From: Lewinella cohaerens DSM 23179
GTDB lineage: Bacteria > Bacteroidota > Bacteroidia > Chitinophagales > Saprospiraceae
DNA: 64,000 bases
Assembly (NCBI RefSeq): GCF_000379805.1
Contig: NZ_KB903598.1
Span: forward strand, 142,232 to 206,231
Direction: 5' to 3'
Made by a program: the position numbers and the translations under genes. Position 1 is the first letter of the stretch. Every line of letters starts with the position of its first letter. Below, one piece after another: positions 1 to 64,000 of this stretch. The notes under the pieces were generated by a model that saw only the letters and a list, made by a program, of their open reading frames with translations, was not told the origin of the DNA and did no database searches.

Positions 1-590
1 TTCTCACGTGCTATTGGAGGGTAATTTAATTGTTTGAATACTGGGCGAATGAGTTGCATCCGGCTGCAGTCTTTTGTTTCCATATCTACACATTCAGACA
101 GCTGTGCCGGTTGGTCTGGATAATGAAAAATGACGTCTTTCGCAGGAATGCTGTAACTGCCCTCCTTGAATATTTTCCACTGCCCTCCTGTTTTTACCAA
201 CGCTCCTTCCAATGAAAGATGGTCAATTTTTTCAAATTGAACAGGAAGTAATAGCTCTCCTTTGCCATTTGCTAAACCAAATAAATCCCCTTTTCGGATA
301 GGTATACTACTGGCACTATTGATCCTTATTTCGTCATATTCGCTAGGTAAAACAATCCTCCCGCTGGTATTGACAGCTCCGTAATGATCCCCCGTTTTCG
401 TAATCGAAATACCATATTTAAAAGTGCTAACACTATCGTAGAGAATGTCTTGGTGCCTGGTATTGTAAATATCTTTCAGGTAATATTTGCCCGTTTTTCG
501 ATCTTGCTTAAACTCCTGAGCTGTTACAAAAAATGGGAGGACACTCAGGAAGATTATCAGGGGAAGAAGGTAAAAAATGGATTTCATCAT
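1..590 (-). CDS. WG-repeat secreted protein, probable TonB C-terminal domain, partial
   Basis: Open frame on the minus strand that starts at an ATG-ATG pair (590-585) and runs off the left edge without a stop, so only about 196 codons are visible. The first residues, MMKSIFYLLPLIIFLSV followed by LPFFVTAQ, form a signal peptide. The middle alternates short beta-type units (YGAVNTSGRIVLPSEYDEI, then GLFGLANGKGELLLPVQFEKI-like), which is the WG-repeat pattern of Bacteroidota envelope proteins. The last visible residues, LNYPPIARE, match the start of a TonB C-terminal domain (YPxxAR, normally followed by a glycine-rich beta strand). I infer a periplasmic or outer-membrane-associated protein that may contact a TonB/Tol-like partner. 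The stop and the rest of the domain lie outside the window. Confidence 0.75.
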   Translation of the reverse strand, partial: MMKSIFYLLPLIIFLSVLPFFVTAQEFKQDRKTGKYYLKDIYNTRHQDILYDSVSTFKYGISITKTGDHYGAVNTSGRIVLPSEYDEIRINSASSIPIRKGDLFGLANGKGELLLPVQFEKIDHLSLEGALVKTGGQWKIFKEGSYSIPAKDVIFHYPDQPAQLSECVDMETKDCSRMQLIRPVFKQLNYPPIARE

Positions 591-706
591 AGTTAAGAGC
601 TTATTGGGGAGTTTACGAACTGATTTTAGCTAGACTGATGACCACCAGCTCCTCAGGATTTACTAATCCTTAATGTTGGTGTACCAAGTACTTTGTACCC
701 AATACC

Positions 707-760
707 GTGAGGCTTGGAGGGCCGCTTGCTGACAATAAGAAATTTATAAGAAAGCCTCAC
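707..760. repeat. GTGAGGCTT inverted repeat downstream of the phosphoesterase gene
   Basis: GTGAGGCTT at 707-715 and its complement AAGCCTCAC at 752-760, 36 bases apart, directly before the stop of the minus-strand phosphoesterase gene. It could act as a 3' hairpin, but there is no T-run. The same GTGAGG/CCTCAC pairing recurs at 9028-9050, and GAGGTTT/AAACCTC at 26958-27005. Confidence 0.4.
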
Positions 761-3124
761 CTACTCCACCACAAACCGCCCACTTCCCACAAGTACTCCG
801 GCTTGCTTTACGCTAAAGAAATAAATTCCTGCACGAAGGTTGGTTCGCTCCAATAAGAGCTGGTTGTCCTCTTGGGTAAAACGAACGGGAACCTTTTGGC
901 CAATATCATTGGTCACGTAAAGTTCAATGGTGTCTGCATTTGTATCTGGCAACAGTATTCGGCAAGTATTCGACCAAGGGTTAGGCGCTACCTGTAATAC
1001 TTCCGCAGGGGGAGATACAGAAGAATTGCCAGTGACATATTCTGAGCAAGCACCAGTACTGTTACCTAACCGCAAAAACAGATCATCGAAATAGCTGTCA
1101 TTGTCAGTACCTGCGTTGCGGGTGCCGGTCAGCACAAACTCGATGAGTCTGGTTTGTGCAGGTAGGTTGTGAAATTCATCCACCAGCGTCCAGTTGCTAT
1201 TCAAATTTGCAAATTCTGGGGTAGAATCAAGCACCGCCCCGGCATCATTCAAAAAACGCAAGTAAAGAGCGGGGCGGTCGCTACCGGAAAAATTAGCGAG
1301 ATAGCCGCCGAAATTAGCCTGCCAGTTGCCGGTGTCAATAGAATCCGCAAAAGCAACAACATTGACTTCCTGGCTACTCCGAGCAAATGGGCTTTCTTCG
1401 CAAAGACCACCTACTGCAAAGTAATAGGTGCCGCTATGTGGAGCAATTCCATTACATTCTCCCGAGGTAAGTGCTTCAACGATCCCCTCATTGGTATCCC
1501 AGTATTGCAGGCTGCTTTCTGCGCCAGGGTTGAGTAAAATATTATCAGAAAAAGAAGAACCGCCAGTAGTGAAAGGCACAACGCTTGACCACTCACTCCA
1601 GTTGAGCTCCCGGTCGCGGTAACGTACGCGCCAGCAGTAATTGGTGTTGGGGGTGAGTCCGGTGATACGCTCGTCGGTAAGGTCGTCGCCGGCCTGGGTA
1701 TCTTCGTAGAAGTAGAGGTTTTGGTAGCTTTTCCAGCGTTCAGCAACAGGTGCTGTGAGGTCTTCGCAATTGGTGAAAACTTGCCAGTGACTCTGCCCGT
1801 GGGTAGCCTCGGGTGTGCCGGAAGCGAATTCACCTGCCTTCAGTACAACACACTCCGGAGAAACAAGGTCAAAATTGGGGAAGATGGCCGTTGGTTGACT
1901 TACCGCCCGGTTGGCTTTACGTACGGTCAGGCTATCGACGAGTACATTGTCCAAAAAGTTGGCCTCGTTGCCTCTGCTAATCCTTTTGAGCGTGAATTGT
2001 GGCTCCTCACCAGCGGTAACATCCACGGTTACAAAACCCCATTCATCACGGGAAACCGTAAATTCATCATAGTCCGCCTGCGGGTAGTCTCCCCAATGGT
2101 CAATGGCTCCGCCCGCAGTGGCTACGTTTACCCAAAGGTGCTTGTGATCCCGCGATTGGCCGCGCGAATACCCGTGTGTATGCCCAAAAAAATGGATGCT
2201 CGGCTTGCCACAATCGGTGCTGAAATCCTCCAGGCGCTGGATCACCTCGCCCGTAAAGTTGGACTCTCCGGGTAGCCATAATTCCGAAAGGTGAGGGTGG
2301 TGGAGTTGCGCGAAGACAAAATCAATGTCCTCATTTTCACAACTCATCGCCAGTACATTTGTCAGCCAGTTGAGCTGTTCCTCAGTGGTGTAAGGCCCAT
2401 TAGAGTCGAGCCCAATGATGCGCAGGTTTCCATAGTCATGGTACCACCAATGCTCTTCCGACCCTGCGCTGCCGTTCTCGGGCAAGTTGAAATATTGGAA
2501 GAAATAGTCCGAATCGTTCTCGTGATTCCCCGGCACGGGATAAACCGGGATACGACTAAAAAGAGGCTGTGCCGGCGTGAAAAAGTGGTCTCTCCACTGA
2601 CTGTACACATTACCATTTTCTACTAAATCCCCTGGGATCATCACCAGCGCTAATTCTTCCGTCAAGGTATCACTGAAATGATCATTTAGGTAGGGAATCA
2701 CGCCGTCCTGAACAACTTCCCGATATTTATCAGGCTGGTTGCCGTCGCGTTGCATATCGCTCATGGCCAGTAGCCTGAACGACTCATTGTCACTAGCAAA
2801 AGGTGGCGTTTTGAAACTAAAAACTTCAGATACGGCACTTCCCGTTATTACACGGTAATAATAGGTGGTAAACCGTTCCAAACTCGTTAATTGCACGTCG
2901 TGCATACGCGTATCATTACTGGTAGAGGTAGTGTTGCCAGTGGTTGTATTTCCTAAGGCTGTGGTTAAACCCCACTCCACGGTGCTTTCTTCTCCCTCGT
3001 CGGTCTCCCAAAGCACGTGAATACTGCTAGGCGTTGCTTTTTGAAGATAGGGAAAAACTTGTATGGTTTGTGCCATGAGCAAATGGCAAATACTTGTAAA
3101 ACCAAGAAGTAGCAGTAGTCGCAT
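761..3124 (-). CDS. Secreted calcineurin-like metallophosphoesterase with fibronectin-type domains and T9SS sorting domain
   Basis: 787 codons. Residues 1-19 are a signal peptide (ends LLMAQ). Residues 22-107 resemble the fibronectin-III-like N-terminal domain of purple acid phosphatases. The phosphoesterase core follows with its metal ligands in order: SDMQ (D123), GDLVEN (165-170), GNHEND (199-204), HH at 275-276 and GHTHG (314-318). A second fibronectin-like segment, a jelly-roll-like region and a C-terminal PNPWSN...NLRAGIYFFSVK segment typical of a T9SS type A sorting domain complete the protein. It is expected to be exported to the cell surface or medium and to hydrolyse phosphoesters; the substrate cannot be told. 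An inverted repeat GTGAGGCTT/AAGCCTCAC lies directly after the stop (707-760). Confidence 0.85.
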   Translation of the reverse strand: MRLLLLLGFTSICHLLMAQTIQVFPYLQKATPSSIHVLWETDEGEESTVEWGLTTALGNTTTGNTTSTSNDTRMHDVQLTSLERFTTYYYRVITGSAVSEVFSFKTPPFASDNESFRLLAMSDMQRDGNQPDKYREVVQDGVIPYLNDHFSDTLTEELALVMIPGDLVENGNVYSQWRDHFFTPAQPLFSRIPVYPVPGNHENDSDYFFQYFNLPENGSAGSEEHWWYHDYGNLRIIGLDSNGPYTTEEQLNWLTNVLAMSCENEDIDFVFAQLHHPHLSELWLPGESNFTGEVIQRLEDFSTDCGKPSIHFFGHTHGYSRGQSRDHKHLWVNVATAGGAIDHWGDYPQADYDEFTVSRDEWGFVTVDVTAGEEPQFTLKRISRGNEANFLDNVLVDSLTVRKANRAVSQPTAIFPNFDLVSPECVVLKAGEFASGTPEATHGQSHWQVFTNCEDLTAPVAERWKSYQNLYFYEDTQAGDDLTDERITGLTPNTNYCWRVRYRDRELNWSEWSSVVPFTTGGSSFSDNILLNPGAESSLQYWDTNEGIVEALTSGECNGIAPHSGTYYFAVGGLCEESPFARSSQEVNVVAFADSIDTGNWQANFGGYLANFSGSDRPALYLRFLNDAGAVLDSTPEFANLNSNWTLVDEFHNLPAQTRLIEFVLTGTRNAGTDNDSYFDDLFLRLGNSTGACSEYVTGNSSVSPPAEVLQVAPNPWSNTCRILLPDTNADTIELYVTNDIGQKVPVRFTQEDNQLLLERTNLRAGIYFFSVKQAGVLVGSGRFVVE

Positions 3125-3228
3125 AGGTCGTTATTTGTCTTTAAGGGAAATTGCACTTTTTTTCTACACAATACGAAGTCCTAAAATTACAGAAAAAGCG
3201 TATCTTGAAAAGAGCCAAATTACCAATC

Positions 3229-3630
3229 ATGCCAAGTATCCACCACCTACTTACCATCAACGCCCCTGCTGAGCGTGTATTTGAAGCCATTACCACCCCC
3301 GAAGGATTATGTTCCTGGTGGACCACCAAAGCTGCCGGAGAACCATCATTAGATGCAGAATACCAGTTTTTCTTCAGCAAAGATTACGACTGGCGCGCGA
3401 AAGTCGTAGAGGTCACGCCTCCTTCACAAATAAGCTGGCAAATGACGGATGCCGATAGTGATTGGGCACCCACTCAACTCCACTTTCAATTAACAGAAGG
3501 AGAAGACGGAATGACTACGGTACGTTTCGCACATACCAGCTGGGAAAAAATCAACGATCATTTTCGCCGCACCAGCTTCTGCTGGGCTACATATTTAGAG
3601 GCGCTACGTAAGGTCGTGGAGAAGGGGTAG
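3229..3630 (+). CDS. SRPBCC/AHSA1-family protein
   Basis: 133 codons from ATG at 3229; the frame is open from 3151, but the upstream part overlaps the divergent promoter region and the family homology begins right at MPSIHHLLTINAPAERVFEA. The pattern APxxxVFxAITTPEGLxxWW at residues 10-30 and the C-terminal helix (FCWATYLEALRKVVEKG) are typical of the AHSA1 (activator of Hsp90 ATPase homologue 1-like) branch of the START/Bet v1 fold, which binds small hydrophobic ligands. Length is normal for single-domain members. The gene is divergent from the phosphoesterase (105 bases between start codons). No specific ligand or role can be assigned. Confidence 0.8.
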   Translation: MPSIHHLLTINAPAERVFEAITTPEGLCSWWTTKAAGEPSLDAEYQFFFSKDYDWRAKVVEVTPPSQISWQMTDADSDWAPTQLHFQLTEGEDGMTTVRFAHTSWEKINDHFRRTSFCWATYLEALRKVVEKG

Positions 3631-3671
3631 GGCTTTGCCTGTGATCTGTGCAGTTTTATAAAGACAGTTAT

Positions 3672-4694
3672 ATGAATTTAAGTAAGGGGGCTTTGGCCTT
3701 TGTACTATTTCTGCTAATTAACGCATGTACAAGCGACGATGATAGAATCTTAGTAGGATTAGAGGGTATAGAAAAGAGCCAAAGAACAGGAGAATATTAT
3801 CATTTTGATGATGACAGAATTTTTCTTTTAAGCCAAGATTCTATTGAAGTTATTCCTTTGAGGCAGGGGTGCATTCTATCACCGGCGGGAGCAAGGAAGT
3901 TTGAGTTGTATGAAGAAGACGACAGTCGCTATGCAATAGTTGATGGGGATACGATCAACGCAGATTTTGATCACTTAAGAGGTAGTCTTTTTAGCCATCG
4001 CTTTGATGTTGTTGAATATCGATGCTTATCCGCCGTAGATATTGTTCTGGATGCAGAATACTTTGAAATAATAGAAATGATTGAAGGAAATACATTCGAT
4101 TTCTCAATAGATGATTTCAACTACAGCGTTTCCTTTTATGAAGAGGAAGTTTGTATTATAAATCGAGAAACAGAAAAGGATAAATTTATCAATAGAGGTC
4201 TATGGTTTGTTAGGCAATTAGGAAATAGCTTTTTTCTGATCATCGATGGCCCGGAAAAGATTTTGAAGTTTCAGCTTTCAGGCTTTTCTAGCAAAAGTAT
4301 CAAGGCATATAGCTTCAATAATGAGAAAAGGGAAGAAATTACCTTTAGTAAATCTACAGGTATTTACGCAGTAGCTGAAAGTGGGGTATGGACTTCTAAC
4401 AGAATGGAAGAGGGAACAGAGGACTGGATACCCCCCGCGATAGTGAATTCTACTTCAGGGGTGTGGCTCTCTCAAAACGATAAATTTATAGTGCATGATT
4501 CTTTTAGAATATCTAATAGCTATCTGTTTACCTCTGCTCATATAGACTGGAATATTAACGCTATTGTTGTTGACTACAATGTAGTTTTTGATTTTGATAT
4601 TGACTTTCTAGACAGGAGAAAACTCAAGCTATATCCTACAGATGAAAATGGAAAAGTAGATAAACTATTCTCCAAAGTCTACTACTTAGAATAG
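3672..4694 (+). CDS. Lipoprotein of unknown function
   Basis: 340 codons from the ATG at 3672; the frame opens 24 bases earlier at 3648, but only the 3672 start gives a clean lipoprotein signal peptide (MNLSKGALAF, then VLFLLINAC, with Cys19 at the cleavage site). The mature protein is acidic and rich in aromatic and charged residues with alternating beta-strand patterns; I recognise no domain. The codon use is noticeably AT-richer than the flanking genes, which may mean recent acquisition. It lies 41 bases after the SRPBCC gene in the same direction, but functional linkage is not evident. Confidence 0.65.
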   Translation: MNLSKGALAFVLFLLINACTSDDDRILVGLEGIEKSQRTGEYYHFDDDRIFLLSQDSIEVIPLRQGCILSPAGARKFELYEEDDSRYAIVDGDTINADFDHLRGSLFSHRFDVVEYRCLSAVDIVLDAEYFEIIEMIEGNTFDFSIDDFNYSVSFYEEEVCIINRETEKDKFINRGLWFVRQLGNSFFLIIDGPEKILKFQLSGFSSKSIKAYSFNNEKREEITFSKSTGIYAVAESGVWTSNRMEEGTEDWIPPAIVNSTSGVWLSQNDKFIVHDSFRISNSYLFTSAHIDWNINAIVVDYNVVFDFDIDFLDRRKLKLYPTDENGKVDKLFSKVYYLE

Positions 4695-4726
4695 TTGGCA
4701 TTCCCCGCGAGTGAAACGAGCACAAC

Positions 4727-4797
4727 CGTGAGTGTTAACGCCCCCCCCCCGCGATTCCGACTTTTAGTCGGAAGAACACCGCCGTGAGCGTTAGCGA
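4727..4797. repeat. Short imperfect repeats with a C10 tract and a CCGACT palindrome
   Basis: Between the lipoprotein and the DUF819 gene two related 15-mers occur (ccgtgagtgttaacg near 4727-4740 and ccgtgagcgttagcg near 4782-4796). Between them lie ten consecutive C (4741-4750) and the hairpin TTCCGAC-TTTTA-GTCGGAA (4755-4773). A similar palindrome core, CCGACTTCAGTCG, is found near 45652-45664. The region looks like degenerate intergenic repeat material rather than a defined regulator. Confidence 0.45.
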
Positions 4798-4855
4798 ACA
4801 CTTTCCCAACATAAGCGCTATCTTACCTCCTTTCTTCCATCCATATTCACCTTTC

Positions 4856-6013
4856 ATGCAAGCTCCCCTCGCTATTCTCGCCGTCTTAGCCTTAAATATC
4901 GTCATTAGCGAATGGCTCAACCGGCATACAGTACTGCGCTATTTAGGCACCACGCTATTGGTTATCTTACTCACGGCAGTGGTGGCCAACCTGGGTATCA
5001 TTCCCTCGGCTACGCAGGGCTCCGAATTGTACGACGGCATCTTTCACTACGTAGCGCCCATCTCTATTTTCTTCCTTTTATTGGGCGTCAATCTTGGCGA
5101 ACTCAAGAAAGCTGGGCTACCCATGCTGTTGATGTTTGTCATCGGTTCCCTATGCACTGCTATCGGAGCAGTTTTTGCCGTTTGGCTAGTGGGCGGCGGC
5201 AGTGCTTTGGGCGAAAGTTACCGTGCTTTGGCAGGCATGATGACCGGCACTTATACTGGCGGCAGTGTCAATTTCAACGCCATCGCCATTGAATACAACA
5301 TGATGGAAGAAGGCAACCTCTATGCTGGCACCGTTGCCGTCGATAATATCCTCACGGCTATTTGGATGATCGCTACGCTCCTCATTCCCAAGTTACTCCA
5401 GGGTTGGTGGCCACGCAATCAACTTTCTGGCCAGCAGGAACTTACCGCCGAAGAAATAACGGCCATTCAAAGCGAGGACGAAAATATAGACCCCATGCAG
5501 TTGGGCCTGTTACTCGCATTAGGCGCGGGTACACTCTGGGCATCCGAAGCATTGACCGACCTACTGGCAAGCCATGGCGTGGCCATACCTTCTATCCTGA
5601 TTCTCACGACAATTGCTTTGGTTTTAGCGCAAATTCCTGCCATCCAAAAGATCAGCGGAGCAAAGCTCTTGGGGCTGTTTTTCGTCTACCTCTTTCTGGC
5701 GGTCATTGGTGCTTTTTGCGAACTAGCGGCCCTCGGCGAGATCGGCGAAATGGCCCTGACAATCACCATCTTTACAACGACCATTGTCTTGGTTCACGGC
5801 CTGCTCATTTTTCTATTTGGCGGTTTACTCAAGCAAGACTGGGACCTGGTGTCCATCGCCAGTCAGGCCAATGTTGGTGGAGCTTCCTCTGCTATGGCCC
5901 TGGCCAAAAGCCTAAATCGCACCGACCTTATTCTCCCTTCTATCCTGGTGGGCACCCTCGGCTCTGGGCTGGGCACTTATATTGGCTTCTTCGTGGCAGA
6001 GGTGGTGCTTTAG
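4856..6013 (+). CDS. DUF819 family integral membrane protein
   Basis: 385 codons from the ATG at 4856. The open frame extends to 4784, but the extra 24 residues fall in a repeat-rich stretch, and starting at MQAPLAILAVLALNIV gives the expected first membrane helix and the family's usual length. The protein has about ten hydrophobic segments and the conserved GMMTGTYTGGSVNFNAIA stretch in the middle with a related SQANVGGASSAMALAKSL stretch near the C-terminus, an internal pseudo-duplication typical of DUF819 (YjcL-like) proteins, which resemble sodium-coupled transporters. Substrate unknown. The gene stands alone between repeat-like intergenic regions. Confidence 0.8.
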   Translation: MQAPLAILAVLALNIVISEWLNRHTVLRYLGTTLLVILLTAVVANLGIIPSATQGSELYDGIFHYVAPISIFFLLLGVNLGELKKAGLPMLLMFVIGSLCTAIGAVFAVWLVGGGSALGESYRALAGMMTGTYTGGSVNFNAIAIEYNMMEEGNLYAGTVAVDNILTAIWMIATLLIPKLLQGWWPRNQLSGQQELTAEEITAIQSEDENIDPMQLGLLLALGAGTLWASEALTDLLASHGVAIPSILILTTIALVLAQIPAIQKISGAKLLGLFFVYLFLAVIGAFCELAALGEIGEMALTITIFTTTIVLVHGLLIFLFGGLLKQDWDLVSIASQANVGGASSAMALAKSLNRTDLILPSILVGTLGSGLGTYIGFFVAEVVL

Positions 6014-6638
6014 CGTATGTTCAGAGCTGTTATTGGGGCCATGCCTTCGTACCTTGGCACCGGGCTGTCTGGTCGCTATCACTCCCGTCCATCCCATTGT
6101 CCTTGGTTGCTCCGCACCCCGAGCTCCGGCCTATAGGCCTGCGCACCAATACGATTCTTACGAATCTATCAGTGTCTGGCCCAACCTCTGCAAGCAAACG
6201 AGTCAGAAAAAAGATATTATCACGGCCCACGGCCCTCCGATGTCCTCCGCTCGGGCGGAAGTGGCCCACAGGGTCGGAGAGTTGATTGGTTCTGAATGCG
6301 CTTAAGTTCGTGCCCAATTAAAGGGATCTACGTGTCCTCCTTTGGAGGAGGTGCCCGAAGGGCGGAGGAGGGTTGCCCTTGCGACTAGGGCAACCCTCCC
6401 TCGATCCTGTGGATCGGTCCCTTCAGCGGGACACATTTGTTCCTGCTAGTTGCATGAATACCATTGGTTAACGGAGGTGGCATTACGTTAATCTGGCTTT
6501 TGGAGGACGTTCTTTGGTAAAAGGCATAGAACCAATCAACTCTGCACAGGGTCGGAGGTGGGGCTTCGCAACTTGAGGCCAGTTCGTAGAATCAAGGAAC
6601 TTCATAGAAATCTCATTCAATAGGGTAAGCTCTAACTT
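6014..6638. repeat. Gene-free repeat region with nested inverted repeats
   Basis: About 625 bases without a credible gene, between convergent genes. It contains: a CT-rich block (6053-6135) of the kind found dispersed in intergenic DNA and resembling the block at 48126-48252; a 13-bp perfect stem GGAGGGTTGCCCT/AGGGCAACCCTCC (6367-6379 and 6387-6399), itself inside GTGTCC (6332-6337)...GGGACAC (6428-6434); and a 16-bp inverted repeat AGAGTTGATTGGTTCT (6278-6293)/AGAACCAATCAACTCT (6528-6543). The 13-mer CACAGGGTCGGAG occurs twice in direct orientation (6267-6279 and 6545-6557). The short open frames here have no protein-like composition. Confidence 0.6.
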
Positions 6639-7070
6639 TCATGCTTCTGCCCGCGCCTTCAGGGCCTCATTCATCGCCAAGAACCCCACCTTGGTATTCT
6701 CCCTGATCATTTTGAGAATAATGCCGGAAAGGATGCCGCTAAACTGCTCACCGTGGATGAACTTTGTCTGTCCTTCTCCCAAGTCTTCCAGCAAGAAATA
6801 ATGCTCGCCATCAAAAAGGCCAGGAAAAAAGAGATGGCCAAGCCAGCGAAATTCCCGTTCTGGTTGGTTCACCTTCACTACAGGAGTGAAGTTCATTGCT
6901 TTCTGGCCAGGAGCTTGGATCGTTGCCCTGATGGTATTACCAATAGCAAGCTCGCCTTGGAGCTTTTGGATAAATGGATTCCACTGAGGGTAAGCTTCCT
7001 GGTCCATTAAAATGGCCCAAACGGTAGCAATAGGGGCGTCGATAACAATAGAGGTGGTGATGGTTTTCAT
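6639..7070 (-). CDS. SRPBCC (polyketide cyclase/START-like) domain protein
   Basis: 143 codons starting at the ATG at 7070. The frame stays open to 7253, but that extension overlaps the start of the divergent AraC gene, whereas MKTITTSIVIDAPIATVWAI is the canonical first strand of the SRPBCC fold. The pattern MDQEAYPQWNPFIQKLQG (residues about 22-39) and the C-terminal amphipathic helix are typical of the polyketide_cyc2 group. A small cytoplasmic ligand-binding or lipid-handling protein is likely. It is divergent from, and may be controlled by, the AraC-family gene at 7182. Confidence 0.8.
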   Translation of the reverse strand: MKTITTSIVIDAPIATVWAILMDQEAYPQWNPFIQKLQGELAIGNTIRATIQAPGQKAMNFTPVVKVNQPEREFRWLGHLFFPGLFDGEHYFLLEDLGEGQTKFIHGEQFSGILSGIILKMIRENTKVGFLAMNEALKARAEA

Positions 7071-7170
7071 TATTTTTGATTTTGTTAGCACAAAGGTCGG
7101 CGAACGAAGCCCTGGCTGCTTGACCGAAACTGCCAGCCTGTTGTCATTTCGCGCCAAAGAAGAGAATGTG

Positions 7171-7178
7171 TACCTTTG
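7171..7178 (+). promoter_or_regulatory. TAnnTTTG -7 box abutting the AraC start codon
   Basis: TACCTTTG is a perfect match to the Bacteroidota -7 element and ends three bases before the ATG of the AraC gene. If used, transcription would begin at or next to the start codon and give a leaderless mRNA. No well-spaced -33 TTTG is visible, so this may be chance. Confidence 0.35.
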
Positions 7179-7181
7179 AGC

Positions 7182-8192
7182 ATGGCCTTTAATGGAAGAT
7201 TTGTACTCAATGTAGCCACCTTCGCCGCGCGGCAGGGCGCAGATTATCAGCACTTGATTGCCCTGAGTGGCCAGTCAGAGGCTGATTTGGGTAGCCCCGA
7301 GAGCGTATTGAGCCGGGAGGTCTATAATTCGATAATCGAAGCAGCGACAGCCAAGACGGGAGACCCCTGCCTTGGGTTACACATGGGAGAGGGGCTAAGC
7401 CTTTCCGCAGCGGGGCTCATCGGCCAGATTACCCAAACTTCTGCGACCGTAAAGCAAGCTCTGGAATACTGCTGCGAGTTTGCCAACCTGGGCTGTAGCG
7501 AATTGCCCATGCACCTTGAAAAAGCAGGAGCTTATTACAAGGTGTCTCTTCAGCAGAATAAGCTTTGGGAGCAGCAATCTCCTCTCGCTTATCGGCATAC
7601 AGCAGAAGGTATTCTCGTATTCACCCTCCGCGAATTTCAGACGCTTACTCAGCAGCAATATCACCCAACGGCGGTACATCTTCCCTGGGGAACAGGCCCT
7701 TCTTTATCCGAATACCAACGAATTTTCAAAGCGCCTTTGGTTTTTAAAAAAGAAGAGATCGCGATAGTACTTCATCAGTCACAAGTAGAACAACCCATCA
7801 TTACTGCAGATTTTGAACTCCTTAGAATTTTAGTTACCCATGCCGAACAGAAATCGGCTCAGATAGACGAAAAAACAGGCTTCGTGAATACTGTCAGGCA
7901 ATCAATGGTACAGTTGGTAAAACCAGCATTCCCAACGGTTGAGCAAGTCGCCCACTACCTGAATGTAAGTCCCCGAACACTCCAGCGTCGCCTAAAAGGC
8001 GAAAACTACAGCTATAAGCAACTCCTCAAAGAACTTCGCCAGGATTTTGCCCTTAGCTACCTGCGGCGTGCAGACCTAAGTATCAGCGAGGTAGCTTACC
8101 TACTCAGTTATGCTGATATTAGCGCCTTTTCGCGAGCTTTCAAACGATGGCAAGGAGTGGGCCCGCAGGCTTGGCGGGAGAGGAATATGTGA
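7182..8192 (+). CDS. AraC-family transcriptional regulator
   Basis: 336 codons from ATG 7182; a TTG two codons earlier is also in frame but unlikely. Residues about 15-190 match the arabinose-binding-like N-terminal domain of the OruR/ArgR-type AraC group (LALSGQSEADLGSPESVLSR-like start and LGLHMGEGLSLSAAGLIG). Residues about 235-332 form the double helix-turn-helix (VEQVAHYLNVSPRTLQRRL, then LSISEVAYLLSYADISAFSR and the FKRWQGVGPQAWR signature). A cytoplasmic DNA-binding regulator responding to a small molecule. Its likely target is the divergent SRPBCC gene 111 bases away, as is common for divergent regulator pairs; this is inference. Confidence 0.9.
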   Translation: MAFNGRFVLNVATFAARQGADYQHLIALSGQSEADLGSPESVLSREVYNSIIEAATAKTGDPCLGLHMGEGLSLSAAGLIGQITQTSATVKQALEYCCEFANLGCSELPMHLEKAGAYYKVSLQQNKLWEQQSPLAYRHTAEGILVFTLREFQTLTQQQYHPTAVHLPWGTGPSLSEYQRIFKAPLVFKKEEIAIVLHQSQVEQPIITADFELLRILVTHAEQKSAQIDEKTGFVNTVRQSMVQLVKPAFPTVEQVAHYLNVSPRTLQRRLKGENYSYKQLLKELRQDFALSYLRRADLSISEVAYLLSYADISAFSRAFKRWQGVGPQAWRERNM

Positions 8193-8298
8193 CGTGAGTT
8201 GTCTAAAAACAGGATGTTTCTTGAAAGACATTATTAAAAAGCTTATTTTAGCAATAGTATTGAATGAAGTAACAAGGATTAGAAAATAGATGATTTAA

Positions 8299-8508
8299 AT
8301 GGGTAAGACAGATATATTGGAGATAGTTAATAGTTTTTCAATATCTGATCGCTTGCGATTAGTAGAGGAAATATTAAGAACAATAAGAGAAGAGGAAGTT
8401 ACTGATACTCACTCAGGTAATGAGCTATTAGAATTTGCAGGTATCATTAGTGAGAAAGAAGCAAAAGAAATGAAAACTGCAGTTGCTGAATCTCGTGAAA
8501 TGGCATGA
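8299..8508 (+). CDS. Small antitoxin-like protein
   Basis: 69 codons. The sequence (SISDRLRLVEEILRTIREEE, then LLEFAGIISEKEAKEMKTAV) matches a group of small acidic proteins encoded upstream of toxin genes in Bacteroidota and cyanobacteria. The N-terminal half has ribbon-helix-like spacing and the C-terminal LLEFAGI...EMKxAxAESR helix would bind the toxin. The next start codon overlaps the stop (ATGA at 8505-8508), the normal arrangement for a toxin-antitoxin pair, but the following frame stops after 20 codons (see the decayed frame at 8505-8675). It therefore appears to be an orphan antitoxin. Confidence 0.65.
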   Translation: MGKTDILEIVNSFSISDRLRLVEEILRTIREEEVTDTHSGNELLEFAGIISEKEAKEMKTAVAESREMA

Positions 8509-8675
8509 TCAAATCAAATCCTATAGAACAGGAAATAGTGTTTTTACCTCCTAATATACGGGATTAATCGACTGGTTTTCCGGCTCTTGACGATTCTCCG
8601 TTTAAAAAACAGACAGCAGCGATTACCCACTAGCTTGCGCGGAAGTTGAGCCCAAAGTAATAGGATACTACAGCT
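8505..8675 (+). pseudogene. Possible decayed toxin gene after the antitoxin
   Basis: The frame starting at ATG 8505, overlapping the antitoxin stop, encodes MIKSNPIEQEIVFLPPNIRD and stops (8565), continues in the same frame as STGFPALDDSPFKKQTAAITH to a second stop, and then, one frame over (8639-8674), reads AEVEPKVIGYYS before a stop. VIGYYS is the characteristic beta-strand of GNAT-type toxins. I infer a toxin gene broken by nonsense mutations and a frameshift. The evidence is short fragments only, so it could be chance. Confidence 0.3.
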
Positions 8676-9027
8676 AAAAGCTTGGACAAATTTATTAACT
8701 TTCCTTTACATAAACGATGCTGGGGCGAGCGGCTTCGCAAGCGATCAAGAATCACTGGCTGTTTTTAGGAGAACCGTCACAAGCCTTGACTTTTTGATCC
8801 TTTTTTGTCAAGCAAAAAGGATATTCCTCACCGTTGCTCGTTATCGTAAACTTGACTTTACCGGATACTTTTGCGAGAAAGTACGCCCCCTGATTATACA
8901 AAGCTATCTGTATGTAAAGATATGGGAGGCCCTAGATTTAGCCTCCCGAGTTGTATCTTCGACCGTTTGAGTTTAAAAGCCGAAATCTCACACTATACCA
9001 AATACCCTATACTTTTTACCTTGTACT
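8676..9027. other. Gene-free stretch before the ribosomal protection gene
   Basis: No credible gene. A segment around 8790-8832 contains AAAAAGGAT and its near-complement (gatccttttttgtcaagcaaaaaggat), a pattern common in Bacteroidota intergenic DNA. The 62-codon open frame at 8871-9059 has no protein-like features. Confidence 0.4.
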
Positions 9028-9050
9028 GTGAGGTTAATGATAAGCCTCAC
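9028..9050 (+). promoter_or_regulatory. Hairpin GTGAGG/CCTCAC in the leader of the ribosomal protection gene
   Basis: GTGAGG (9028-9033) and CCTCAC (9045-9050) can pair 13 bases before the ATG at 9064. Ribosomal-protection genes elsewhere are often controlled by leader structures, but here there is no leader peptide that I can identify. The same hexamer pair occurs in other intergenic hairpins of this window. Confidence 0.3.
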
Positions 9051-9063
9051 GCTAATTGATATC

Positions 9064-11052
9064 ATGCCCGATAAAAAAATACTAACCATAGGCATTCTCG
9101 CTCACGTTGACGCAGGGAAAACGTCCCTGACAGAATGCCTACTCTATACCGCTGGCGCCACCAAAGACCGTGGTAGTGTGGATAAAGGTTCTGCCATTAC
9201 GGATGGTTTGGCCATGGAAAAAGACAGAGGGATCTCTATTAAAACGGCCACCGTCGATTTTGTCTGGCAAGACATGCACATCAATATTGTGGATACACCA
9301 GGGCACATTGATTTCTCTGCGGAAGTGGATAGAGCTTTATCTGTGTTAGATGTCGTTGTTTTGGTTGTTTCAGCTGTGGAAGGGGTGCAAGCACACACTT
9401 TAAATTTGTGGGAAAGTATCCGCGAACGGCAGTTGCCCATGCTGGTTTTTATGAATAAAATAGATCGCAGTGGTGCAGACTTGGAGCAAGTCTTTATAGA
9501 CTTTGAAAAAGATTTGGGCGTTCGCTTATTCGCCTTGAATTACGGCGATAATAGTCAGCCTGATGATCCTAGCGTCGTCGATTTTATGGATGCACAGCCT
9601 TATCTTACGAAACCTGTTCTCGAAAAATCTCTTGAGAATTTAGCAGAACTAGATGATTGGTTTTTAGAGGATTACTTAGAAGGAAATACGAATGATTTAG
9701 CGGCTGTTTTCGAAAAAGCTAAGCCACAATTGAAGACTCAGAAATTGATTGGCATCTTGTTTGGTAGTGCAAAAATGGATTTGGGTATCGATGCTTTATT
9801 GGATACCATGACCACTTTGTTTGTTCCTGAAAAGATTACGGAGGATGTACCATCAGCGAAAGTATTCAAGGTAGAATATGACGCTAAACTGGGCCGTTTA
9901 GCGCACGTGAGGTTGTATGGTGGTCATTTGCAGAGCAAGGATGTAATTTGGTCGCAACATCTAGAAAAAGACCTGAAAATCAATCAAATTTATCAGCAAA
10001 AACTGGGAAAGTTGGAACAAGTCGGAGCTTTGGCTGCCGGCGAAATCGGAGTGATGACGACTTCCGAAATGGTGCTGGCCGGTGATGTGCTGGGCCAACC
10101 AACATTTGCCGAAGGTTTCAATACCATCAGCCAAGCGGTACTGAGTGTACAAGCCGTAGCCGAAGAAGAAAAAGACTACCAAAAACTTGGCGAAGCGCTC
10201 GAAATTCTGAATATGGAGGATCCACAGTTGGATTTTCAATGGTTTAAAGAAGAACGAGAGTTTCAACTGAAAATACTGGGCCCTATTCAGACCGAGGTGC
10301 TGAAGGATAGCCTTGCCAAACGGTTTGGCATTGCCGCTGAATTTCTACCACCAAAGGTTATTTACAAAGAAACACCAAAGCAGTCTGCTGAGGGCTACGT
10401 TCGTTATTGGATGCCCAAGCCTTGTTGGGCTATCATGACCTTCCTTATAGAGCCTGCACCACTTGGCAGCGGAGTTACTTTTACCTCTAAAGTAAGAACC
10501 AGCGACATCAGCACGAAATACCAAAATGAGGTCAAACGCGCGGTACCCTGGTCGTTGATACAAGGTATAAAAGGTTGGGAGGTGACCGATATTAATATTA
10601 CGCTGATCGAAGGCTCAGAGCATACGATGCACTCCAATCCGGGCGATTTTTTGCTGGCTACCCCAATGGGCATTTTACGCGGCTTAGAGCAAGCAGATAC
10701 CGACTTGCTGGAGCCAATGTATGCCTTTCAAATCAAAGCTCATCAGGAGTTGTTGGGGGCTATCGCAAGTGATATGAACCAGATGAGTGCCCAGATAAAT
10801 TCGCCTACTTTTGAGGGCGATTTCTTTGTACTTACGGGAAGGGTTCCCGTGGAGCAAGCGATGGATTACGGCATTAAATTCAGTGCAACGACCTCCGGCA
10901 AAGGCCGCTTGAAATTGACGCTCGACGGCTACCAGAAGACAACTACTAGCGAAGAGAAAATCCGTGCCTACAAAGGCGTTTCTCCCCTGGATGAAGCACA
11001 ATGGATCTTGCATAACCGGGGCGCATTCAAGGCAGAGGATCGTAGGAGGTAG
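9064..11052 (+). CDS. Tet(M)/Tet(O)-type ribosomal protection GTPase (EF-G family)
   Basis: 662 codons from ATG 9064; the GTG at 9028 is in frame but would add residues with no counterpart in the family. G-domain motifs are intact: AHVDAGKTS (13-21), DTPGH (77-81), NKID (131-134), with SVDKGSAITDGLAMEKDRGI matching the switch I region of ribosomal protection proteins. Domain II-V order and the total length fit Tet(M)/Tet(Q), which bind the ribosome like EF-G and dislodge tetracycline, and differ from true EF-G by shortness. Whether this member confers tetracycline resistance is inference. It is convergent with the Vat-like gene, with 11 bases between the stops. Confidence 0.8.
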   Translation: MPDKKILTIGILAHVDAGKTSLTECLLYTAGATKDRGSVDKGSAITDGLAMEKDRGISIKTATVDFVWQDMHINIVDTPGHIDFSAEVDRALSVLDVVVLVVSAVEGVQAHTLNLWESIRERQLPMLVFMNKIDRSGADLEQVFIDFEKDLGVRLFALNYGDNSQPDDPSVVDFMDAQPYLTKPVLEKSLENLAELDDWFLEDYLEGNTNDLAAVFEKAKPQLKTQKLIGILFGSAKMDLGIDALLDTMTTLFVPEKITEDVPSAKVFKVEYDAKLGRLAHVRLYGGHLQSKDVIWSQHLEKDLKINQIYQQKLGKLEQVGALAAGEIGVMTTSEMVLAGDVLGQPTFAEGFNTISQAVLSVQAVAEEEKDYQKLGEALEILNMEDPQLDFQWFKEEREFQLKILGPIQTEVLKDSLAKRFGIAAEFLPPKVIYKETPKQSAEGYVRYWMPKPCWAIMTFLIEPAPLGSGVTFTSKVRTSDISTKYQNEVKRAVPWSLIQGIKGWEVTDINITLIEGSEHTMHSNPGDFLLATPMGILRGLEQADTDLLEPMYAFQIKAHQELLGAIASDMNQMSAQINSPTFEGDFFVLTGRVPVEQAMDYGIKFSATTSGKGRLKLTLDGYQKTTTSEEKIRAYKGVSPLDEAQWILHNRGAFKAEDRRR

Positions 11053-11063
11053 TTACTTCCAGT

Positions 11064-11672
11064 TTAAACCTCCTTCCCCGTCAACCACCCCAAATTATCG
11101 GTGATCTTCTCTAGTGGCCAATCCCACCATTGTAACTCCAACAGGCGGGCGATATCGTCCTCTGGGAACCGCATCTTGATCACTTTGGCGGGATTACCTC
11201 CTACCACTGCATAGGCGGGGACATCCTTGGTGACGGTCGCATTGGTGGCAATAATGGCGCCATCACCAACAGCAACCCCAGGCATAATGGTTGCTCGATG
11301 CCCGATCCATACATCGTTGCCAATAACAGTATTTCCTTTAGTAGGGTAGGTCTTGCCTTCCATCGCATTTTCCCAGCCATGGCCAAAAATAGCAAAAGGG
11401 TAAGTGGAGATAGCTTCTGTAAGGTGATTGGCACCGTTCATAATGAAGGTAACATCTGAAGCTATCATGCAAAACTTGCCGATGATAAGCTGGTCGCCCA
11501 CAAAGTCAAAATGATACTTGACGTTTTTCTCAAAATTTTGGACATCCTCGAAGTCATCATAGTAGGTGTAATCGCCCACAATGATATTGGGGTTTTTAAT
11601 GATGTTTTTCAAAAAACAAAGACGGTCATAGTTCGCCAACGGGAAGATCGTACTGGGGTTGGGGCCTTGCAT
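11064..11672 (-). CDS. Vat-like xenobiotic (streptogramin A/chloramphenicol) acetyltransferase
   Basis: 202 codons. The protein follows the Vat/CatB pattern throughout: [12 protein letters not shown] at the N-terminus, [29 protein letters not shown] with the likely catalytic His83, [37 protein letters not shown] and [14 protein letters not shown]. These are left-handed beta-helix hexapeptide repeats of a trimeric acetyl-CoA-dependent O-acetyltransferase. Family members inactivate streptogramin A or chloramphenicol; the substrate of this one cannot be fixed by sight. Part of a run of four resistance-type genes. Confidence 0.85.
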
Positions 11673-11775
11673 GTAGAAGGAATTTTGAGTTATAAAAACG
11701 TGCAGTAATTGCTGTTATAACGGTAGCACAAAGATGAAGCGTTTTGCACGGAAAGTCGTTCGGAATTGTAATACG

Positions 11776-12198
11776 CTACTTTTTTTTAGACAAATATTCC
11801 ATGAAATATTCCGGGTTCTTAAGCTGTTGGAAGCCCACCTGCTGATACAAAGAATGGGCATCGTGGGTCATTAATCCCCACCTGCGGAGGTTAGCAAACG
11901 CCTCGTGGTTGACGACGGCACGCATGAGTAGCTTACTTGCGCCCAACCCGCGGTATTCAGGTAGAACAAAGACATCCATGATCCAGGCGAAAATGGCGTA
12001 ATCTGATGCTACGCGAGCAAACCCAATTTGCTGCTCCTGTGTGTAGACGCCAAAACACAGGGAGTTTTTAATGGAAATCTCTACGGTTTCTCGCGTTCTA
12101 CCTTTTGCCCAGTAGGATTCCTTACTTAGGAATTGATGAATCATTTCTACATCCAGTTTGGACGCATCAGTAGAAATAGTGAAAGCTGGTTTAGACAT
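11776..12198 (-). CDS. GNAT-family N-acetyltransferase
   Basis: 140 codons. The acetyl-CoA-binding motif A is visible as WIMDVFVLPEYRGLGASKLLM (around residues 70-92; the R/QxxGxG/A element is YRGLGAS), and the final beta-strand region HSLYQQVGFQQL is typical of GNAT motif B. N-terminal FLSKESYWAKGRTRE resembles a group of small GNATs of unknown substrate. Cytoplasmic. It lies 35 bases downstream of the DHFR-like gene in the same direction, so the two are probably co-transcribed. Confidence 0.85.
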   Translation of the reverse strand: MSKPAFTISTDASKLDVEMIHQFLSKESYWAKGRTRETVEISIKNSLCFGVYTQEQQIGFARVASDYAIFAWIMDVFVLPEYRGLGASKLLMRAVVNHEAFANLRRWGLMTHDAHSLYQQVGFQQLKNPEYFMEYLSKKK

Positions 12199-12233
12199 CT
12201 TGAACGCTTAACGGTGAAAGAATCAATAGGCCG

Positions 12234-12767
12234 TTAATATAATACGTCGTAAGAAATGATCTGCAAGCCTGAAGGGAAACTTTTTCTGTCATTTAAGCTA
12301 AGTTGATAAGTTCTCTTAACCTCATTGAATAGTGATATCCCTTTTCCAAGAATCATTGGGTTTAGTTTGATTTTTACTTGATCCAGTAGGCCTTCACTTA
12401 ATAACCATCCCGCAAATTGACCTCCACCACAGAGGTAAATATCGGTACCTTCTTGTTGTTTTAATTCCAAAATAAAGTCCCTGTCTATTTTCTTGATGTG
12501 AACCTTTTCGTGAGGACTCTCAAAGGAAAGCGAGTTGGAAAATATGTAATGATCCATGTGTGGATAGGCCGGTTGGCCGGGAGTCAGCCCGTATTTGTAG
12601 CCGAATTCATAGGTTTTTCGTCCCATGATCACGGTGTCAAAGCTCTGTAGGTCTTCTAAATATTGATTGACACCTTCACCTTGTTGGATGAAACCGCTAA
12701 TGTCTTCACCGACGCCTGCAATGAAACCGTCCAGTGAGGTTGCTACGTAGTAAATAATCTTTCTCAT
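12234..12767 (-). CDS. Dihydrofolate reductase-like (RibD C-terminal family) protein
   Basis: 177 codons. MRKIIYYVATSLDGFIA is the first strand and loop of the DHFR/RibD fold; VIMGRKTYEFGYKYG and IYLCGGGQFAGWLLSEGLLD are the NADPH-binding GR(K)TYE and GGGxxxxxLL motifs; MILGKGISLF completes the domain. Members are often near resistance genes and are annotated as dihydrofolate reductase family proteins, but they usually do not substitute for FolA. It starts 98 bases after the large protease gene ends, a gap that contains a 13-bp inverted repeat. Confidence 0.85.
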   Translation of the reverse strand: MRKIIYYVATSLDGFIAGVGEDISGFIQQGEGVNQYLEDLQSFDTVIMGRKTYEFGYKYGLTPGQPAYPHMDHYIFSNSLSFESPHEKVHIKKIDRDFILELKQQEGTDIYLCGGGQFAGWLLSEGLLDQVKIKLNPMILGKGISLFNEVKRTYQLSLNDRKSFPSGLQIISYDVLY

Positions 12768-12782
12768 GAAAGTGGATATTGG

Positions 12783-12846
12783 ACCATATAAGTCAGGTAA
12801 GAAAATTTAAGCATCTCTTTAAAATCACTTAAATGACTTATATGGT
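12783..12846. repeat. 13-bp inverted repeat between the protease and DHFR-like genes
   Basis: ACCATATAAGTCA (12783-12795) and TGACTTATATGGT (12834-12846) are exact complements separated by 38 bases, in the 98-base gap between the stop of the 2486-codon gene and the start of the DHFR-like gene. No T-run follows, so this is not a standard terminator; it could be an operator or a remnant of a small element. Confidence 0.55.
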
Positions 12847-12865
12847 TCCATCACTTGTGCAATTT

Positions 12866-15800
12866 TTATCTAATCAAAGCAACATCTCCTTTCACCATCA
12901 CCACCTCACCCGTGCTGAGCTTGAGTTCGAGGTAGTACACATAAACGCCAGGAGTGACCTGCTGCTTACGTGAACGACCATCCCATCCCAGTTCCTCACG
13001 ATTAGGAGGGAAGTTGGTGCGTACAAAAACCTCTCCACCCCAGCGGTCAAAAATAACCATTTGCTGCACTTCTTCTACACCAGTAGCGGCGTATACGGTG
13101 AAGTAGTCGTTCTTGCCATCGTTGTTTGGCGTAAACGCATTAGGGACGTAGTAAGGGATTCTGCGATCTACTTTTACGAGAATATCATCCACCTCGGTAC
13201 AGCCATTTTCGTCAGTGACTTTAAGGAAGTAGCGTGTCGTCTCTTCCGGTTGAGCGATAACCTTTTCACAATCCGGGCAATCAAGGCTACCTGCGGGCGT
13301 CCACTGATAGATCGCTCCCGGATCAACATCCGTTAGAGGATCAATAGGCAAGCTTTCGCCCCATTTGATGGTTTGATCTTCGGGTAGAGCCAGACTAAAG
13401 GTCTCTGGGCCAGGAACCGTGATGGGTTCCGTCACCACACAGCGATCACCGTATTTGACGTAGAGCGTGTAGTCTCCTTCGGAAAGCCCATCAAGGATGG
13501 GTGTTTCACTGAAGGTAATACCATCCAGACTGAAGGTAAGTGTCTCATCCGTTGGCTCCGTTTGAATGCGGATTTCGCCAGATTGAGGATCGTTGCAACT
13601 AGGACCAGCTACCAGTCCCCACCAAGGTTGATTGTAGGGGCGGATAGTGAAATCAACCGTATACATACAGCCATTAGCGCTGGTCACTATCGCAGTGTGA
13701 TCGCCGACAGGGATATTATTAATGGTGCTACCTACTACTTCAATACCATTCCAGCTTACGGTGTAAGGCCCGCCATTACCATTGGTGCTGATGTAGACGA
13801 TCCACGATTCAGGATCACTTGGACAAGGTGGGAAAATGTAAGCACTACCAGAGAAAGTCTCTTCCGTAAGTGTGATCACATGGGTAGAATCACAGCCATT
13901 GCTGCCCATGTAAGTTTCCTGATAAGTACCAGGAATGCTGACTTGCTGCCCAAAGATTTCTATACTTTCGCCTTCGCAAATAAACACCTCCTCAGTGGTA
14001 GTGGTCGTTGGTAAGAAATTGACGGTTATCGTATGTAGAGAATCACAACCATTTTCGGCAGTAAAGGTCTGCTGATATACGCCACTTTCCGTAACAGTTT
14101 CTCCAAAGATTTCTACACTGTCACCTTCACATAAATCATCAATGGTTTCGGTGGTACTAAAGCTATCCAATTGAATAACAGTGATGATATGTACCGAATC
14201 ACAGCCATTTTCTGCGGTAAAGGTCATGCTGTATTCTCCGGCTTGGTTTACGGTTTCCCCGAACACTTCGGTGCTCTCACCAGGGCAAATGCCTACACTG
14301 GCGCTGGTGCTAAAGGTGGTCAGCACGGTCAGGTTGATTATGTGCGTAGAATCACAACCGTTTTCGGCAGGGAAGGTCATCGTGTAAGTACCTGCTTCAG
14401 AGGTTGGCGTACCAAAGACATCAACAGGCGTACCTTCACAGGTGCTTATGTCCTCGCTAGTGGTAAAGGTGTCCAGCACTTCCAAGGTTATGGTATGCGT
14501 AGAGTCACAATCATTTTGCCCCATGAAGGTCATACTGTAGGTTCCAGCGGTACCTGTCTCTTCGCCGAAAATAGTTTCCATCTCGCCATCACAGATAGTG
14601 ATTGTTTCTTCTGTATCAACGGTTTCCAATACTGTAAGAGTAACGGTATGCGTGGAATCACAACCATTTTCTGCGGTAAAGGTCATGCTGTAATCTCCGG
14701 CTTCGGTTTCGTCATTGCCGAATATCTCTATGGTATTACCCGCACAGACACTGAGCATTTCACTGGTGGCAAACGTTTCTAGCACCTCCAAAGTAATTGT
14801 ATGCGTAGAATCACAACCATTTTCGGCAGTGAAGGTCATGCTGTATTCGTCAGCAGTAGTCTGTTGTTCCCCAAAAATGGTGGCGCTTTCTCCTTCACAG
14901 ATGGTAATGGTTTCAGCAGATTCAAACGTATCCAGCACGTTGAGCATTACGGTATGTGTAGAATCACAGCCGTTTTCAGCAGTGAAGGTCATTTCGTAGG
15001 TTCCTGCTTCTGTTTCTTCATTACCAAAAATGGTTGTGGTTTGTCCTGCACAGATCATACGGTCTTCCGTTGTGTTGAAGGGCTCCAGGAGTGTTACTTC
15101 CAAGCTGTCAATCGTCAGGCAGGTACCGGTAGAAACGGTGTCGAGATAGAGACCAGCATCAGTAATGGTTAGGTCTCCGAAAGTTATGGACTCACCGGGG
15201 CAAAGGCCAGCTGCCGTATAACTGCCTGGCTGGGTGCCAGCAATGGTAACCATCAATGTATCGGTACTGATACAACCGGCAGCATTGGTCGCAACGATGA
15301 TAATTTCTGTATCAACACTTGCTGTAAAGACGACCGTAGGGCAGGTATTGCAATCAAAACTACCTGCCGGGAACCATTCATAGCTTTCAAAGCCATCAAC
15401 AGTCAATGTCAAGGTTTCACCAGGGCAAAGCGTTACATCAGGCCCCAGGTCAATTTCACTAGCGGGGTCCACAGTGATAAGAATTGTATCACTTTGGGTA
15501 TTGCCACATTGGTCGGTAACGGCTACGCTGTACTCGCCAGGGAAGGTGGTCGTTAATGTTTGCTCAGTCGTTAAATCTGACCAGAGGTAACTCGTGAAAT
15601 CAGGACCAGCATCCAATACAATGACGCCATTTTCGCAGACAACGATATCTTCTCCAAGTTCAAGCACTGGTGGAACATAGCAGCAACAATCATCTGCGAG
15701 GTCTGGATCGTCACAGTCTATTAGGCCATCGCCATCATCATCGGTGCCATTGTCACAAATTTCTTCACAATCACAATCGGGGTCTTCACAATCTGCTAGA

Positions 15801-18800
15801 CCGTCGCCGTCATCATCGATTCCATTGGTACAATCTTCCGGTTCACATGGTGGTGCACAGCTTATTGGTAGTGGATCTAGTAGGGTAGGGCTTAGGTCAA
15901 AATCACTGCTACCATCTATTTGGGTATCGTAAGGTGAAAGTGAATTAAAGCCGTCGTAAGGGATGGGAACAGACTGTCGGGTAACGGTAACATCTTCGTT
16001 GCTTATGCAGCCTTCTGGGAATTCACCCGTTTCTAGGTCGATTCGAAGAAGGGCCATTTCTGTATTGGTATTACCGGTATGTTGTGCGGTAAGGTAGAGG
16101 TATTCTCCAATTTGGATCACTTCATCACCAGAACCAGTGGAGGTGAGGTTCTGAAGTTGCTTAGCCCAAATAACATCGCCAAGGCTACTAATACGAGTTA
16201 GGTAGAGGTTGTTAGAGTTTCGAGCCTGAGCTAGTACGACATAGCTACCGTTGATTGTCAAGATTTCTTTGCCGTTAATAGGTTCTGGTAAGGTGTATTT
16301 GGTAGCTACTTCGACACCACCGTTGATTATTCTGGCACTGATGATCCAGAAGTCGTTATTATCAGCAGCAATTCCATTATCGTCACCATGGGCGAGAATT
16401 GTCAGGTTGTTGGGCCCATTGAGACTAATGTCAGAACTGTACAGTCGAGCATCCTGGTTAACACCGACTAAATATAGGCGTGACCAAAGAGGTGTTCCTG
16501 TACTGTTAAAACTGCTAATAGCTGGACGCATGCGGTTGAAACCGCCGCCAGAAAAGTTGTAACGCCCAGTTACAAAGAAGCTGTTGTTACTGATTACTGC
16601 CGATTCAATACCTTCGCACGAGCCTAAATGGAAATGGATACGTTCAGAAGCAATGTCTCCATCGTCGCGGTCTATGGAGTAGAAGGCCGCGTCACATCCC
16701 AATCCACTGGAACCATTAAATGCAGTGCCGAGTATTATATAATCTCCATTGGTAGGAGATTCGAAAATGTCAGATACATTGAAATAGGTACTGGCCGGAT
16801 CAGTATAGGTACGCGTCCAAATGGTAGCTCCGTTATCGGGGTTGATCTTGAAAGTAAAGGAGGCAATGTTACTACCCGAACGACCACTACCAGCTCCAAT
16901 GAGCATCCCTTCGCTGTCAATTTTCAGGTCAACGATGACATTGGGTAAGTTGTTTAGCAGTTGCATGGTTTGTGCCCAAACAACATCTCCTGCTGTTGTC
17001 AATTTAGTGAGCATGGCTTCGTCTCCTCTTTGGCCACCAACAAAAATAAAGTCATTGTAGGCCAGTAAGGTGCGGCCGCTGTAATCTGCATCTTCGCCGT
17101 AGAAATAAACATACGGCTCGTCACAATCCCCAGGGCAACCCAGAGGTTCTGAGAATTCAAAGCGATCGTTGCCTAGGGGAGCGTTTACTTGGCCATTAAG
17201 GATGGCATTGGGGTATTCGATTCCCAATTCCAAATCAACGATACTATAACTCAAGCTGGTATCGGCACAAACTGGAATGATGGTAGGGCAGGCTACGATG
17301 GTAAAGGTTTCCTGGTAAGAACCGTCATCGCTGGAAATTTGTACATCGAAAGGTTCACGACAGTCACCTGCACAATCCAATCCAAAAATCGAAAGATTGA
17401 CGGTTTGCGACTGGCTAGACAGGTAGTTGAATCCGTCTATTTGATCAACTAAAGAGCCAGGGCCCCCAATTACCTGAACATTTGGTTCTTCTGCGGTTGC
17501 CAAATCAATAGACCCAGGGACCAGCCGCTGAGGCATAAAGTTGTTAGGGTTAGGTATGACAAACAATTGATTTCCAATTCTTTTCGAAAAGTAAAGGTTG
17601 CCATCAAAGGAAGACTCTACACCACCAATAGCTTCCCATTCTTCACCACAAGAGGAAAAAGTACATCCTAGTCCAGTCGTTGTATTGTATGGTGTGGGTG
17701 TATCCTGGATTTGTAAACGGACTTCTAGCGGGTCACTTTCCAGGTCTACTTGAGCCAAATAAGTGAGATTGGTGTAACCGCTGGATACATAACCACCAGA
17801 TGTGAGGTAGAGGAATCGTCCATTGGGACTAAATTCGACACCAGAAAGCTTTTTCTGAAAATTACGTAAGAAGAGGAGTGGGTAGCTGTTGTTTGTACCC
17901 AAGTCGCCAATGCGCTGATTAATGGGCAAAATGCTGGTAGCGTCCTGGGTTTGGCCATCAGCAACGAGGATCAAGTCTTCCCCCATCAAAGTAGTAGCAC
18001 TGGCAGCATTGAAATTCGCCGTTTCCAGAATAATAAAATCAACGTAATTGGTGAATTGATTTCGGTTGCCTACGACTACTCGATCTTCGGTAGGGCTGAG
18101 TTCAATGTAGGAACCCGCATGCGTGAGTACCCAATAACCACCAGTAGGGATGTCGCCGGTATTTTCTTGCCAACTGATGCCGGTATTGGAAATGATAAAA
18201 CGATCGACAGAGATGGAGCTTTGGTTTAAAGCATGTCGACCAGCATAGAGGTATTGCTGAGTGGGATCACCATTAATAGTGCGAGAAACGGCCATACCAT
18301 CGTTGTAGGTATAACTATTGGCACCAGCATTTAGGACTTGATCACGGACCACTACGGTCAATTGGCCATCTGCTTCAAGTTTTACCCGACTGTACATTAG
18401 TCGTAATGGAGAATAAGAGGCGTTATTGGCGGGAGCACCGCTATCACTGCCGTATTCTCTGTAAATTAGGTACCACTCATCTTGGGTGGTGGGTACAGGG
18501 ATAACCTGTAGTTCTGTTGGGCCTCTTACCGCATTCAAACCTGGACCGTTGGCCGTACTTGCATCGAGTAGAGGAGTACCGTCAGGGCGATAGATAAATA
18601 GCTGGTTCGGAGTAGACTGTGCAGTATGGGCTGCAAAAAAGATGACACTGCCACAGCTATTAAAAGCTGCCCCGGTACCACCGCCTCCAACGTCACTGAT
18701 TGGACCAACCGTACTGGTTGTGGGTGGATCAGTGCGCCAATCTACGGTATGGAAACCGCCATTGCTTCCGCCTAGCATTGGCCAGACGGGTAAACCAGCC

Positions 18801-20326
18801 TGGCTACTACCTTGCGTACCAACGGTAATTACAACCGAAAATTCATCACTACAATCACCATTAGAGGCTTCCAGGCTTACGGTGTAAGTGCCTAGGTTAT
18901 CGAATTGGTAGAAAAATCCGGTAGAAGTCGCTTCACTGGTGCCATCAACGAACCATTCAAAACTGCTGGCATTGGTAGAAGCATCCGTGAAGAAAATAAC
19001 CGATCCTGGAGTAACAGCGTAGCTGCTGGGGCTAAAGCTTGCTTGTACAGGGCAGCGCACGAGCACAAGGCTTTGGGCATCTGCCTGACAGTTAGGATCA
19101 CTATTACCTACCTGAACACTCACATTGTAGCTGCCTTCGGCGGTGAAAATATACGGAAGCGGATTACCTGTGCCAATGACCGTACCATCCAGGTACCAAG
19201 TGTAGGTATCTGCATTGACACCATCAGCGGTAAGGTTGATCGTAGCGCCTTGGGCAACGGTGGTACTAAAGTCGTTGGTAATACTCACGCTGGGTGGCGA
19301 AGTACAAGGGTCGAGACAACCTTGACTACTCTGCAAGCTGGCGCGAATACCATCGAGAAAGAAGTGCATCCGGTCCCGCTGTCCTGGCGTAAACATGGAA
19401 TAACAGCCCCAGTCACCGTAGTCCATGTAGTTTTGGAACATATCCGGCTGGTCAGTTACAAAGCCGTCGTTGGTGTCAGTTGTACAGGAATTAGGAGATG
19501 CGTTACAAGGTACTGCTGCGGTAGACTGATCAGGAGGTGTATCACAAACCCTGTCACCGTTAGCAAGGCAGTCATCGTTTTGACATCCACCTTCAAAGGT
19601 GTGGTACAAGCCCAGGTAGTGGCCTACCTCGTGGGTGAGCACCGAGCTATTGGCTGGGCTATTGCCCAACCAGCGTGCTTCAACAACGATACCATCTACG
19701 TTACCACCGTGGGAACTAGGGAAATACGCATAGCCTGCCACGCCGCAACTGGTACTGCTACAAATTTCATCGACGACCCAGATGTTGAGGTATTGGGTAG
19801 GGTCATATCGACTTAGGTTCTTTAGGGCCAGGTCGTCACTCATGTTGAGCGTGGTCAGCGGATCATTCACCCGTTCAATACCTGAAGAAAGACTGCCGTC
19901 TGGCTTGCGTTTTGCCAAGCAAAAATCTATGTTGGTAGCTACGCCTGTACTCGGGTCATAAGGACCTGCATTTGCAAACGACTGGTTGAGGTGATCGAGA
20001 GAAAGCTGAATAGAGCTTGCTGGAATGTTTTCTGTTCCGCCCTGATGTACAATATGGAATACTACAGGAATCGTATATGGTGGAGCGGCTGTTTTTAAAC
20101 TTGCTGCTTGTTGATCCTGGTAGTATGCTTCTTCGAGTGACTCTTGTAATTGGAGCAAATCTGGTTGTTGCTCCATAAGGCGCTGCCAGGCCAAATTGCT
20201 GCCACAGTAATCAAGGTCATTAGAAGAAGAGGGCACTGTTCCTTTATTGGGTAAAGGTTGGTCATTAAGCGCGTATAAAACGAGAAAAGTAGTAAAAACG
20301 AGTAAGGAGAGTACTGCTTTACGCAT
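12866..20326 (-). CDS. Giant secreted M43-type zinc metalloprotease with PKD domains, tandem repeats and gliding-type C-terminal domain
   Basis: 2486 codons. A signal peptide (MRKAVLSLLVFTTFLVLYAL) leads into an M43 (cytophagalysin/pappalysin-like) protease domain with HEVGHYLGLYH at 232-242 and the Met-turn at NYMDY (Met301). Two PKD-like domains follow (about 340-505), then a long beta-propeller-like region, two aspartate-rich Ca-binding units (DDDGDGLADC and DDDGDGLIDC), Ig/PKD-like segments, eight tandem 51-residue repeats (residues 1758-2161), and a C-terminal YYVPNAFTPNNDGKNDYF...VYVYYLEL domain typical of T9SS type B substrates (CHU_C/TIGR04131 type). Expected at the cell surface, probably as an adhesin-protease. 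Cysteine pairs in every repeat suggest disulfides. No second gene shares its operon. Confidence 0.9.
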   Translation of the reverse strand: MRKAVLSLLVFTTFLVLYALNDQPLPNKGTVPSSSNDLDYCGSNLAWQRLMEQQPDLLQLQESLEEAYYQDQQAASLKTAAPPYTIPVVFHIVHQGGTENIPASSIQLSLDHLNQSFANAGPYDPSTGVATNIDFCLAKRKPDGSLSSGIERVNDPLTTLNMSDDLALKNLSRYDPTQYLNIWVVDEICSSTSCGVAGYAYFPSSHGGNVDGIVVEARWLGNSPANSSVLTHEVGHYLGLYHTFEGGCQNDDCLANGDRVCDTPPDQSTAAVPCNASPNSCTTDTNDGFVTDQPDMFQNYMDYGDWGCYSMFTPGQRDRMHFFLDGIRASLQSSQGCLDPCTSPPSVSITNDFSTTVAQGATINLTADGVNADTYTWYLDGTVIGTGNPLPYIFTAEGSYNVSVQVGNSDPNCQADAQSLVLVRCPVQASFSPSSYAVTPGSVIFFTDASTNASSFEWFVDGTSEATSTGFFYQFDNLGTYTVSLEASNGDCSDEFSVVITVGTQGSSQAGLPVWPMLGGSNGGFHTVDWRTDPPTTSTVGPISDVGGGGTGAAFNSCGSVIFFAAHTAQSTPNQLFIYRPDGTPLLDASTANGPGLNAVRGPTELQVIPVPTTQDEWYLIYREYGSDSGAPANNASYSPLRLMYSRVKLEADGQLTVVVRDQVLNAGANSYTYNDGMAVSRTINGDPTQQYLYAGRHALNQSSISVDRFIISNTGISWQENTGDIPTGGYWVLTHAGSYIELSPTEDRVVVGNRNQFTNYVDFIILETANFNAASATTLMGEDLILVADGQTQDATSILPINQRIGDLGTNNSYPLLFLRNFQKKLSGVEFSPNGRFLYLTSGGYVSSGYTNLTYLAQVDLESDPLEVRLQIQDTPTPYNTTTGLGCTFSSCGEEWEAIGGVESSFDGNLYFSKRIGNQLFVIPNPNNFMPQRLVPGSIDLATAEEPNVQVIGGPGSLVDQIDGFNYLSSQSQTVNLSIFGLDCAGDCREPFDVQISSDDGSYQETFTIVACPTIIPVCADTSLSYSIVDLELGIEYPNAILNGQVNAPLGNDRFEFSEPLGCPGDCDEPYVYFYGEDADYSGRTLLAYNDFIFVGGQRGDEAMLTKLTTAGDVVWAQTMQLLNNLPNVIVDLKIDSEGMLIGAGSGRSGSNIASFTFKINPDNGATIWTRTYTDPASTYFNVSDIFESPTNGDYIILGTAFNGSSGLGCDAAFYSIDRDDGDIASERIHFHLGSCEGIESAVISNNSFFVTGRYNFSGGGFNRMRPAISSFNSTGTPLWSRLYLVGVNQDARLYSSDISLNGPNNLTILAHGDDNGIAADNNDFWIISARIINGGVEVATKYTLPEPINGKEILTINGSYVVLAQARNSNNLYLTRISSLGDVIWAKQLQNLTSTGSGDEVIQIGEYLYLTAQHTGNTNTEMALLRIDLETGEFPEGCISNEDVTVTRQSVPIPYDGFNSLSPYDTQIDGSSDFDLSPTLLDPLPISCAPPCEPEDCTNGIDDDGDGLADCEDPDCDCEEICDNGTDDDGDGLIDCDDPDLADDCCCYVPPVLELGEDIVVCENGVIVLDAGPDFTSYLWSDLTTEQTLTTTFPGEYSVAVTDQCGNTQSDTILITVDPASEIDLGPDVTLCPGETLTLTVDGFESYEWFPAGSFDCNTCPTVVFTASVDTEIIIVATNAAGCISTDTLMVTIAGTQPGSYTAAGLCPGESITFGDLTITDAGLYLDTVSTGTCLTIDSLEVTLLEPFNTTEDRMICAGQTTTIFGNEETEAGTYEMTFTAENGCDSTHTVMLNVLDTFESAETITICEGESATIFGEQQTTADEYSMTFTAENGCDSTHTITLEVLETFATSEMLSVCAGNTIEIFGNDETEAGDYSMTFTAENGCDSTHTVTLTVLETVDTEETITICDGEMETIFGEETGTAGTYSMTFMGQNDCDSTHTITLEVLDTFTTSEDISTCEGTPVDVFGTPTSEAGTYTMTFPAENGCDSTHIINLTVLTTFSTSASVGICPGESTEVFGETVNQAGEYSMTFTAENGCDSVHIITVIQLDSFSTTETIDDLCEGDSVEIFGETVTESGVYQQTFTAENGCDSLHTITVNFLPTTTTTEEVFICEGESIEIFGQQVSIPGTYQETYMGSNGCDSTHVITLTEETFSGSAYIFPPCPSDPESWIVYISTNGNGGPYTVSWNGIEVVGSTINNIPVGDHTAIVTSANGCMYTVDFTIRPYNQPWWGLVAGPSCNDPQSGEIRIQTEPTDETLTFSLDGITFSETPILDGLSEGDYTLYVKYGDRCVVTEPITVPGPETFSLALPEDQTIKWGESLPIDPLTDVDPGAIYQWTPAGSLDCPDCEKVIAQPEETTRYFLKVTDENGCTEVDDILVKVDRRIPYYVPNAFTPNNDGKNDYFTVYAATGVEEVQQMVIFDRWGGEVFVRTNFPPNREELGWDGRSRKQQVTPGVYVYYLELKLSTGEVVMVKGDVALIR
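13844..15055 (-). repeat. Eight tandem 153-bp repeats inside the giant protease gene
   Basis: Each unit begins with a hydrophobic residue and C(E/A/P/D)G, continues through IFG, then TFTAENGCDSTHT, and spans 51 residues. Unit starts fall at 15055, 14902, 14749, 14596, 14443, 14290, 14134 and 13981, so spacing is exactly 153 bases except for one 156-base unit. A ninth, degenerate unit precedes the array (GLCPGES...). The nucleotide identity between units is high enough to allow recombination. This is protein-coding, not CRISPR. Confidence 0.9.
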
Positions 20327-20434
20327 AGTTAATAGGGTTAGTGAGGTTGTGGGGTGTATGATTGCGCCTAAAAATAAGGTTTTTTCAATAAAATCTAGTT
20401 AAGATAATATTGCCTTTGCGCTTACAGGGCATAA

Positions 20435-20476
20435 AAAAATCCCGAATTTCGGCCGTAGCTAAAATTCGGGATTTTT
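20435..20476 (-). terminator. Intrinsic terminator after typA
   Basis: A 15-bp perfect stem, AAAAATCCCGAATTT (20435-20449) with AAATTCGGGATTTTT (20462-20476), 12-base loop, followed on the minus strand by a T-run. It lies 22 bases downstream of the typA stop. Confidence 0.85.
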
Positions 20477-20497
20477 ATATGTTGCAAATGTTCCGGT

Positions 20498-22303
20498 TTA
20501 TACCGTGATTTTTTTGCCGCGCTTACGCTCAGCTTCGCGAAGTAGCATCTTCCGCAAGCGAATGCTCTTGGGCGTTACTTCTACAAACTCATCTGCCTGG
20601 ATAAATTCCAGTGCTTCTTCCAGTGTAAACTGACGAGGCGGGATAATTCTCGCTTTGTCATCAGCACCAGAGGAGCGCATGTTAGACAGCTTTTTGGTTT
20701 TGGTCACGTTGATAACCAAATCCGATGGGCGGCTATTTTCGCCAATTACCTGTCCTTCGTAGATTTCTGCACCAGCTTCGATGAAGAAACGGCCACGATC
20801 CTGAAGGTTATTGATAGAGTAAGGAATGGCTTTACCTTGTTCCATACTGATCAACGAGCCGTTTAAGCGGCCAGGAATATCACCTTTCATCGGTTGGAAT
20901 TCCTTGAAGCGGCTGGTAATAATCGCTTCACCAGCAGTAGCGGTGAGCATATTAGAACGCATACCGATCAGGCCACGGCTGGGGATTTCAAATTCTAAAA
21001 CCACCCGGTCACCCTTAGGTTCCATGCTCAGCATAATGCCTTTGCGCTGGGTTACCATATTGATAGCAGTACCACTTACTGTATCAGGAAGGTCGATGGT
21101 TAATTCTTCGATAGGTTCGTGCTTTTGGCCATCAATCTCTTTGATGATAACCTGAGGCTGTCCGATTTGTAGTTCGTAACCTTCGCGACGCATGGTTTCA
21201 ATGAGAACAGAAAGGTGGAGTACACCACGGCCAAATACGCGGAAACAATCTGGTGTTTCGGTAGGCTCAATACGCAGGGCAAGGTTTTTCTCTAGCTCTG
21301 CTTCTAGGCGATCCTTAAGGTGACGAGAGGTAACAAATTTGCCTTCCTGACCAAAAAACGGAGAGTCATTGATATTGAAGGTCATACTCAGGGTAGGCTC
21401 ATCGATAGCAATGGTAGGCAGTGCCTCAGGAGCTTCAGCATCGGCAATAGTATCACCAATGTCAAAATCTTCTACACCGAAAATAGCACAAATGTCACCA
21501 GCCTGAATTTCGTCTACTTCCAAGCGACCAAAACCTTCATATTCGTAAAGGTTCTTTACGCGGTGCTTTTCCATTGAGCCATCACGCTTTGCCAAGGTAA
21601 CCTGCTGACCAGCTTTCAGTACACCACGGCTTAGGCGACCGATAGCAATTCGGCCAATGTAGCGAGAGTAATCAACGCTGGTAACGAGCAACTGTGTATT
21701 GCCTTCTGCTACTGTTGGAGTAGGTACGTGCTCTATAATAGCATCCAATAAAGGAAGGATGTTGTCGGTTTGCTCTTCCCAAGTGGTATTCATCCAACCG
21801 AATTTGGCTGAACCGAAAATGGTAGGGAAATCCAGCTGCTCTTCTGTAGCGCCTAGGTTAAACATCAGGTCAAATACTTTTTCCTGAGTTTCTTCCGGTG
21901 TACAGTTCGGTTTGTCTACTTTGTTGACAACTACGATAGGGCGTAGGCCAAGTTCGAGTGCTTTTTGCAGTACGAAACGTGTCTGTGGCATAGGGCCTTC
22001 AAAGGCATCAACCAAAAGCAGCACACCATCGGCCATATTCAATACCCGCTCAACTTCTCCACCAAAGTCGGCGTGACCAGGAGTGTCAATGATATTAATC
22101 TTAGTGCCCTTGTAGGTAATGGAGACATTCTTGGAAAGAATGGTAATTCCTCTTTCCCGTTCCAGGTCATTACTGTCCATTATTAATTCACCCGGAGTCT
22201 CGTGGTCGGAAAACAGCTTTCCTGCCAAAAGCATCTTATCAACCAGAGTGGTCTTGCCGTGGTCAACGTGAGCAATAATGGCAATGTTGCGCAGATCTTT
22301 CAT
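20498..22303 (-). CDS. typA: Translational GTPase TypA/BipA
   Basis: 601 codons from ATG 22303 ([20 protein letters not shown]); the open frame to 22360 adds 19 residues with no family counterpart and would overlap the promoter. G1 (AHVDHGKTT), switch region ([11 protein letters not shown]), [16 protein letters not shown] and NKVDKP are intact, and the C-terminal BipA-specific domain ends in [16 protein letters not shown]. TypA is a ribosome-associated GTPase of the EF-G superfamily needed for ribosome assembly and growth under cold or stress. Monocistronic, with its own promoter and terminator. Confidence 0.97.
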
Positions 22304-22368
22304 ATGGTAATTATCACTTTGGGGAAGTAACCAAAACTGGATTATTTCGATTACCACCAAATCGGGCG

Positions 22369-22376
22369 CAAAGGTA
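22369..22376 (-). promoter_or_regulatory. -7 box TACCTTTG upstream of typA
   Basis: On the minus strand the sequence reads TACCTTTG, a perfect match to the Bacteroidota vegetative -7 consensus TAnnTTTG, 66 bases before the typA ATG. A clear -33 TTTG is not visible. Confidence 0.6.
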
Positions 22377-22585
22377 ATCCTTTTTAGGTACTTTTGGGAG
22401 GCCTTGGTGAAAATAAATCTCCTTGCTAATGTTTTTTAACTATTTGATAATTAGCTTGTTGAGAAGAAATAATGCTAAATCACGGGTGATTCCTGACAAA
22501 AGTTTGCGAAAATGAATTTTGCCAAATATTAAGGTGTCTATTGGCAGTTTGGGAGAAGTTATCTTGTTATTGTCCTCTGTTGAGA

Positions 22586-23146
22586 TTAACCATTGTTTGA
22601 TACGCCAACAGCCGTTTGAAAGGCTGCTAGTTGTGCTCGGAATTCGTTGTCAAGTTCAGAATCAATGATTCCTTTGTCTGTATTAAAGTTTTTTCCAAAA
22701 GAGGGTAGTGAAAAACTAGCAAGAACATTGTTGTTCATAAACTTGAATTTGTTGAGCGCAATGTCCAATACGGTTTGCCCCCCACGACCGCCTGGAGAAG
22801 TAGCTAATAATAACATAGGTTTATTGCCCCATACATCTTTTTCTATGCGAGAAATCCAGTCAAAAATATTTTTAAAAGCGGTAGTATAGGCTCCGTTGTG
22901 TTCGGCAAAGGAAATGATGATACCGTCACTATCACGAAGGTGAGCTTTAAATTGAAGAGCTTTCGTAGGAACCCCCTTTTCCTTTTCTCGGTCAATGCTG
23001 TAAATAGGCATTTCAAAATCATTCAGGTCAAGGAGGTTTACCGCTACATTCTCTATCTGCTGAGCTGCAAAAAGCGCGAACTGCTGGTTGATGGAATGTT
23101 TGCTATTGCTGGCGCCAAACGCTACTATCTTGGGTTGATGATTCAT
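22586..23146 (-). CDS. NADPH-dependent FMN reductase family protein
   Basis: 186 codons. The flavodoxin-like fold is shown by IVAFGASNSKHSINQQFALF (phosphate-binding loop near residues 8-22), PIYSIDREKEKGVPTKA, and SFAEHNGAYTTAFKNIFDW, followed by ATSPGGRGG. These are the hallmarks of the NADPH-dependent FMN reductase/azoreductase-like group (SsuE/YieF-like), which reduce FMN or quinones. Cytoplasmic, single gene, divergent from truA with 146 bases between starts. Confidence 0.9.
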   Translation of the reverse strand: MNHQPKIVAFGASNSKHSINQQFALFAAQQIENVAVNLLDLNDFEMPIYSIDREKEKGVPTKALQFKAHLRDSDGIIISFAEHNGAYTTAFKNIFDWISRIEKDVWGNKPMLLLATSPGGRGGQTVLDIALNKFKFMNNNVLASFSLPSFGKNFNTDKGIIDSELDNEFRAQLAAFQTAVGVSNNG

Positions 23147-23224
23147 GAATAGTTATTAATAGAAAAACAATGTTGATACACTTATTAAGCAAACAGTATT
23201 GTCTTGAAAAGAGTTTTGTTATTA

Positions 23225-23258
23225 TTTGACTGGTCCTAAGCCGGACTCCTTACCTTTG
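23225..23258 (+). promoter_or_regulatory. Vegetative Bacteroidota promoter of truA
   Basis: TTTG at 23225-23228, 22-base spacer, TACCTTTG at 23251-23258, close to the TTTG-N19-23-TAnnTTTG consensus. The predicted mRNA starts about 30 bases before the truA ATG. Confidence 0.7.
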
Positions 23259-23292
23259 TCGTTTATTCCTTACAGAAACGGTTATAGATATT

Positions 23293-24039
23293 ATGCGTTA
23301 CTTCCTGCAACTTTCTTATGATGGTACTGATTATCGCGGCTGGCAGCGCCAGGACGGCGTAGTTAGTGTGCAGGAAACCCTGGAAAATGCCATGCGTAAG
23401 GTTTTAAAAATTCCGATAAATATTATTGGTTGCGGACGTACGGATGCTGGAGTGCATGCTAGTAATTATATTGCTCATTTTGATGGCGATATAAGTATGA
23501 CGCCCCGACTACTAACCCATTTAAATTATGCCTTGCCGGAGAGTATTGCCGTACATCAATATATGGAAGCAGAGGCCAATTGGCATGCTCGCTTTAGCGC
23601 TACTGAGCGAAAGTATATTTACCATATACACACTAGTAAAAATCCTTTTCTTGGTCGGTTTAGCACCTGCTTTCCTTGTGACCCCAAGGACTTAAATTGG
23701 AAAGGAATGGAGGCTGCGCTAGATGTTTTACTCCGTTATGAAGAATTCAAAAGTCTTTGTAAGGCTCCTGATCGCCATAAGACTACTAACTGTAATATGA
23801 CCTCTGTAGCTTTGCATGGAGCTGAGACAGGTCAGTTTTCTTTCCATATTTCTGCCAATCGTTTTTTGAGAGGGATGATTCGTATTATCGTTGCACAACT
23901 CCTTGATGTAGGTGTGGGAAAAGAAAGTGTAGCTGATTTTGAAAGTCGACTGGCAAGAAGTGAACGCCCTCGTTACTTCAAATTGGCGCCACCAGAAGGT
24001 TTAAGCCTGGTGGAAGTCAAGTATCCATTTTTAACTTAA
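23293..24039 (+). CDS. truA: tRNA pseudouridine38-40 synthase TruA
   Basis: 248 codons. MRYFLQLSYDGTDYRGWQRQ is the conserved TruA N-terminus, and GCGRTDAGVHA holds the catalytic Asp51. RFSATERKYIYHI and FLRGMIRIIVAQLLDVG are further family motifs. TruA forms pseudouridine at positions 38-40 of the tRNA anticodon stem. Length and domain arrangement are normal. Preceded by a good vegetative promoter and followed by a T-rich stretch. Confidence 0.97.
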   Translation: MRYFLQLSYDGTDYRGWQRQDGVVSVQETLENAMRKVLKIPINIIGCGRTDAGVHASNYIAHFDGDISMTPRLLTHLNYALPESIAVHQYMEAEANWHARFSATERKYIYHIHTSKNPFLGRFSTCFPCDPKDLNWKGMEAALDVLLRYEEFKSLCKAPDRHKTTNCNMTSVALHGAETGQFSFHISANRFLRGMIRIIVAQLLDVGVGKESVADFESRLARSERPRYFKLAPPEGLSLVEVKYPFLT

Positions 24040-24067
24040 AGTTTTTTTTAAAAAAATAAAAATATTT

Positions 24068-24099
24068 TTTGTTTTTAAAGTAATTCCCCTTTATCTTTA
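24068..24099 (+). promoter_or_regulatory. Probable vegetative promoter of the outer-membrane receptor gene
   Basis: TTTG (24068-24071), 20-base spacer, TATCTTTA (24092-24099), one base off the TAnnTTTG consensus. If used, the receptor mRNA would have a leader of about 350 bases. Confidence 0.5.
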
Positions 24100-24454
24100 C
24101 GCTGTAATCGAAAGGAGTGACGTCCACAAGATTACTCAGAGGAAAATCCCCTCGTTTGTCGACGAGAATAAATCAGTGTTTTTTTGCGTATTGCTTGGCT
24201 GTTTCTCTTCTAGAGAGCAGATGTAGACGCATGTCCCATTGTGGCCATTAGGCCAGGGGCAGTTTTGGCGATCTGGCTGAGGGTGGGCCCTCCACTTGGG
24301 GCTCTTGTACCTACTCCATACCTCTTTATATTTTCTCCCAATGCAAATCTATGGCTACTCATCTCTTTCTGGTGGCTACTCGTCGATTTGCACTGTTAAC
24401 CCAGCAACATTCCACCGATATTGTGGTCATTGTTATAAAATCACACCGACAGTT
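24100..24454 (+). other. Long structured leader upstream of the receptor gene
   Basis: About 350 bases without a credible gene. Visible pairings include CTCGT/ACGAG around a TTGTCG loop (near 24152-24167), CTCT-TCTAG-AGAG near 24206-24218, GGCC-ATTA-GGCC near 24242-24251, and TGCAAATC (near 24342)/GATTTGCA (near 24384) enclosing two copies of GGCTACTC. Such a density of short hairpins could mean a regulatory leader or a small RNA. I cannot match it to a known riboswitch. Confidence 0.35.
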
Positions 24455-26884
24455 ATGAAAAATATGATTACTCTTTTGCTGTTAGCCATGGGCTTTCTTG
24501 CACAATCGCAATCAGCGAGTATCAAGGGCCAACTGCAGGATCCTGATGGAGAGGCCGTTGTTTTTGCTAATGTAGCCCTCTACAATTCCACTGATAGCAC
24601 CTTGGTAAAAGTAGAAACTACTGATGAAGCAGGCGTTTTTAGAATCCAGGGCCTGTCTCCTGGGTCCTTTAACCTTTCTGCTACTTACGTAGGTGCAGCA
24701 GATCTTTGGCAGAATGAAATAGCATTGAGCGATGGTCAGCAACTGGACTTGGAGGTACTACAGTTTACCTCTACTTCTGTAGAACTAGAACAGGCTACGG
24801 TTACGGCAACAAGAGCCCTGGTTGAAGTGAAGCCAGATCGCACCGTTTTTAATGTTCAGGGTACCATTAATAGTACAGGAGCTGATGCCATTTCTCTATT
24901 GCGTAAAGCACCAGGAGTTACAGTCGATAATAATGATAATATAAGTGTTTTGGGAAGAGCTGGCGTTCTTCTGTATGTAGATGGAAAGCGCCTCCCGCTC
25001 ACTGGTCAGGACCTTACCTCTTATCTGCAGAATTTGCAGGCAGATCAGATCGATCATATCGATATTATTTCTAACCCAGGTGCTAAATACGAAGCAGAAG
25101 GTAATGCAGGAATTATCGATATCCGTTTGAAGAAAGACAAAAACCTGGGAAGTAATGGATCAATTAGTGGAACATACAGCCAAGGTCAATACGCACGTAT
25201 GAATGGAAGTGCCAGCGGTAACTATCGTAATAAGTGGATGAACCTATTTGCAACAGCAGGAGCTAACGATGGAGAGGTCTTCAACAATATGAACTTCTTT
25301 AGCACGCAGAACGGTATTCAGCTTGATGAAACGAATCGCATGCGGAATAGCTGGCAAGGGCTAAATGCTCGCCTTGGAACCGATTTTTTTATTAATGATC
25401 AGCATACCATTGGTTTTCTCGTCAGTGTAAATGATTTCTCTGGGGAGCATAGAGGGTATAATCGCATCGCCATCGCAAACTTGGAAACACCAAATTCAAT
25501 TGACAGTATCCTTGTTTCGGATAATATTTCAATGGATACCCGCCAGCAACAAACATATAATATCAACTACCGTTATGACAATCGCAAAGGGCGCACCATT
25601 AACCTAGATGTAGATTATGGAAACTATGATAATGATAGTGACCGCTCTCAGCCTAACCGTTATTATGATGCACAAGAACAAGAATTGCTTACGGAAGTTA
25701 TCAACGCCTTTAATACACCAACCCAGATTGATATCTATACCGCCAAACTTGATTATGAGCAAGATGTTCTTGGTGGAAAACTTGGCCTCGGTACTAAATT
25801 GAGTCAGGTTTCATCGGACAATACTTTCTTGGTATTCGATATACAAAACGGCGTTTCTGTGAGGGATAATCAATCTTCTAATATTTTCGACTACCGCGAA
25901 AATGTCTACGCAGGCTATGTCAGCTTCACGCGGCCAATTAACGAGAAGTGGAATTTCTCGGCTGGCTTGCGGGCAGAGCAAACGGATGCGGAAGGCAACC
26001 TCCAGCCTTTTGATGAGGATCTACAGGAGCCACCGGTAATCCTTAATTACTTGAGCTGGTTTCCCAATGCAGGCTTGACTTGGCAGGTAGCTCCTACACA
26101 TAGCCTCTCCCTTAACTATGGCCGCCGAATCAATCGCCCCGACTACAATGTACTCAACCCTTTCAATAACCAGTTGAGCCAGTTGTCTTACGAAAAAGGC
26201 AACCCTTTCCTGCAACCCGAAATTGTTAATAATGTGGAATTGAGCTATACCCTCAAGTATCGCTATAATTTCAAGGTGGGCTACAGCAAAACAATCGACC
26301 AAATTACGCGCCTCATTGCTCCGGATGAACAGGATGACCGGGCGAATTTTATCTCTTGGGAAAACCTGGCTGATCAGACGATCTACAGCATGAATATTAG
26401 CGCTCCTTTTCAGGTAATGGAAGGGTGGAATTCCTACGTCAACTTTAGTGCTTCTCATCTAAATAACCAGGCTGATTACGGTGATGGAGCTATCGTAGAC
26501 GTGCAAGTTTTTACCTACTCTATCTACCAACAACAAACCATTGATCTACCCGGCGGTTTCAAAGGAGAAGTTTCTGGCTATTATTCTGGACCTGGTGTTT
26601 GGGGTGGCGTTTTCAAATATGAATCCAGCTGGAGTTTGGACTTAGGGCTGCAGAAGAAATTCCTCAATGACCAACTTAATGTACGTCTTAGTGCCAGCGA
26701 CCTCTTCTATGAAACAGGTTGGGATGGTGTCTCCGAATTCAATGGCTTAATATCATCCGGTGGAGGTAACTGGGATAGCCGTCGTGTCAGCTTGAGTATG
26801 AGTTATAATTTTGGTAATCAAAATGTGAAGTCACGCCGTCGTAACACAGGCCTGGAGGATGAAGCCAAGCGTTTAGGTAACTAA
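24455..26884 (+). CDS. Outer-membrane beta-barrel receptor with carboxypeptidase-regulatory-like domain
   Basis: 809 codons from ATG 24455 (MKNMITLLLLAMGFLAQSQS signal peptide); the frame is open from 24296, but that part lies in the structured leader. Residues about 20-105 are a CarboxypepD_reg-like domain (SIKGQLQDPDGEAVVFANVAL), about 115-230 a plug-like domain (PDRTVFNVQG, LLRKAPGVTVD, VLLYVDGKRLPL, IDIISNPGAKYEAEGNAGII), and the rest a beta-barrel ending in aromatic strands (SLSMSYNFGN). This fits the TonB-dependent-receptor-like outer membrane beta-barrel family (OMP_b-brl_3). No SusD partner is adjacent, so a nutrient-binding role is not indicated; the ligand is unknown. Confidence 0.88.
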   Translation: MKNMITLLLLAMGFLAQSQSASIKGQLQDPDGEAVVFANVALYNSTDSTLVKVETTDEAGVFRIQGLSPGSFNLSATYVGAADLWQNEIALSDGQQLDLEVLQFTSTSVELEQATVTATRALVEVKPDRTVFNVQGTINSTGADAISLLRKAPGVTVDNNDNISVLGRAGVLLYVDGKRLPLTGQDLTSYLQNLQADQIDHIDIISNPGAKYEAEGNAGIIDIRLKKDKNLGSNGSISGTYSQGQYARMNGSASGNYRNKWMNLFATAGANDGEVFNNMNFFSTQNGIQLDETNRMRNSWQGLNARLGTDFFINDQHTIGFLVSVNDFSGEHRGYNRIAIANLETPNSIDSILVSDNISMDTRQQQTYNINYRYDNRKGRTINLDVDYGNYDNDSDRSQPNRYYDAQEQELLTEVINAFNTPTQIDIYTAKLDYEQDVLGGKLGLGTKLSQVSSDNTFLVFDIQNGVSVRDNQSSNIFDYRENVYAGYVSFTRPINEKWNFSAGLRAEQTDAEGNLQPFDEDLQEPPVILNYLSWFPNAGLTWQVAPTHSLSLNYGRRINRPDYNVLNPFNNQLSQLSYEKGNPFLQPEIVNNVELSYTLKYRYNFKVGYSKTIDQITRLIAPDEQDDRANFISWENLADQTIYSMNISAPFQVMEGWNSYVNFSASHLNNQADYGDGAIVDVQVFTYSIYQQQTIDLPGGFKGEVSGYYSGPGVWGGVFKYESSWSLDLGLQKKFLNDQLNVRLSASDLFYETGWDGVSEFNGLISSGGGNWDSRRVSLSMSYNFGNQNVKSRRRNTGLEDEAKRLGN

Positions 26885-26957
26885 TAGCATCTACATGGAA
26901 TAGTTTTTTTAGAAAACGTAGCCTAAGTAGATTGTTCCAGAATAGAAAAAGTAGCGT

Positions 26958-27005
26958 GAGGTTTGCTTTGAAAGATGACCAACATAGTCTTTCAGAGCAA
27001 ACCTC
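26958..27005. terminator. Long hairpin between convergent genes
   Basis: GAGGTTTGCTTTGAAAGA (26958-26975) pairs with TCTTTCAGAGCAAACCTC (26988-27005) at 17 of 18 positions with a 12-base loop, between the receptor stop and the stop of the Nudix-type regulator. There is no long T-run, but placement suggests a bidirectional terminator. Confidence 0.65.
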
Positions 27006-27014
27006 AACTTGTTA

Positions 27015-27719
27015 TTATAGAATAAAATCAACTCCCTCCTTTACCATCTTTTGATAATTTTCAGCATTAAACTGGTATAAAAAGGCCCCCTTTCGTGATC
27101 CAGATTTATCCTTTTCGTCTAATTTGTCCAGTAGTCCCATTGAAAGGATTTTCTTGCGGAAATTGCGGCGGTCCAGTTCTTTTTGATAGATCGCCTCATA
27201 CAGAAGTTGCAATTGAGGAATGGTGAATTTTTCTGGTAATAATTCAAACCCAATTGGGCTATACCTTGCCTTGGTGCGTAGCTTATCCAAGGCATCCTGT
27301 ACCATTATGTTGTGATCGAGCATCAAGGAGGGGGTATCCTTTAAGTCAAACCAGCGTGCCTGATGAGTTTCGACCTTGTTAAGTGCTTCGTCTTCCAGGT
27401 GGATCAATGAAAAATAAGCCTGAGATATTACCCTCGCTCCGGGGTCACGCTCAGGATCACTGTACAAGGCCAGGGGGTCTAAGAAAATATTTTCCAGCCC
27501 GGTATGCTCTTGAAGTACCCTTATTGCTGCATCGGAAGTACTTTCTTGTTCTTGAACAAAGCTGCCAATGACTGACCAGGCACCTAAGAAGGGCGCTATT
27601 TTTCGCTTGAAAAGAAGTAGCTGTAATGTTGATTGGTTAAATCCAAAAATGATACAATCTACCGCCACTAATATAGGTTTGGCTTGCTTATAGTATTGCT
27701 TCTTATGTGGAAATTCCAT
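27015..27719 (-). CDS. NrtR-type transcriptional regulator (Nudix domain plus winged helix)
   Basis: 234 codons. Residues about 14-150 form a Nudix fold (VAVDCIIFGF, LLLFKRKIAPFLGAWSVIGSF), and residues about 160-230 a winged helix (FTIPQLQLLYEAIYQKELDR, NFRKKILSMGLL, GAFLYQFNAENY) as in NrtR/AraR regulators, which bind ADP-ribose or sugar derivatives and repress metabolic genes. The Nudix box is degenerate (RVLQEHTG where active enzymes have REUxEExG), so catalysis is unlikely. It is divergent from the SUMF1-sigma operon with 124 bases between starts, so it might control that operon, but typical targets are sugar or NAD genes and none is adjacent. Confidence 0.85.
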   Translation of the reverse strand: MEFPHKKQYYKQAKPILVAVDCIIFGFNQSTLQLLLFKRKIAPFLGAWSVIGSFVQEQESTSDAAIRVLQEHTGLENIFLDPLALYSDPERDPGARVISQAYFSLIHLEDEALNKVETHQARWFDLKDTPSLMLDHNIMVQDALDKLRTKARYSPIGFELLPEKFTIPQLQLLYEAIYQKELDRRNFRKKILSMGLLDKLDEKDKSGSRKGAFLYQFNAENYQKMVKEGVDFIL

Positions 27720-27786
27720 AGTTATAGGAAGGTAGTTGTAAGACTCAAAGGTAAGCGTTTGTTTTACACTTGTAAATCAGTGTCGT

Positions 27787-27794
27787 TAATTTTG
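27787..27794 (+). promoter_or_regulatory. -7 box TAATTTTG upstream of the SUMF1-sigma operon
   Basis: TAATTTTG matches TAnnTTTG, 49 bases before the SUMF1-protein ATG. A TTTG lies at 27758-27761, giving a 25-base spacer, longer than usual. Confidence 0.4.
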
Positions 27795-27843
27795 AACGTT
27801 GAAGTACGAGAGGTGTACTTAGGAACAAATAATACAGAACACC

Positions 27844-29778
27844 ATGCGTATTTTGCTCCTTTTATTACTGATGACCCTGTTCTTATATCCAGGTAACGCA
27901 GCAACTCCTGAACCTATAAAACCACTGTCGAAGGCCATCCGCTCTCTGGATTATTACCAGCAACAAGCTCAGCTTTGGCTATTGGAAACACAGCAGCATC
28001 CACAAGAGGCAAATGCTTGGTTGAATTACTATACTGCTGCCCGAAATACCAATGTACTACAAGGGTATGCAGCTTTTGATCTCGCAGATATTCTCACGGA
28101 AGTGAAGAAAAATATTCCCACCTCCTTTGAAGCCCATTATCTTACCTATTGGCAAAGTGACCTCTTTGACAGGAATTACGAAGCTTTACTAAAGGCGCAT
28201 GAACTTGCACCTGAACGGTTGGAGATAGCGCACGACTTGATTCACTATTACGAATTGAAAGGTGACTTGGCCAACTATGTTTATTGGTGTGAAAAGTATT
28301 TTAATACTGGCGACTTAAGTCCAGGGATATTGACATGGAATTATAATGCACTCGCTTCTGTTCGAAGCAATGGCGTTTTGATCACCCAAGGGGACAATGA
28401 TACTTACCCTGCTTGGGTATTGCAGGCCGTAAAAGGGATTCGCAGAGATGTTCGAATTGTCAACCTTTATCTTCTTTTGGCTGAAAGGGATTACCGAAGT
28501 AGGGTCTTTGCTGAATTGCAAGTACCTGACACTTTTGAACGACCACAAGAAGCTCCGGTCAATGCTCAATTGGAGCTTTTACTTCGCCACCTCTTACAGT
28601 ATTGTGCCCGTCCGGTACATTTGGGTATAGCCACTCCCGCTGTGCAACGGGTTGCTTTTGATAGTCAACTTTACCTCACAGGCTTAGCTTTTGAGTATAG
28701 CCAGCAGTACCTGGATAATGTTCGCTTGTTACGTCAAAATTTTGAAAACGATTTTTTGACAGAACACCTAGGGAACCCGCTTTACTATGATCCATCTCAG
28801 TCTGTGGTTGATCACATGAATATGAATTACATTCCGGCGCTGGCAATTCTTCATGATATGTACGGTAAAGAAGGCGCTCAGAAGGAAGCTGAAGATATTG
28901 CCAATTTGGCACTGCTTATAGCAGATCGAGCCGATAAAACCCAGGATGTAGCAGGGATTTTTCGACAAGAAGTAAAGACAATTCCAGCCACTACAAATAT
29001 GGATTTACGTGCGCTGGACAAGGAAATGTATCCGGTGGAAGGATCATTGTACGCTTCTTCTTTCGAAGTCAGTAATGCTCAGTACCGTGCATTTTTACAA
29101 GATTTATTAGAAGCCAATCAATTTGAATTATTGACAGTCTGTAAAACAGAGACCGTTGATTGGCTGTCACTTTTACCAGAGGCGTACCAGCAATTGCCAG
29201 CGACAGTACTTTTCAATATGGGCGGTAGCCCAGATGAAGGAAATCACCCGATCACTAATATTTCCCAGGAGGCAGCAATAGCTTACTGCGATTGGCTCAC
29301 GGAAGTTTACAATGCTTCAGACCACCGTCGTAAGCGCTTTCAAGAGGTTCGCTTTCGTTTACCAACTGTCGATGAATGGGAACAAGCCGCTAGGGGAGGG
29401 GCAACCTACGAAGCTCCTTACCCTTGGGGCGGGCCTTACTTTCGGAACGCCAAAGGCTGCTACCTTTCCAACTTTAATCCTTATTTGGTAAGTTTAAGTG
29501 AGGAAGAACCGCTATTTGGGCCATCTGCTGAAAAGCCAGAGTCACCTGGAGAAGATGGGGCATATTTTCCCGCTCCAGTGGATGCGTACTTCCCAAATAA
29601 CTTTAACCTGTATAACATAAGTGGGAATGTTGCTGAAATGACTCAGGCGCCTAATATCACCAAAGGTGGAGGTTGGCTAGACCCTTCTTATTATACTCAA
29701 ATCGGGGTTAGCCAAACAGTATCATTGCCAAATCCGAATACAGGTTTTCGCATTTTCATGGAAGTGATCAAAGAATAG
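27844..29778 (+). CDS. Secreted SUMF1/FGE-sulfatase-domain protein with TPR-like N-terminus
   Basis: 644 codons. Residues 1-20 form a signal peptide ([19 protein letters not shown]). Residues about 35-170 are helical and TPR-like ([36 protein letters not shown]). [16 protein letters not shown] (about 178-193) resembles a motif seen in DUF2723 membrane proteins. The C-terminal third is a formylglycine-generating-enzyme-like domain ([59 protein letters not shown]...TGFRI). It lacks an obvious pair of catalytic cysteines, as in GldJ-like and sensory SUMF1 proteins. It is the first gene of an operon with an ECF sigma factor whose GTG follows its stop immediately, suggesting a regulated envelope function. 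Confidence 0.8.
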
Positions 29779-30342
29779 GTGTTTAAGAATTATTCCAAAT
29801 GGCCGGATGAAAAGCTGATGAGAGAGGTCCAAAAAGGCCAAGAGGCAGCTTTTAACGTACTGTACGAACGGTATGGCACCAAGCTGTATACCTATTTCTG
29901 GCGTGCTCTGGCACAAGAGAAGGAGGTAGCAAAAGACTTTACCCAACAGCTTTTTCTGAAACTTATTGAGCGGCGTGAATCCTACGATACACGCCGCACT
30001 TTTAGCGCCTGGCTATTTACCATCGCTGCCAATATGGTGAAAAACGAATACCGTAGACGTAGCCGGCTGGCAAAAAATGCAACCCGGTATTCTGCCGGAG
30101 ATAATGCGTTTGAAATACCCTCGTTAGGAGGGCTGGATGTTGATTATCAACAGGCACAACTAAGCAAAGCAATGAACCAGCTGGCAGAGAAACATCGTCA
30201 GGTATTCCTACTCCGCTACCAGGAAGAAATGAGCATCAAAGCAATAAGTGAGGTGGTCGGTTGCCCGGAAGGCACCGTTAAATCCAGATTGTACTATGCC
30301 GTGAAGTACCTGGCAAAGCAATTGGAAAATATCCGTTATTAA
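29779..30342 (+). CDS. ECF-type RNA polymerase sigma factor
   Basis: 187 codons, GTG start directly after the upstream stop codon (TAG-GTG). An internal ATG at codon 14 is possible, but the GTG keeps the whole region 2 ([20 protein letters not shown], then [42 protein letters not shown]-like). Region 4 ([21 protein letters not shown], then [20 protein letters not shown]) carries the DNA-recognition helix-turn-helix. It should direct RNA polymerase to a set of alternative promoters. The next gene encodes a single-span protein that could be its anti-sigma factor. The operon promoter does not show the CGAACA-N17-GTT element seen at the stress genes. Confidence 0.92.
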
Positions 30343-30363
30343 CCTCCGTAGAAACAGAAGAGA

Positions 30364-30963
30364 ATGGAAAATTTTGAAAGACTGGAAAGGTTGTTACTAA
30401 ATAAATCCTATCAGGAACTCACACCTGCGGAGGTAGACTGGATAGCTAGCCAAGACGTAGATCAGGAAGCGTTTAACCAGCAAAGAGAAGTACTGCGCTC
30501 AATGAAGGATAACTTATCCCGGAAAAGCCCATTGGTACCTTCTTCTGATGTTTTTCGAAATGCTTTAGCTTTTCAGCATAAGAGTAGGCTGCGCAGTCGT
30601 AGGAAGGTGTGGTTAGTTGGAGCAGCGATGATAACCATTGGCTGTTTTATCGGGCGTTGGTCAGCTACGGTGCAAGAGACGATTGTGAAAAAGGAAATTC
30701 AAGAGCCCTCCGCCAGCGAAGTTATCAGAGACACTGTTTTTGTGAATCAAATACGTGAAATAGAGAGCGCTCCTAAGGTTATCTACCGTGAGCGTATCCA
30801 GAAAGACACCGTTTATATTCCCATGGCAATAGCCAATAATGCAACGGCGGAAGAGCTGGCTCGTGATGTACTGTCAGTAACAACCTTGAAAGATCTGCCT
30901 GAGTTGTCGCGGAATGCAAGAGAAACAGAAGCTTTACTAAAAGTCCTGGTAGAGGTATACTAA
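30364..30963 (+). CDS. Single-span membrane protein, putative anti-sigma factor
   Basis: 199 codons, 21 bases after the sigma gene. The N-terminal 80 residues are charged and helical (MENFERLERLLLNKSYQELT, PAEVDWIASQ), followed by one membrane helix (VWLVGAAMITIGCFIGRW, about 83-100) and a C-terminal domain with DTVFVNQIREI and VIYRERIQKDTVYI that would face the periplasm. Position after an ECF gene and this topology fit an anti-sigma factor, although no zinc-binding HxxxCxxC anti-sigma motif is present. The SUMF1 protein may act as the sensor input; this is inference. Confidence 0.65.
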   Translation: MENFERLERLLLNKSYQELTPAEVDWIASQDVDQEAFNQQREVLRSMKDNLSRKSPLVPSSDVFRNALAFQHKSRLRSRRKVWLVGAAMITIGCFIGRWSATVQETIVKKEIQEPSASEVIRDTVFVNQIREIESAPKVIYRERIQKDTVYIPMAIANNATAEELARDVLSVTTLKDLPELSRNARETEALLKVLVEVY

Positions 30964-30964
30964 A

Positions 30965-30990
30965 AAAGCCTTCCGGGGAGGGAAGGCTTT
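30965..30990 (+). terminator. Terminator of the sigma-factor operon
   Basis: AAAGCCTTCC (30965-30974) and GGAAGGCTTT (30981-30990) form a perfect 10-bp stem with a 6-base loop two bases after the stop codon. Confidence 0.85.
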
Positions 30991-31037
30991 CGATGTTCTA
31001 TTTGGTTAAGCAGGTATTTCTATTGATACCTGAGGGG

Positions 31038-31310
31038 TTACCGGAGTTGAAAACGCTGGATCGTTTGGCGATTCACCTGTGGGTGCGATACCAAATCGAC
31101 GTTCAGCGTACAGTTTTCGTAATTCAAGGCGTAGCTTTCGCGAACGGCGTTACCCATCCGTGAGTTGCTGATGGGCTTGAGGCCCAAAAAATGTCCCGCT
31201 TCATCAGCGAAACTGGTCATTAGATCTTTAACGGCATTAAGCGCGTTACCGCTTGTGTTTTGGTTAATTAATCCAGCCGTCAGTGCAAGTTTGATTTTAC
31301 GGGTATTCAT
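31038..31310 (-). CDS. Small protein of unknown function
   Basis: 90 codons from ATG 31310 (MNTRKIKLALTAGLINQNTS); the open frame reaches 31424 but the extra stretch is AT-rich and low in coding character. The protein has no signal peptide or membrane helix and no domain I recognise; it contains SFADEAGHFLGLKPISNSRM and ends in basic residues. Its only support is moderate codon bias and a credible length, so it may be spurious. Confidence 0.45.
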   Translation of the reverse strand: MNTRKIKLALTAGLINQNTSGNALNAVKDLMTSFADEAGHFLGLKPISNSRMGNAVRESYALNYENCTLNVDLVSHPQVNRQTIQRFQLR

Positions 31311-31620
31311 GGTCAAATGGTTCAATGGGGTGTATTGGGTATCAATGTTTGATAATGAAACTTGATTCTTGCTTTTATGTTGTTTGGAAATATTTAAAGC
31401 TTTGTTAAAATTTCTTAATAACATCGAAAAGAGGAATCATTGTCGCCTCTATAACTATTTACGAGATGATTGCCTTAAGTGGATGTCAGTTTCTGAAATT
31501 TTATTTTACACTATGGACAATTTGCTTGTTGTCACAATTTAATACCCTTGAAACCAAGAACGTTACCCTAATCGCTGAACGGTCATTTTTACTGGATGAA
31601 TCGGGTGTTTTTTGGTTTGA
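31311..31620. other. Intergenic stretch without gene
   Basis: AT-rich, no credible gene, no recognisable RNA. It probably holds the promoter of the small gene at 31310, but no box is clear. Confidence 0.4.
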
Positions 31621-31709
31621 GGGTTAGATAGTTGATGGTTTGATAGTTTATTTCTCAAACTACTATAGAAACGAACAATCAAACCATCAACCATCAACTA
31701 TCTAACCCC
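31621..31709. repeat. Large inverted repeat of GATAGTTGATGGTTTG type after the BNR protein gene
   Basis: GGGTTAGATAGTTGATGG followed by TTTGAT (31621-31644) is complementary to 31679-31709, where the arm carries an extra copy of the unit (GATGGTT twice). The two arms could form a stem of more than 20 bp with a loop of about 35. It lies six bases after the stop of the BNR-repeat gene on the minus strand and could serve as terminator; the internal GATGGTT iteration suggests slippage. Similar simple units are common in Bacteroidota intergenic DNA. Confidence 0.6.
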
Positions 31710-31714
31710 AAATA

Positions 31715-34597
31715 TTACTTCAACTCAAACCCCTGCTCCGACGTCTGATCATTCATTTTGAAGATTACCTTGTACTTTCCAGGTAGCAGGTAGTACTTGC
31801 CATCGTCAGCAGGTTCCATATCAGGTAAGCTTTCGTCTTTTTCGAGATTTTTTTCGAGATATTGGCGATAGGCCGGCCACGCATCTTTACCATAAGTAAA
31901 GTCATAAGTCGCATACTGCAAACCTTTTTCTAGAGATACTTCATAGGTGTTGAGTATTGGACCATCTTCTGCTTGAATACTTACCTGGGCAGTGCCAGTA
32001 TTACTTGCGTAAACGGGTAAGTTGATACTGGGACTATTATCACGTGACCAACTATCCCGCCCCCACGAACGGCCGCGCCGCTGATTGTCTATCTTGAAAA
32101 GATGGACGGCCTCCGCGAGTACTTCGTTAGTAAGCGCCTGTAGCTCACGTGCAGACGCTCGGTACAGCGAACGGCCATGGGTGCCAATAATAATATCTTT
32201 GTCACGAGGGTGAATAACGATGTCATGTACTGGCGCTCCGGCTAAACCTTCAAGGAAAGCATGGAAAGTAGCGCCATTGTCTAAGGAAAGGTAAGCTCCA
32301 TGGTCAGTACCTACATAAATCATACCTTCTACTTCGGGGTCTTCTTTGACAACATTTATGGGTTCTTGAGGAAGGTCCCGACCTATGATCTCCCAGGTTT
32401 TACCATAGTCATCAGAACGGAATAGCATGGCATTCCAGTTATCCCAGCGGTAGCCATTAAGCGATAGGTAGACCCTGCCTTCCTGGTGTTTACTAGCTTG
32501 AACGCGGCTCACCCACATATCAGATGGGAGGCCCTTCGAGATGTCTTTCCATTGGTAACCGCCATCTTTACTTACGTGAACACGTCCGTCATCAGATCCC
32601 GCGTAAAGGAGGCCAAAACGTAATGGCGATTCATGGATGGCACTGAGCGTTCCATAAGGGACATCCCCTTTCTGGCCGCCATGAGTAAGGTCCGGCGAAA
32701 TAATAGTGAAATCCTTACCCTGGTTGAGTGAGCGATGCATAAAATTAGACCCCATGTAAAGGATGTCAGGGTTGTGCTCTGAAAGATGGATGGGGGTTTG
32801 CCAATTCCATCTGTAGGGGCGTTCTCCCAGGTCATGTTTAGGGGTGATGTAAGCACGGTCTTCCGTTTGGGTATTCAACCGGAAGTAGTTGCCAAACTGG
32901 AAACCAGTATAAACGGTAGCATTGTCGCGGGTATCTATAGCTACTTGCATACCGTCGCCGCCCATGATCATTTCGTAAGGGTATTGCCCACTTTGCTGCC
33001 ACCTGGTGGAAGGCTCGTAGGTGTGGTCTCCCATCCAGACGCCGTTGTCTTGCAGGCCGCCATACACCTTATAAGGTTTAGCCATATCAACGGCTACGTA
33101 ATAAAACTGCCCCAATGGTGGATGGTTACACTTTATCCAGTTTTCGCCGTCGTCGTAAGAGATATTGATTCCACCATCATTACCCAGGATAATGTGTCCG
33201 TCCCGGTCGGGGCTGATCCACAGGGCATGATGGTCTGAATGTACATTGGCACCATTAATGCCCTGCCAAGTAGTACCACCGTCGTCACTTCGAATAACAG
33301 GTACGCCCATGATATATATCCGATTGGCATCACGTGGAGATACCTTGATCACACCAAAATAGTAACCATAGGAGTAGTAAACACCATCGATGTAGTCATC
33401 ATGGGTTTTTGACCACTTCTTGCTGTTATTTACCATGCGATATACTTCAAGTCCTACTACTTCTGTATCAAACAGCAGGCTGTTGGCGCTCTCGGTGTAT
33501 TCTACCAAGGTGAGGGGCGTGATTTCACCATGAGCGACCATCTGCTGAATTTTCTTTGTGTTGTATTCTTTAGGGAAACCATTCTGTCGAAGGTAGCCCT
33601 GTAGCTGTTTTTCGGGGAGTTTTGCAAAGTCGGTTTTGCTCATGCTTCGCAAGGCATCTTTGGTTAGCCCCTCCTCTTCGTCGGTTTCTTTCGGGCGTCG
33701 GTTGTAGTTGTCAATAGAGGCATAGAGGATAGGGGTACGCCCCTGGTAGCCCATTGCTAGACCAATACGGCCAGCACCTTCCCCGGAAGGGAATCCACTT
33801 TTAGGTCCACTGATCAATGACCAAGTACTGCCGCTATCAGTACTTTCATAAATGCCAGAACCGTTGCCAGCCTCTGTAAAGTCCCAGGCACGGCGAGTAC
33901 GTTCCCAGGTGGCTGCATAGAGATGCTCAGGGTTCATTGGGTCTACGACCATTTCTATACCTCCGGCATCATTATTTACGAAGAGTGTCTTTTCCCAGCT
34001 TTCACCACCATTGGTGGTTTTGTAGATTCCTCTTTCCGCGTTTGGCGAATAAAGGTGACCTAAAACGGCTACCCATACAGTGTTAGGATTGGTAGGATGG
34101 ATAATAATACGGCCAATATGGTGGCTTTCAGGCAAGCCGCGATGTTGCCAAGTTTTACCTCCATCAGTACTGCGATAAACCCCCAGGCCAGCGTAAGAAG
34201 AGCGACTGGAATTGACCTCGCCGGTACCTACCCAGACGGTATTACTCTTCCAGTCTACTGCCACTGCTCCCAGCGTCATTACGTCTTGTTGATCGAAGAG
34301 GGGATTGAAAGTAGTACCATTGTTATTGGTGTACCAAAGCCCCCCGGACGCATAGGCGACATAGAATTGGGTGGGGTCTTCCGGATGTACTGCCATATCG
34401 ACAACCCGTCCACTTTGAACGCTGGGGCCGATATTGGTAAAAGGAAGATGCTTGACAAGCGAATTGTCGCGTAGTTTTTTTCTTTGTTCTACCGCCTGAA
34501 GTCGTTGTTCGGCAGGTGTTACGAGCGAAGGGACGCCCTGGCTGTAGCCATTGATAAGTATGGATATAGCGAAAAAACAAAAAATCAGGTATCTCAT
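31715..34597 (-). CDS. Secreted BNR/sortilin (VPS10)-like beta-propeller protein
   Basis: 960 codons. Signal peptide MRYLIFCFFAISILINGYSQ. The body contains many Asp-box/BNR units (YRSTDGGKTW, YKTTNGGESW, YESTDSGSTW, RSDDGGTTWQG, SYDDGENW, VSKDGGYQW, RSDDYGKTW, SLDNGATF), the pattern of VPS10/sortilin-like multi-bladed propellers. The C-terminus (LLPGKYKVIFKMNDQTSEQGFELK) resembles the beta-sandwich end of the Bacteroidota group often called glycosyl hydrolases; I see no sialidase FRIP motif or catalytic residues, and no T9SS sorting domain, so that annotation should not be trusted. Probably periplasmic or surface exposed, function unknown. It is divergent from the DksA-like gene. Confidence 0.85.
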   Translation of the reverse strand: MRYLIFCFFAISILINGYSQGVPSLVTPAEQRLQAVEQRKKLRDNSLVKHLPFTNIGPSVQSGRVVDMAVHPEDPTQFYVAYASGGLWYTNNNGTTFNPLFDQQDVMTLGAVAVDWKSNTVWVGTGEVNSSRSSYAGLGVYRSTDGGKTWQHRGLPESHHIGRIIIHPTNPNTVWVAVLGHLYSPNAERGIYKTTNGGESWEKTLFVNNDAGGIEMVVDPMNPEHLYAATWERTRRAWDFTEAGNGSGIYESTDSGSTWSLISGPKSGFPSGEGAGRIGLAMGYQGRTPILYASIDNYNRRPKETDEEEGLTKDALRSMSKTDFAKLPEKQLQGYLRQNGFPKEYNTKKIQQMVAHGEITPLTLVEYTESANSLLFDTEVVGLEVYRMVNNSKKWSKTHDDYIDGVYYSYGYYFGVIKVSPRDANRIYIMGVPVIRSDDGGTTWQGINGANVHSDHHALWISPDRDGHIILGNDGGINISYDDGENWIKCNHPPLGQFYYVAVDMAKPYKVYGGLQDNGVWMGDHTYEPSTRWQQSGQYPYEMIMGGDGMQVAIDTRDNATVYTGFQFGNYFRLNTQTEDRAYITPKHDLGERPYRWNWQTPIHLSEHNPDILYMGSNFMHRSLNQGKDFTIISPDLTHGGQKGDVPYGTLSAIHESPLRFGLLYAGSDDGRVHVSKDGGYQWKDISKGLPSDMWVSRVQASKHQEGRVYLSLNGYRWDNWNAMLFRSDDYGKTWEIIGRDLPQEPINVVKEDPEVEGMIYVGTDHGAYLSLDNGATFHAFLEGLAGAPVHDIVIHPRDKDIIIGTHGRSLYRASARELQALTNEVLAEAVHLFKIDNQRRGRSWGRDSWSRDNSPSINLPVYASNTGTAQVSIQAEDGPILNTYEVSLEKGLQYATYDFTYGKDAWPAYRQYLEKNLEKDESLPDMEPADDGKYYLLPGKYKVIFKMNDQTSEQGFELK

Positions 34598-34669
34598 GTC
34601 GTTGGTATTGATGTAACTGCGTGAAAATAGAAAAATATCAGGTGAGCTTTATCAACTTGAAAAGAAAAG

Positions 34670-34698
34670 CGAACAGGCATTGCAAAAAAAAGGTTTCA
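34670..34698 (+). promoter_or_regulatory. CGAACA-N17-GTT promoter element, DksA-like gene
   Basis: CGAACA (34670-34675), 17-base spacer, GTTTCA (34693-34698), 17 bases before the ATG at 34715. One of eight exact instances of the shared element. Confidence 0.7.
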
Positions 34699-34714
34699 AA
34701 AGAAAAACAATAAT

Positions 34715-35068
34715 ATGAGTACCCCATCAGGAATAGGTTTTACACAAGAACAATTAGACGACTTACGAGAGCGACTGGAAAACAAACAGTCCCGTATATC
34801 AACCGAGCTAAAACGGCTAGAAGAGGAAGAACTCCCAAACCTATACCGCAATGAAGAATCCAACGATGGGTACGGAGATGACGCCAAAAATGACCAGATC
34901 AGGCAAAGGATCGTAGCACAAATAAAACGTCGCCGGAGTGATTTGGAGGCTGTACGAGCGGCCTTGGGCCGAATGGAAAATGGCACCTATGGTGTTGACC
35001 AGAGGACAGGTGATTTTATTCGATTTGAACGTTTACAAGCACTTCCTACAGCCCGAACGGCCATCTAG
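34715..35068 (+). CDS. DksA/TraR-like protein lacking zinc-finger cysteines
   Basis: 117 codons. The N-terminal coiled coil (EQLDDLRERLENKQSRISTE, then LKRLEEEELPNL) carries the acidic NDGYGDDAKNDQ tip, and KRRRSDLEAVRAALGRMENG leads into TYGVDQRTGDFIRFERLQAL, which is the start of a DksA zinc finger (TYGxCxxxGxxIxxxRLxAxP). However, the first cysteine position is Val94/Asp95 and the protein ends (PTARTAI) before the second pair, so no zinc site exists. DksA proteins bind the RNA polymerase secondary channel and adjust transcription during stress. A Cys-independent variant that works under oxidative conditions is known in other bacteria; here it is inference. Carries the stress promoter element. 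Confidence 0.78.
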   Translation: MSTPSGIGFTQEQLDDLRERLENKQSRISTELKRLEEEELPNLYRNEESNDGYGDDAKNDQIRQRIVAQIKRRRSDLEAVRAALGRMENGTYGVDQRTGDFIRFERLQALPTARTAI

Positions 35069-35097
35069 AGTTATTGAAAGAAAATACTAATGGTTAT

Positions 35098-35131
35098 GCC
35101 CTTGCCGCGATCTTGTGGTAGGGGCTTTTTT
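35098..35131 (+). terminator. Terminator of the DksA-like gene
   Basis: GCCCTTGCC (35098-35106) pairs with GGTAGGGGC (35117-35125) with two G-U pairs, followed by six T. Confidence 0.7.
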
Positions 35132-35153
35132 AGGCCTATATCTAAAATAAAAA

Positions 35154-35178
35154 TGGCCCCGGCTGATTGCCGAGGCCA
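35154..35178 (-). terminator. Terminator of the baeRF-like gene
   Basis: TGGCCCCGGC (35154-35163)/GCCGAGGCCA (35169-35178), a 10-bp stem with one mismatch or G-U pair, followed on the minus strand by TTTTTATTTT. Confidence 0.75.
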
Positions 35179-35220
35179 AATTCAATGTTTTCAATAGTGG
35201 TATACTAGACGCTCCTGTAA

Positions 35221-36372
35221 TTAGGCGGTGGTCAAGGCATAATGGAAAATAGCATTGACATTAGAGGTTGGGCGTGGCATATCTTCTCGATCTAGAATAT
35301 GTACCGTTCCTCCTTGCTTAGTGACAGCTAGGGCTAAGTCGTTGAGGAGAGGTTGGCTATCCTGTTTACGGCTGTGGTGCAACTCAATAGTATGAGTCGC
35401 AGGAGTGTATTTTCCCCAAGTTTCTTGATTGTGAACCAAGAACAAGGTTTTTACCTGTCCGGCCATTGCCGCAGGTATAATGGTTTGAATATCGAAAGTC
35501 GCTGTCTCTTTTGCGAGCGCTAATTCAAAGCTGTCTTTTTCTTCCTGATCAGCTGCTATATATTGAGGCATCAACAGTTCGTAAGACTTTTCATGAATTT
35601 TCAGCATTTCCTCATTTTCAGCATTTCCCTCAATGAAATCATCTACAAGATGAGGGTAAGTGTTGATTTTGCGATAGAGCCCTGCAAGTGCAGGTGTCGA
35701 ATAAAGTACCAATGGTGTTTTATCATCATCACAGCTCATGGTTTCAATACCTTTGTCTACTCGGCGTAGGTATTCTTCCAAGCGGATGTTTTGCACATCA
35801 TTTCCGGCTCCTTGCCCGTGAAATACAGCATTCTCTCCACTACCGCTATGGTGCTGTAAAGTGCTTTCCTCTTCGTAGTAACGTAATATTTCAGCAAGGT
35901 TCTCTGGGAAGTCACTATTCTTTTCCAACTCGGCAAAGGTATAATCTGTTCCTTCAAAAACCCGCACTTGGTTTTGGCTCAGCGCGAGCGTATAAAACTT
36001 ATGGTTATTATTAATCAATGGTAATAAAGGCAATAGATAAAGTTGATCACCGATGAATTGATAACTGTCTATTTCTAGTGGAAGGGTATAGAAAACTGTT
36101 TTTTCATCATAAATAAATACGGCCAAGGTGTCAGAAAGGTGGCGCCAAAATTTTTCTTCTTGAAGTTTAGCTTCTGCTTCTTTCAAAGTCTTATTGACTT
36201 CTTGGTCACTTAATCCTAATTCTGCTAAAGCTACCCGAACCTGACTAAGGCTGTTTTTATAACGGATTTTATCTTTCTGAATGCCATTTAAACGATGGGT
36301 AGGTAAGTAAAAAGAGATACAGTTGTGACTATTTACCGTGATTAGTTGATTTAAAATTTCTTGGTCTATCAT
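35221..36372 (-). CDS. Bacterial eRF1-like (baeRF) family protein
   Basis: 383 codons. The sequence shows the three-part layout of the bacterial archaeo-eukaryotic release-factor-like families: an N-terminal SFYLPTHRLNGIQKDKIRYKN segment, a middle NNHKFYTLALSQNQVRVFEG strand pair typical of an eRF1 domain 2, HGQGAGNDVQNIRLEEYLRR (the HGQG motif, approximately residues 178-197) and a C-terminal L7Ae-like domain (AMAGQVKTLFLVHNQETWGK). These proteins are thought to rescue or modify ribosomes during stress; direct evidence is scarce. In this window it sits among stress genes and carries a one-base variant of the shared promoter element. Confidence 0.7.
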   Translation of the reverse strand: MIDQEILNQLITVNSHNCISFYLPTHRLNGIQKDKIRYKNSLSQVRVALAELGLSDQEVNKTLKEAEAKLQEEKFWRHLSDTLAVFIYDEKTVFYTLPLEIDSYQFIGDQLYLLPLLPLINNNHKFYTLALSQNQVRVFEGTDYTFAELEKNSDFPENLAEILRYYEEESTLQHHSGSGENAVFHGQGAGNDVQNIRLEEYLRRVDKGIETMSCDDDKTPLVLYSTPALAGLYRKINTYPHLVDDFIEGNAENEEMLKIHEKSYELLMPQYIAADQEEKDSFELALAKETATFDIQTIIPAAMAGQVKTLFLVHNQETWGKYTPATHTIELHHSRKQDSQPLLNDLALAVTKQGGTVHILDREDMPRPTSNVNAIFHYALTTA

Positions 36373-36389
36373 ATTTGTTTTTTTTCTTT

Positions 36390-36418
36390 TGAAACAAGAA
36401 TTTAAGACGGTATGTTTG
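36390..36418 (-). promoter_or_regulatory. CAAACA-N17-GTT variant promoter element, baeRF-like gene
   Basis: On the minus strand: CAAACA (36418-36413), exactly 17 bases, GTTTCA (36395-36390), 17 bases before the ATG at 36372. One mismatch in the first box. Confidence 0.5.
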
Positions 36419-36532
36419 GTGGTTTTGTCAGAAATAATAGTAGGTTTTTATTTTGCGTGTACTGAGTTTTATTTCAATATTTAATAGTGTATGTTATATG
36501 TGTACAGGTCGTTTGATACCGGGTGTGATCAT

Positions 36533-36569
36533 AAAAAAAGCTTCAAGGAATAATCCTTAAAGCTTTTTT
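36533..36569 (-). terminator. Terminator of the ytxH-like gene
   Basis: AAAAAAAGCTT...AAGG pairs with CCTT...AAGCTTTTTT across an ATAAT loop (36533-36569), a strong A/T-flanked hairpin that can terminate on both strands, 25 bases after the gene. Confidence 0.8.
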
Positions 36570-36593
36570 GTGAACATCATTGCTGTGCTACCT

Positions 36594-36974
36594 TTATACG
36601 ATAGCCTCAGTTGAGTTTTTTACATTTTTTCGGGCTGTTGAGATACCACGCTTGAGCTTACTTTCTGTTCGCTCTACAGCTTCTTCTGCCTGATCTGCTA
36701 CTTCGTCTACACCGCTAGTGAACTTGTTTTTCACGACAGTAGCTGCATGCTGAACAGCTTCTTTACTTTGGTCGATGTATTCGTTGGCCGTTGAGCTGAG
36801 GTTTTCTGCCTGCGTTTTCAGATAATCAGTAGCTTGATTGGTATATTCTACAGCTGAAGTTTGTACTTCTTTACGAACCCGGCGGCCGTGGTTTGAATTT
36901 AACCAATATCCGGCTAAAGCACCTGCTAACAATCCGAATCCTAATTTCCAATTTTGATTTTTTCGGTCTGACAT
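36594..36974 (-). CDS. YtxH domain stress protein
   Basis: 126 codons. N-terminal segment WKLGFGLLAGALAGYWLNSN is the membrane helix of YtxH proteins, followed by GRRVRKE (the LxxPxSGxxxR-like turn) and a long amphipathic helix with regular KTQAENL, SKEAVQHAATV and AEEAVERTESKL heptads. Such proteins are general stress proteins in Firmicutes and Bacteroidota; the molecular role is unknown. Upstream lies an exact copy of the shared promoter element. Confidence 0.85.
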   Translation of the reverse strand: MSDRKNQNWKLGFGLLAGALAGYWLNSNHGRRVRKEVQTSAVEYTNQATDYLKTQAENLSSTANEYIDQSKEAVQHAATVVKNKFTSGVDEVADQAEEAVERTESKLKRGISTARKNVKNSTEAIV

Positions 36975-37031
36975 ATTTTAAACTAATTTTTATGGCTGTC
37001 AATAAAGACAGTAAATGTTGTTTTCTATTAC

Positions 37032-37060
37032 TGTAACCTCAAGGAATAAACAGATGTTCG
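37032..37060 (-). promoter_or_regulatory. CGAACA-N17-GTT promoter element, ytxH-like gene
   Basis: Minus strand: CGAACA (37060-37055), 17 bases, GTTACA (37037-37032), 57 bases before the ATG at 36974. Confidence 0.75.
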
Positions 37061-37096
37061 TTGTAAGGTTGGATTATTTGAATGTTAGAAAATAAA

Positions 37097-38221
37097 TTAC
37101 TCTTGGCGGCGGAAATAATTTAAAATGCGATAGCGGTCATCGTCATATTTTTCTCTAAATACATCTTCCCTTTGGTAAAGATCGTCGCGGAAAAGCTCAC
37201 TCACGGGTTGGAGGAGTTCTACGTTCGTCATGAAGATTTTTATTACAGCCATTATTGGAAGAGCAAGGATCATTCCGGCAATTCCCCACAAGGCACCGCC
37301 AATCAATAAGGCAAGGATTGCCACAAAAGGATTGATGCGCACGCTTTTCCCTACGACCTTGGGAGTAATGATATTCCCTTCAATGCTCTGAACGAAAATG
37401 TAAAAGATAATAACGGCCAGGGGATGCCATGTAAATCCATAATTGGCTAATGCATACATTGCTGGTAGCAAACCACCTAAGGTTGTGCCGATATAAGGAA
37501 TGATGGCTAAACAAGCTCCTAAAATTCCCCAAAACAATGCTAGTTCGATACCAATAATATACAACCCCAGGGTGTTGAGGCTTGCTAGAATAAGGATGAC
37601 AAGAAGTAGTCCATTCAAGTATTCTTTTGTGATTTTAACAACCTTGCGCATCATTAACCCCCCTTTTTTACGGGCGTCTTCATCAAATTGATAGAGTAGG
37701 AATTGGTAGAACGAAGTTCGGTAGAGCAATAGGAAGAAGACAAAAATCAAGCACAATAAGATAGATCCTAGCACATAAGCAGAAGAACCTAGTCCTGACG
37801 TAAGTATTTGTGTCGGAATGTCCGCCCAACTGGAGAGGTTGTCTGTGAGCCAGTCTTCTACTTGACTCCCTCTCATCCCTAAAAGGTTTCCAATGAGCCG
37901 AAAACCTTGCTGGAGCCCTTCATTGAGTTTTTTGCTGATGTCGTCAAAATTGCCAATAATTTTTCCCAATTGCATTCCAAAAAGGAGTATTAGACCAAAG
38001 ATCACGGAAAGCATGGATAGAATACTGAGAATAACGCCCCACATGCGGTTACCCGTCCTGTTTTCCAGCCAAGCTGAATATGGTTTGAGTAAAAATGCGA
38101 GAAAAGCAGAAAAAATGAGTGGCGCAAGGATAGGCTTGCCAATAATGATCAAATAACCAGATAGGATAATGCTTAGCAGGAATGCTGCAAAGCGTAGAAT
38201 GCTAAAGGTGAAGTGGTTCAT
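37097..38221 (-). CDS. AI-2E family transporter (PerM/YdgG-like)
   Basis: 374 codons with about eight hydrophobic segments. The family pattern is clear: ILRFAAFLLSIILSGYLIII at the start, PLIFSAFLAFLLKPYSAWLE, SYVLGSILLCLIFVFFLLLY, GILGACLAIIPYIGTTLGGL and the conserved end GALWGIAGMILALPIMAVIK. Members include TqsA-like exporters and sodium/proton antiporters, so the substrate is open. It starts 51 bases after the mscS-like gene and may be transcribed with it, or from its own weak copy of the shared element. Confidence 0.88.
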   Translation of the reverse strand: MNHFTFSILRFAAFLLSIILSGYLIIIGKPILAPLIFSAFLAFLLKPYSAWLENRTGNRMWGVILSILSMLSVIFGLILLFGMQLGKIIGNFDDISKKLNEGLQQGFRLIGNLLGMRGSQVEDWLTDNLSSWADIPTQILTSGLGSSAYVLGSILLCLIFVFFLLLYRTSFYQFLLYQFDEDARKKGGLMMRKVVKITKEYLNGLLLVILILASLNTLGLYIIGIELALFWGILGACLAIIPYIGTTLGGLLPAMYALANYGFTWHPLAVIIFYIFVQSIEGNIITPKVVGKSVRINPFVAILALLIGGALWGIAGMILALPIMAVIKIFMTNVELLQPVSELFRDDLYQREDVFREKYDDDRYRILNYFRRQE

Positions 38222-38242
38222 GGATGGGTGGTTGTTTATCCC

Positions 38243-38272
38243 TTAAACTCCTCTTTTAGGTCTATTTGTTCA
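38243..38272 (-). promoter_or_regulatory. Weak variant of the shared element, AI-2E gene
   Basis: Minus strand: TGAACA (38272-38267), 18-base spacer, GTTTAA (38248-38243). It differs in the first base and spacer length. Confidence 0.25.
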
Positions 38273-39202
38273 TTACCTGTGGTTATTAATTCTACCTGCT
38301 GTTACCTCTCTGGGCAGGGCATCGGCTATTTTTTCGCCCCCTTTGATTCCAAAGTCCAGGGTTCTTATTGGGAAAGGAATCATAATATCGTTTTCGTCAA
38401 ATGCCTTTTTAATGGCAATGATTGCATCACTCTGGGCTTTTAAGTAGTTTTTTTGACGATAATCGTCGATCCAAAACAGAAGGGTGAAGTTGATAGAGCT
38501 ACTCCCAAATTCATTGAAGAAAAGTTCTACCTCACTGCCTTTGGTGATTGTTACGGACCGTTCTATGGTCTTAATGGCTAGGTCACGAACCTTCTCCAAA
38601 TCATCCCCATAAGACACTCCGCAGCTTAGGTCAATACGTCGACGATTATTTGTACTGTAGTTTTTAAAAGGATTCTGATACGTGATCTTATTGGGAATAA
38701 TGACTTCCTGGCCCTGGAGTGTTTCTATGACGGTAGAGCGCAGGTTGATACTTTTAATGGTTCCAAAAAAATCGTTGCTTTCAACGAGATCCCCTAAATG
38801 AAATGAACGCTTTGTCGACATCATAATTCCGGAAAACAAGTTGACAATAGGGTCTTGCAATGCCAGGCCGATGGCTAAACCAGCGACCCCTGCACCTGCT
38901 AGCAAAGATTGTAATGCGGTATCCAACTGCAATATGCTTAGCACAATCATGATGACCATTAAGACAAAAACAGCGGTGAAAACACTTGATATTAAGCTGT
39001 TAACAGAGCGATTGTCAGAGAAGCGGGTAATAATTTTCTGAACATACTTATTGACGTAGCGTGCAAGGAATATACCAATCGCCAATACGATAGCTGCCAA
39101 AATGAGATTTGGAACAGCAACGACGATGCTGTTGACCCACCCTTCTAACTTTTCTGTCAGGTTATTAAAAGAGTTGTTGAATTGCTGCATCCAGTTCTGC
39201 AT
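38273..39202 (-). CDS. Small-conductance mechanosensitive channel (MscS family)
   Basis: 309 codons. Three membrane segments (about 27-50, 69-95, 100-125) end in the pore-lining GLAIGLALQDPIVNLFSGIM helix, followed by the beta domain GDLVESNDFFGTIKSINLRS and IPNKITYQNPFKNYST, then the cytoplasmic alpha/beta domain. MscS opens under membrane tension and releases osmolytes at hypo-osmotic shock. Divergent from dps; each of the two genes carries an exact copy of the shared promoter element in the 128-base gap. Confidence 0.95.
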   Translation of the reverse strand: MQNWMQQFNNSFNNLTEKLEGWVNSIVVAVPNLILAAIVLAIGIFLARYVNKYVQKIITRFSDNRSVNSLISSVFTAVFVLMVIMIVLSILQLDTALQSLLAGAGVAGLAIGLALQDPIVNLFSGIMMSTKRSFHLGDLVESNDFFGTIKSINLRSTVIETLQGQEVIIPNKITYQNPFKNYSTNNRRRIDLSCGVSYGDDLEKVRDLAIKTIERSVTITKGSEVELFFNEFGSSSINFTLLFWIDDYRQKNYLKAQSDAIIAIKKAFDENDIMIPFPIRTLDFGIKGGEKIADALPREVTAGRINNHR

Positions 39203-39232
39203 AGTTGGTTTTTACGGTTCTAATTATACTGA

Positions 39233-39261
39233 TGTAACTGGAAGATAGGGGAGCGTGTTCG
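39233..39261 (-). promoter_or_regulatory. CGAACA-N17-GTT promoter element, mscS-like gene
   Basis: Minus strand: CGAACA (39261-39256), 17 bases, GTTACA (39238-39233), 30 bases before the ATG at 39202. It is divergent from the dps element, with the two first boxes 21 bases apart. Confidence 0.75.
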
Positions 39262-39282
39262 CAGATTAAATTTATATTTTAA

Positions 39283-39311
39283 CGAACATGTTTTTAATAA
39301 TTGTGGTTGAA
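39283..39311 (+). promoter_or_regulatory. CGAACA-N17-GTT promoter element, dps
   Basis: CGAACA (39283-39288), 17 bases, GTTGAA (39306-39311), 20 bases before the dps ATG. An inverted repeat TAATTGT (39298-39304)/ACAATTA (39319-39325) overlaps it and could be an operator. Confidence 0.7.
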
Positions 39312-39330
39312 AAAGAAAACAATTATATAA

Positions 39331-39825
39331 ATGAATTATTTAGGATTAAGTCAGGAACAAGTTGCTAGTACAGGTAAATCACTGAATCAACTGTTGGCTA
39401 ATTATCAATTGTATTATCAGAATTTACGGAACTTTCATTGGAACATATCTGGTGAGAACTTTTTCGATCTACACGAGAAATTCGAAGATCTTTATGAAGA
39501 CGCGAGATTGAAAATTGATGAAATAGCTGAACGGTTACTGACCTTGCAGTTGCGCCCATTATCTACGACCTCCGCTTATCTTGAGTCAGCAAAAATCGAG
39601 GAAGCAGGTAAAGTGTTAGATAGCCACAAAATGGTGAAAATCATTCTTGAAAATCATAAAATACTTATCGCCGACATGCGTACGATTATCAGTCGTGCTG
39701 GTGAAATTGATGATGAAGGTACTATTGATATGATTGGTGGTTTCCTTAGTGAAATAGAGAAAAAGAGTTGGATGTTGGATGCTTGGCATTCACGCAGCAG
39801 GAAAAGTTTTCCAGTTGAAGTATAA
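39331..39825 (+). CDS. dps: Dps-family DNA-binding ferritin-like protein
   Basis: 164 codons. The Dps ferroxidase site is visible: NLRNFHWNISGENFFDLHEK (His and the second ligands) and FEDLYEDARLKIDEIAERLL. Length and four-helix arrangement are normal. Dps forms dodecamers that oxidise and store iron using peroxide and protect DNA under starvation and oxidative stress. Expression from the shared stress element fits. Followed by a strong terminator. Confidence 0.93.
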   Translation: MNYLGLSQEQVASTGKSLNQLLANYQLYYQNLRNFHWNISGENFFDLHEKFEDLYEDARLKIDEIAERLLTLQLRPLSTTSAYLESAKIEEAGKVLDSHKMVKIILENHKILIADMRTIISRAGEIDDEGTIDMIGGFLSEIEKKSWMLDAWHSRSRKSFPVEV

Positions 39826-39890
39826 CCCGCATCTATACCTCCATTGGCGAGCGATGTTAATCTAGGTCTTTAGATTACATGAAAATAATA

Positions 39891-39930
39891 AAGTGGTCTT
39901 GCCCTGAATATTGGGCTGGCCACTTTTTTT
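39891..39930 (+). terminator. Terminator of dps
   Basis: AAGTGG...GCCC (39891-39904) pairs with GGGC...CCACTT (39913-39924 region), ending in seven T at 39924-39930. Confidence 0.85.
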
Positions 39931-39948
39931 ACCCTAAAAAATATACAA

Positions 39949-40476
39949 ATGGAAATTTTAAATGAAAATGATCTCATTAGGAATGTACGAAATGAATATG
40001 CAGATCGAAAAAAAGTAAGCGATGGTACCCGGAGCGATTTTTACCAAAAAGCAATCTTTTTGGGGCTTGGATCAGGTGCTTTGATGAGCTTCTTTTTGGC
40101 AACCTCTGGTTTTTATATTACTGGCGAAAGTGCCGGGATAGGTTTTGTTAAATACTTGGTACTAGCCGCAGCGCTGGGGGTAATATTATCACAAGTGAAA
40201 CGTAGAACGCCGGTAGGGAAAACCTTTAAAAATGGAATTGTTGTTGGTATGTTATTGTCTTTGGTTTCTGCCGTAACAGTAGCACTTTTGACTATTATTG
40301 TCAACACTATTGTTGCCCCTGCTACGATCCATTCTTATTCTGAGCAAGGTGCTGGAATGCCGATTAGTAATATTGTTTTGGCAGGTGTTACCTTTGTTGA
40401 AGGGCTTGTTGCTGGTCTGATTTTGACATTTATCTGGCTGCAAATCCTCAAAGATCGTCGTAGTCCCAAAGGTTAA
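39949..40476 (+). CDS. Four-span membrane protein (DUF4199-like)
   Basis: 175 codons. Four membrane segments (KAIFLGLGSGALMSFFLATS, FVKYLVLAAALGVILSQ, GIVVGMLLSLVSAVTVALLT and VLAGVTFVEGLVAGLILTFI) with RTPVGKTFKNGI between the second and third, a layout seen in DUF4199 proteins of Bacteroidota. The acidic N-terminus is cytoplasmic. Function unknown. It follows the dps terminator, so it needs its own promoter, which I could not identify. Confidence 0.65.
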   Translation: MEILNENDLIRNVRNEYADRKKVSDGTRSDFYQKAIFLGLGSGALMSFFLATSGFYITGESAGIGFVKYLVLAAALGVILSQVKRRTPVGKTFKNGIVVGMLLSLVSAVTVALLTIIVNTIVAPATIHSYSEQGAGMPISNIVLAGVTFVEGLVAGLILTFIWLQILKDRRSPKG

Positions 40477-40512
40477 AATTTGTTTTACGACTTTTCTGTG
40501 CAAAACAAGTTC

Positions 40513-41586
40513 TTAGGACTCTGACACTACCGCTAGCCCTTCCTCGATCCGCTCATCTGATAGCTGCCAATCTTTTTTGTTGGGTTGCTCCATTTTTAGC
40601 TTTTCAGGGCTGAGAGCGGCAGTAGTTAGTGCTAATTGTACAAAAATGGGAAAGTGGTCGGAGCCCATTGCCGGCATTCGTTCAATGCCAATGAGGCGAA
40701 AATTCGAACTACAGAATATTTGGTCGATAGGGATTCTCATTAATGGAATCTTAGCGTGGAAAGTAGGCATGATTCCACGCCCCCTACGGGGGTCAAGCAG
40801 TCTGCTAATTTTCTGAAACGCAGTAGTTAAGTTGCTCCAGGCAACATCATTCATGTCTCCAAGGACAATACATGGCGAATCAGCTGCCCTTACTTCCTTC
40901 GCAATTAGCAATAGTTCAGCATCTTTGGGCGCTTTGCTGGCACTGTAAGCGGGGTAGGGAGGAATAGGGTGTACACCAAACATCCTGATTTTATATTTTT
41001 CGTTAATATTGATGGTTGCTCGTATAGAAGGGACGCCTTCTTTGATCAAGCTTTTTACGCTTATCTCTTCAAGAGGATGTCGAGCATATATACACATCCC
41101 GTAAGTGTTCTCCAAGGGAACTTCTCTGTGATAGGGGTAAATGTCTTTGATTTCCTGGAGCTGCTCGACCCACCAATCATTGGTTTCGCAAAGTAATACA
41201 AGGTCTGGCTGTTTATCCTTGACGAGTTGGATAAATGGCCGGCACTTTTGATTGAATTGATAGACATTCCAAATGAGTAGAGAGAGTGTTGTTTGGACTT
41301 CTACTGTCTCGTCCAAATCCAAGAGCTGTTTTTGGCCCCAATGGGTATAAGGGCGGATAATCCGGAATATCAACACGTTGTTCGTCAGCATGAGGATTGC
41401 AAAAATAATAGCCCATATCTCTGATCCGAAGGTGGCGAGTACAACAAGTGTAGTAAACACTTGCAGGTAAATAATCTGGATGCGCGGGTACGTGAAAATG
41501 TTAAATAGCCAGCTATTGCTAGGGAAGAGTGGAAAAATCATTGCCACTAGGCAAAAAGCAACAAGTAGGGTAGTTATCCAGACCAT
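40513..41586 (-). CDS. Membrane-anchored endonuclease/exonuclease/phosphatase (EEP) family protein
   Basis: 357 codons. Residues 1-78 contain three membrane segments (MVWITTLLVAFCLVAMIFPL, IYLQVFTTLVVLATFG, IWAIIFAILMLTNNVLIF). Residues about 100-335 are an EEP domain with all core motifs: IWNVYQFN, LLCETND (Glu134), VHPIPP, IVLGDMND (Asp and Asn ligands), IDQIF and GSDHFPI. Metal-dependent phosphodiesterase or phosphatase facing the periplasm or cytoplasm depending on topology; substrate (nucleic acid, lipid or inositol phosphate) unknown. Convergent with the preceding membrane-protein gene. Confidence 0.88.
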   Translation of the reverse strand: MVWITTLLVAFCLVAMIFPLFPSNSWLFNIFTYPRIQIIYLQVFTTLVVLATFGSEIWAIIFAILMLTNNVLIFRIIRPYTHWGQKQLLDLDETVEVQTTLSLLIWNVYQFNQKCRPFIQLVKDKQPDLVLLCETNDWWVEQLQEIKDIYPYHREVPLENTYGMCIYARHPLEEISVKSLIKEGVPSIRATININEKYKIRMFGVHPIPPYPAYSASKAPKDAELLLIAKEVRAADSPCIVLGDMNDVAWSNLTTAFQKISRLLDPRRGRGIMPTFHAKIPLMRIPIDQIFCSSNFRLIGIERMPAMGSDHFPIFVQLALTTAALSPEKLKMEQPNKKDWQLSDERIEEGLAVVSES

Positions 41587-41635
41587 TTTTTGATAGGCTT
41601 ATTATGTCTTTTCTTAATCAACAAAACTTAGGATG

Positions 41636-43783
41636 TTACTTCAAAATTATTATTTTTTTGTTCACACTTTTGAGTGATTGTTGATCTGTGATCTCTAACC
41701 AATAAATACCGTTGTCAAAATCAGAGACATTAAGCTGAGGTTGTAAGTTTTCGGATCGTATCAGCCTACCGTATGCGTCAAAAAAATTGTAGGTCAAACC
41801 TTCCAAACGTTCAACGTCAATTTTAAGCAATCCACTTGTTGGATTTGGGTAAATGGCGATTTCTATTTTAGAAATATCAGCCAGGTTAGTAATCAAATCT
41901 CCATCTTCGCAATCTTCGTCAATCCCATTATTGGGTATTTCAATTCCATCAGGATTGATATCATTGTTTTCGTCATCACAGTCCAAGTTGTTATCTACAA
42001 AACCAGGCGGAATATCACAGGAGAAAAGTTCCGTATTGGGGTTTCCAAAACCATCCAAGTCGGCATCTGCATAATAAGGTAACATCGCCGGATTCTCTAA
42101 GATAGACATGCTGGCAGCAATTCCAAGACTGGTATTATAATAAGAACCACTCCCTGTGTTTTCAAGTCGGGTCGCTTTGACCATATAAGTATAGTCTGTA
42201 AAAGGTTGAATACAAGGATCCACGAAAGTTGTTTGTTGTAAAAATTCTGATAGAATTTCCCAATCACCGTCATTTGTTTTTCGATAAACAAAGTATCCAT
42301 TCTCTGCCTCAATACTTGCCTCCCAGCTAAGATGCATATCACCATCGGTAAAGGTGAGCAACAGGTTAGCTGCTGGTTTCATTGGATGTAATCTAAGGGT
42401 GGGATCCCCCATTAATGCAACATGTGTTGAGTGAGCACCAAAGCCTTGGTTGTAATTAAAACTCATAGCGTTCTGAGATTCCATAGCGCAAAAGCCAATA
42501 TGCTTTCCCAATGCCATTCGGTACAGATGCCAGACAGGTCTTCCTGCCCAGGCATTGGTTAGTACATCGCCGCTGGCAAGTGCTGATCTCAAAAAGTTGT
42601 TTTGGCTGTCCCAGTCTCCAAAATAACTTCCAAAATTCATTGTAAATACGGTTTGAATATCTTTAGATGCCCAGAGGTTTGCCGTATTCCCAATGCCTCC
42701 TGCACTAGAATAAGAACCTGGGCCACAAGCATAAGAACAAAGGTATGCTGCGGTATCAAGTACTACGTCGTAATTGCCAGAAGAGACATTGTCTGCCCCA
42801 AACATAGGAACAAAGCTGCGCCAGCCACTTTGACCAAACCCTTCGTCAAAAGAAGCAAAATTGTTCTCAATAATTGCTCTACGAGGGATGTCCTTATTCC
42901 CTATTCTGAATTCATGATTTTTATTGAGATAATTTCTGGTTAGTTCTATTTCGTCGTCTGTAAAAGCTGGAAGGTTGTGAAAATCTACTCTTCCTACTTC
43001 AATTTCAACGAGCCCTGGAATTGCAGTTTGATCAAATTTACCATCTCCGGGGATGTTTTTATTTTGATCTCTGGAGGGCGTTGTATTATTTACAAAACTA
43101 TCCGTCCAGTTACCGTCCATTTCTGCATAGTAAGTATCTGCTGACCAAGCACCCTGGTGATTAGTATGGCCGTCGTAAGCAGAATTTCCTGAATAAGGAA
43201 CTGCAACTCGACCTAGTATGAGGAGTGCTTGAGAGTTGGTATAGTCATCATTGTACCAAGCCTGAATCAATGCTTTTACGTCTACGACTCCGAGAGACCT
43301 TGATACATTTATGGTGTCGACAAACCACCCGTCCATCGTTAAATCCAATATTAATTGGTCTATCTCGATTTGTAAAGGAACAGCTAGCGTGTCATCAATG
43401 GCAATCAAGCATCTACCCCGATCATGTATCGCCGGTATTTCTATGCCAGAATAAATCAAACCCATTCCGGGAACCTCACCTGGAGTTGTTTTATCTAATT
43501 GAAAGCCATATAGTTGGCCAGGAGTAAGTATTCCAACCGCATATTCATTGATTGTCCCATCAACATCTCCGATTAGATTAGTTGTAATGGTTGGGCCATA
43601 CTCAAATTCGCTAATCTCATATTGAGAAGCTAAAGGATCAGAAATCCATCTCAGAACACTTTGGTTACTGGTGGGATCGAACTCAAGCCATACCGGCACT
43701 GATTTTGTTAAATCCGATTGCACTTGCGAGAAAGCGGAGGAAGAAATCATTAATAAAAAGCAAAAGGCGTAGATATCTTTCAT
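41636..43783 (-). CDS. Gingipain-like (C25) T9SS-exported protein, probably without catalytic dyad
   Basis: 715 codons from ATG 43783 (MKDIYAFCFLLMISSSAFSQ signal peptide); the frame to 43819 adds 12 residues that spoil the signal. The region of about residues 120-470 resembles the C25 fold: LILGRVAVPYSG, WSADTYYAEMDGNW (213-226), EVGRVDFHNLPAF and the closing ALMGDPTLRL (456-465). At the positions where gingipains have catalytic His-Gly and Cys, I see YACGPGSYSS and TMNFGSYFGD, so activity is doubtful. A fibronectin-like domain, a Ca-binding MopE-like unit (YYADADLDGFGN, CDDENNDINPDG) and a C-terminal YPNPTSGLLKIDV...GIYWLEI T9SS sorting domain follow. Downstream of the glycosidase gene. Confidence 0.75.
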   Translation of the reverse strand: MKDIYAFCFLLMISSSAFSQVQSDLTKSVPVWLEFDPTSNQSVLRWISDPLASQYEISEFEYGPTITTNLIGDVDGTINEYAVGILTPGQLYGFQLDKTTPGEVPGMGLIYSGIEIPAIHDRGRCLIAIDDTLAVPLQIEIDQLILDLTMDGWFVDTINVSRSLGVVDVKALIQAWYNDDYTNSQALLILGRVAVPYSGNSAYDGHTNHQGAWSADTYYAEMDGNWTDSFVNNTTPSRDQNKNIPGDGKFDQTAIPGLVEIEVGRVDFHNLPAFTDDEIELTRNYLNKNHEFRIGNKDIPRRAIIENNFASFDEGFGQSGWRSFVPMFGADNVSSGNYDVVLDTAAYLCSYACGPGSYSSAGGIGNTANLWASKDIQTVFTMNFGSYFGDWDSQNNFLRSALASGDVLTNAWAGRPVWHLYRMALGKHIGFCAMESQNAMSFNYNQGFGAHSTHVALMGDPTLRLHPMKPAANLLLTFTDGDMHLSWEASIEAENGYFVYRKTNDGDWEILSEFLQQTTFVDPCIQPFTDYTYMVKATRLENTGSGSYYNTSLGIAASMSILENPAMLPYYADADLDGFGNPNTELFSCDIPPGFVDNNLDCDDENNDINPDGIEIPNNGIDEDCEDGDLITNLADISKIEIAIYPNPTSGLLKIDVERLEGLTYNFFDAYGRLIRSENLQPQLNVSDFDNGIYWLEITDQQSLKSVNKKIIILK

Positions 43784-43967
43784 GTTCAAATATGATATTC
43801 GCTTAACTTGTAAATACAAGTAAGCGCTTGTTGGGAGATTTCATTTGGTAAAAACAAATACCCCAAGTTTAAGAAAAGAGATGCATATACGAGTACCTTT
43901 ATTTAGGTGATGAACAGCGCTGAAAACCAACTAGCGACCAAATTTCCTGCATTTGGTGTGGTGTCGA

Positions 43968-45614
43968 TTAGTACAAGAATATTTTGCTTGAATATTGCTC
44001 GTTAATTCTAACCACATAAATATTCGGTCCTAAATGATCACAATTGATATCAACCCTTTCTGTGGCGTCGTAGGATTCCGATAAAACCAACTGGCCATTG
44101 ACGGTATAGATAGTGACATTTTCAATTTTGTTTGACCCAATTCCAGACACTGTTAAGCTATTATTCTTCGTATTTAGAATAAATCTTTCTGCTTCTTGAG
44201 TTAAAGTCGAAACCGAAGTTGAAATTGAGGAGCGTTGAACGATTGAGAAAATCCCCTGTGATGGAATTTCTATCGACAGTGGTTCAACACCTGAAATGGT
44301 GTCAAGTGGGCTTTTTGACCAATATACGCTGGGTTCTTGCTTGCCATCGCCCAGGGAATGAATGGTCTGGTAGGTGCCTGGTGGTAACCCCTCAATTTGT
44401 ACTGTCCCTGAAGCTGATGCATCAATATTGAGCAAAAGATTTCCATCAGGGTTGATGAAAACAACTGGATCAAAACTTGCAGAATCCGAGCTTGCAGAAT
44501 AGCGAATAGCACCGGGCTCAATCAGTTTGAAATAATGCCTGAAGTACTTTGTTGGGCGCTGTAAGTCTAAGGAATAGTTGTTGTTTCCATTGTCTACGAT
44601 TTGCAATAGGCCGGTGTTCCAGTTGTTTCCCACTGCACCAAATGAGCCTTTAAATTCATAGGAAGAGATATTGGCAAGTTTTAAACAATCATGTAGATAA
44701 CTAAAGGTGTTTCCATTTGCCCACCATTCTAGCATGGAAGTTTTTACCCCACTTGCAGCCGCATTGTCTGCAATCTGAATGAGGTTGGCTTCGGTTCTGC
44801 CAGCATAAGCATGAAAGGAGTACTCATTCCAATAGCTTGAAATACCAGGGACGGCTGTGAAATCGGGATAATAATTAAGCGTACCGTTTAAATTGGTATT
44901 GGAGCAGGCTATAAAGTGCGGGGTGTACCCAATGCTATTCAGTCGATTGCCAGTTGCAACCAAGCACTCACCTACCAAGGTGCCATTACCAAAGCTTGCA
45001 ACATTAGGCTCAAGAATTACTTCAACAGCATTGGGGACAATACCATAAGTGCTGTCCATGTGTAGAAATATGGCTTCTATAAATTCAGCATATTCTTCGG
45101 GTTCTTGATGTATGACCGGACCTCCATTTCCACCATTCAATTGACCAGTAAAGGCAACATAGCAGAGGTTAATGTATAGGTCGGAATTGTTTTGAATCAA
45201 CCTTTCACGTATGGGGATTAGGATGTTCTCAATTTTCTCATCTAATTCGGTGAAATGAAAGCCTGACCAATCAATGCTATCTGGATCGTCATTGTCATTG
45301 ATCGTAGCATAGCGCAAATTTCGCCATGTGTCATAATCAATTATGCTATCGATATACATTTGGTAATTATTAGCATTGTTTTCACTGCCAGATCGGACCT
45401 CTAACCGCAATCTGTTTATGCCCAGTGAATCAACGGCTAAATCGACCAAGTCATCAATGATGTAGTCTTCAAGTCCGGCAGGTAGAAAAGTTCCGTTTTC
45501 CCAACGGTCAATCGTTTGATAGGATTGATTGAGATCAATAGTAACAACCTGAGCAATAAGGTTATGAGCGGTTAAGAATAGAATTCCTAGGCACAGTTTA
45601 TTGAACTGATTCAT
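43968..45614 (-). CDS. Secreted GH-A-type glycoside hydrolase (GH30-like) with T9SS sorting domain
   Basis: 548 codons. Signal peptide to about residue 22 (LIAQ). The core (about 25-360) has TIM-barrel periodicity with VILEPNVASFGN holding a likely acid/base Glu202 and KTSMLEWWANG a likely nucleophile Glu296, the spacing and motif type of clan GH-A. A beta-sandwich (about 365-465) and a C-terminal VTIYTVNGQLVLSESYD...NIYVVRI sorting domain follow. Secreted via T9SS to the surface. Substrate unknown; the neighbouring alginate lyase suggests polysaccharide breakdown. Confidence 0.72.
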   Translation of the reverse strand: MNQFNKLCLGILFLTAHNLIAQVVTIDLNQSYQTIDRWENGTFLPAGLEDYIIDDLVDLAVDSLGINRLRLEVRSGSENNANNYQMYIDSIIDYDTWRNLRYATINDNDDPDSIDWSGFHFTELDEKIENILIPIRERLIQNNSDLYINLCYVAFTGQLNGGNGGPVIHQEPEEYAEFIEAIFLHMDSTYGIVPNAVEVILEPNVASFGNGTLVGECLVATGNRLNSIGYTPHFIACSNTNLNGTLNYYPDFTAVPGISSYWNEYSFHAYAGRTEANLIQIADNAAASGVKTSMLEWWANGNTFSYLHDCLKLANISSYEFKGSFGAVGNNWNTGLLQIVDNGNNNYSLDLQRPTKYFRHYFKLIEPGAIRYSASSDSASFDPVVFINPDGNLLLNIDASASGTVQIEGLPPGTYQTIHSLGDGKQEPSVYWSKSPLDTISGVEPLSIEIPSQGIFSIVQRSSISTSVSTLTQEAERFILNTKNNSLTVSGIGSNKIENVTIYTVNGQLVLSESYDATERVDINCDHLGPNIYVVRINEQYSSKIFLY

Positions 45615-45675
45615 TGTTTATATTTACTACTGGATTAGGCTTACAGAGCGCCGACTTCAGTCGTTTGATAAATTA

Positions 45676-45700
45676 ACCCACCCATTGGAAATGGGTGGGT
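45676..45700 (-). terminator. Hairpin downstream of the alginate lyase gene
   Basis: ACCCACCCATT (45676-45686)/AATGGGTGGGT (45690-45700), perfect 11-bp stem with a three-base loop, seven bases beyond the stop. No long T-run, so termination may be partial, allowing some read-through to the glycosidase gene. Confidence 0.6.
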
Positions 45701-45706
45701 ACTTAG

Positions 45707-46795
45707 TTAATCATTTTTAGTGAAATAGCCTTCATTGGATACGGCCGCATCACTTACAGATATACTGGCTGTTTTAAACCAAACTTCAGCATAATTTCCA
45801 TCTGCATATTGTTTTTGAACATCACCACCATGTGTTTCAGCACCAGAACACCAGTTTCTATTTACTTCGGGAGATTTTCCATTGGTTTGATTGTAACAAC
45901 CTAACTTAAAGAAAAGCCCCTCACCGGTATAAGCATTTTCGCGCTCCACTCCATCTTGACCAATGGGGACAAATAAACCTTGTGTTTGTGCAGGAATATC
46001 AGCAGTTGTTGTGTATTCAGATACAACTAGGTTTTTTGTAAAGGTTTTGGTCTCATGCCCTTCACTTGTAAATGTTAAGCTCATAATGCCATCCTTAACT
46101 TCGATTTCATAACTCAACTCTTCCCCTAATTCAATGCCATCTTCAGGTTCTTCCGGGTAGGTATTTGCTTCTGTACCAACGACAGAAAAGTCATAACCCC
46201 AAACAGCTGTAGAATAGTCCCATCTTCCAGAATTGTCATCACCAGCTGTATTGATTTCATAATGCCAAAAAACAGAACCTTTGGTATGGCCAGGGAATTT
46301 CTTATAAAAGATTTTAAGCGGTTCATTTTCATGCCCATCGGCACTGTGAATCTGGCCAATGACTACAGCGTAGGAGGCGGCTACCCGAGCATCGCCTGTA
46401 GCGGACACATTCATTACTTTGAGCGTTGCTGCCAACTTATCATTGGCAGTTGCAGGGTACCATTTTTTTGCTTGCGCCAATTCTGTTCTTGTATTATTTG
46501 AAGTGCCATGAGTATCCCCAGCATTGGGGGCTTTATAAACTACCCAGTCGTTTTCACCATCATTTGCAGTATAAAAGAAATCTTTATGCTCAAAATTATT
46601 GGCAAAACCAGCATTTGAACCGTCACCTAGGATTAATTTCCAGTGGTCAAAAAATGGAATAACGTCACTTGCGTAAACGGTTTTTTGAACTTCTTCTTCA
46701 CTGGTTTCATTAGCAGTATTGGAGCAGCTATTTAGTACTGAGAAAATACTAAAAACCAAGAGCGTTAATAAAGAGCTGGCAAATATTTTATTCAT
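45707..46795 (-). CDS. Alginate lyase, polysaccharide lyase family 7, lipoprotein
   Basis: 362 codons. Lipoprotein signal with LNSC (Cys24). All three PL7 signature motifs are present: RTEL (103-106), QIH (148-150) and FFKLGCYNQ (295-303). QIH rather than QVH is associated with preference for polyguluronate or mixed blocks. The enzyme cleaves alginate by beta-elimination at the cell surface or in the periplasm. It heads a minus-strand row with the GH-A-like glycosidase and the C25-like protein, with 92 and 184 bases between them. Confidence 0.92.
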   Translation of the reverse strand: MNKIFASSLLTLLVFSIFSVLNSCSNTANETSEEEVQKTVYASDVIPFFDHWKLILGDGSNAGFANNFEHKDFFYTANDGENDWVVYKAPNAGDTHGTSNNTRTELAQAKKWYPATANDKLAATLKVMNVSATGDARVAASYAVVIGQIHSADGHENEPLKIFYKKFPGHTKGSVFWHYEINTAGDDNSGRWDYSTAVWGYDFSVVGTEANTYPEEPEDGIELGEELSYEIEVKDGIMSLTFTSEGHETKTFTKNLVVSEYTTTADIPAQTQGLFVPIGQDGVERENAYTGEGLFFKLGCYNQTNGKSPEVNRNWCSGAETHGGDVQKQYADGNYAEVWFKTASISVSDAAVSNEGYFTKND

Positions 46796-47125
46796 TTTTT
46801 TGTTTTTTTTGAAATCAAAATTATTTTTTGTTTTCGTGCTGTCCCTAAGTGAAACCCTAGCCCAAGATAAATATTATTCTGATTTTTCTTGATGGCTCAA
46901 CAACTATGCCCTATGTAGAAGTGCTGAGCGGGTTCAGTCGTTTATGATTTGCTCGGACGCATACTGGCTTCGTGTCTACCTACCGAAAAGGCGGCAAAAG
47001 AAATCGCATTAATGAACCACTTTATACTAGGCCTTTATACCGACTTTTTAGTCATTGACTGGTCCTTACCCTAATTGATTTTGTGCTTTTTTCTATTTCT
47101 ACATCTCTTCATAGAGATTCGAATC
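46796..47125. other. Intergenic stretch without gene
   Basis: About 330 bases, no credible gene or RNA. The part next to the lyase start is T/A-rich and probably holds its promoter. The sequence ttcagtcgttt here (near 46938) also occurs near 45655, suggesting scattered repeat material. Confidence 0.4.
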
Positions 47126-47944
47126 CTATTCATCAGAAATTGTCACAACCCACTTTGATTCTCCTTGCTCTACAATTTGAAATTTCCAATTATTATCATT
47201 TTTACTACAGAAATGTTCAATCCAAGTAACATAATAAGTTTCAAGGTCATCTTTTGTCACACCCTGAATGATTCCATTTTTATCCATTCCCAAACCCGGG
47301 CCATATAAATCAAACCATTCTATCCAGTACCTGCCTATTATGCATTTGATTTTGTTCGGTTCGTCTTCCAATACTTCAAAATATCCACCTTTATGTCCTT
47401 CCTGTCCAGATTTCATGAATTCTAACAAGTCATTAGGTTTAGATGGCCAATTATTAGGGCTCCAATTATAGTATTCAATCATTTCCAAAACAATTTCTTT
47501 GGGGGTTTTACCTTGTTTTTTCCCTGAATGAAAAATGAAAATAAATTTCCCAAAATACGATCTGCTCATATTGTTGAATAAATATTCATCACTATGTATT
47601 TTCCATTTGCTTATTGGAATAATTTGTTCTTTCCCAGTCAATACAAGTTTACGATTGTCTGTGTCTTGCCTTTCCCAAATATCATCCTTAAGAAATTTAT
47701 ATTCTAAAGTTTTTTCTGTAATAGAATCAGGGAATTCAATAGTCAAGGTATAAATCCCATCGCCATCAATATCATGCATTGTTGAGTTTTCACTCCATGA
47801 AAGTGGTTGGAGTCCACCCCTTACTCCAACGTGTTTCACGGATTCTTCATTTGTCAAATCCACCTGGAACGTAATTTGGTTTTGAGCATGTAAGTTTCCA
47901 ATAAAGATTGAAAAGAGAATTATAGTAAGTTTAGTGTTTTTCAT
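47126..47944 (-). CDS. Secreted protein with CBM/E-set-like N-terminal domain
   Basis: 272 codons. Signal peptide MKNTKLTIILFSIFIGNLHA. Residues about 22-115 (ITFQVDLTNEESVKHVGVRG, MHDIDGDGIYTLTIEF, LEYKFLKDDIWERQDTDNRK) resemble an E-set or CBM20/48-like sugar-binding sandwich found in secreted enzymes of Bacteroidota. The C-terminal part (about 130-272) includes YYNWSPNNWPSKPNDLLEFM and IGRYWIEWFDLYGPGLGM; I do not recognise it. Codon use is AT-rich relative to the neighbours. A role in polysaccharide metabolism is possible from location only. Confidence 0.6.
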   Translation of the reverse strand: MKNTKLTIILFSIFIGNLHAQNQITFQVDLTNEESVKHVGVRGGLQPLSWSENSTMHDIDGDGIYTLTIEFPDSITEKTLEYKFLKDDIWERQDTDNRKLVLTGKEQIIPISKWKIHSDEYLFNNMSRSYFGKFIFIFHSGKKQGKTPKEIVLEMIEYYNWSPNNWPSKPNDLLEFMKSGQEGHKGGYFEVLEDEPNKIKCIIGRYWIEWFDLYGPGLGMDKNGIIQGVTKDDLETYYVTWIEHFCSKNDNNWKFQIVEQGESKWVVTISDE

Positions 47945-48298
47945 CTCATCATGATTTTGATTTTGATTGATGTTGACTAACTCGTTGATTGTCAGTTGCT
48001 AAATTTAGCATTATTTTCTTGCTTTAGGGCTTGCTCTCCTGATTCAATATGGACTTTCTCAGGTTTTACCAACTAGTTTTTTGTGAGGGGGACAAATATG
48101 GCCGCTTTTTTATTCGATTTTGCAGGCCTTTACCCCAAAGATCCAATCCGCGAACCGAACAGGTGAGCGCGGTAAGCGGAGCGCGCAGGGACTAAGGATG
48201 GGAGGACTGCAAGGACGGACAGCCTGACGCCACCGCAGGTAGGCGGAGGCCCATAATGGTTCGATGGTTTACCTGGTTCAACTTCCTGATTTTCGTAT
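47945..48298. repeat. Intergenic stretch with a CT/GA-rich dispersed-repeat block
   Basis: No credible gene. The block 48126-48252, read on the minus strand, contains GGCTGTCCGTCC, CTCCCATCC, GTCCCTGCGCG and CTCCGC in the same order as the block near 6053-6135 on the plus strand (GGGCTGTCTGGTC, CTCCCGTCCATCCC, GTCCTTGG, CTCCGC). I read this as two diverged copies of one intergenic repeat family in opposite orientation. Confidence 0.4.
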
Positions 48299-48306
48299 TA
48301 CCTTTG
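48299..48306 (+). promoter_or_regulatory. -7 box TACCTTTG upstream of tamB
   Basis: Perfect TAnnTTTG match 84 bases before the tamB start. With the stress-type element at 48336-48363 this gives a potential dual promoter. Confidence 0.45.
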
Positions 48307-48335
48307 GTATAAGCCAATAGATGAGTCTGATGGAA

Positions 48336-48363
48336 CGAACAAAGTCCGCTAAATCAGGTTTCA
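48336..48363 (+). promoter_or_regulatory. CGAACA-N16-GTT variant promoter element, tamB operon
   Basis: CGAACA (48336-48341), 16-base spacer, GTTTCA (48358-48363, followed by T), 26 bases before the TTG start. Both boxes are perfect; only the spacer is one base short. Confidence 0.55.
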
Positions 48364-48389
48364 TAATGGTTAAATAATCAACCCCGACA

Positions 48390-51300
48390 TTGTTGAATAA
48401 CGGAATTAAACGGATTTTAAAGGTGGCAGTAGGGCTCTTGCTGAGCCTGGTGTTTTTGCTGTTGCTCTTGATAGCGGCCTTGTATACGGAACCTGTGCAA
48501 AATTGGGTGACGAAGCAGGCTGATTCGTACCTGGAGCAAACCTTGAAAACGGAAGTAGGTATTGGTAGCTTTGGCTTGGGTATCCCCAAATATTTACAGT
48601 TGCAGGATGTTTATATCAACACCCCAAATGGAGACCGCCTTGCCCGCCTGGGATACCTGAAGGTGGACCTGGATATGTGGGCCTTGCTGCGCCAAGAGAT
48701 AAGCATAGGCGAAGTGGTGCTGGAAGACGTGTACGCCAGGATAATCACCACCGATAGTAGTAGCAATTTTCAATTTATCATTGATGCCTTCGCGCCTGCC
48801 GATACTACGACCATAACGCCTGTGGCTGACCCTGTTGCTCCTTCGGCCTGGACGTTTAATTTAGAACAAACAACACTGGGGCTTAATGATATTGACCTCT
48901 ACTACCAGGATGACCCTGGTGGCTTGTTGGTTGATTGGCAACTGGGAAAGGGTGTGGTCGTTGCTGATGATGTGATTGATATCGAAAAGCAGTCTTTCCT
49001 GTTTGAACGACTTTTTCTCCAAAAAGCAGATATTAAAGTGGCATTAGGCCCAACTGATGCTTCGCCTGTTGATACGACGGCAACAAGGGCAGCCATTGTT
49101 GCAGCTTGCCAGAATTTACTGCTGGAGGAGGTGAACTTTAGCTTGACGATGGATAGCCTGGAAGTGCAGTCGGCTTTTACTGTTTTACAGGTGGAAAAAC
49201 TTCGAACTACCCTAGGGGAAACAACGGTAGCCTCTTTTGCTGATTTGAACTTGCAAGGGGCGAACCTAAAATACGATACCCCGATTGCACCTACAGAAGA
49301 TGGTTTTGATCTTAATCATATTGCCATTAATGCCATCAATGGCGAGCTTTCGGATTTCGATTTTTCAGGGACTCAATTGGTGGCTGAAATTATTGAGTTT
49401 CAGGCTAAAGATCAAGGTGGTTTGCAGCTCAATCAACTGAGTGGTGATTTAGCTTATGATTCCACTGCTTTGGTTGTAGATAATTTGGTGCTGAATACGG
49501 AGGGGAGTAGTCTTGATGCAAAAAAAATCCGTTATGGTTTTCCGGCAGACAGCCTTAGTAATGACTTGGATCTTACTTTGGACGCACAGGGCGGCCTAGC
49601 GATCAGTGAATTGTTATTGTTGCTTCCTGCTAGTCTTACTTCGCCTTGGCTGCGAGACTATCCGGGGAGTAGCGTTGATTTTTTGGCTCATTTATCCAGC
49701 GAGGGTGAGCAGCTTGATATCCGTCAGCTGCAGGTTAAGGCACCTGGTGTAGATGTGCGAGCAAAAGGGGAAGTTTACCAGCCACTGAACCCTGATAAAA
49801 TAGGAGGGAGGTTGGTATTGGATCGTTTTCAGGTACAGCCGGGAAAAGTAAAAGTACTCTTACCACCTGATTTGTTGCCCGATTATATTGAGTGGCCCCG
49901 GCTTATTAGTGCACAAGGGCAGCTAAGCTATTTAAACCAAAACCTATCATTGAATTTACAGGCCCGAGAGGAACGTTCAATGAGCCAATTTTGGACGCAG
50001 TTTTTGGTGAAGGGGGAAATCCTGAAGGCCGATGATTATAAAAAGGCAACATTTGATGTAGCAATGGATACCCTGTTTGTGACCCAACAAAGTATCCTGG
50101 CCTATCTGCCCCCCAAGGCATTACCTGAAGGTTATCAAATTCCAGATTATCTAGAAGCGACGGGCTCCCTCAGTGGGCCCATTGATGATTTGAACGTTGA
50201 CTTTCAGCTTTCCCTTCCCGGGAGAACATCCTACCTTAAAATGGGAGGGAGCTTGCGAGAAATACTGAAGCCGGAGTCGCTTGCGCTGGATATAAAGGTA
50301 AATGACCTGAAGGTAGCAATGACTGATGTTTTGCCATTATTGCCTGATAGCTTGCTGCCGGCTTATTTGAATACGCCTGACCTTCGGATAGAAAACGCTA
50401 CAATAAAAGGCAAACTGGATGACCTCGCATTTGATTTACCTATCCAAACGAGTAATGGTAATGGTCGTATTAGTGGGGTTTATCATCCAGAGGATTTTTC
50501 GCTTGACCTTGATTTGTTTGATGCGGAATTGGCTGGTTTTTTTAAAGGGGCGATGTATGACACTATTGCTAGTCTAGCATTGCAGCCCTTACGGATGGAA
50601 ATACAAGCAACAGGAAGTTTAGAACCCATTTTGACGGCCAGTATCCATACCCGTCTGACGGAAGAAGAGCGTGGCCAGTTGTTGGATCTTAATGCAGCAA
50701 TTGAGGAGGAAGACTACCGTGCGCAGCTCGTTTTTTCTCACCCTTATTTACGGGGAACCGGGCAAGGAAGCTACCAAATGCAGGATAGTGTTGCTACAGT
50801 GAGTGCAAATCTTGATCTTGAAAAAGTTGACCTCAATTTCTGGCAGCTTAGCGATCGACCGCTACTGGGGTCGGGAAAATTGGAAGTCAATAGTACGGGC
50901 CTGGAGGCCGATCAATTGGATGGGCGGATTTATTTGGACAACATCCTCCTGCGTGGTGAAGGGGCTGCCGCTTACATTGACAGTATGCTTATTTTGGCAA
51001 AACTGGATCAGGGAAACAATCTGGTGAGCATCAATAGTGATGTGTTGGAGGGTAGGCTGAGTGGCTTTTTTGATCCCGTAGAAGTGGTACCGGAACTTAT
51101 CCGGTTTTTGCAATCCTATCTGGACGAAGACCCTTTTGAAGGGGACCCCGTTGTCAATGGCCGCAATTTTGATTTGGAAATAGATTTGACCAATCCGCGG
51201 CCTTTCGTTTCGGGCATAATACCAGGGTTGACCGAGCTTTCGCCTTTTAACTTTAGTCTGAATTATCGAGATAAAACGCCGGCGTTGTTGTTTGATTTGC

Positions 51301-53639
51301 AACTAGAGCAGCTGAATTACAGTGGTATTGTGCTGGAAGGGATGAAGTTGAATGCGGAAGGCGATGAGCAACAATTTGCGCTCAACGGTGATTGGCGGAA
51401 TATTACCATCGGTGAAGATATTGTCATTGGGCAAACAAGTGTGGAAAGTAAGCGAATAGAGGGAGGTGTAAATACAACCATGAAGGTATTTGCTAAGGAA
51501 GAACTAAGGCACCAGCTTTCTTTTAATTGGCAGCAGTCGATAAGAGGGCAGGAGATTTCTCTGGAGCCGACGCAGGTGATCAATTTTTTAGAATGGCGAT
51601 TGCCAGAAGACAATGCCATCATTGTTAAAGACAGTACCGTTCGTGTAAAAGACTGGGAGCTTAGCCGCAATGATCGTGCAATTCGTATTGAGGATACCGA
51701 GCAAAATGGATTGTCTATTGGCTTCGATGATGTGAATTTGGCACGCTTTAGTAGTTTGATCAACTCAGAGGAAGTACTCTTGGGGGGGATTATGAACGGC
51801 CACTTTTACCTGGATGAAATTTTTACAGAACCGGGGCTTCGCGCTGATCTGGAAATTGCACAGTTGGCTTATTACGAACAAGCGATGGGAGATTTTGCAG
51901 TGGCGGTTAGTTCAGAAGATAATACCAATTTCGAGATGTCTGCCAGTTTGAATGGTGCAGGAAATGAAGTGTCGATAAATGGTGCCTACAGAGACGGGGG
52001 AGTATTGGATTTACAGTTGGACATGCAGCAACTACAGCTTGCCAGTATTGAGCCTTTCTCGCTGGGCTATCTGACAAAGACGGAGGGGTATTTACAGGGA
52101 GACCTGAATATTCGAGGTGCCGTTAATAAACCTGAAATAGATGGGCAGGTAAACTTCCGAGATGCCGTTTTGTCGATCAGTATTCTTGGAAGTAGCTACC
52201 AGCTTAACGACCAAAGCATCCGCTTCGACGGAAATACGATGCGCTTTGACCAGTTCACCCTTTTGGATGTTAATAACAACAACGCTACGCTCGATGGAAG
52301 GATCGTCGTTAACGCTTTGGATAATATTCAGCTTGATCTACAGGCGCGGACAAAGGACTTTTTGGCTGTTAATTCTACAGAAAAAGACAATGACCTTTTC
52401 TATGGTTATTTGCGTGTGGATGCTGATGTAACCATCGGTGGAACGGCAACAGAGCCCCGGCTGATTGTTGCGGCATCCCCTAGTAGTGAGTCAAACCTGA
52501 CTTATGCTTATTCTGCGACGGACCAGGCCCGTGTTGAAACGACACAGGGTGTTATTACCTTCGCCGAAACCTACGAGTGGGACGAGATCATCGCCAATGA
52601 AAAGCGGGATACTTTAATCTCCGAAGTGAGTGGGGCCTACCTGGAAACTAATCTCAAAATCAACGAAAAATTACGCATTCGGGTCATTGTTGACCCTATC
52701 ACTCAACAGGAGTTTTCTGGCCGAGGGAATGGGAATATTACGTTTATTCAGTATCCCACGGGACAGCAGCAGATGACTGGGCAGATTAAAATGGCCGGTG
52801 GCGCTTATGATATGGTTTTGGAAGGGTTACAATCCTATACTTTTGACTTGAAAGCAGGCAGTGGGATTTCCTTTACAGGTAACCCCACTAATCCTCAGTT
52901 TGACCTCACCATAACGAATACCATTAAGGCCAGTCCACTAACATTGGTGGAATCTATGTCGGGTACTTCCACAGAAACAGGATTAAGGCAGCGAGAAACT
53001 TTCCTCGTTTCACTAGACCTCGAGGGAGACTTGGACGGTATGGACATCAAAGCCGATATATTGTATCCGGAAGACGACTACGGTAACCAAAATTTTGATG
53101 CCGTAAACTCAGCACTTGATGAACTTCGCCGTGACCAGAGCAAGGTTTATTATACAGCTATTATGCTGATTACCTTCAAGAGTTTTGTCATTCCGAAGGT
53201 AGACTTTGGAGGTGATTCACAGGACAATATCGTTAATGGGGTAGCTGGTGCTGTAGGGGATGCATTGAGCCAGTTGGTGAACAGTCAGCTAGGCTTCGTA
53301 GATTTTGACCTGGGCGTGGAAAACAACCAGACAAGTACTGGTGAGCAAAATTATAACCTCCGGCTGAGTTTGCAAAAAAGTTTCTTTAATGACCGTTTGA
53401 TTGTCAGTGTTGATGGGGTCACCAATACGGCAGCAGAGGCAGATACGCAAGGGGGGGATGCGCAAACCTATATTGATAACGTGTCGGTCGCCTATCTCTT
53501 GGATCCTGATGGAAACCTACGGGTTAAGCTCTTCAATGATCGTGATCGTAATGAATTTGTGGGAGGGAACACGATCCGCTTTGGTGGCCGGCTGGTATTC
53601 AGTAAAGACTTTGATCGTTTCTTTTGGGAGAAAAAATAA
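48390..53639 (+). CDS. tamB: TamB-like translocation/assembly and lipid-transfer protein
   Basis: 1749 codons, TTG start at 48390 (a second TTG follows at once). No in-frame ATG exists before the N-terminal membrane anchor (ILKVAVGLLLSLVFLLLLLI-like, about residues 9-28), so the TTG start is needed. The body is a long series of amphipathic beta strands forming the AsmA/TamB-type hydrophobic groove (for example ADLNLQGANLKY, GELSDFDFSGTQLVAEIIEF), and the end carries the conserved TamB domain (GNGNITFIQYPTGQQQMTGQ, GGAYDMVLEGLQSYTFDL). It spans the periplasm and is thought to move phospholipids to, or assemble proteins into, the outer membrane. Its partner gene follows after 14 bases. Confidence 0.92.
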   Translation: MLNNGIKRILKVAVGLLLSLVFLLLLLIAALYTEPVQNWVTKQADSYLEQTLKTEVGIGSFGLGIPKYLQLQDVYINTPNGDRLARLGYLKVDLDMWALLRQEISIGEVVLEDVYARIITTDSSSNFQFIIDAFAPADTTTITPVADPVAPSAWTFNLEQTTLGLNDIDLYYQDDPGGLLVDWQLGKGVVVADDVIDIEKQSFLFERLFLQKADIKVALGPTDASPVDTTATRAAIVAACQNLLLEEVNFSLTMDSLEVQSAFTVLQVEKLRTTLGETTVASFADLNLQGANLKYDTPIAPTEDGFDLNHIAINAINGELSDFDFSGTQLVAEIIEFQAKDQGGLQLNQLSGDLAYDSTALVVDNLVLNTEGSSLDAKKIRYGFPADSLSNDLDLTLDAQGGLAISELLLLLPASLTSPWLRDYPGSSVDFLAHLSSEGEQLDIRQLQVKAPGVDVRAKGEVYQPLNPDKIGGRLVLDRFQVQPGKVKVLLPPDLLPDYIEWPRLISAQGQLSYLNQNLSLNLQAREERSMSQFWTQFLVKGEILKADDYKKATFDVAMDTLFVTQQSILAYLPPKALPEGYQIPDYLEATGSLSGPIDDLNVDFQLSLPGRTSYLKMGGSLREILKPESLALDIKVNDLKVAMTDVLPLLPDSLLPAYLNTPDLRIENATIKGKLDDLAFDLPIQTSNGNGRISGVYHPEDFSLDLDLFDAELAGFFKGAMYDTIASLALQPLRMEIQATGSLEPILTASIHTRLTEEERGQLLDLNAAIEEEDYRAQLVFSHPYLRGTGQGSYQMQDSVATVSANLDLEKVDLNFWQLSDRPLLGSGKLEVNSTGLEADQLDGRIYLDNILLRGEGAAAYIDSMLILAKLDQGNNLVSINSDVLEGRLSGFFDPVEVVPELIRFLQSYLDEDPFEGDPVVNGRNFDLEIDLTNPRPFVSGIIPGLTELSPFNFSLNYRDKTPALLFDLQLEQLNYSGIVLEGMKLNAEGDEQQFALNGDWRNITIGEDIVIGQTSVESKRIEGGVNTTMKVFAKEELRHQLSFNWQQSIRGQEISLEPTQVINFLEWRLPEDNAIIVKDSTVRVKDWELSRNDRAIRIEDTEQNGLSIGFDDVNLARFSSLINSEEVLLGGIMNGHFYLDEIFTEPGLRADLEIAQLAYYEQAMGDFAVAVSSEDNTNFEMSASLNGAGNEVSINGAYRDGGVLDLQLDMQQLQLASIEPFSLGYLTKTEGYLQGDLNIRGAVNKPEIDGQVNFRDAVLSISILGSSYQLNDQSIRFDGNTMRFDQFTLLDVNNNNATLDGRIVVNALDNIQLDLQARTKDFLAVNSTEKDNDLFYGYLRVDADVTIGGTATEPRLIVAASPSSESNLTYAYSATDQARVETTQGVITFAETYEWDEIIANEKRDTLISEVSGAYLETNLKINEKLRIRVIVDPITQQEFSGRGNGNITFIQYPTGQQQMTGQIKMAGGAYDMVLEGLQSYTFDLKAGSGISFTGNPTNPQFDLTITNTIKASPLTLVESMSGTSTETGLRQRETFLVSLDLEGDLDGMDIKADILYPEDDYGNQNFDAVNSALDELRRDQSKVYYTAIMLITFKSFVIPKVDFGGDSQDNIVNGVAGAVGDALSQLVNSQLGFVDFDLGVENNQTSTGEQNYNLRLSLQKSFFNDRLIVSVDGVTNTAAEADTQGGDAQTYIDNVSVAYLLDPDGNLRVKLFNDRDRNEFVGGNTIRFGGRLVFSKDFDRFFWEKK

Positions 53640-53653
53640 AGCTTGAAAAATTT

Positions 53654-55978
53654 ATGCAAAGAACGCTACGATACATTTTATCTCTTTTTTTACTCCTGGC
53701 CTTACTCAGTAACTGTCAGGTGAAGCGTTATTTGCCCGCCAATGAATATCTCCTCAAAGGGGCGAGCCTGGATTTGGTCGCAGTCGATAGTGTAAACACG
53801 GCTAAATTGCGTGAGCAAGCTATGGAGAGCATCTCACAGCGGACCAGCCCTCGTTGGCGCGTGTGGTGGTATTATCGAAAAAATGCCCCTTTACGGTGGT
53901 TAGGTAAAGGGATCGGAAGGGAACCCGCTTTTTATCAGGATCGCCAAAGTCAGCAGATGCTGGAGATCTTGCAAAACCGTGCAACAAACGAGGGGCACTT
54001 TTATAGTTTAGCATCGTATACCACGGATACTATTGAGCAACAAAAAGCGATTCAGGTAAAATATCAATTGAAGGTAGGAGAGGCTTATCGTATTGACACC
54101 ATCAGGTACGCCATTCGCGATGGTTCTGTTGCCAAGGTTGTCGATAGCCTTAGTAATAAAAGCCTTTTGGTAGAAGGAGGGCGTTACACGTTGAGGCAAC
54201 TGAAATTGGAACAACAGCGGCTTGAAAATGGATTAAGGGAGCAAGGGTTTTACTATTTTTCTGCTCAGGATTTAGATTTCCTCGGGGATACGATTGGCAA
54301 TGAGCATGGCGTAAAGTTGCTTTTGAAATTAAAAGATGGCCTGGCCCCTCGCCATCTGGTTCCACAGCGTTTGTATCGAATAAAAATTTTCAGTAATTAC
54401 AATCGTCGTGATCAAGAACTGGGCCTGAGTGACACAACATGGTATGAGGGTTTACAGATTATTTGCAAAGATTGTCCACTGCGCCCCGAAATAATGGCTG
54501 AAGCGGTAGCACAGCGGCCGGGAGTGTTATATAACCCTCAAGCGCATGAACAAACGATTGAACGCCTGGCCAACCTCAATACTTTTCAGTATATCAGTCT
54601 TAATTATGAACCCGTCAACGGACAAGATAGTCTATTGGATTTGGTGATTAACCTGTCGCCCCAGTTGCCTCGGTCTATTTCGGGGGAGGTCGGTGCAGCC
54701 TATAATAGCGGCCGGTATTTTGGTCCTGAGTTTGGCTTCAATTACACGAATAGAAATCTTCGGCAAGGAGCAGAGTTGTTTACCCTGGAAGGTGATGTGA
54801 CTTATAACTTTTTCCTGGGGCCAGTCAACGAAAGCAGAATACCACGCTCCGGTATTTTTAGCCTCCAGGCAGGCGTGGAAATTCCCCGGTTTTGGTTACC
54901 ACAGCGGGAAAGAATTTTGCCCACTTTTCTACAAAGCAGTACGAGTATCCAGCTGGGCTTTAAAATGGAAAGTATCCGGTTGCAGCTGAATCGTTTTGCC
55001 ACAGAAATCGAAGACAATGATTTTCAGCAGCTGGGGATGTTGCTGGCTGATGATGCGAATGCTACTTCCGGCGTGCGGCTCTGGCAGGTGAGTGGAGAGT
55101 ACGCCTACAGTTGGCGGCGGAAACCTATTATTTCAAGCGTTTTCACTGTCTTACGACTTCGCTATCAAAATCCTGAGGTTGCTACCGAGGAGTTGTTGAG
55201 TTTGAGCCGTTCACTGGGTTTTACCCAAGGTTTGAGTGGCTTGGGGCGCTTGGATCGCATGTTTCTTTGGGGACCAGCCTACGGCTGGACCTACGATTCT
55301 CGCCTACGCAGGAAGACTACCAAGCCAAGCCCTCATAACTTCTTTGCCAGCTTGGAGTTAGGGCTGGTTTTCAACAGAATATTACCCGTAGGAAGCAATG
55401 AACGATCATTGGCCGCGGAGAATAGCAATTACTTGCAACCGGAGGCGGATGTACGCTATTACTTCGAGGTTAACAGGTCTATAACCCTGGCCGCTCGCGC
55501 CCACATGGGCGTTGCAGCACCTTTGGGTGGCCGGGCGATAGTACCTTATTTTGACTTGTATACGGTGGGGGGACCTAATAGTCTCAGAGGGTTTATCCCT
55601 CGTGGTTTAGGCCCTGGTGTCACGGTGCCTTTAGATAATAATTTACTGGGGCAAAATGGCTACGGGAATGTCTTGTTTGAGAGTAGCCTGGAGGCCCGCT
55701 ACCAGCTGGGGCAAATGTTTCAAATCGTAGCTTTTGCCGATGCGGGCAATGTATGGTTGTATAAAACAGAAGAAGAGCCCACTACTGCAGATTTTAGTGT
55801 GGATCGGTTTGCGCAGGAGCTGGCCGTTGATGCCGGAGCAGGTGTACGTGTAGATTTATCTTTTTTGTTGATCAGGATCGATGTGGCCAAGCCTGTTTCA
55901 ATTCCTTATGAAGGCAATACAGGAACCTCACCTAATCGAAAGCCACGGTTTGTGCTGGCGTTTGGGCAGGCGTTTTGA
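53654..55978 (+). CDS. TamA/BamA-family outer-membrane protein, lipoprotein form (TamL-like)
   Basis: 774 codons from ATG 53654 (MQRTLRYILSLFLLLALLSN then Cys21), a lipoprotein signal; the frame to 53624 overlaps tamB. POTRA-type domains (about 30-340) contain VKYQLKVGEAYRIDTIRYAI and AHEQTIERLANLNTFQYISL; the C-terminal half is an Omp85 barrel with YTVGGPNSLRGFIPRGLGPG, the conserved lid-loop RGF motif of Omp85 proteins. A lipidated TamA variant paired with TamB has been described in Bacteroidetes as TamL. The pair is expected to support outer-membrane biogenesis. Confidence 0.9.
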   Translation: MQRTLRYILSLFLLLALLSNCQVKRYLPANEYLLKGASLDLVAVDSVNTAKLREQAMESISQRTSPRWRVWWYYRKNAPLRWLGKGIGREPAFYQDRQSQQMLEILQNRATNEGHFYSLASYTTDTIEQQKAIQVKYQLKVGEAYRIDTIRYAIRDGSVAKVVDSLSNKSLLVEGGRYTLRQLKLEQQRLENGLREQGFYYFSAQDLDFLGDTIGNEHGVKLLLKLKDGLAPRHLVPQRLYRIKIFSNYNRRDQELGLSDTTWYEGLQIICKDCPLRPEIMAEAVAQRPGVLYNPQAHEQTIERLANLNTFQYISLNYEPVNGQDSLLDLVINLSPQLPRSISGEVGAAYNSGRYFGPEFGFNYTNRNLRQGAELFTLEGDVTYNFFLGPVNESRIPRSGIFSLQAGVEIPRFWLPQRERILPTFLQSSTSIQLGFKMESIRLQLNRFATEIEDNDFQQLGMLLADDANATSGVRLWQVSGEYAYSWRRKPIISSVFTVLRLRYQNPEVATEELLSLSRSLGFTQGLSGLGRLDRMFLWGPAYGWTYDSRLRRKTTKPSPHNFFASLELGLVFNRILPVGSNERSLAAENSNYLQPEADVRYYFEVNRSITLAARAHMGVAAPLGGRAIVPYFDLYTVGGPNSLRGFIPRGLGPGVTVPLDNNLLGQNGYGNVLFESSLEARYQLGQMFQIVAFADAGNVWLYKTEEEPTTADFSVDRFAQELAVDAGAGVRVDLSFLLIRIDVAKPVSIPYEGNTGTSPNRKPRFVLAFGQAF

Positions 55979-56080
55979 GGCAGTTTGCTGCTTTTTGACC
56001 CTGGCGGGCAAGGGGGACCTCGTCGTATAATTGCGTAATCGCACTGGTAAGATCAGTTCTCGTTCTATAGTGTAAAAGCA

Positions 56081-56419
56081 CTAAGCCACTTTCTGATTCT
56101 GGTTCTGATGAGATACTTTTACCTTTATCTTATCAATAAAAGAAACAAGCTCCATGTTGGCATCTGTTGAATAGCTCATAATAACGGTTCCCTTTTCGTC
56201 TGTATTAGTTTCAATAGCGAAGATGACGGAACTATCGGCGGGGTTAGTCATGCCTTCAAAGCGGTGATATTCGACAATTAGTAAATCTTTTGCCTGATAA
56301 ACATGATTGTTTTGTATACTTAGCAAACGATTGTCGTCGAATTTGAATTCACTATCAAAACCTCTTTTACTGAGTTCTTGCGTAGCTTCAACCAGATTGT
56401 CGTAGTAATTAAGGTTCAT
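56081..56419 (-). CDS. Small protein of the so-called phosphoribosylpyrophosphate synthetase group
   Basis: 112 codons. YDNLVEATQELSKRGFDSEF at the start, IVEYHRFEGMTNPADSSVIF in the middle and GTVIMSYSTDANM towards the end match a small Bacteroidota family that databases often label phosphoribosylpyrophosphate synthetase, although it lacks the PRPP-synthetase fold and length. Real function unknown. It carries an exact copy of the shared promoter element, linking it to the stress set. Confidence 0.75.
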   Translation of the reverse strand: MNLNYYDNLVEATQELSKRGFDSEFKFDDNRLLSIQNNHVYQAKDLLIVEYHRFEGMTNPADSSVIFAIETNTDEKGTVIMSYSTDANMELVSFIDKIKVKVSHQNQNQKVA

Positions 56420-56438
56420 ATCTATTGGTTTTTATATT

Positions 56439-56467
56439 TTAAACCAATTTTAATGTTTAGATGTTCG
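56439..56467 (-). promoter_or_regulatory. CGAACA-N17-GTT promoter element, PRPP-synthetase-like gene
   Basis: Minus strand: CGAACA (56467-56462), 17 bases, GTTTAA (56444-56439), 19 bases before the ATG at 56419. Confidence 0.7.
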
Positions 56468-56624
56468 GTTTTGGTTTTATGGTATGCGCTGCTCTCTTTT
56501 TTGTTGGGGGAATAGGAGTGGGGAATGGATGAATGAGTAGATTATCGTATTACTACAAAAAAAAGTACTTTTACTTGTTATACTATCGTTTGGATGTAAA
56601 TTTACCCCGACAAAATGATGCCAT

Positions 56625-59600
56625 TTGATTTTGGAGACACCATTAATACCACCACAGGCGGAGTTTGTTAAGGATTTCCCCCATCCCATTCTTCTAGTTG
56701 CAAATAGCGGCTTGGTTCATTGTGTCAATGAAGAAGCTGCACATCTATTGCAGTTTACCGAGCAGGAATTGCTTGGCCGGTCTTGGGCAGGTATCGATGC
56801 TCACCTGACGCTCATTGCCTGGAAGGCAGCCTGGAAACAACTACAACAAGAAGGTTTTCTACGTTATACTACAGACCTGGCAATGAGTGGTGCACTTCTT
56901 AGGCCAGTAGAGGTGACGATAGTGTCTATTGACAAGAAATTGGCTTTTGCTTTCATTGATGATCAAATAGCGCATACCGGCAAAAAAGCACAGCTCTCCT
57001 CTCTTAGTTTACAAACAAATACGGGTTATTGGCGCTACGACGCTTTACGTAAGCAATGGCACTTGTCTTCCCTTGTGATGTCCTTTTTTAAGTGGGAAAC
57101 TACTGAAGAAGAGACTATCGTGGCCAATGAAGTTTTTGAAGAAAAGATGGCAGCTTGTCTGGTGCCCAAAAGTTGGACTAAACTTAAAGATAAATTTGAG
57201 CAGGCTTTACGAGAGGGCGCCCCTTTTGAAGAAGAGGTCTTGTTGCAAGAAGACTTTGAATATCCAAGGTTATCAGTAAGCGGTGCCAGCTTAACCAATG
57301 CACTACATACGGTGCAAGTAGTCGGTACTTTGTCTCTGCCCTTTTCTAAGCGGCAAGAACTGGATGGTAGTAAACTGGCACAGTTTAGCCTGGATCATGC
57401 TCGGGATATGATTTATTGGCTCCGTGAGGATGGCCAAGTTGTTTATGCGAATCAATCCTTCTTGAATCGGATGGGATATACCCAATCAGATTTATCTAAA
57501 TTGAAGGTAGGTGATTTTGTTGTGGGCAATACAAAGGAAGCTTACCAAGCGTTTTGGGATAGCCAGCGAAGTGAAAAGTTTGCTAGTGGTGAATTTAAAA
57601 TAACCTCAAGAAAAGGCAACGAGATCATTGCGAGTTTTAGTACCAACTTTGTCCGGCACGATAAGCAGGAATTGCTATGTGTTTATTTACGTGATATAAC
57701 CCTTAATAAAGAGCGAAATAAGCTTTTGGAGCTGACCCAGTTTAGCACTGATAATGCGCCAGATTTGATTTTTTGGACATGTCCTGACGGTTCTTTTCGG
57801 TATGTGAATAACATAGCTGCTCAAAAGCTGGGATATAAATCTGAGGACTTTCAGGGAATGGGGGTGAAGGCCATTGCCCCTTATTTTGATGAGGAGGCTC
57901 GGTTGATGTTTTGGGAGCGGTTGAGAAAGGAAAAAAGTTTCCACGCAGATTTTATGCTTACCGGCAAAAACGGAGAACTGATTGATACTTCGGTGATTGT
58001 GAATTATTTGTCTTTTGGTGGGGAGGAAATTGCCTGTAGTTTTTGCCGTGACATAACAATGGCCAAAGCGCGCCGCCGGCGTCGTGACCTGTTGGAATTT
58101 ACGCTGGATAGTACACGTGATATGATTTTATGGTCGCGCCCGAATGGGATCGTCCAGTATTCTAATGAACGGTTTCTTAAAAAGACAGGTTATTCAGAAG
58201 AAGAAGTGAATGGCAAAAGCATCAAGCATTTATTTACCCAGGAATCGTTTCAGCAAGGGGATGTTTGGGAAGAATTGCGAGAATGTGGTGAAATTCGAAA
58301 AGAAGTTGTTTTGCTAAGCAAAAAAGGCCAGGAAATGGTACTTGAGGCCAACTTCAATTATATTAACTATAACGGGGAAGAATATAAGTGTATCTACTTT
58401 CGGGATTTAAATAAAAAGAAAAAGCGTGATTTAGCGCTGAAGCTTTCTTATGCCGCCCTGGAAGCAGGAGAAGAAGTGGTTGTTTGGTTAAAGGAATCTG
58501 GTGAAGTACAGTATCTGAATCGGGCAATGGTCAATTATATTGGCGGCCAAAAAGAAGATTGGGAAGGCCAACAATTGCACCGGGTTTTTCCTCAGTTAAA
58601 GCTAAACAAAGTAGTACCGGGAACTTCTATTGAATACAGTATGCCATCACAGCAAGGGCATACGGTGTATTTAGAGCTTACTTTTAGTGAGATCCACCAG
58701 GAAGGAAATCGTTTTCTGGTAATTATCGGAAGGAACTTTACAGAGCGTTATTTACGACGAAAAGAAATTGAAAAAGCCCAAAGTCGTATTGAAGAGTTGA
58801 GCGCTCGTCTGCAAGAAGAAAATGTGATGCTACGGGAAGAGGTGAGTGCTGATTACAGGGTAGATAATATTGTGACGGTTAGCCCCAAGTATCAAAAAGT
58901 GCTACGGCAGGTCAGCCAGGTTGCTGATGCTGATACGACCGTGCTAATTTTAGGAGAAACCGGTACAGGGAAAGAATTATTAGCGCGCGCTGTGCACGAA
59001 CTAAGCGAGCGTGAGGACTATCCTCTGATAAAGGTCAATTGTGCTGCCCTGCCAGAGAATTTGATCGAAAGTGAATTGTTTGGCCATGAACCAGGAGCTT
59101 TTACAGGTGCACAAGCACGAAAAAAAGGCCGCTTCGAATTAGCTAATAAAGGGACTATATTTCTCGATGAGGTAGGAGAGCTGCCACTGGCTTTACAGGC
59201 TAAGCTCTTGAGAGTCTTGCAAGAAGGAGAGTTCGAGAGGGTAGGGGGGACAGAGACGACCAAAGTGGATGTGCGCCTGATAGCAGCAACGAATCGCTCA
59301 CTGGAGGCCATGGTGAAAGAAGGGCGTTTTCGTGCTGACTTGTACTACCGACTCAATGTTTTTCCAATCGTAAATATTCCTTTACGAGAACACCCAGAGG
59401 ACATTCCTGTGTTGGCGGAGCATTTTGTTCGCCGTTTTGCTCAGCGCTTGGGTAAAAAGATTGCCAAAATAAATGCAGCAGATTTAGAACGTTTAAACAG
59501 CTACCACTTCCCAGGTAATGTGCGAGAGTTAGAGAATATCATTGAACGAGCAGTCGTACTTTGCAATGAAGAAACGTTGAGAATTCCGCTGGACAAACAT

Positions 59601-59798
59601 CAGGATCATGACCTGTTGGAAACCAGTTTTCCTACATTCGAAGAAATGCAACGGAACTATATTATTGAAGCGCTCAAGCGGACAGATGGCCGAATCACCG
59701 GCCCGGAAGGAGCGGGCCGACTGCTAGGGCTAAACGACCGTACGCTCATGTCTAAGATGCGGAAGTTTGGTATCAAAAAAAGAGAATACATTATTTGA
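56625..59798 (+). CDS. Sigma-54-dependent activator with multiple PAS domains
   Basis: 1057 codons, TTG start at 56625 (in-frame stop TGA at 56616; the next in-frame ATG is about 87 codons later, inside the first PAS domain). At least five PAS units can be seen, starting at DFPHPILLVANSG, SLDHARDMIYWLREDG, STDNAPDLIFWTCPDG, TLDSTRDMILWSRPNG and ALEAGEEVVVWLKESG, then a coiled coil (EKAQSRIEELSARLQEENVM), the AAA+ domain with GETGTGKE (about 776-783), GAFTGA (about 824-829) and FLDEVGEL, and a Fis-type helix-turn-helix. GAFTGA is intact, so contact with sigma-54 is expected. No membrane span, so a cytosolic sensor. I saw no -24/-12 promoter in the window. Confidence 0.93.
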   Translation: MILETPLIPPQAEFVKDFPHPILLVANSGLVHCVNEEAAHLLQFTEQELLGRSWAGIDAHLTLIAWKAAWKQLQQEGFLRYTTDLAMSGALLRPVEVTIVSIDKKLAFAFIDDQIAHTGKKAQLSSLSLQTNTGYWRYDALRKQWHLSSLVMSFFKWETTEEETIVANEVFEEKMAACLVPKSWTKLKDKFEQALREGAPFEEEVLLQEDFEYPRLSVSGASLTNALHTVQVVGTLSLPFSKRQELDGSKLAQFSLDHARDMIYWLREDGQVVYANQSFLNRMGYTQSDLSKLKVGDFVVGNTKEAYQAFWDSQRSEKFASGEFKITSRKGNEIIASFSTNFVRHDKQELLCVYLRDITLNKERNKLLELTQFSTDNAPDLIFWTCPDGSFRYVNNIAAQKLGYKSEDFQGMGVKAIAPYFDEEARLMFWERLRKEKSFHADFMLTGKNGELIDTSVIVNYLSFGGEEIACSFCRDITMAKARRRRRDLLEFTLDSTRDMILWSRPNGIVQYSNERFLKKTGYSEEEVNGKSIKHLFTQESFQQGDVWEELRECGEIRKEVVLLSKKGQEMVLEANFNYINYNGEEYKCIYFRDLNKKKKRDLALKLSYAALEAGEEVVVWLKESGEVQYLNRAMVNYIGGQKEDWEGQQLHRVFPQLKLNKVVPGTSIEYSMPSQQGHTVYLELTFSEIHQEGNRFLVIIGRNFTERYLRRKEIEKAQSRIEELSARLQEENVMLREEVSADYRVDNIVTVSPKYQKVLRQVSQVADADTTVLILGETGTGKELLARAVHELSEREDYPLIKVNCAALPENLIESELFGHEPGAFTGAQARKKGRFELANKGTIFLDEVGELPLALQAKLLRVLQEGEFERVGGTETTKVDVRLIAATNRSLEAMVKEGRFRADLYYRLNVFPIVNIPLREHPEDIPVLAEHFVRRFAQRLGKKIAKINAADLERLNSYHFPGNVRELENIIERAVVLCNEETLRIPLDKHQDHDLLETSFPTFEEMQRNYIIEALKRTDGRITGPEGAGRLLGLNDRTLMSKMRKFGIKKREYII

Positions 59799-59833
59799 TG
59801 AAAGTGGGGGCTTGTATTTTTCGGCAATAGTAG

Positions 59834-59866
59834 AAGGGAGGCAGGTCGTATTGACCTGCCTCCCTT
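59834..59866. terminator. Bidirectional hairpin between convergent genes
   Basis: AAGGGAGGCAGGTC (59834-59847)/GACCTGCCTCCCTT (59853-59866), a perfect 14-bp stem with a 5-base loop, between the PAS regulator and the coiled-coil lipoprotein gene. No T-run on either side. Confidence 0.7.
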
Positions 59867-59897
59867 GTATCGTGCGTAATCATAAAAACAGCAACGA

Positions 59898-60329
59898 TTA
59901 CTCAATAACCTCAGCCATCTGTTGGTTGATTTGATCAAGCGTTTTACGGGTGTCTGACTTGAATTCTTGCCAGCCGTCCGAAATAGAGTCCCCGATTTTA
60001 TTCATTCGGTTGTCGATCTCCTGTCCCCATGATTCTAGCCGTTCAACTTCTTCTGACATGTCCGCTTTGGCTTCTGCTGAAGCGTTCCCCATGTTGTTTT
60101 TCAGCTTTTCAATACGCTCGTTAATATCATCGCGTGCTTCTTTCAGATCTGCTTTTAGCTCTTGGCTGTCGGTGCGGAATGCATCAGCGATTTCTTCGCC
60201 GGCATCATCCATATCGTCAGCGGCTTCTTCCATTTTCTCTTCGGCAGTAGTGTTGTTGTCACAACTGGTAAGGGAGCCAAAAGAAATCAATGAGATCATA
60301 AGTGTAAATAAGATGGATGTGGTTTTCAT
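59898..60329 (-). CDS. Coiled-coil lipoprotein
   Basis: 143 codons. Lipoprotein signal MKTTSILFTLMISLISFGSL then TSC (Cys23). The mature part is a highly charged continuous helix with heptads (EEKMEEAADDMDDAGEEIAD, DLKEARDDINERIEKLKNNM, EEVERLESWGQEIDNRMNKI). No enzymatic motif. It lies 58 bases after csbD and is probably co-transcribed from the csbD stress promoter. A role in envelope spacing or stress tolerance is inference. Confidence 0.78.
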   Translation of the reverse strand: MKTTSILFTLMISLISFGSLTSCDNNTTAEEKMEEAADDMDDAGEEIADAFRTDSQELKADLKEARDDINERIEKLKNNMGNASAEAKADMSEEVERLESWGQEIDNRMNKIGDSISDGWQEFKSDTRKTLDQINQQMAEVIE

Positions 60330-60387
60330 TGTAAAGTGGTTTTTTGGTTAAAATTGAAATCAACTGGTTGAATCAGCAGTTTCGGGG

Positions 60388-60585
60388 TTACTTGCCGATG
60401 CTGTCAATAATATCTTTTACTTCGGCTTTCGTTTTACCAAGCTTTTCTTGTAGCCGACCTAAAATTTCGTTTTCCTTACCTTCTTGAAAGGCGAGGTCAT
60501 CGTCGGTAAGTTGGCCATATTCTTGCTTGAGTTGACCTTTGATTTGATTCCAGTTTCCTTTTACTTGATCACTAAATGCGCTCAT
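60388..60585 (-). CDS. CsbD family stress protein
   Basis: 65 codons. SDQVKGNWNQIKGQLKQEYG followed by QLTDDDL and the C-terminal GKENEILGRLQEKLGKTKAE match CsbD (YjbJ) proteins, which are induced by general stress in many bacteria; molecular role unknown. Typical length. Preceded by an exact copy of the shared promoter element. Confidence 0.92.
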   Translation of the reverse strand: MSAFSDQVKGNWNQIKGQLKQEYGQLTDDDLAFQEGKENEILGRLQEKLGKTKAEVKDIIDSIGK

Positions 60586-60609
60586 AATTAATTGTTTTTG
60601 ATTTGTCTA

Positions 60610-60638
60610 TGTAACTGAGATAGTGGTGATGATGTTCG
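60610..60638 (-). promoter_or_regulatory. CGAACA-N17-GTT promoter element, csbD-like gene
   Basis: Minus strand: CGAACA (60638-60633), 17 bases, GTTACA (60615-60610), 24 bases before the ATG at 60585. Confidence 0.75.
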
Positions 60639-60706
60639 GTCGGAAGGGAATAATTGTTTTTGGAAGATGGCAAAATTTGAGTTCACTTAATATAGGTAGG
60701 TCTAAG

Positions 60707-60735
60707 CGAACACCACCCTTTAAATAAGGGTTTCA
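60707..60735 (+). promoter_or_regulatory. CGAACA-N17-GTT promoter element, yqjE-like gene
   Basis: CGAACA (60707-60712), 17 bases, GTTTCA (60730-60735), 31 bases before the ATG at 60767. Divergent from the csbD element. Confidence 0.75.
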
Positions 60736-60766
60736 TTAGTATAAAAAGTAAAACAAAACAATAAAA

Positions 60767-61168
60767 ATGATACGACCAACGAGCACTGATTTTACAGAAG
60801 ACCTGGGAGAGGCTATTGGCTATTTTGAGGTTTTTGCAGAACGGAAGATTCAAATAGCGAAGCTGGATGCAGCCGAAAAAATGGCTAGCATGACCGCTTC
60901 TTTGGCTACTGGGTTTATCCTGCTTGCCTTATTGCCCGTCTTTTTGTGTGTACTAAGTGTAGCGGTCGGTTTTTTATTGGTAGAATCATTTGGATTCTCA
61001 TTTGCAGATAGCTTTTTACTCCTCAGTGGGGTGTACCTATTACTGGGTTTAGGTTTGTTTGTCGGCCGGCAATACTTTTTCACGAACCCTATTGTGGAAA
61101 AGGTTGTTGCTGCGCTTTTTAGGAACAGCACGAAAATAAAACACGATTTTGACTTTCATAATAGTTAA
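60767..61168 (+). CDS. Phage-holin-superfamily (YqjE-like) membrane protein
   Basis: 133 codons. A short cytoplasmic helix with EVFAERKIQIAKLDAAEKMA, then two long membrane segments (SLATGFILLALLPVFLCVLS and LLLSGVYLLLGLGLFVG) and a basic C-terminus, the layout of YqjE/Phage_holin_3_6 proteins. In enterobacteria yqjE lies with yqjD and yqjK, ribosome- and membrane-associated stress genes. Function unknown. The last 12 codons form one arm of a large inverted repeat (61133-61232). Confidence 0.82.
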   Translation: MIRPTSTDFTEDLGEAIGYFEVFAERKIQIAKLDAAEKMASMTASLATGFILLALLPVFLCVLSVAVGFLLVESFGFSFADSFLLLSGVYLLLGLGLFVGRQYFFTNPIVEKVVAALFRNSTKIKHDFDFHNS

Positions 61169-61232
61169 TCAAGCGGTTCATTTTAAGCGGGTTAACTATT
61201 TGAAAGTCTTATAAAAAATCGTGTTTTATTTT
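61133..61232. repeat. Large inverted repeat overlapping the 3' end of the yqjE-like gene
   Basis: The last 36 coding bases (61133-61168) are repeated in inverted form at 61191-61232. AAAATAAAACACGATTTT matches exactly, followed by GACTTTCA and ATAGTTAA; the downstream arm differs only by a 6-base insertion and a 1-base deletion. The loop is about 22 bases. The structure may terminate transcription; the T-run lies inside the arm (TTTTATTTTA). Confidence 0.8.
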
Positions 61233-61291
61233 ATGCGCAATACTTAAGTAGTATTCAGGCCAATTCATTAACCACTCAACCATTTTATAAT

Positions 61292-61738
61292 ATGCAATTA
61301 CATCAAATAGACAGTATCCAAGAGTTAAGGAAAGAAAAGCTTCGTTTGCAAAAGGAAGCAGATGTTGCCCGTGAACTCTTGCACCTCAAAGTTCAAACAG
61401 CAATTGATACTGGAAAAAGAGGTTTACTTGGAAGTTGGAAAGCCATTATTCCTATAGCCATCACAGCAGGACTTAAACAATTTTCGAGTGCTAAGCCCAG
61501 GGAGGCAACTGCGGGAGAAAATACCTTTTTTGATACCTTTCAGGAGGGGTTCAAGGCTTTTCAGCAACCGGGTAATGGAAAATGGGTTGCATTGTTTCCT
61601 ATTATCATACGTTTATGGGAGCAATGGCAGGGGGATCAAACGGTAAGTGACGAGCAGCCATCTCCCCCCAAGATGCGAGCGTCTGTAAATGTAGAGCATT
61701 CCAACTTGAGAGAAGAGAACTCAGCCTTAACTTACTAG
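61292..61738 (+). CDS. Protein of unknown function in the stress cluster
   Basis: 148 codons. N-terminal coiled coil (IQELRKEKLRLQKEADVARE), then GLLGSWKAIIPIAITAGLKQ, a weakly hydrophobic segment (KWVALFPIIIRLWEQWQ) and a polar tail (PPKMRASVNVEHSNL). No family recognised. Position directly after the yqjE-like gene in the same direction and a YtxH/YqjD-like layout of helix plus hydrophobic stretch suggest a partner of that protein. The hairpin at 61133-61232 separates the two. Confidence 0.6.
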   Translation: MQLHQIDSIQELRKEKLRLQKEADVARELLHLKVQTAIDTGKRGLLGSWKAIIPIAITAGLKQFSSAKPREATAGENTFFDTFQEGFKAFQQPGNGKWVALFPIIIRLWEQWQGDQTVSDEQPSPPKMRASVNVEHSNLREENSALTY

Positions 61739-61827
61739 AACAGGCAATAATATGTCAAAAGAGGTTTGGGGGATTTTTACACTGATTTCTTTTTTTGCAC
61801 CAAACACTTTTAGTCATTATCCAGTTA

Positions 61828-62193
61828 ATGCCAGTAGTAAGTTCTATTTTTTTCGTAAAAGCCCCATTTGTTTTGTCTACAAATACACCAGAAAAAAAAA
61901 TTATTAGTTCATGGTTTGAAAAGAGTAAACAGCAGTTAGTTATGATCGTTTTCTCTTCATCATGGTCAGGGTCAACACATATTCTCAGAACCTACCTTAG
62001 AGCCCTCATAGAGGAATTCCCCCAGATTCATAAGGTATTTGTTGATATTGAGGAGCAAAAAGAACTCGCAACGGAGTTTGGGATAACCAAGATACCAACC
62101 ACGGTGATCATGAAAGAGGGAGAAGTTTCAGACACGCTCATTGGTACGGTTTCTAAAAAGAAGCTTCGCGCTTTGATCGAAAGTCATCTTTAG
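61828..62193 (+). CDS. Thioredoxin-fold protein without active-site cysteines
   Basis: 121 codons from ATG 61828; the frame opens at 61786 and a TTG at 61795 is an alternative start. FEKSKQQLVMIVFSSSWSGS, VFVDIEEQKELATEFGITKI, PTTVIMKEGEV and KKKLRALIESHL give the thioredoxin beta-alpha-beta pattern, with cis-Pro in KIPTT. The WCxxC site is WSGST, so both cysteines are lost and redox chemistry is not expected. The 3' end overlaps the convergent yihY-like gene by 41 bases. A different-frame ATG at 61752 (MSKEVWGIFTLISFF) upstream of a T7 run could mean a frameshift in the start region. Confidence 0.72.
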   Translation: MPVVSSIFFVKAPFVLSTNTPEKKIISSWFEKSKQQLVMIVFSSSWSGSTHILRTYLRALIEEFPQIHKVFVDIEEQKELATEFGITKIPTTVIMKEGEVSDTLIGTVSKKKLRALIESHL

Positions 62194-63052
62194 TTGTTAA
62201 AGAGATTTTTTGATTGTAAACGGCTGTAAATTGTGCACCAAAGTAAAAAATAGCCGAAGCATAGAAAATCCACACCATAATTACCATCACCGATCCTGCC
62301 GCTTCGTACATGTTGCCGGTATTGGATAAGCCAATGTAAAAAGTAATAGCGTATTGTCCGATAAAGAAAAGGATAGTCGTAATAATTGCTCCTAATCTCG
62401 CCGTAGACCAATCGATTTTACGATCAGGAAGATACCTGAAGATAAAGGCGAAGAACAAACCCGTCAATAACAGGGGAAGTGTCAGGGAAATAAAATACAG
62501 AAGCGCAGTCGATAAGTCTGGTATAAATTCAGCAATATGTGCGGTAAAACGCGTTATCAAGGCATTGAGCGTGAGTGTAATGACAAGGATAAAGGCGATG
62601 GAGAGGAGCAGTGCTAAACCAATCAGGCGACCTCTTACGTATTGCCACCAGCCCATTTTTTTACTAGCTTCTTCAGCGTGGAAAATAATATTCATGGTGC
62701 CTTGGATAGTCACAAAGATGGTAGTAGATGTAAATAATATGCCTCCTAATCCTACCAGGAGTGACCACCCTTCGCGCTCAAATAAGCCAATATTGTTAAT
62801 GGTGGCAGATAACTGTGCGGCGCTTTGTTGTCCGAAGTAATCACCCAGCTGACTGAAAATCGTCTGCTCAATGGTTGCTTGATCATAAAAGAGCGAAGTA
62901 GCCTGCAATAGAACCAGTAAAAATGGCGGCAGGGAAAATATGGTATAATAAGACAATGCTGCCGAGCGTAGCATAAGTGCATTTGCACCAAACTGAAGGA
63001 AGGTTTCCTTGAGGCAGGCCCACAAGAAATTGAAAGCAATAGGTGAGATCAT
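62153..63052 (-). CDS. YihY/BrkB-family inner-membrane protein
   Basis: 299 codons with about six membrane helices. NALMLRSAALSYYTIFSLPP is the hallmark YihY motif, and FIGQYAITFYIGLSNTGNMY with EAAGSVMVIMVWIFYASAIF gives the conserved family end (GSxxxxLxWxYYxAxIxLxGA). Formerly annotated as ribonuclease BN in error; role in envelope stress and virulence is suggested elsewhere, mechanism unknown. It follows the gene at 63062 after 9 bases, so it is probably driven by the promoter element at 63772-63800. Confidence 0.92.
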   Translation of the reverse strand: MISPIAFNFLWACLKETFLQFGANALMLRSAALSYYTIFSLPPFLLVLLQATSLFYDQATIEQTIFSQLGDYFGQQSAAQLSATINNIGLFEREGWSLLVGLGGILFTSTTIFVTIQGTMNIIFHAEEASKKMGWWQYVRGRLIGLALLLSIAFILVITLTLNALITRFTAHIAEFIPDLSTALLYFISLTLPLLLTGLFFAFIFRYLPDRKIDWSTARLGAIITTILFFIGQYAITFYIGLSNTGNMYEAAGSVMVIMVWIFYASAIFYFGAQFTAVYNQKISLTTKDDFRSKREASF

Positions 63053-63061
63053 CTAGAGGGC

Positions 63062-63712
63062 TTATTGTTCGTTTGTTTTAAAGAGGTAGTTTTTCAATGC
63101 TATTGAAAATTGCTCAGTAGGGGAGAAGGTGCCATCCTCGTTTTGGCGCAGCACTTGTGTGTATTCATCCACAGGCGCTCCCATGAGCGTAAATTGCACT
63201 ACGCGAGCTTTCTGTAGGATATCCAAGCGAGTATCGCCGTCAAAATCTTGTAGCCAGCTATCCATTTGCCAACACATACTTTCGCTGCAATAGTAATTGG
63301 CAAGGTTACGGACAAATACCAATTGATCCTTCTTTTTAGTGAATAACCCAATCATGTTTTGTGTGCCTGGGCCATGGAAACGTAGGAGATAAGCGTCAGT
63401 GGCACCATATCGTATTTTATACAGGGCGTAAGTTTTGAAATCACTGGGGAGTTCATCGCGCCAATTGGCAGAAAAAAGCCGGTAGAGGCCTCGTTCTACA
63501 GGAGTGCCATAGAAGGTAAAGTCGGGATCGTTTTGAGTTTTGGTTGGCGCGAACAGGTGCAAATTCCCAACGTTAGCAATTTCGAAATTTTTCTCAAAAG
63601 CAACCCATGCACTTGCATTATCATTTTGGGCAGCTAAATTAGAAATACTGAATAAGATGGTGAGCGCTAAACAGGATATTGGAAGGGTGTTTTTTATTAA
63701 AGACCTAAACAT
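63062..63712 (-). CDS. Secreted protein of unknown function
   Basis: 216 codons. Signal peptide MFRSLIKNTLPISCLALTIL to about residue 28 (NLAAQ). The mature domain has FTFYGTPVERGLYRLFSANW, YGATDAYLLRFHGPGTQNM and WLQDFDGDTRLDILQKARV; DFDGDTRLDI resembles an FG-GAP-like calcium loop. A cysteine pair (YYCSESMCW) may form a disulfide. No family recognised. First gene of an operon with the yihY-like gene; carries an exact copy of the shared promoter element. Confidence 0.7.
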   Translation of the reverse strand: MFRSLIKNTLPISCLALTILFSISNLAAQNDNASAWVAFEKNFEIANVGNLHLFAPTKTQNDPDFTFYGTPVERGLYRLFSANWRDELPSDFKTYALYKIRYGATDAYLLRFHGPGTQNMIGLFTKKKDQLVFVRNLANYYCSESMCWQMDSWLQDFDGDTRLDILQKARVVQFTLMGAPVDEYTQVLRQNEDGTFSPTEQFSIALKNYLFKTNEQ

Positions 63713-63771
63713 TGTTGTTGTTTGAAATTTTCAAAAAGGTAGTATGTTTACTACTGTAGGAGATTTATTAA

Positions 63772-63800
63772 TGGAACCCTCTTTTTTCTCATTATGTTCG
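63772..63800 (-). promoter_or_regulatory. CGAACA-N17-GTT promoter element, operon 63712-62153
   Basis: Minus strand: CGAACA (63800-63795), 17 bases, GTTCCA (63777-63772), 59 bases before the ATG at 63712. Confidence 0.7.
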
Positions 63801-63958
63801 TTTTTTACACGATGAAATTCCCCCACAAGCTTTAAATTTTATACTATATTGCCAATAGGATTTCACTAGACTTGTTCTGCCGGGTATATGAGAAGATAGG
63901 GCTTGATTTAGCCCATATATGATCGAAGTAAAACAAGCCTATTAATTTATTTTTTTTA

Positions 63959-64000
63959 ATGAAAAGTATTCTTCGCCAACTGAAGCAGCAAATAAAGGCT
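63959..64000 (+). CDS. Possible start of a gene cut by the window edge
   Basis: ATG at 63959 followed by KSILRQLKQQIKA with no stop before the window ends. The basic helical start is protein-like, but 14 codons are not enough to identify it, and no ribosome-binding site or promoter element is obvious in the T-rich stretch before it. Confidence 0.3.
   Translation, partial: MKSILRQLKQQIKA

Follow-up and report, generated by a model that had tools for sequence, protein, structure and literature searches.

Outer-membrane assembly genes are placed under an ECF sigma factor in the sigma-E (RpoE/RseA) system. The general stress response of alphaproteobacteria relies on another ECF sigma factor, EcfG, which reads GGAAC-N17-20-GTT promoters (PMC6599016) and is controlled by NepR/PhyR (PMC4814048). 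In Pseudomonas syringae, the enhancer-binding proteins HrpR/HrpS together with sigma-54 transcribe hrpL, and the product HrpL (ECF32) is, according to the available sections of PMC8999054, controlled by its synthesis with no anti-sigma factor. Among the Bacteroidota, sigma-54 promoters of Flavobacterium psychrophilum (SM4) precede protein-quality-control and envelope genes, including one of the AsmA family, and the genes served by an ECF motif with CGT as its -10 box (SM6) include those for type IX secretion (PMC9723704). TamB and TamL have no occurrences in the main text of that study, and its available sections describe no sigma-54-to-ECF relay. Flavobacterium johnsoniae encodes a second adjacent tamB-tamL pair, TamB2-TamL2 (Fjoh_1899-1900), in which TamL is a lipoprotein; the pair is deletable and non-essential, and its function is stated to be unknown. 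TamB2 and TamL2 were named in a 2025 study whose available sections offer no insight into their function and no description of their regulation (PMC12045153).

Here we describe a TamB2-TamL2-like pair from Lewinella cohaerens DSM 23179, encoded in a 64,000-nucleotide stretch of DNA that was analysed as a whole (the window). It resembles the F. johnsoniae pair by layout, but sits in an island of stress genes. From the DNA sequence we propose that positions 48336–48364 are probably an ECF-type promoter that places tamB2-tamL2 in a local stress regulon through a sigma-54-to-ECF chain. The sites of this regulon (CGAACA-N17-GTT) resemble EcfG promoters and likewise precede general stress genes, but NepR/PhyR-type partners are absent from the scanned neighbours of the island sigma factor. 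The wiring alone is like that of HrpL, in that an enhancer-binding protein and sigma-54 would make an ECF sigma factor; the phylum is different, the targets are stress and outer-membrane assembly instead of type III secretion genes, and the activator has PAS domains. The first-pass annotation of this DNA had drawn an analogy to sigma-E. The outcome of that analogy holds, with outer-membrane assembly genes apparently under an ECF sigma factor, but the wiring does not: the scanned neighbours lack an anti-sigma domain, control apparently runs via sigma-54, and the island regulon includes cytoplasmic stress genes. A literature search of titles and abstracts, with most subscription journals outside its scope, returned no description of either a tamB2-tamL2 stress promoter or a sigma-54-to-ECF relay in Bacteroidota. 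A recurring stress promoter before tamB2-tamL2 would give the pair a testable context, namely when it is made and together with what. That a second outer-membrane building set is apparently switched on with neighbouring stress genes offers a clue to its role.

The tamB2-tamL2 locus

The tamB gene of the window (positions 48390–53639, + strand, TTG start, 1749 aa; Pfam TamB, 1.3e-38) is the second tamB of its genome, G000. The other, ordinary tamB lies elsewhere (G000:C89:95512) and is 22% identical; no ORF of 100 aa was found beginning at its end. Immediately following tamB2 is tamL2 (53624–55978, + strand), which starts either at TTG 53624, overlapping tamB2, or at ATG 53654, and encodes an Omp85 lipoprotein (NCBIfam lipo_TamL, 442 bits against a cut-off of 400). 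The pair has the TamB2-TamL2 layout, a second tamB with an adjacent or overlapping lipoprotein tamL. A scan of genome contigs for named relatives returned 23 loci, the best (47%) in a Lewinellaceae MAG.

Three elements upstream of tamB2 had been noted before, and their positions, the TTG start at 48390 and a 16-base spacer were all confirmed. CGAACA (48336–48341, + strand) is the proposed -35 box and GTTTCAT (48358–48364, + strand), as read from the sequence, the proposed -10 box of an ECF-type promoter. This candidate site has the orientation of the gene and lies 54 nt ahead of its start codon. Further upstream, TACCTTTG (48299–48306, + strand) resembles a vegetative -7 box (TAnnTTTG), with 29 bases between its end and CGAACA. 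The stretch before these elements (48130–48260) has many G and C and aligns poorly with the congener G062.

A local cluster of CGAACA-N17-GTT sites

The eight exact CGAACA-N17-GTT cases claimed in the first-pass annotation are real, and all were located in the window. On the forward strand they precede a DksA/YteA-like gene (site 34670–34695, gene 34715–35068), a ferritin/Dps-like gene (39283–39308, gene 39331–39825) and a gene without known family (60707–60732, gene 60767–61168). On the reverse strand they precede a YtxH-like gene (37035–37060, gene 36594–36974), an MscS-type channel gene (39236–39261, gene 38273–39202), a CsbD gene whose start is 53 nt away (60613–60638, gene 60388–60585) and two further genes without known family (56442–56467, gene 56081–56419; 63775–63800, gene 63062–63712). 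Two more sites lie beyond the window end. All are 45 to 88 nt ahead of a start codon, and none of the window sites falls inside an ORF over 120 aa. When CGAACA-GTT spacers of 10 to 25 were counted over 74 kb (the window plus 10 kb), N17 occurred 10 times, N16 twice, and N24 and N25 once each; one of the two N16 sites is that of tamB2 and the other is within a gene.

Genome-wide, the longer pattern CGAACA-N17-GTTNCA has eight matches (control, 2), all of them in a 33 kb island (C68:176901-209747), so the regulon appears to be local. A genome-wide regulon was rejected for this genome, there being no such match outside the island. With the spacer relaxed, CGAACA-N14..20-GTTNCA gave 27 matches in the whole genome against 36 in the reversed control and is thus no more frequent at large than by chance. 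A comparable cluster is present in the congener, where 8 of 11 N17 sites fall within 31 kb (7390768–7422127) around its own tamB2 (7407887–7413127); the total of 11 is less than twice the control there (6), and the evidence from this genome is the clustering. One G062 gene has an N16 site where its G000 counterpart has CGAACT-N17. Across the 21 N17 sites of the two islands, an A stands two bases 5′ of the box in 95%, and after GTTN a C follows in 76% and an A in 95%; because CGAACA and GTT were the criteria for choosing the sites, information comes only from these outer positions. In a third genome, G055, nine CGAACA-N17-GTTNCA sites are spread over nine contigs, and the regulon may be wider there than in the window genome.

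The tamB2 site shares the CGAACA and GTTNCA boxes of the island pattern as well as the conserved A two bases 5′ of the box, and its distance from the start codon is within the island range; its spacer is 16 bases, the island norm being 17. Two matches to CGAACA-N15..19-GTTTCAT occur in the window against 0.01 expected, and these same two are the only ones genome-wide (reversed control, 0). CGAACA-N16-GTTNCA has five matches in the genome, the tamB2 site included, and N16 sites were rejected as an enriched class on that count.

Conservation upstream of other tamB2 genes

We compared the upstream stretches of 19 tamB2-type genes, which were hand-picked by the score of similarity matches and, where visible, a TamL neighbour, and not by a tree. 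CGAAC-N17/18-GTT is found within 120 bp upstream of 6 of the 19, or 5 of 18 when the discovery case is excluded, so that the conservation of CGAACA upstream of orthologous tamB genes, which the first-pass annotation had named as a test, is borne out. Dinucleotide shuffles gave a mean of 0.05 and a maximum of 2, with none of 1000 reaching 6, and the motif had no match on the opposite strand or in the reversed sequence of the 19 stretches. Extending the search to 300 bp returned the same six matches and no more, all at -52 to -108. The full CGAACA box, followed by N16/17 and GTT, precedes four of the 19 genes, against 0.015 by shuffling.

In G062, whose tamB2 is 75% identical, the aligned sequence is ATGGAACGAACA, all twelve bases of which match, with the canonical N17 spacer to GTT and a position 52 nt ahead of the TTG start. 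The site is CGAACA-N16-GTT at -74 in G055 (36% identical) and at -62 in G052, CGAACC-N16-GTT at -59 in G006, and CGAACT-N16-GTT at -108 in G020. The 16-base spacer had been counted as a weakness of the window site. This objection mostly dissolves, as N16 is found in three genomes and N17 in one among the four full-CGAACA tamB sites. The six motif-bearing genes come from six genera when the genus of the window is counted, with G000 and G062 sharing one, and the six cases are therefore not fully independent.

The site could instead be a chance match in an unrelated leader, with tamB2 outside the regulon. Such a reading would draw on the N16 spacer in an island of N17 sites, on the five CGAACA-N16-GTTNCA matches in the genome, and on the 13 of 19 tamB2 genes without the motif, among them that of the same-genus G063 (43% identical). 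It is made quite improbable by the recurrence of the motif, at -52 to -108, in 5 of the 18 tamB2 genes other than that of the window, and by the failure of all 1000 shuffles to reach the six of the full set. We consider it likely, from these comparisons, that a stress promoter before tamB is real.

Several related observations lie outside these counts. Three genes were left out of the 19 as nearer to ordinary tamB (G022, G036 and G004); at -228 G004 has a CGAAC match with spacing one base longer, and in G022 TGAAC is matched at -40. In G015, CGAACA-N17-GTT occurs ∼360 nt upstream of the tamB2 start, beyond the 120 and 300 bp counted. With starts as chosen by script or ORF list, all six motif-bearing tamB2 genes begin with TTG and the 13 motif-less ones do not; the coincidence is perhaps a clade effect. 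Sigma-54 control of tamB2 itself was rejected, since TGGC[AC]-N6-TTG is absent from the 300 bp upstream of all 19 tamB2 genes.

The vegetative box

In a second reading, the vegetative box TACCTTTG drives tamB2, either by itself or together with the ECF promoter. A perfect TAnnTTTG does stand 91 nt ahead of the tamB2 start, and a block just 5′ of it, ATTTTCGT, is common to the window and G062. There is no TTG anywhere in the 39 bases ahead of the -7 box (48260–48298), so the -33 element is lacking and the match covers just one of the two halves of the vegetative consensus. Moreover, TAnnTTTG occurs within 120 bp upstream of just one of the 19 tamB2 genes, the window gene itself, against a shuffle mean of 1.03, and the count is still one of 19 within 300 bp; as a conserved element, the box was rejected as no more than chance. 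The place aligned to it in G062, the closest relative, reads TATCTTCG. Transcription from this box is accordingly unlikely, and with the vegetative promoter unsupported, the dual promoter is unsupported as well. Of the earlier proposal that tamB belongs to the stress regulon with a dual promoter, the regulon half emerges stronger than originally claimed and the dual-promoter half falls away.

The island ECF sigma factor

An ECF sigma gene encoding 168 aa lies within the island, 2.7 kb past the window end (C68:208949-209452; as the ORF L060:12715-13221, C68:208946-209452), and is the candidate reader of the sites. Relatives at 1e-15 are present in 64 of 64 genomes; among the matches listed, only those of G062 (86 and 73%) and G055 (70%) are at least 70% identical. 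The genomes with the closest sigma factors, G000 (100%), G062 (86%) and G055 (70%), also have the highest N17 site counts, at 8, 11 and 9 (controls 2, 6 and 1); each of the remaining 61 genomes has 0 to 4. In an order-wide search of 396 genomes (E up to 1e-62), a sample that did not contain G055, the island sigma factor was found only in G000, G062 and G020.

The promoter before tamB2 may be real but read by another ECF sigma factor, the island sigma factor and its sigma-54 relay being mere neighbours. Several ECF groups share -35 boxes of the GAAC type. With 48 sigma-70 region 2 matches in the genome, another ECF could read the CGAACA...GTT boxes; six of these, among the matches listed, are close relatives of the island sigma factor at 1e-15. 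G052 also bears the tamB2 motif, yet its best sigma match among those listed is weak (3.4e-42, 45%). Against this, site number among the 64 genomes peaks in G000, G062 and G055, the three ranked closest by their sigma factor, and the sites cluster around the sigma gene in both G000 and G062. On balance we regard a different reader as unlikely too, marginally more so than transcription from the vegetative box, and take the island sigma factor as the putative partner of the sites. A further ECF sigma gene in the window (29779–30342), followed by a gene on the same strand, lies outside the site cluster and was therefore set aside as a candidate.

The island sigma factor apparently has no anti-sigma factor: a scan of seven L060 ORFs neighbouring its gene matched no anti-sigma domain. 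The two flanking proteins, of 233 and 356 aa (L060:11839-12540 and L060:13550-14620), have no Pfam match. G000 and G062 both keep these two proteins next to the sigma factor, a CGAAC-type site precedes each of them, and such neighbours could hide an anti-sigma factor of a novel type. The congener G062 has a further copy of the sigma gene just 3′ of tamL2 (G062:C1:7404927-7405418), which carries a palindrome and a sigma-54-type promoter of its own.

A sigma-54-type promoter and a candidate relay

Upstream of the island ECF gene is TTGGCAC-N5-TTG, a sigma-54-type -24/-12 element, with GATTAAATATAATC 54 nt upstream of it. Sigma-54 is encoded in the genome. TTGGCAC- or TGGCAC-N5-TTG precedes the ECF gene in G000, G062 (both copies), G055, G020 and G006 (two copies); the element is weak before the homologue in G008 and absent before that in G023. 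Before the homologues in G020 and G006 (both copies), the element comes without the palindrome pattern. The composite of palindrome and sigma-54-type element has 9 sites in the 64 genomes and 10 in the 396 genomes of the order; 4 are shared, giving 15 distinct sites, and the reversed control returned none in either set. At all 15, an ORF 48–100% identical to the island sigma factor starts within 80 nt.

The candidate driver of the ECF gene is a sigma-54 activator with PAS, AAA+ and HTH_8 domains (Pfam) encoded in the island (56625–59798, + strand); its counterpart in the G062 island is 79% identical. By-eye comparison placed 10 of 34 activator-like matches, among the matches listed, within 10 kb of an ECF gene of the island-sigma family. 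The best activator match of G055 lies ∼16 kb from tamB2 and is, among the matches listed, not near any ECF gene.

These elements suggest a regulatory chain, which is a new lead beyond the initial finding. The PAS-AAA+ activator would sense a signal and, with sigma-54, fire the -24/-12 promoter from the palindrome GATTAAATNNAATC. The ECF sigma factor would then be made, apparently without an anti-sigma factor to hold it, and polymerase carrying it would read CGAACA-N16/17-GTT before the ferritin/Dps-, CsbD-, YtxH-, MscS- and DksA-like genes and before tamB2-tamL2. Under stress, the second TAM may in turn help with assembly of the outer membrane or the supply of lipids. We lean, if only slightly, towards the fuller conjecture that in this family of Bacteroidota a general-stress island is run by such a relay, in which a PAS activator takes part and an anti-sigma factor is lacking, that TamB2-TamL2 is its outer-membrane arm and the stress counterpart of the housekeeping TAM, and that the palindrome promoter marks a family of ECF sigma factors wired in the same way. 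If true, a sigma-54-to-ECF relay would allow a stress response in Bacteroidota to operate with no anti-sigma factor. In G055, four ECF paralogues (L115, L120, L171 and L172) lie behind the palindrome-sigma-54 composite.
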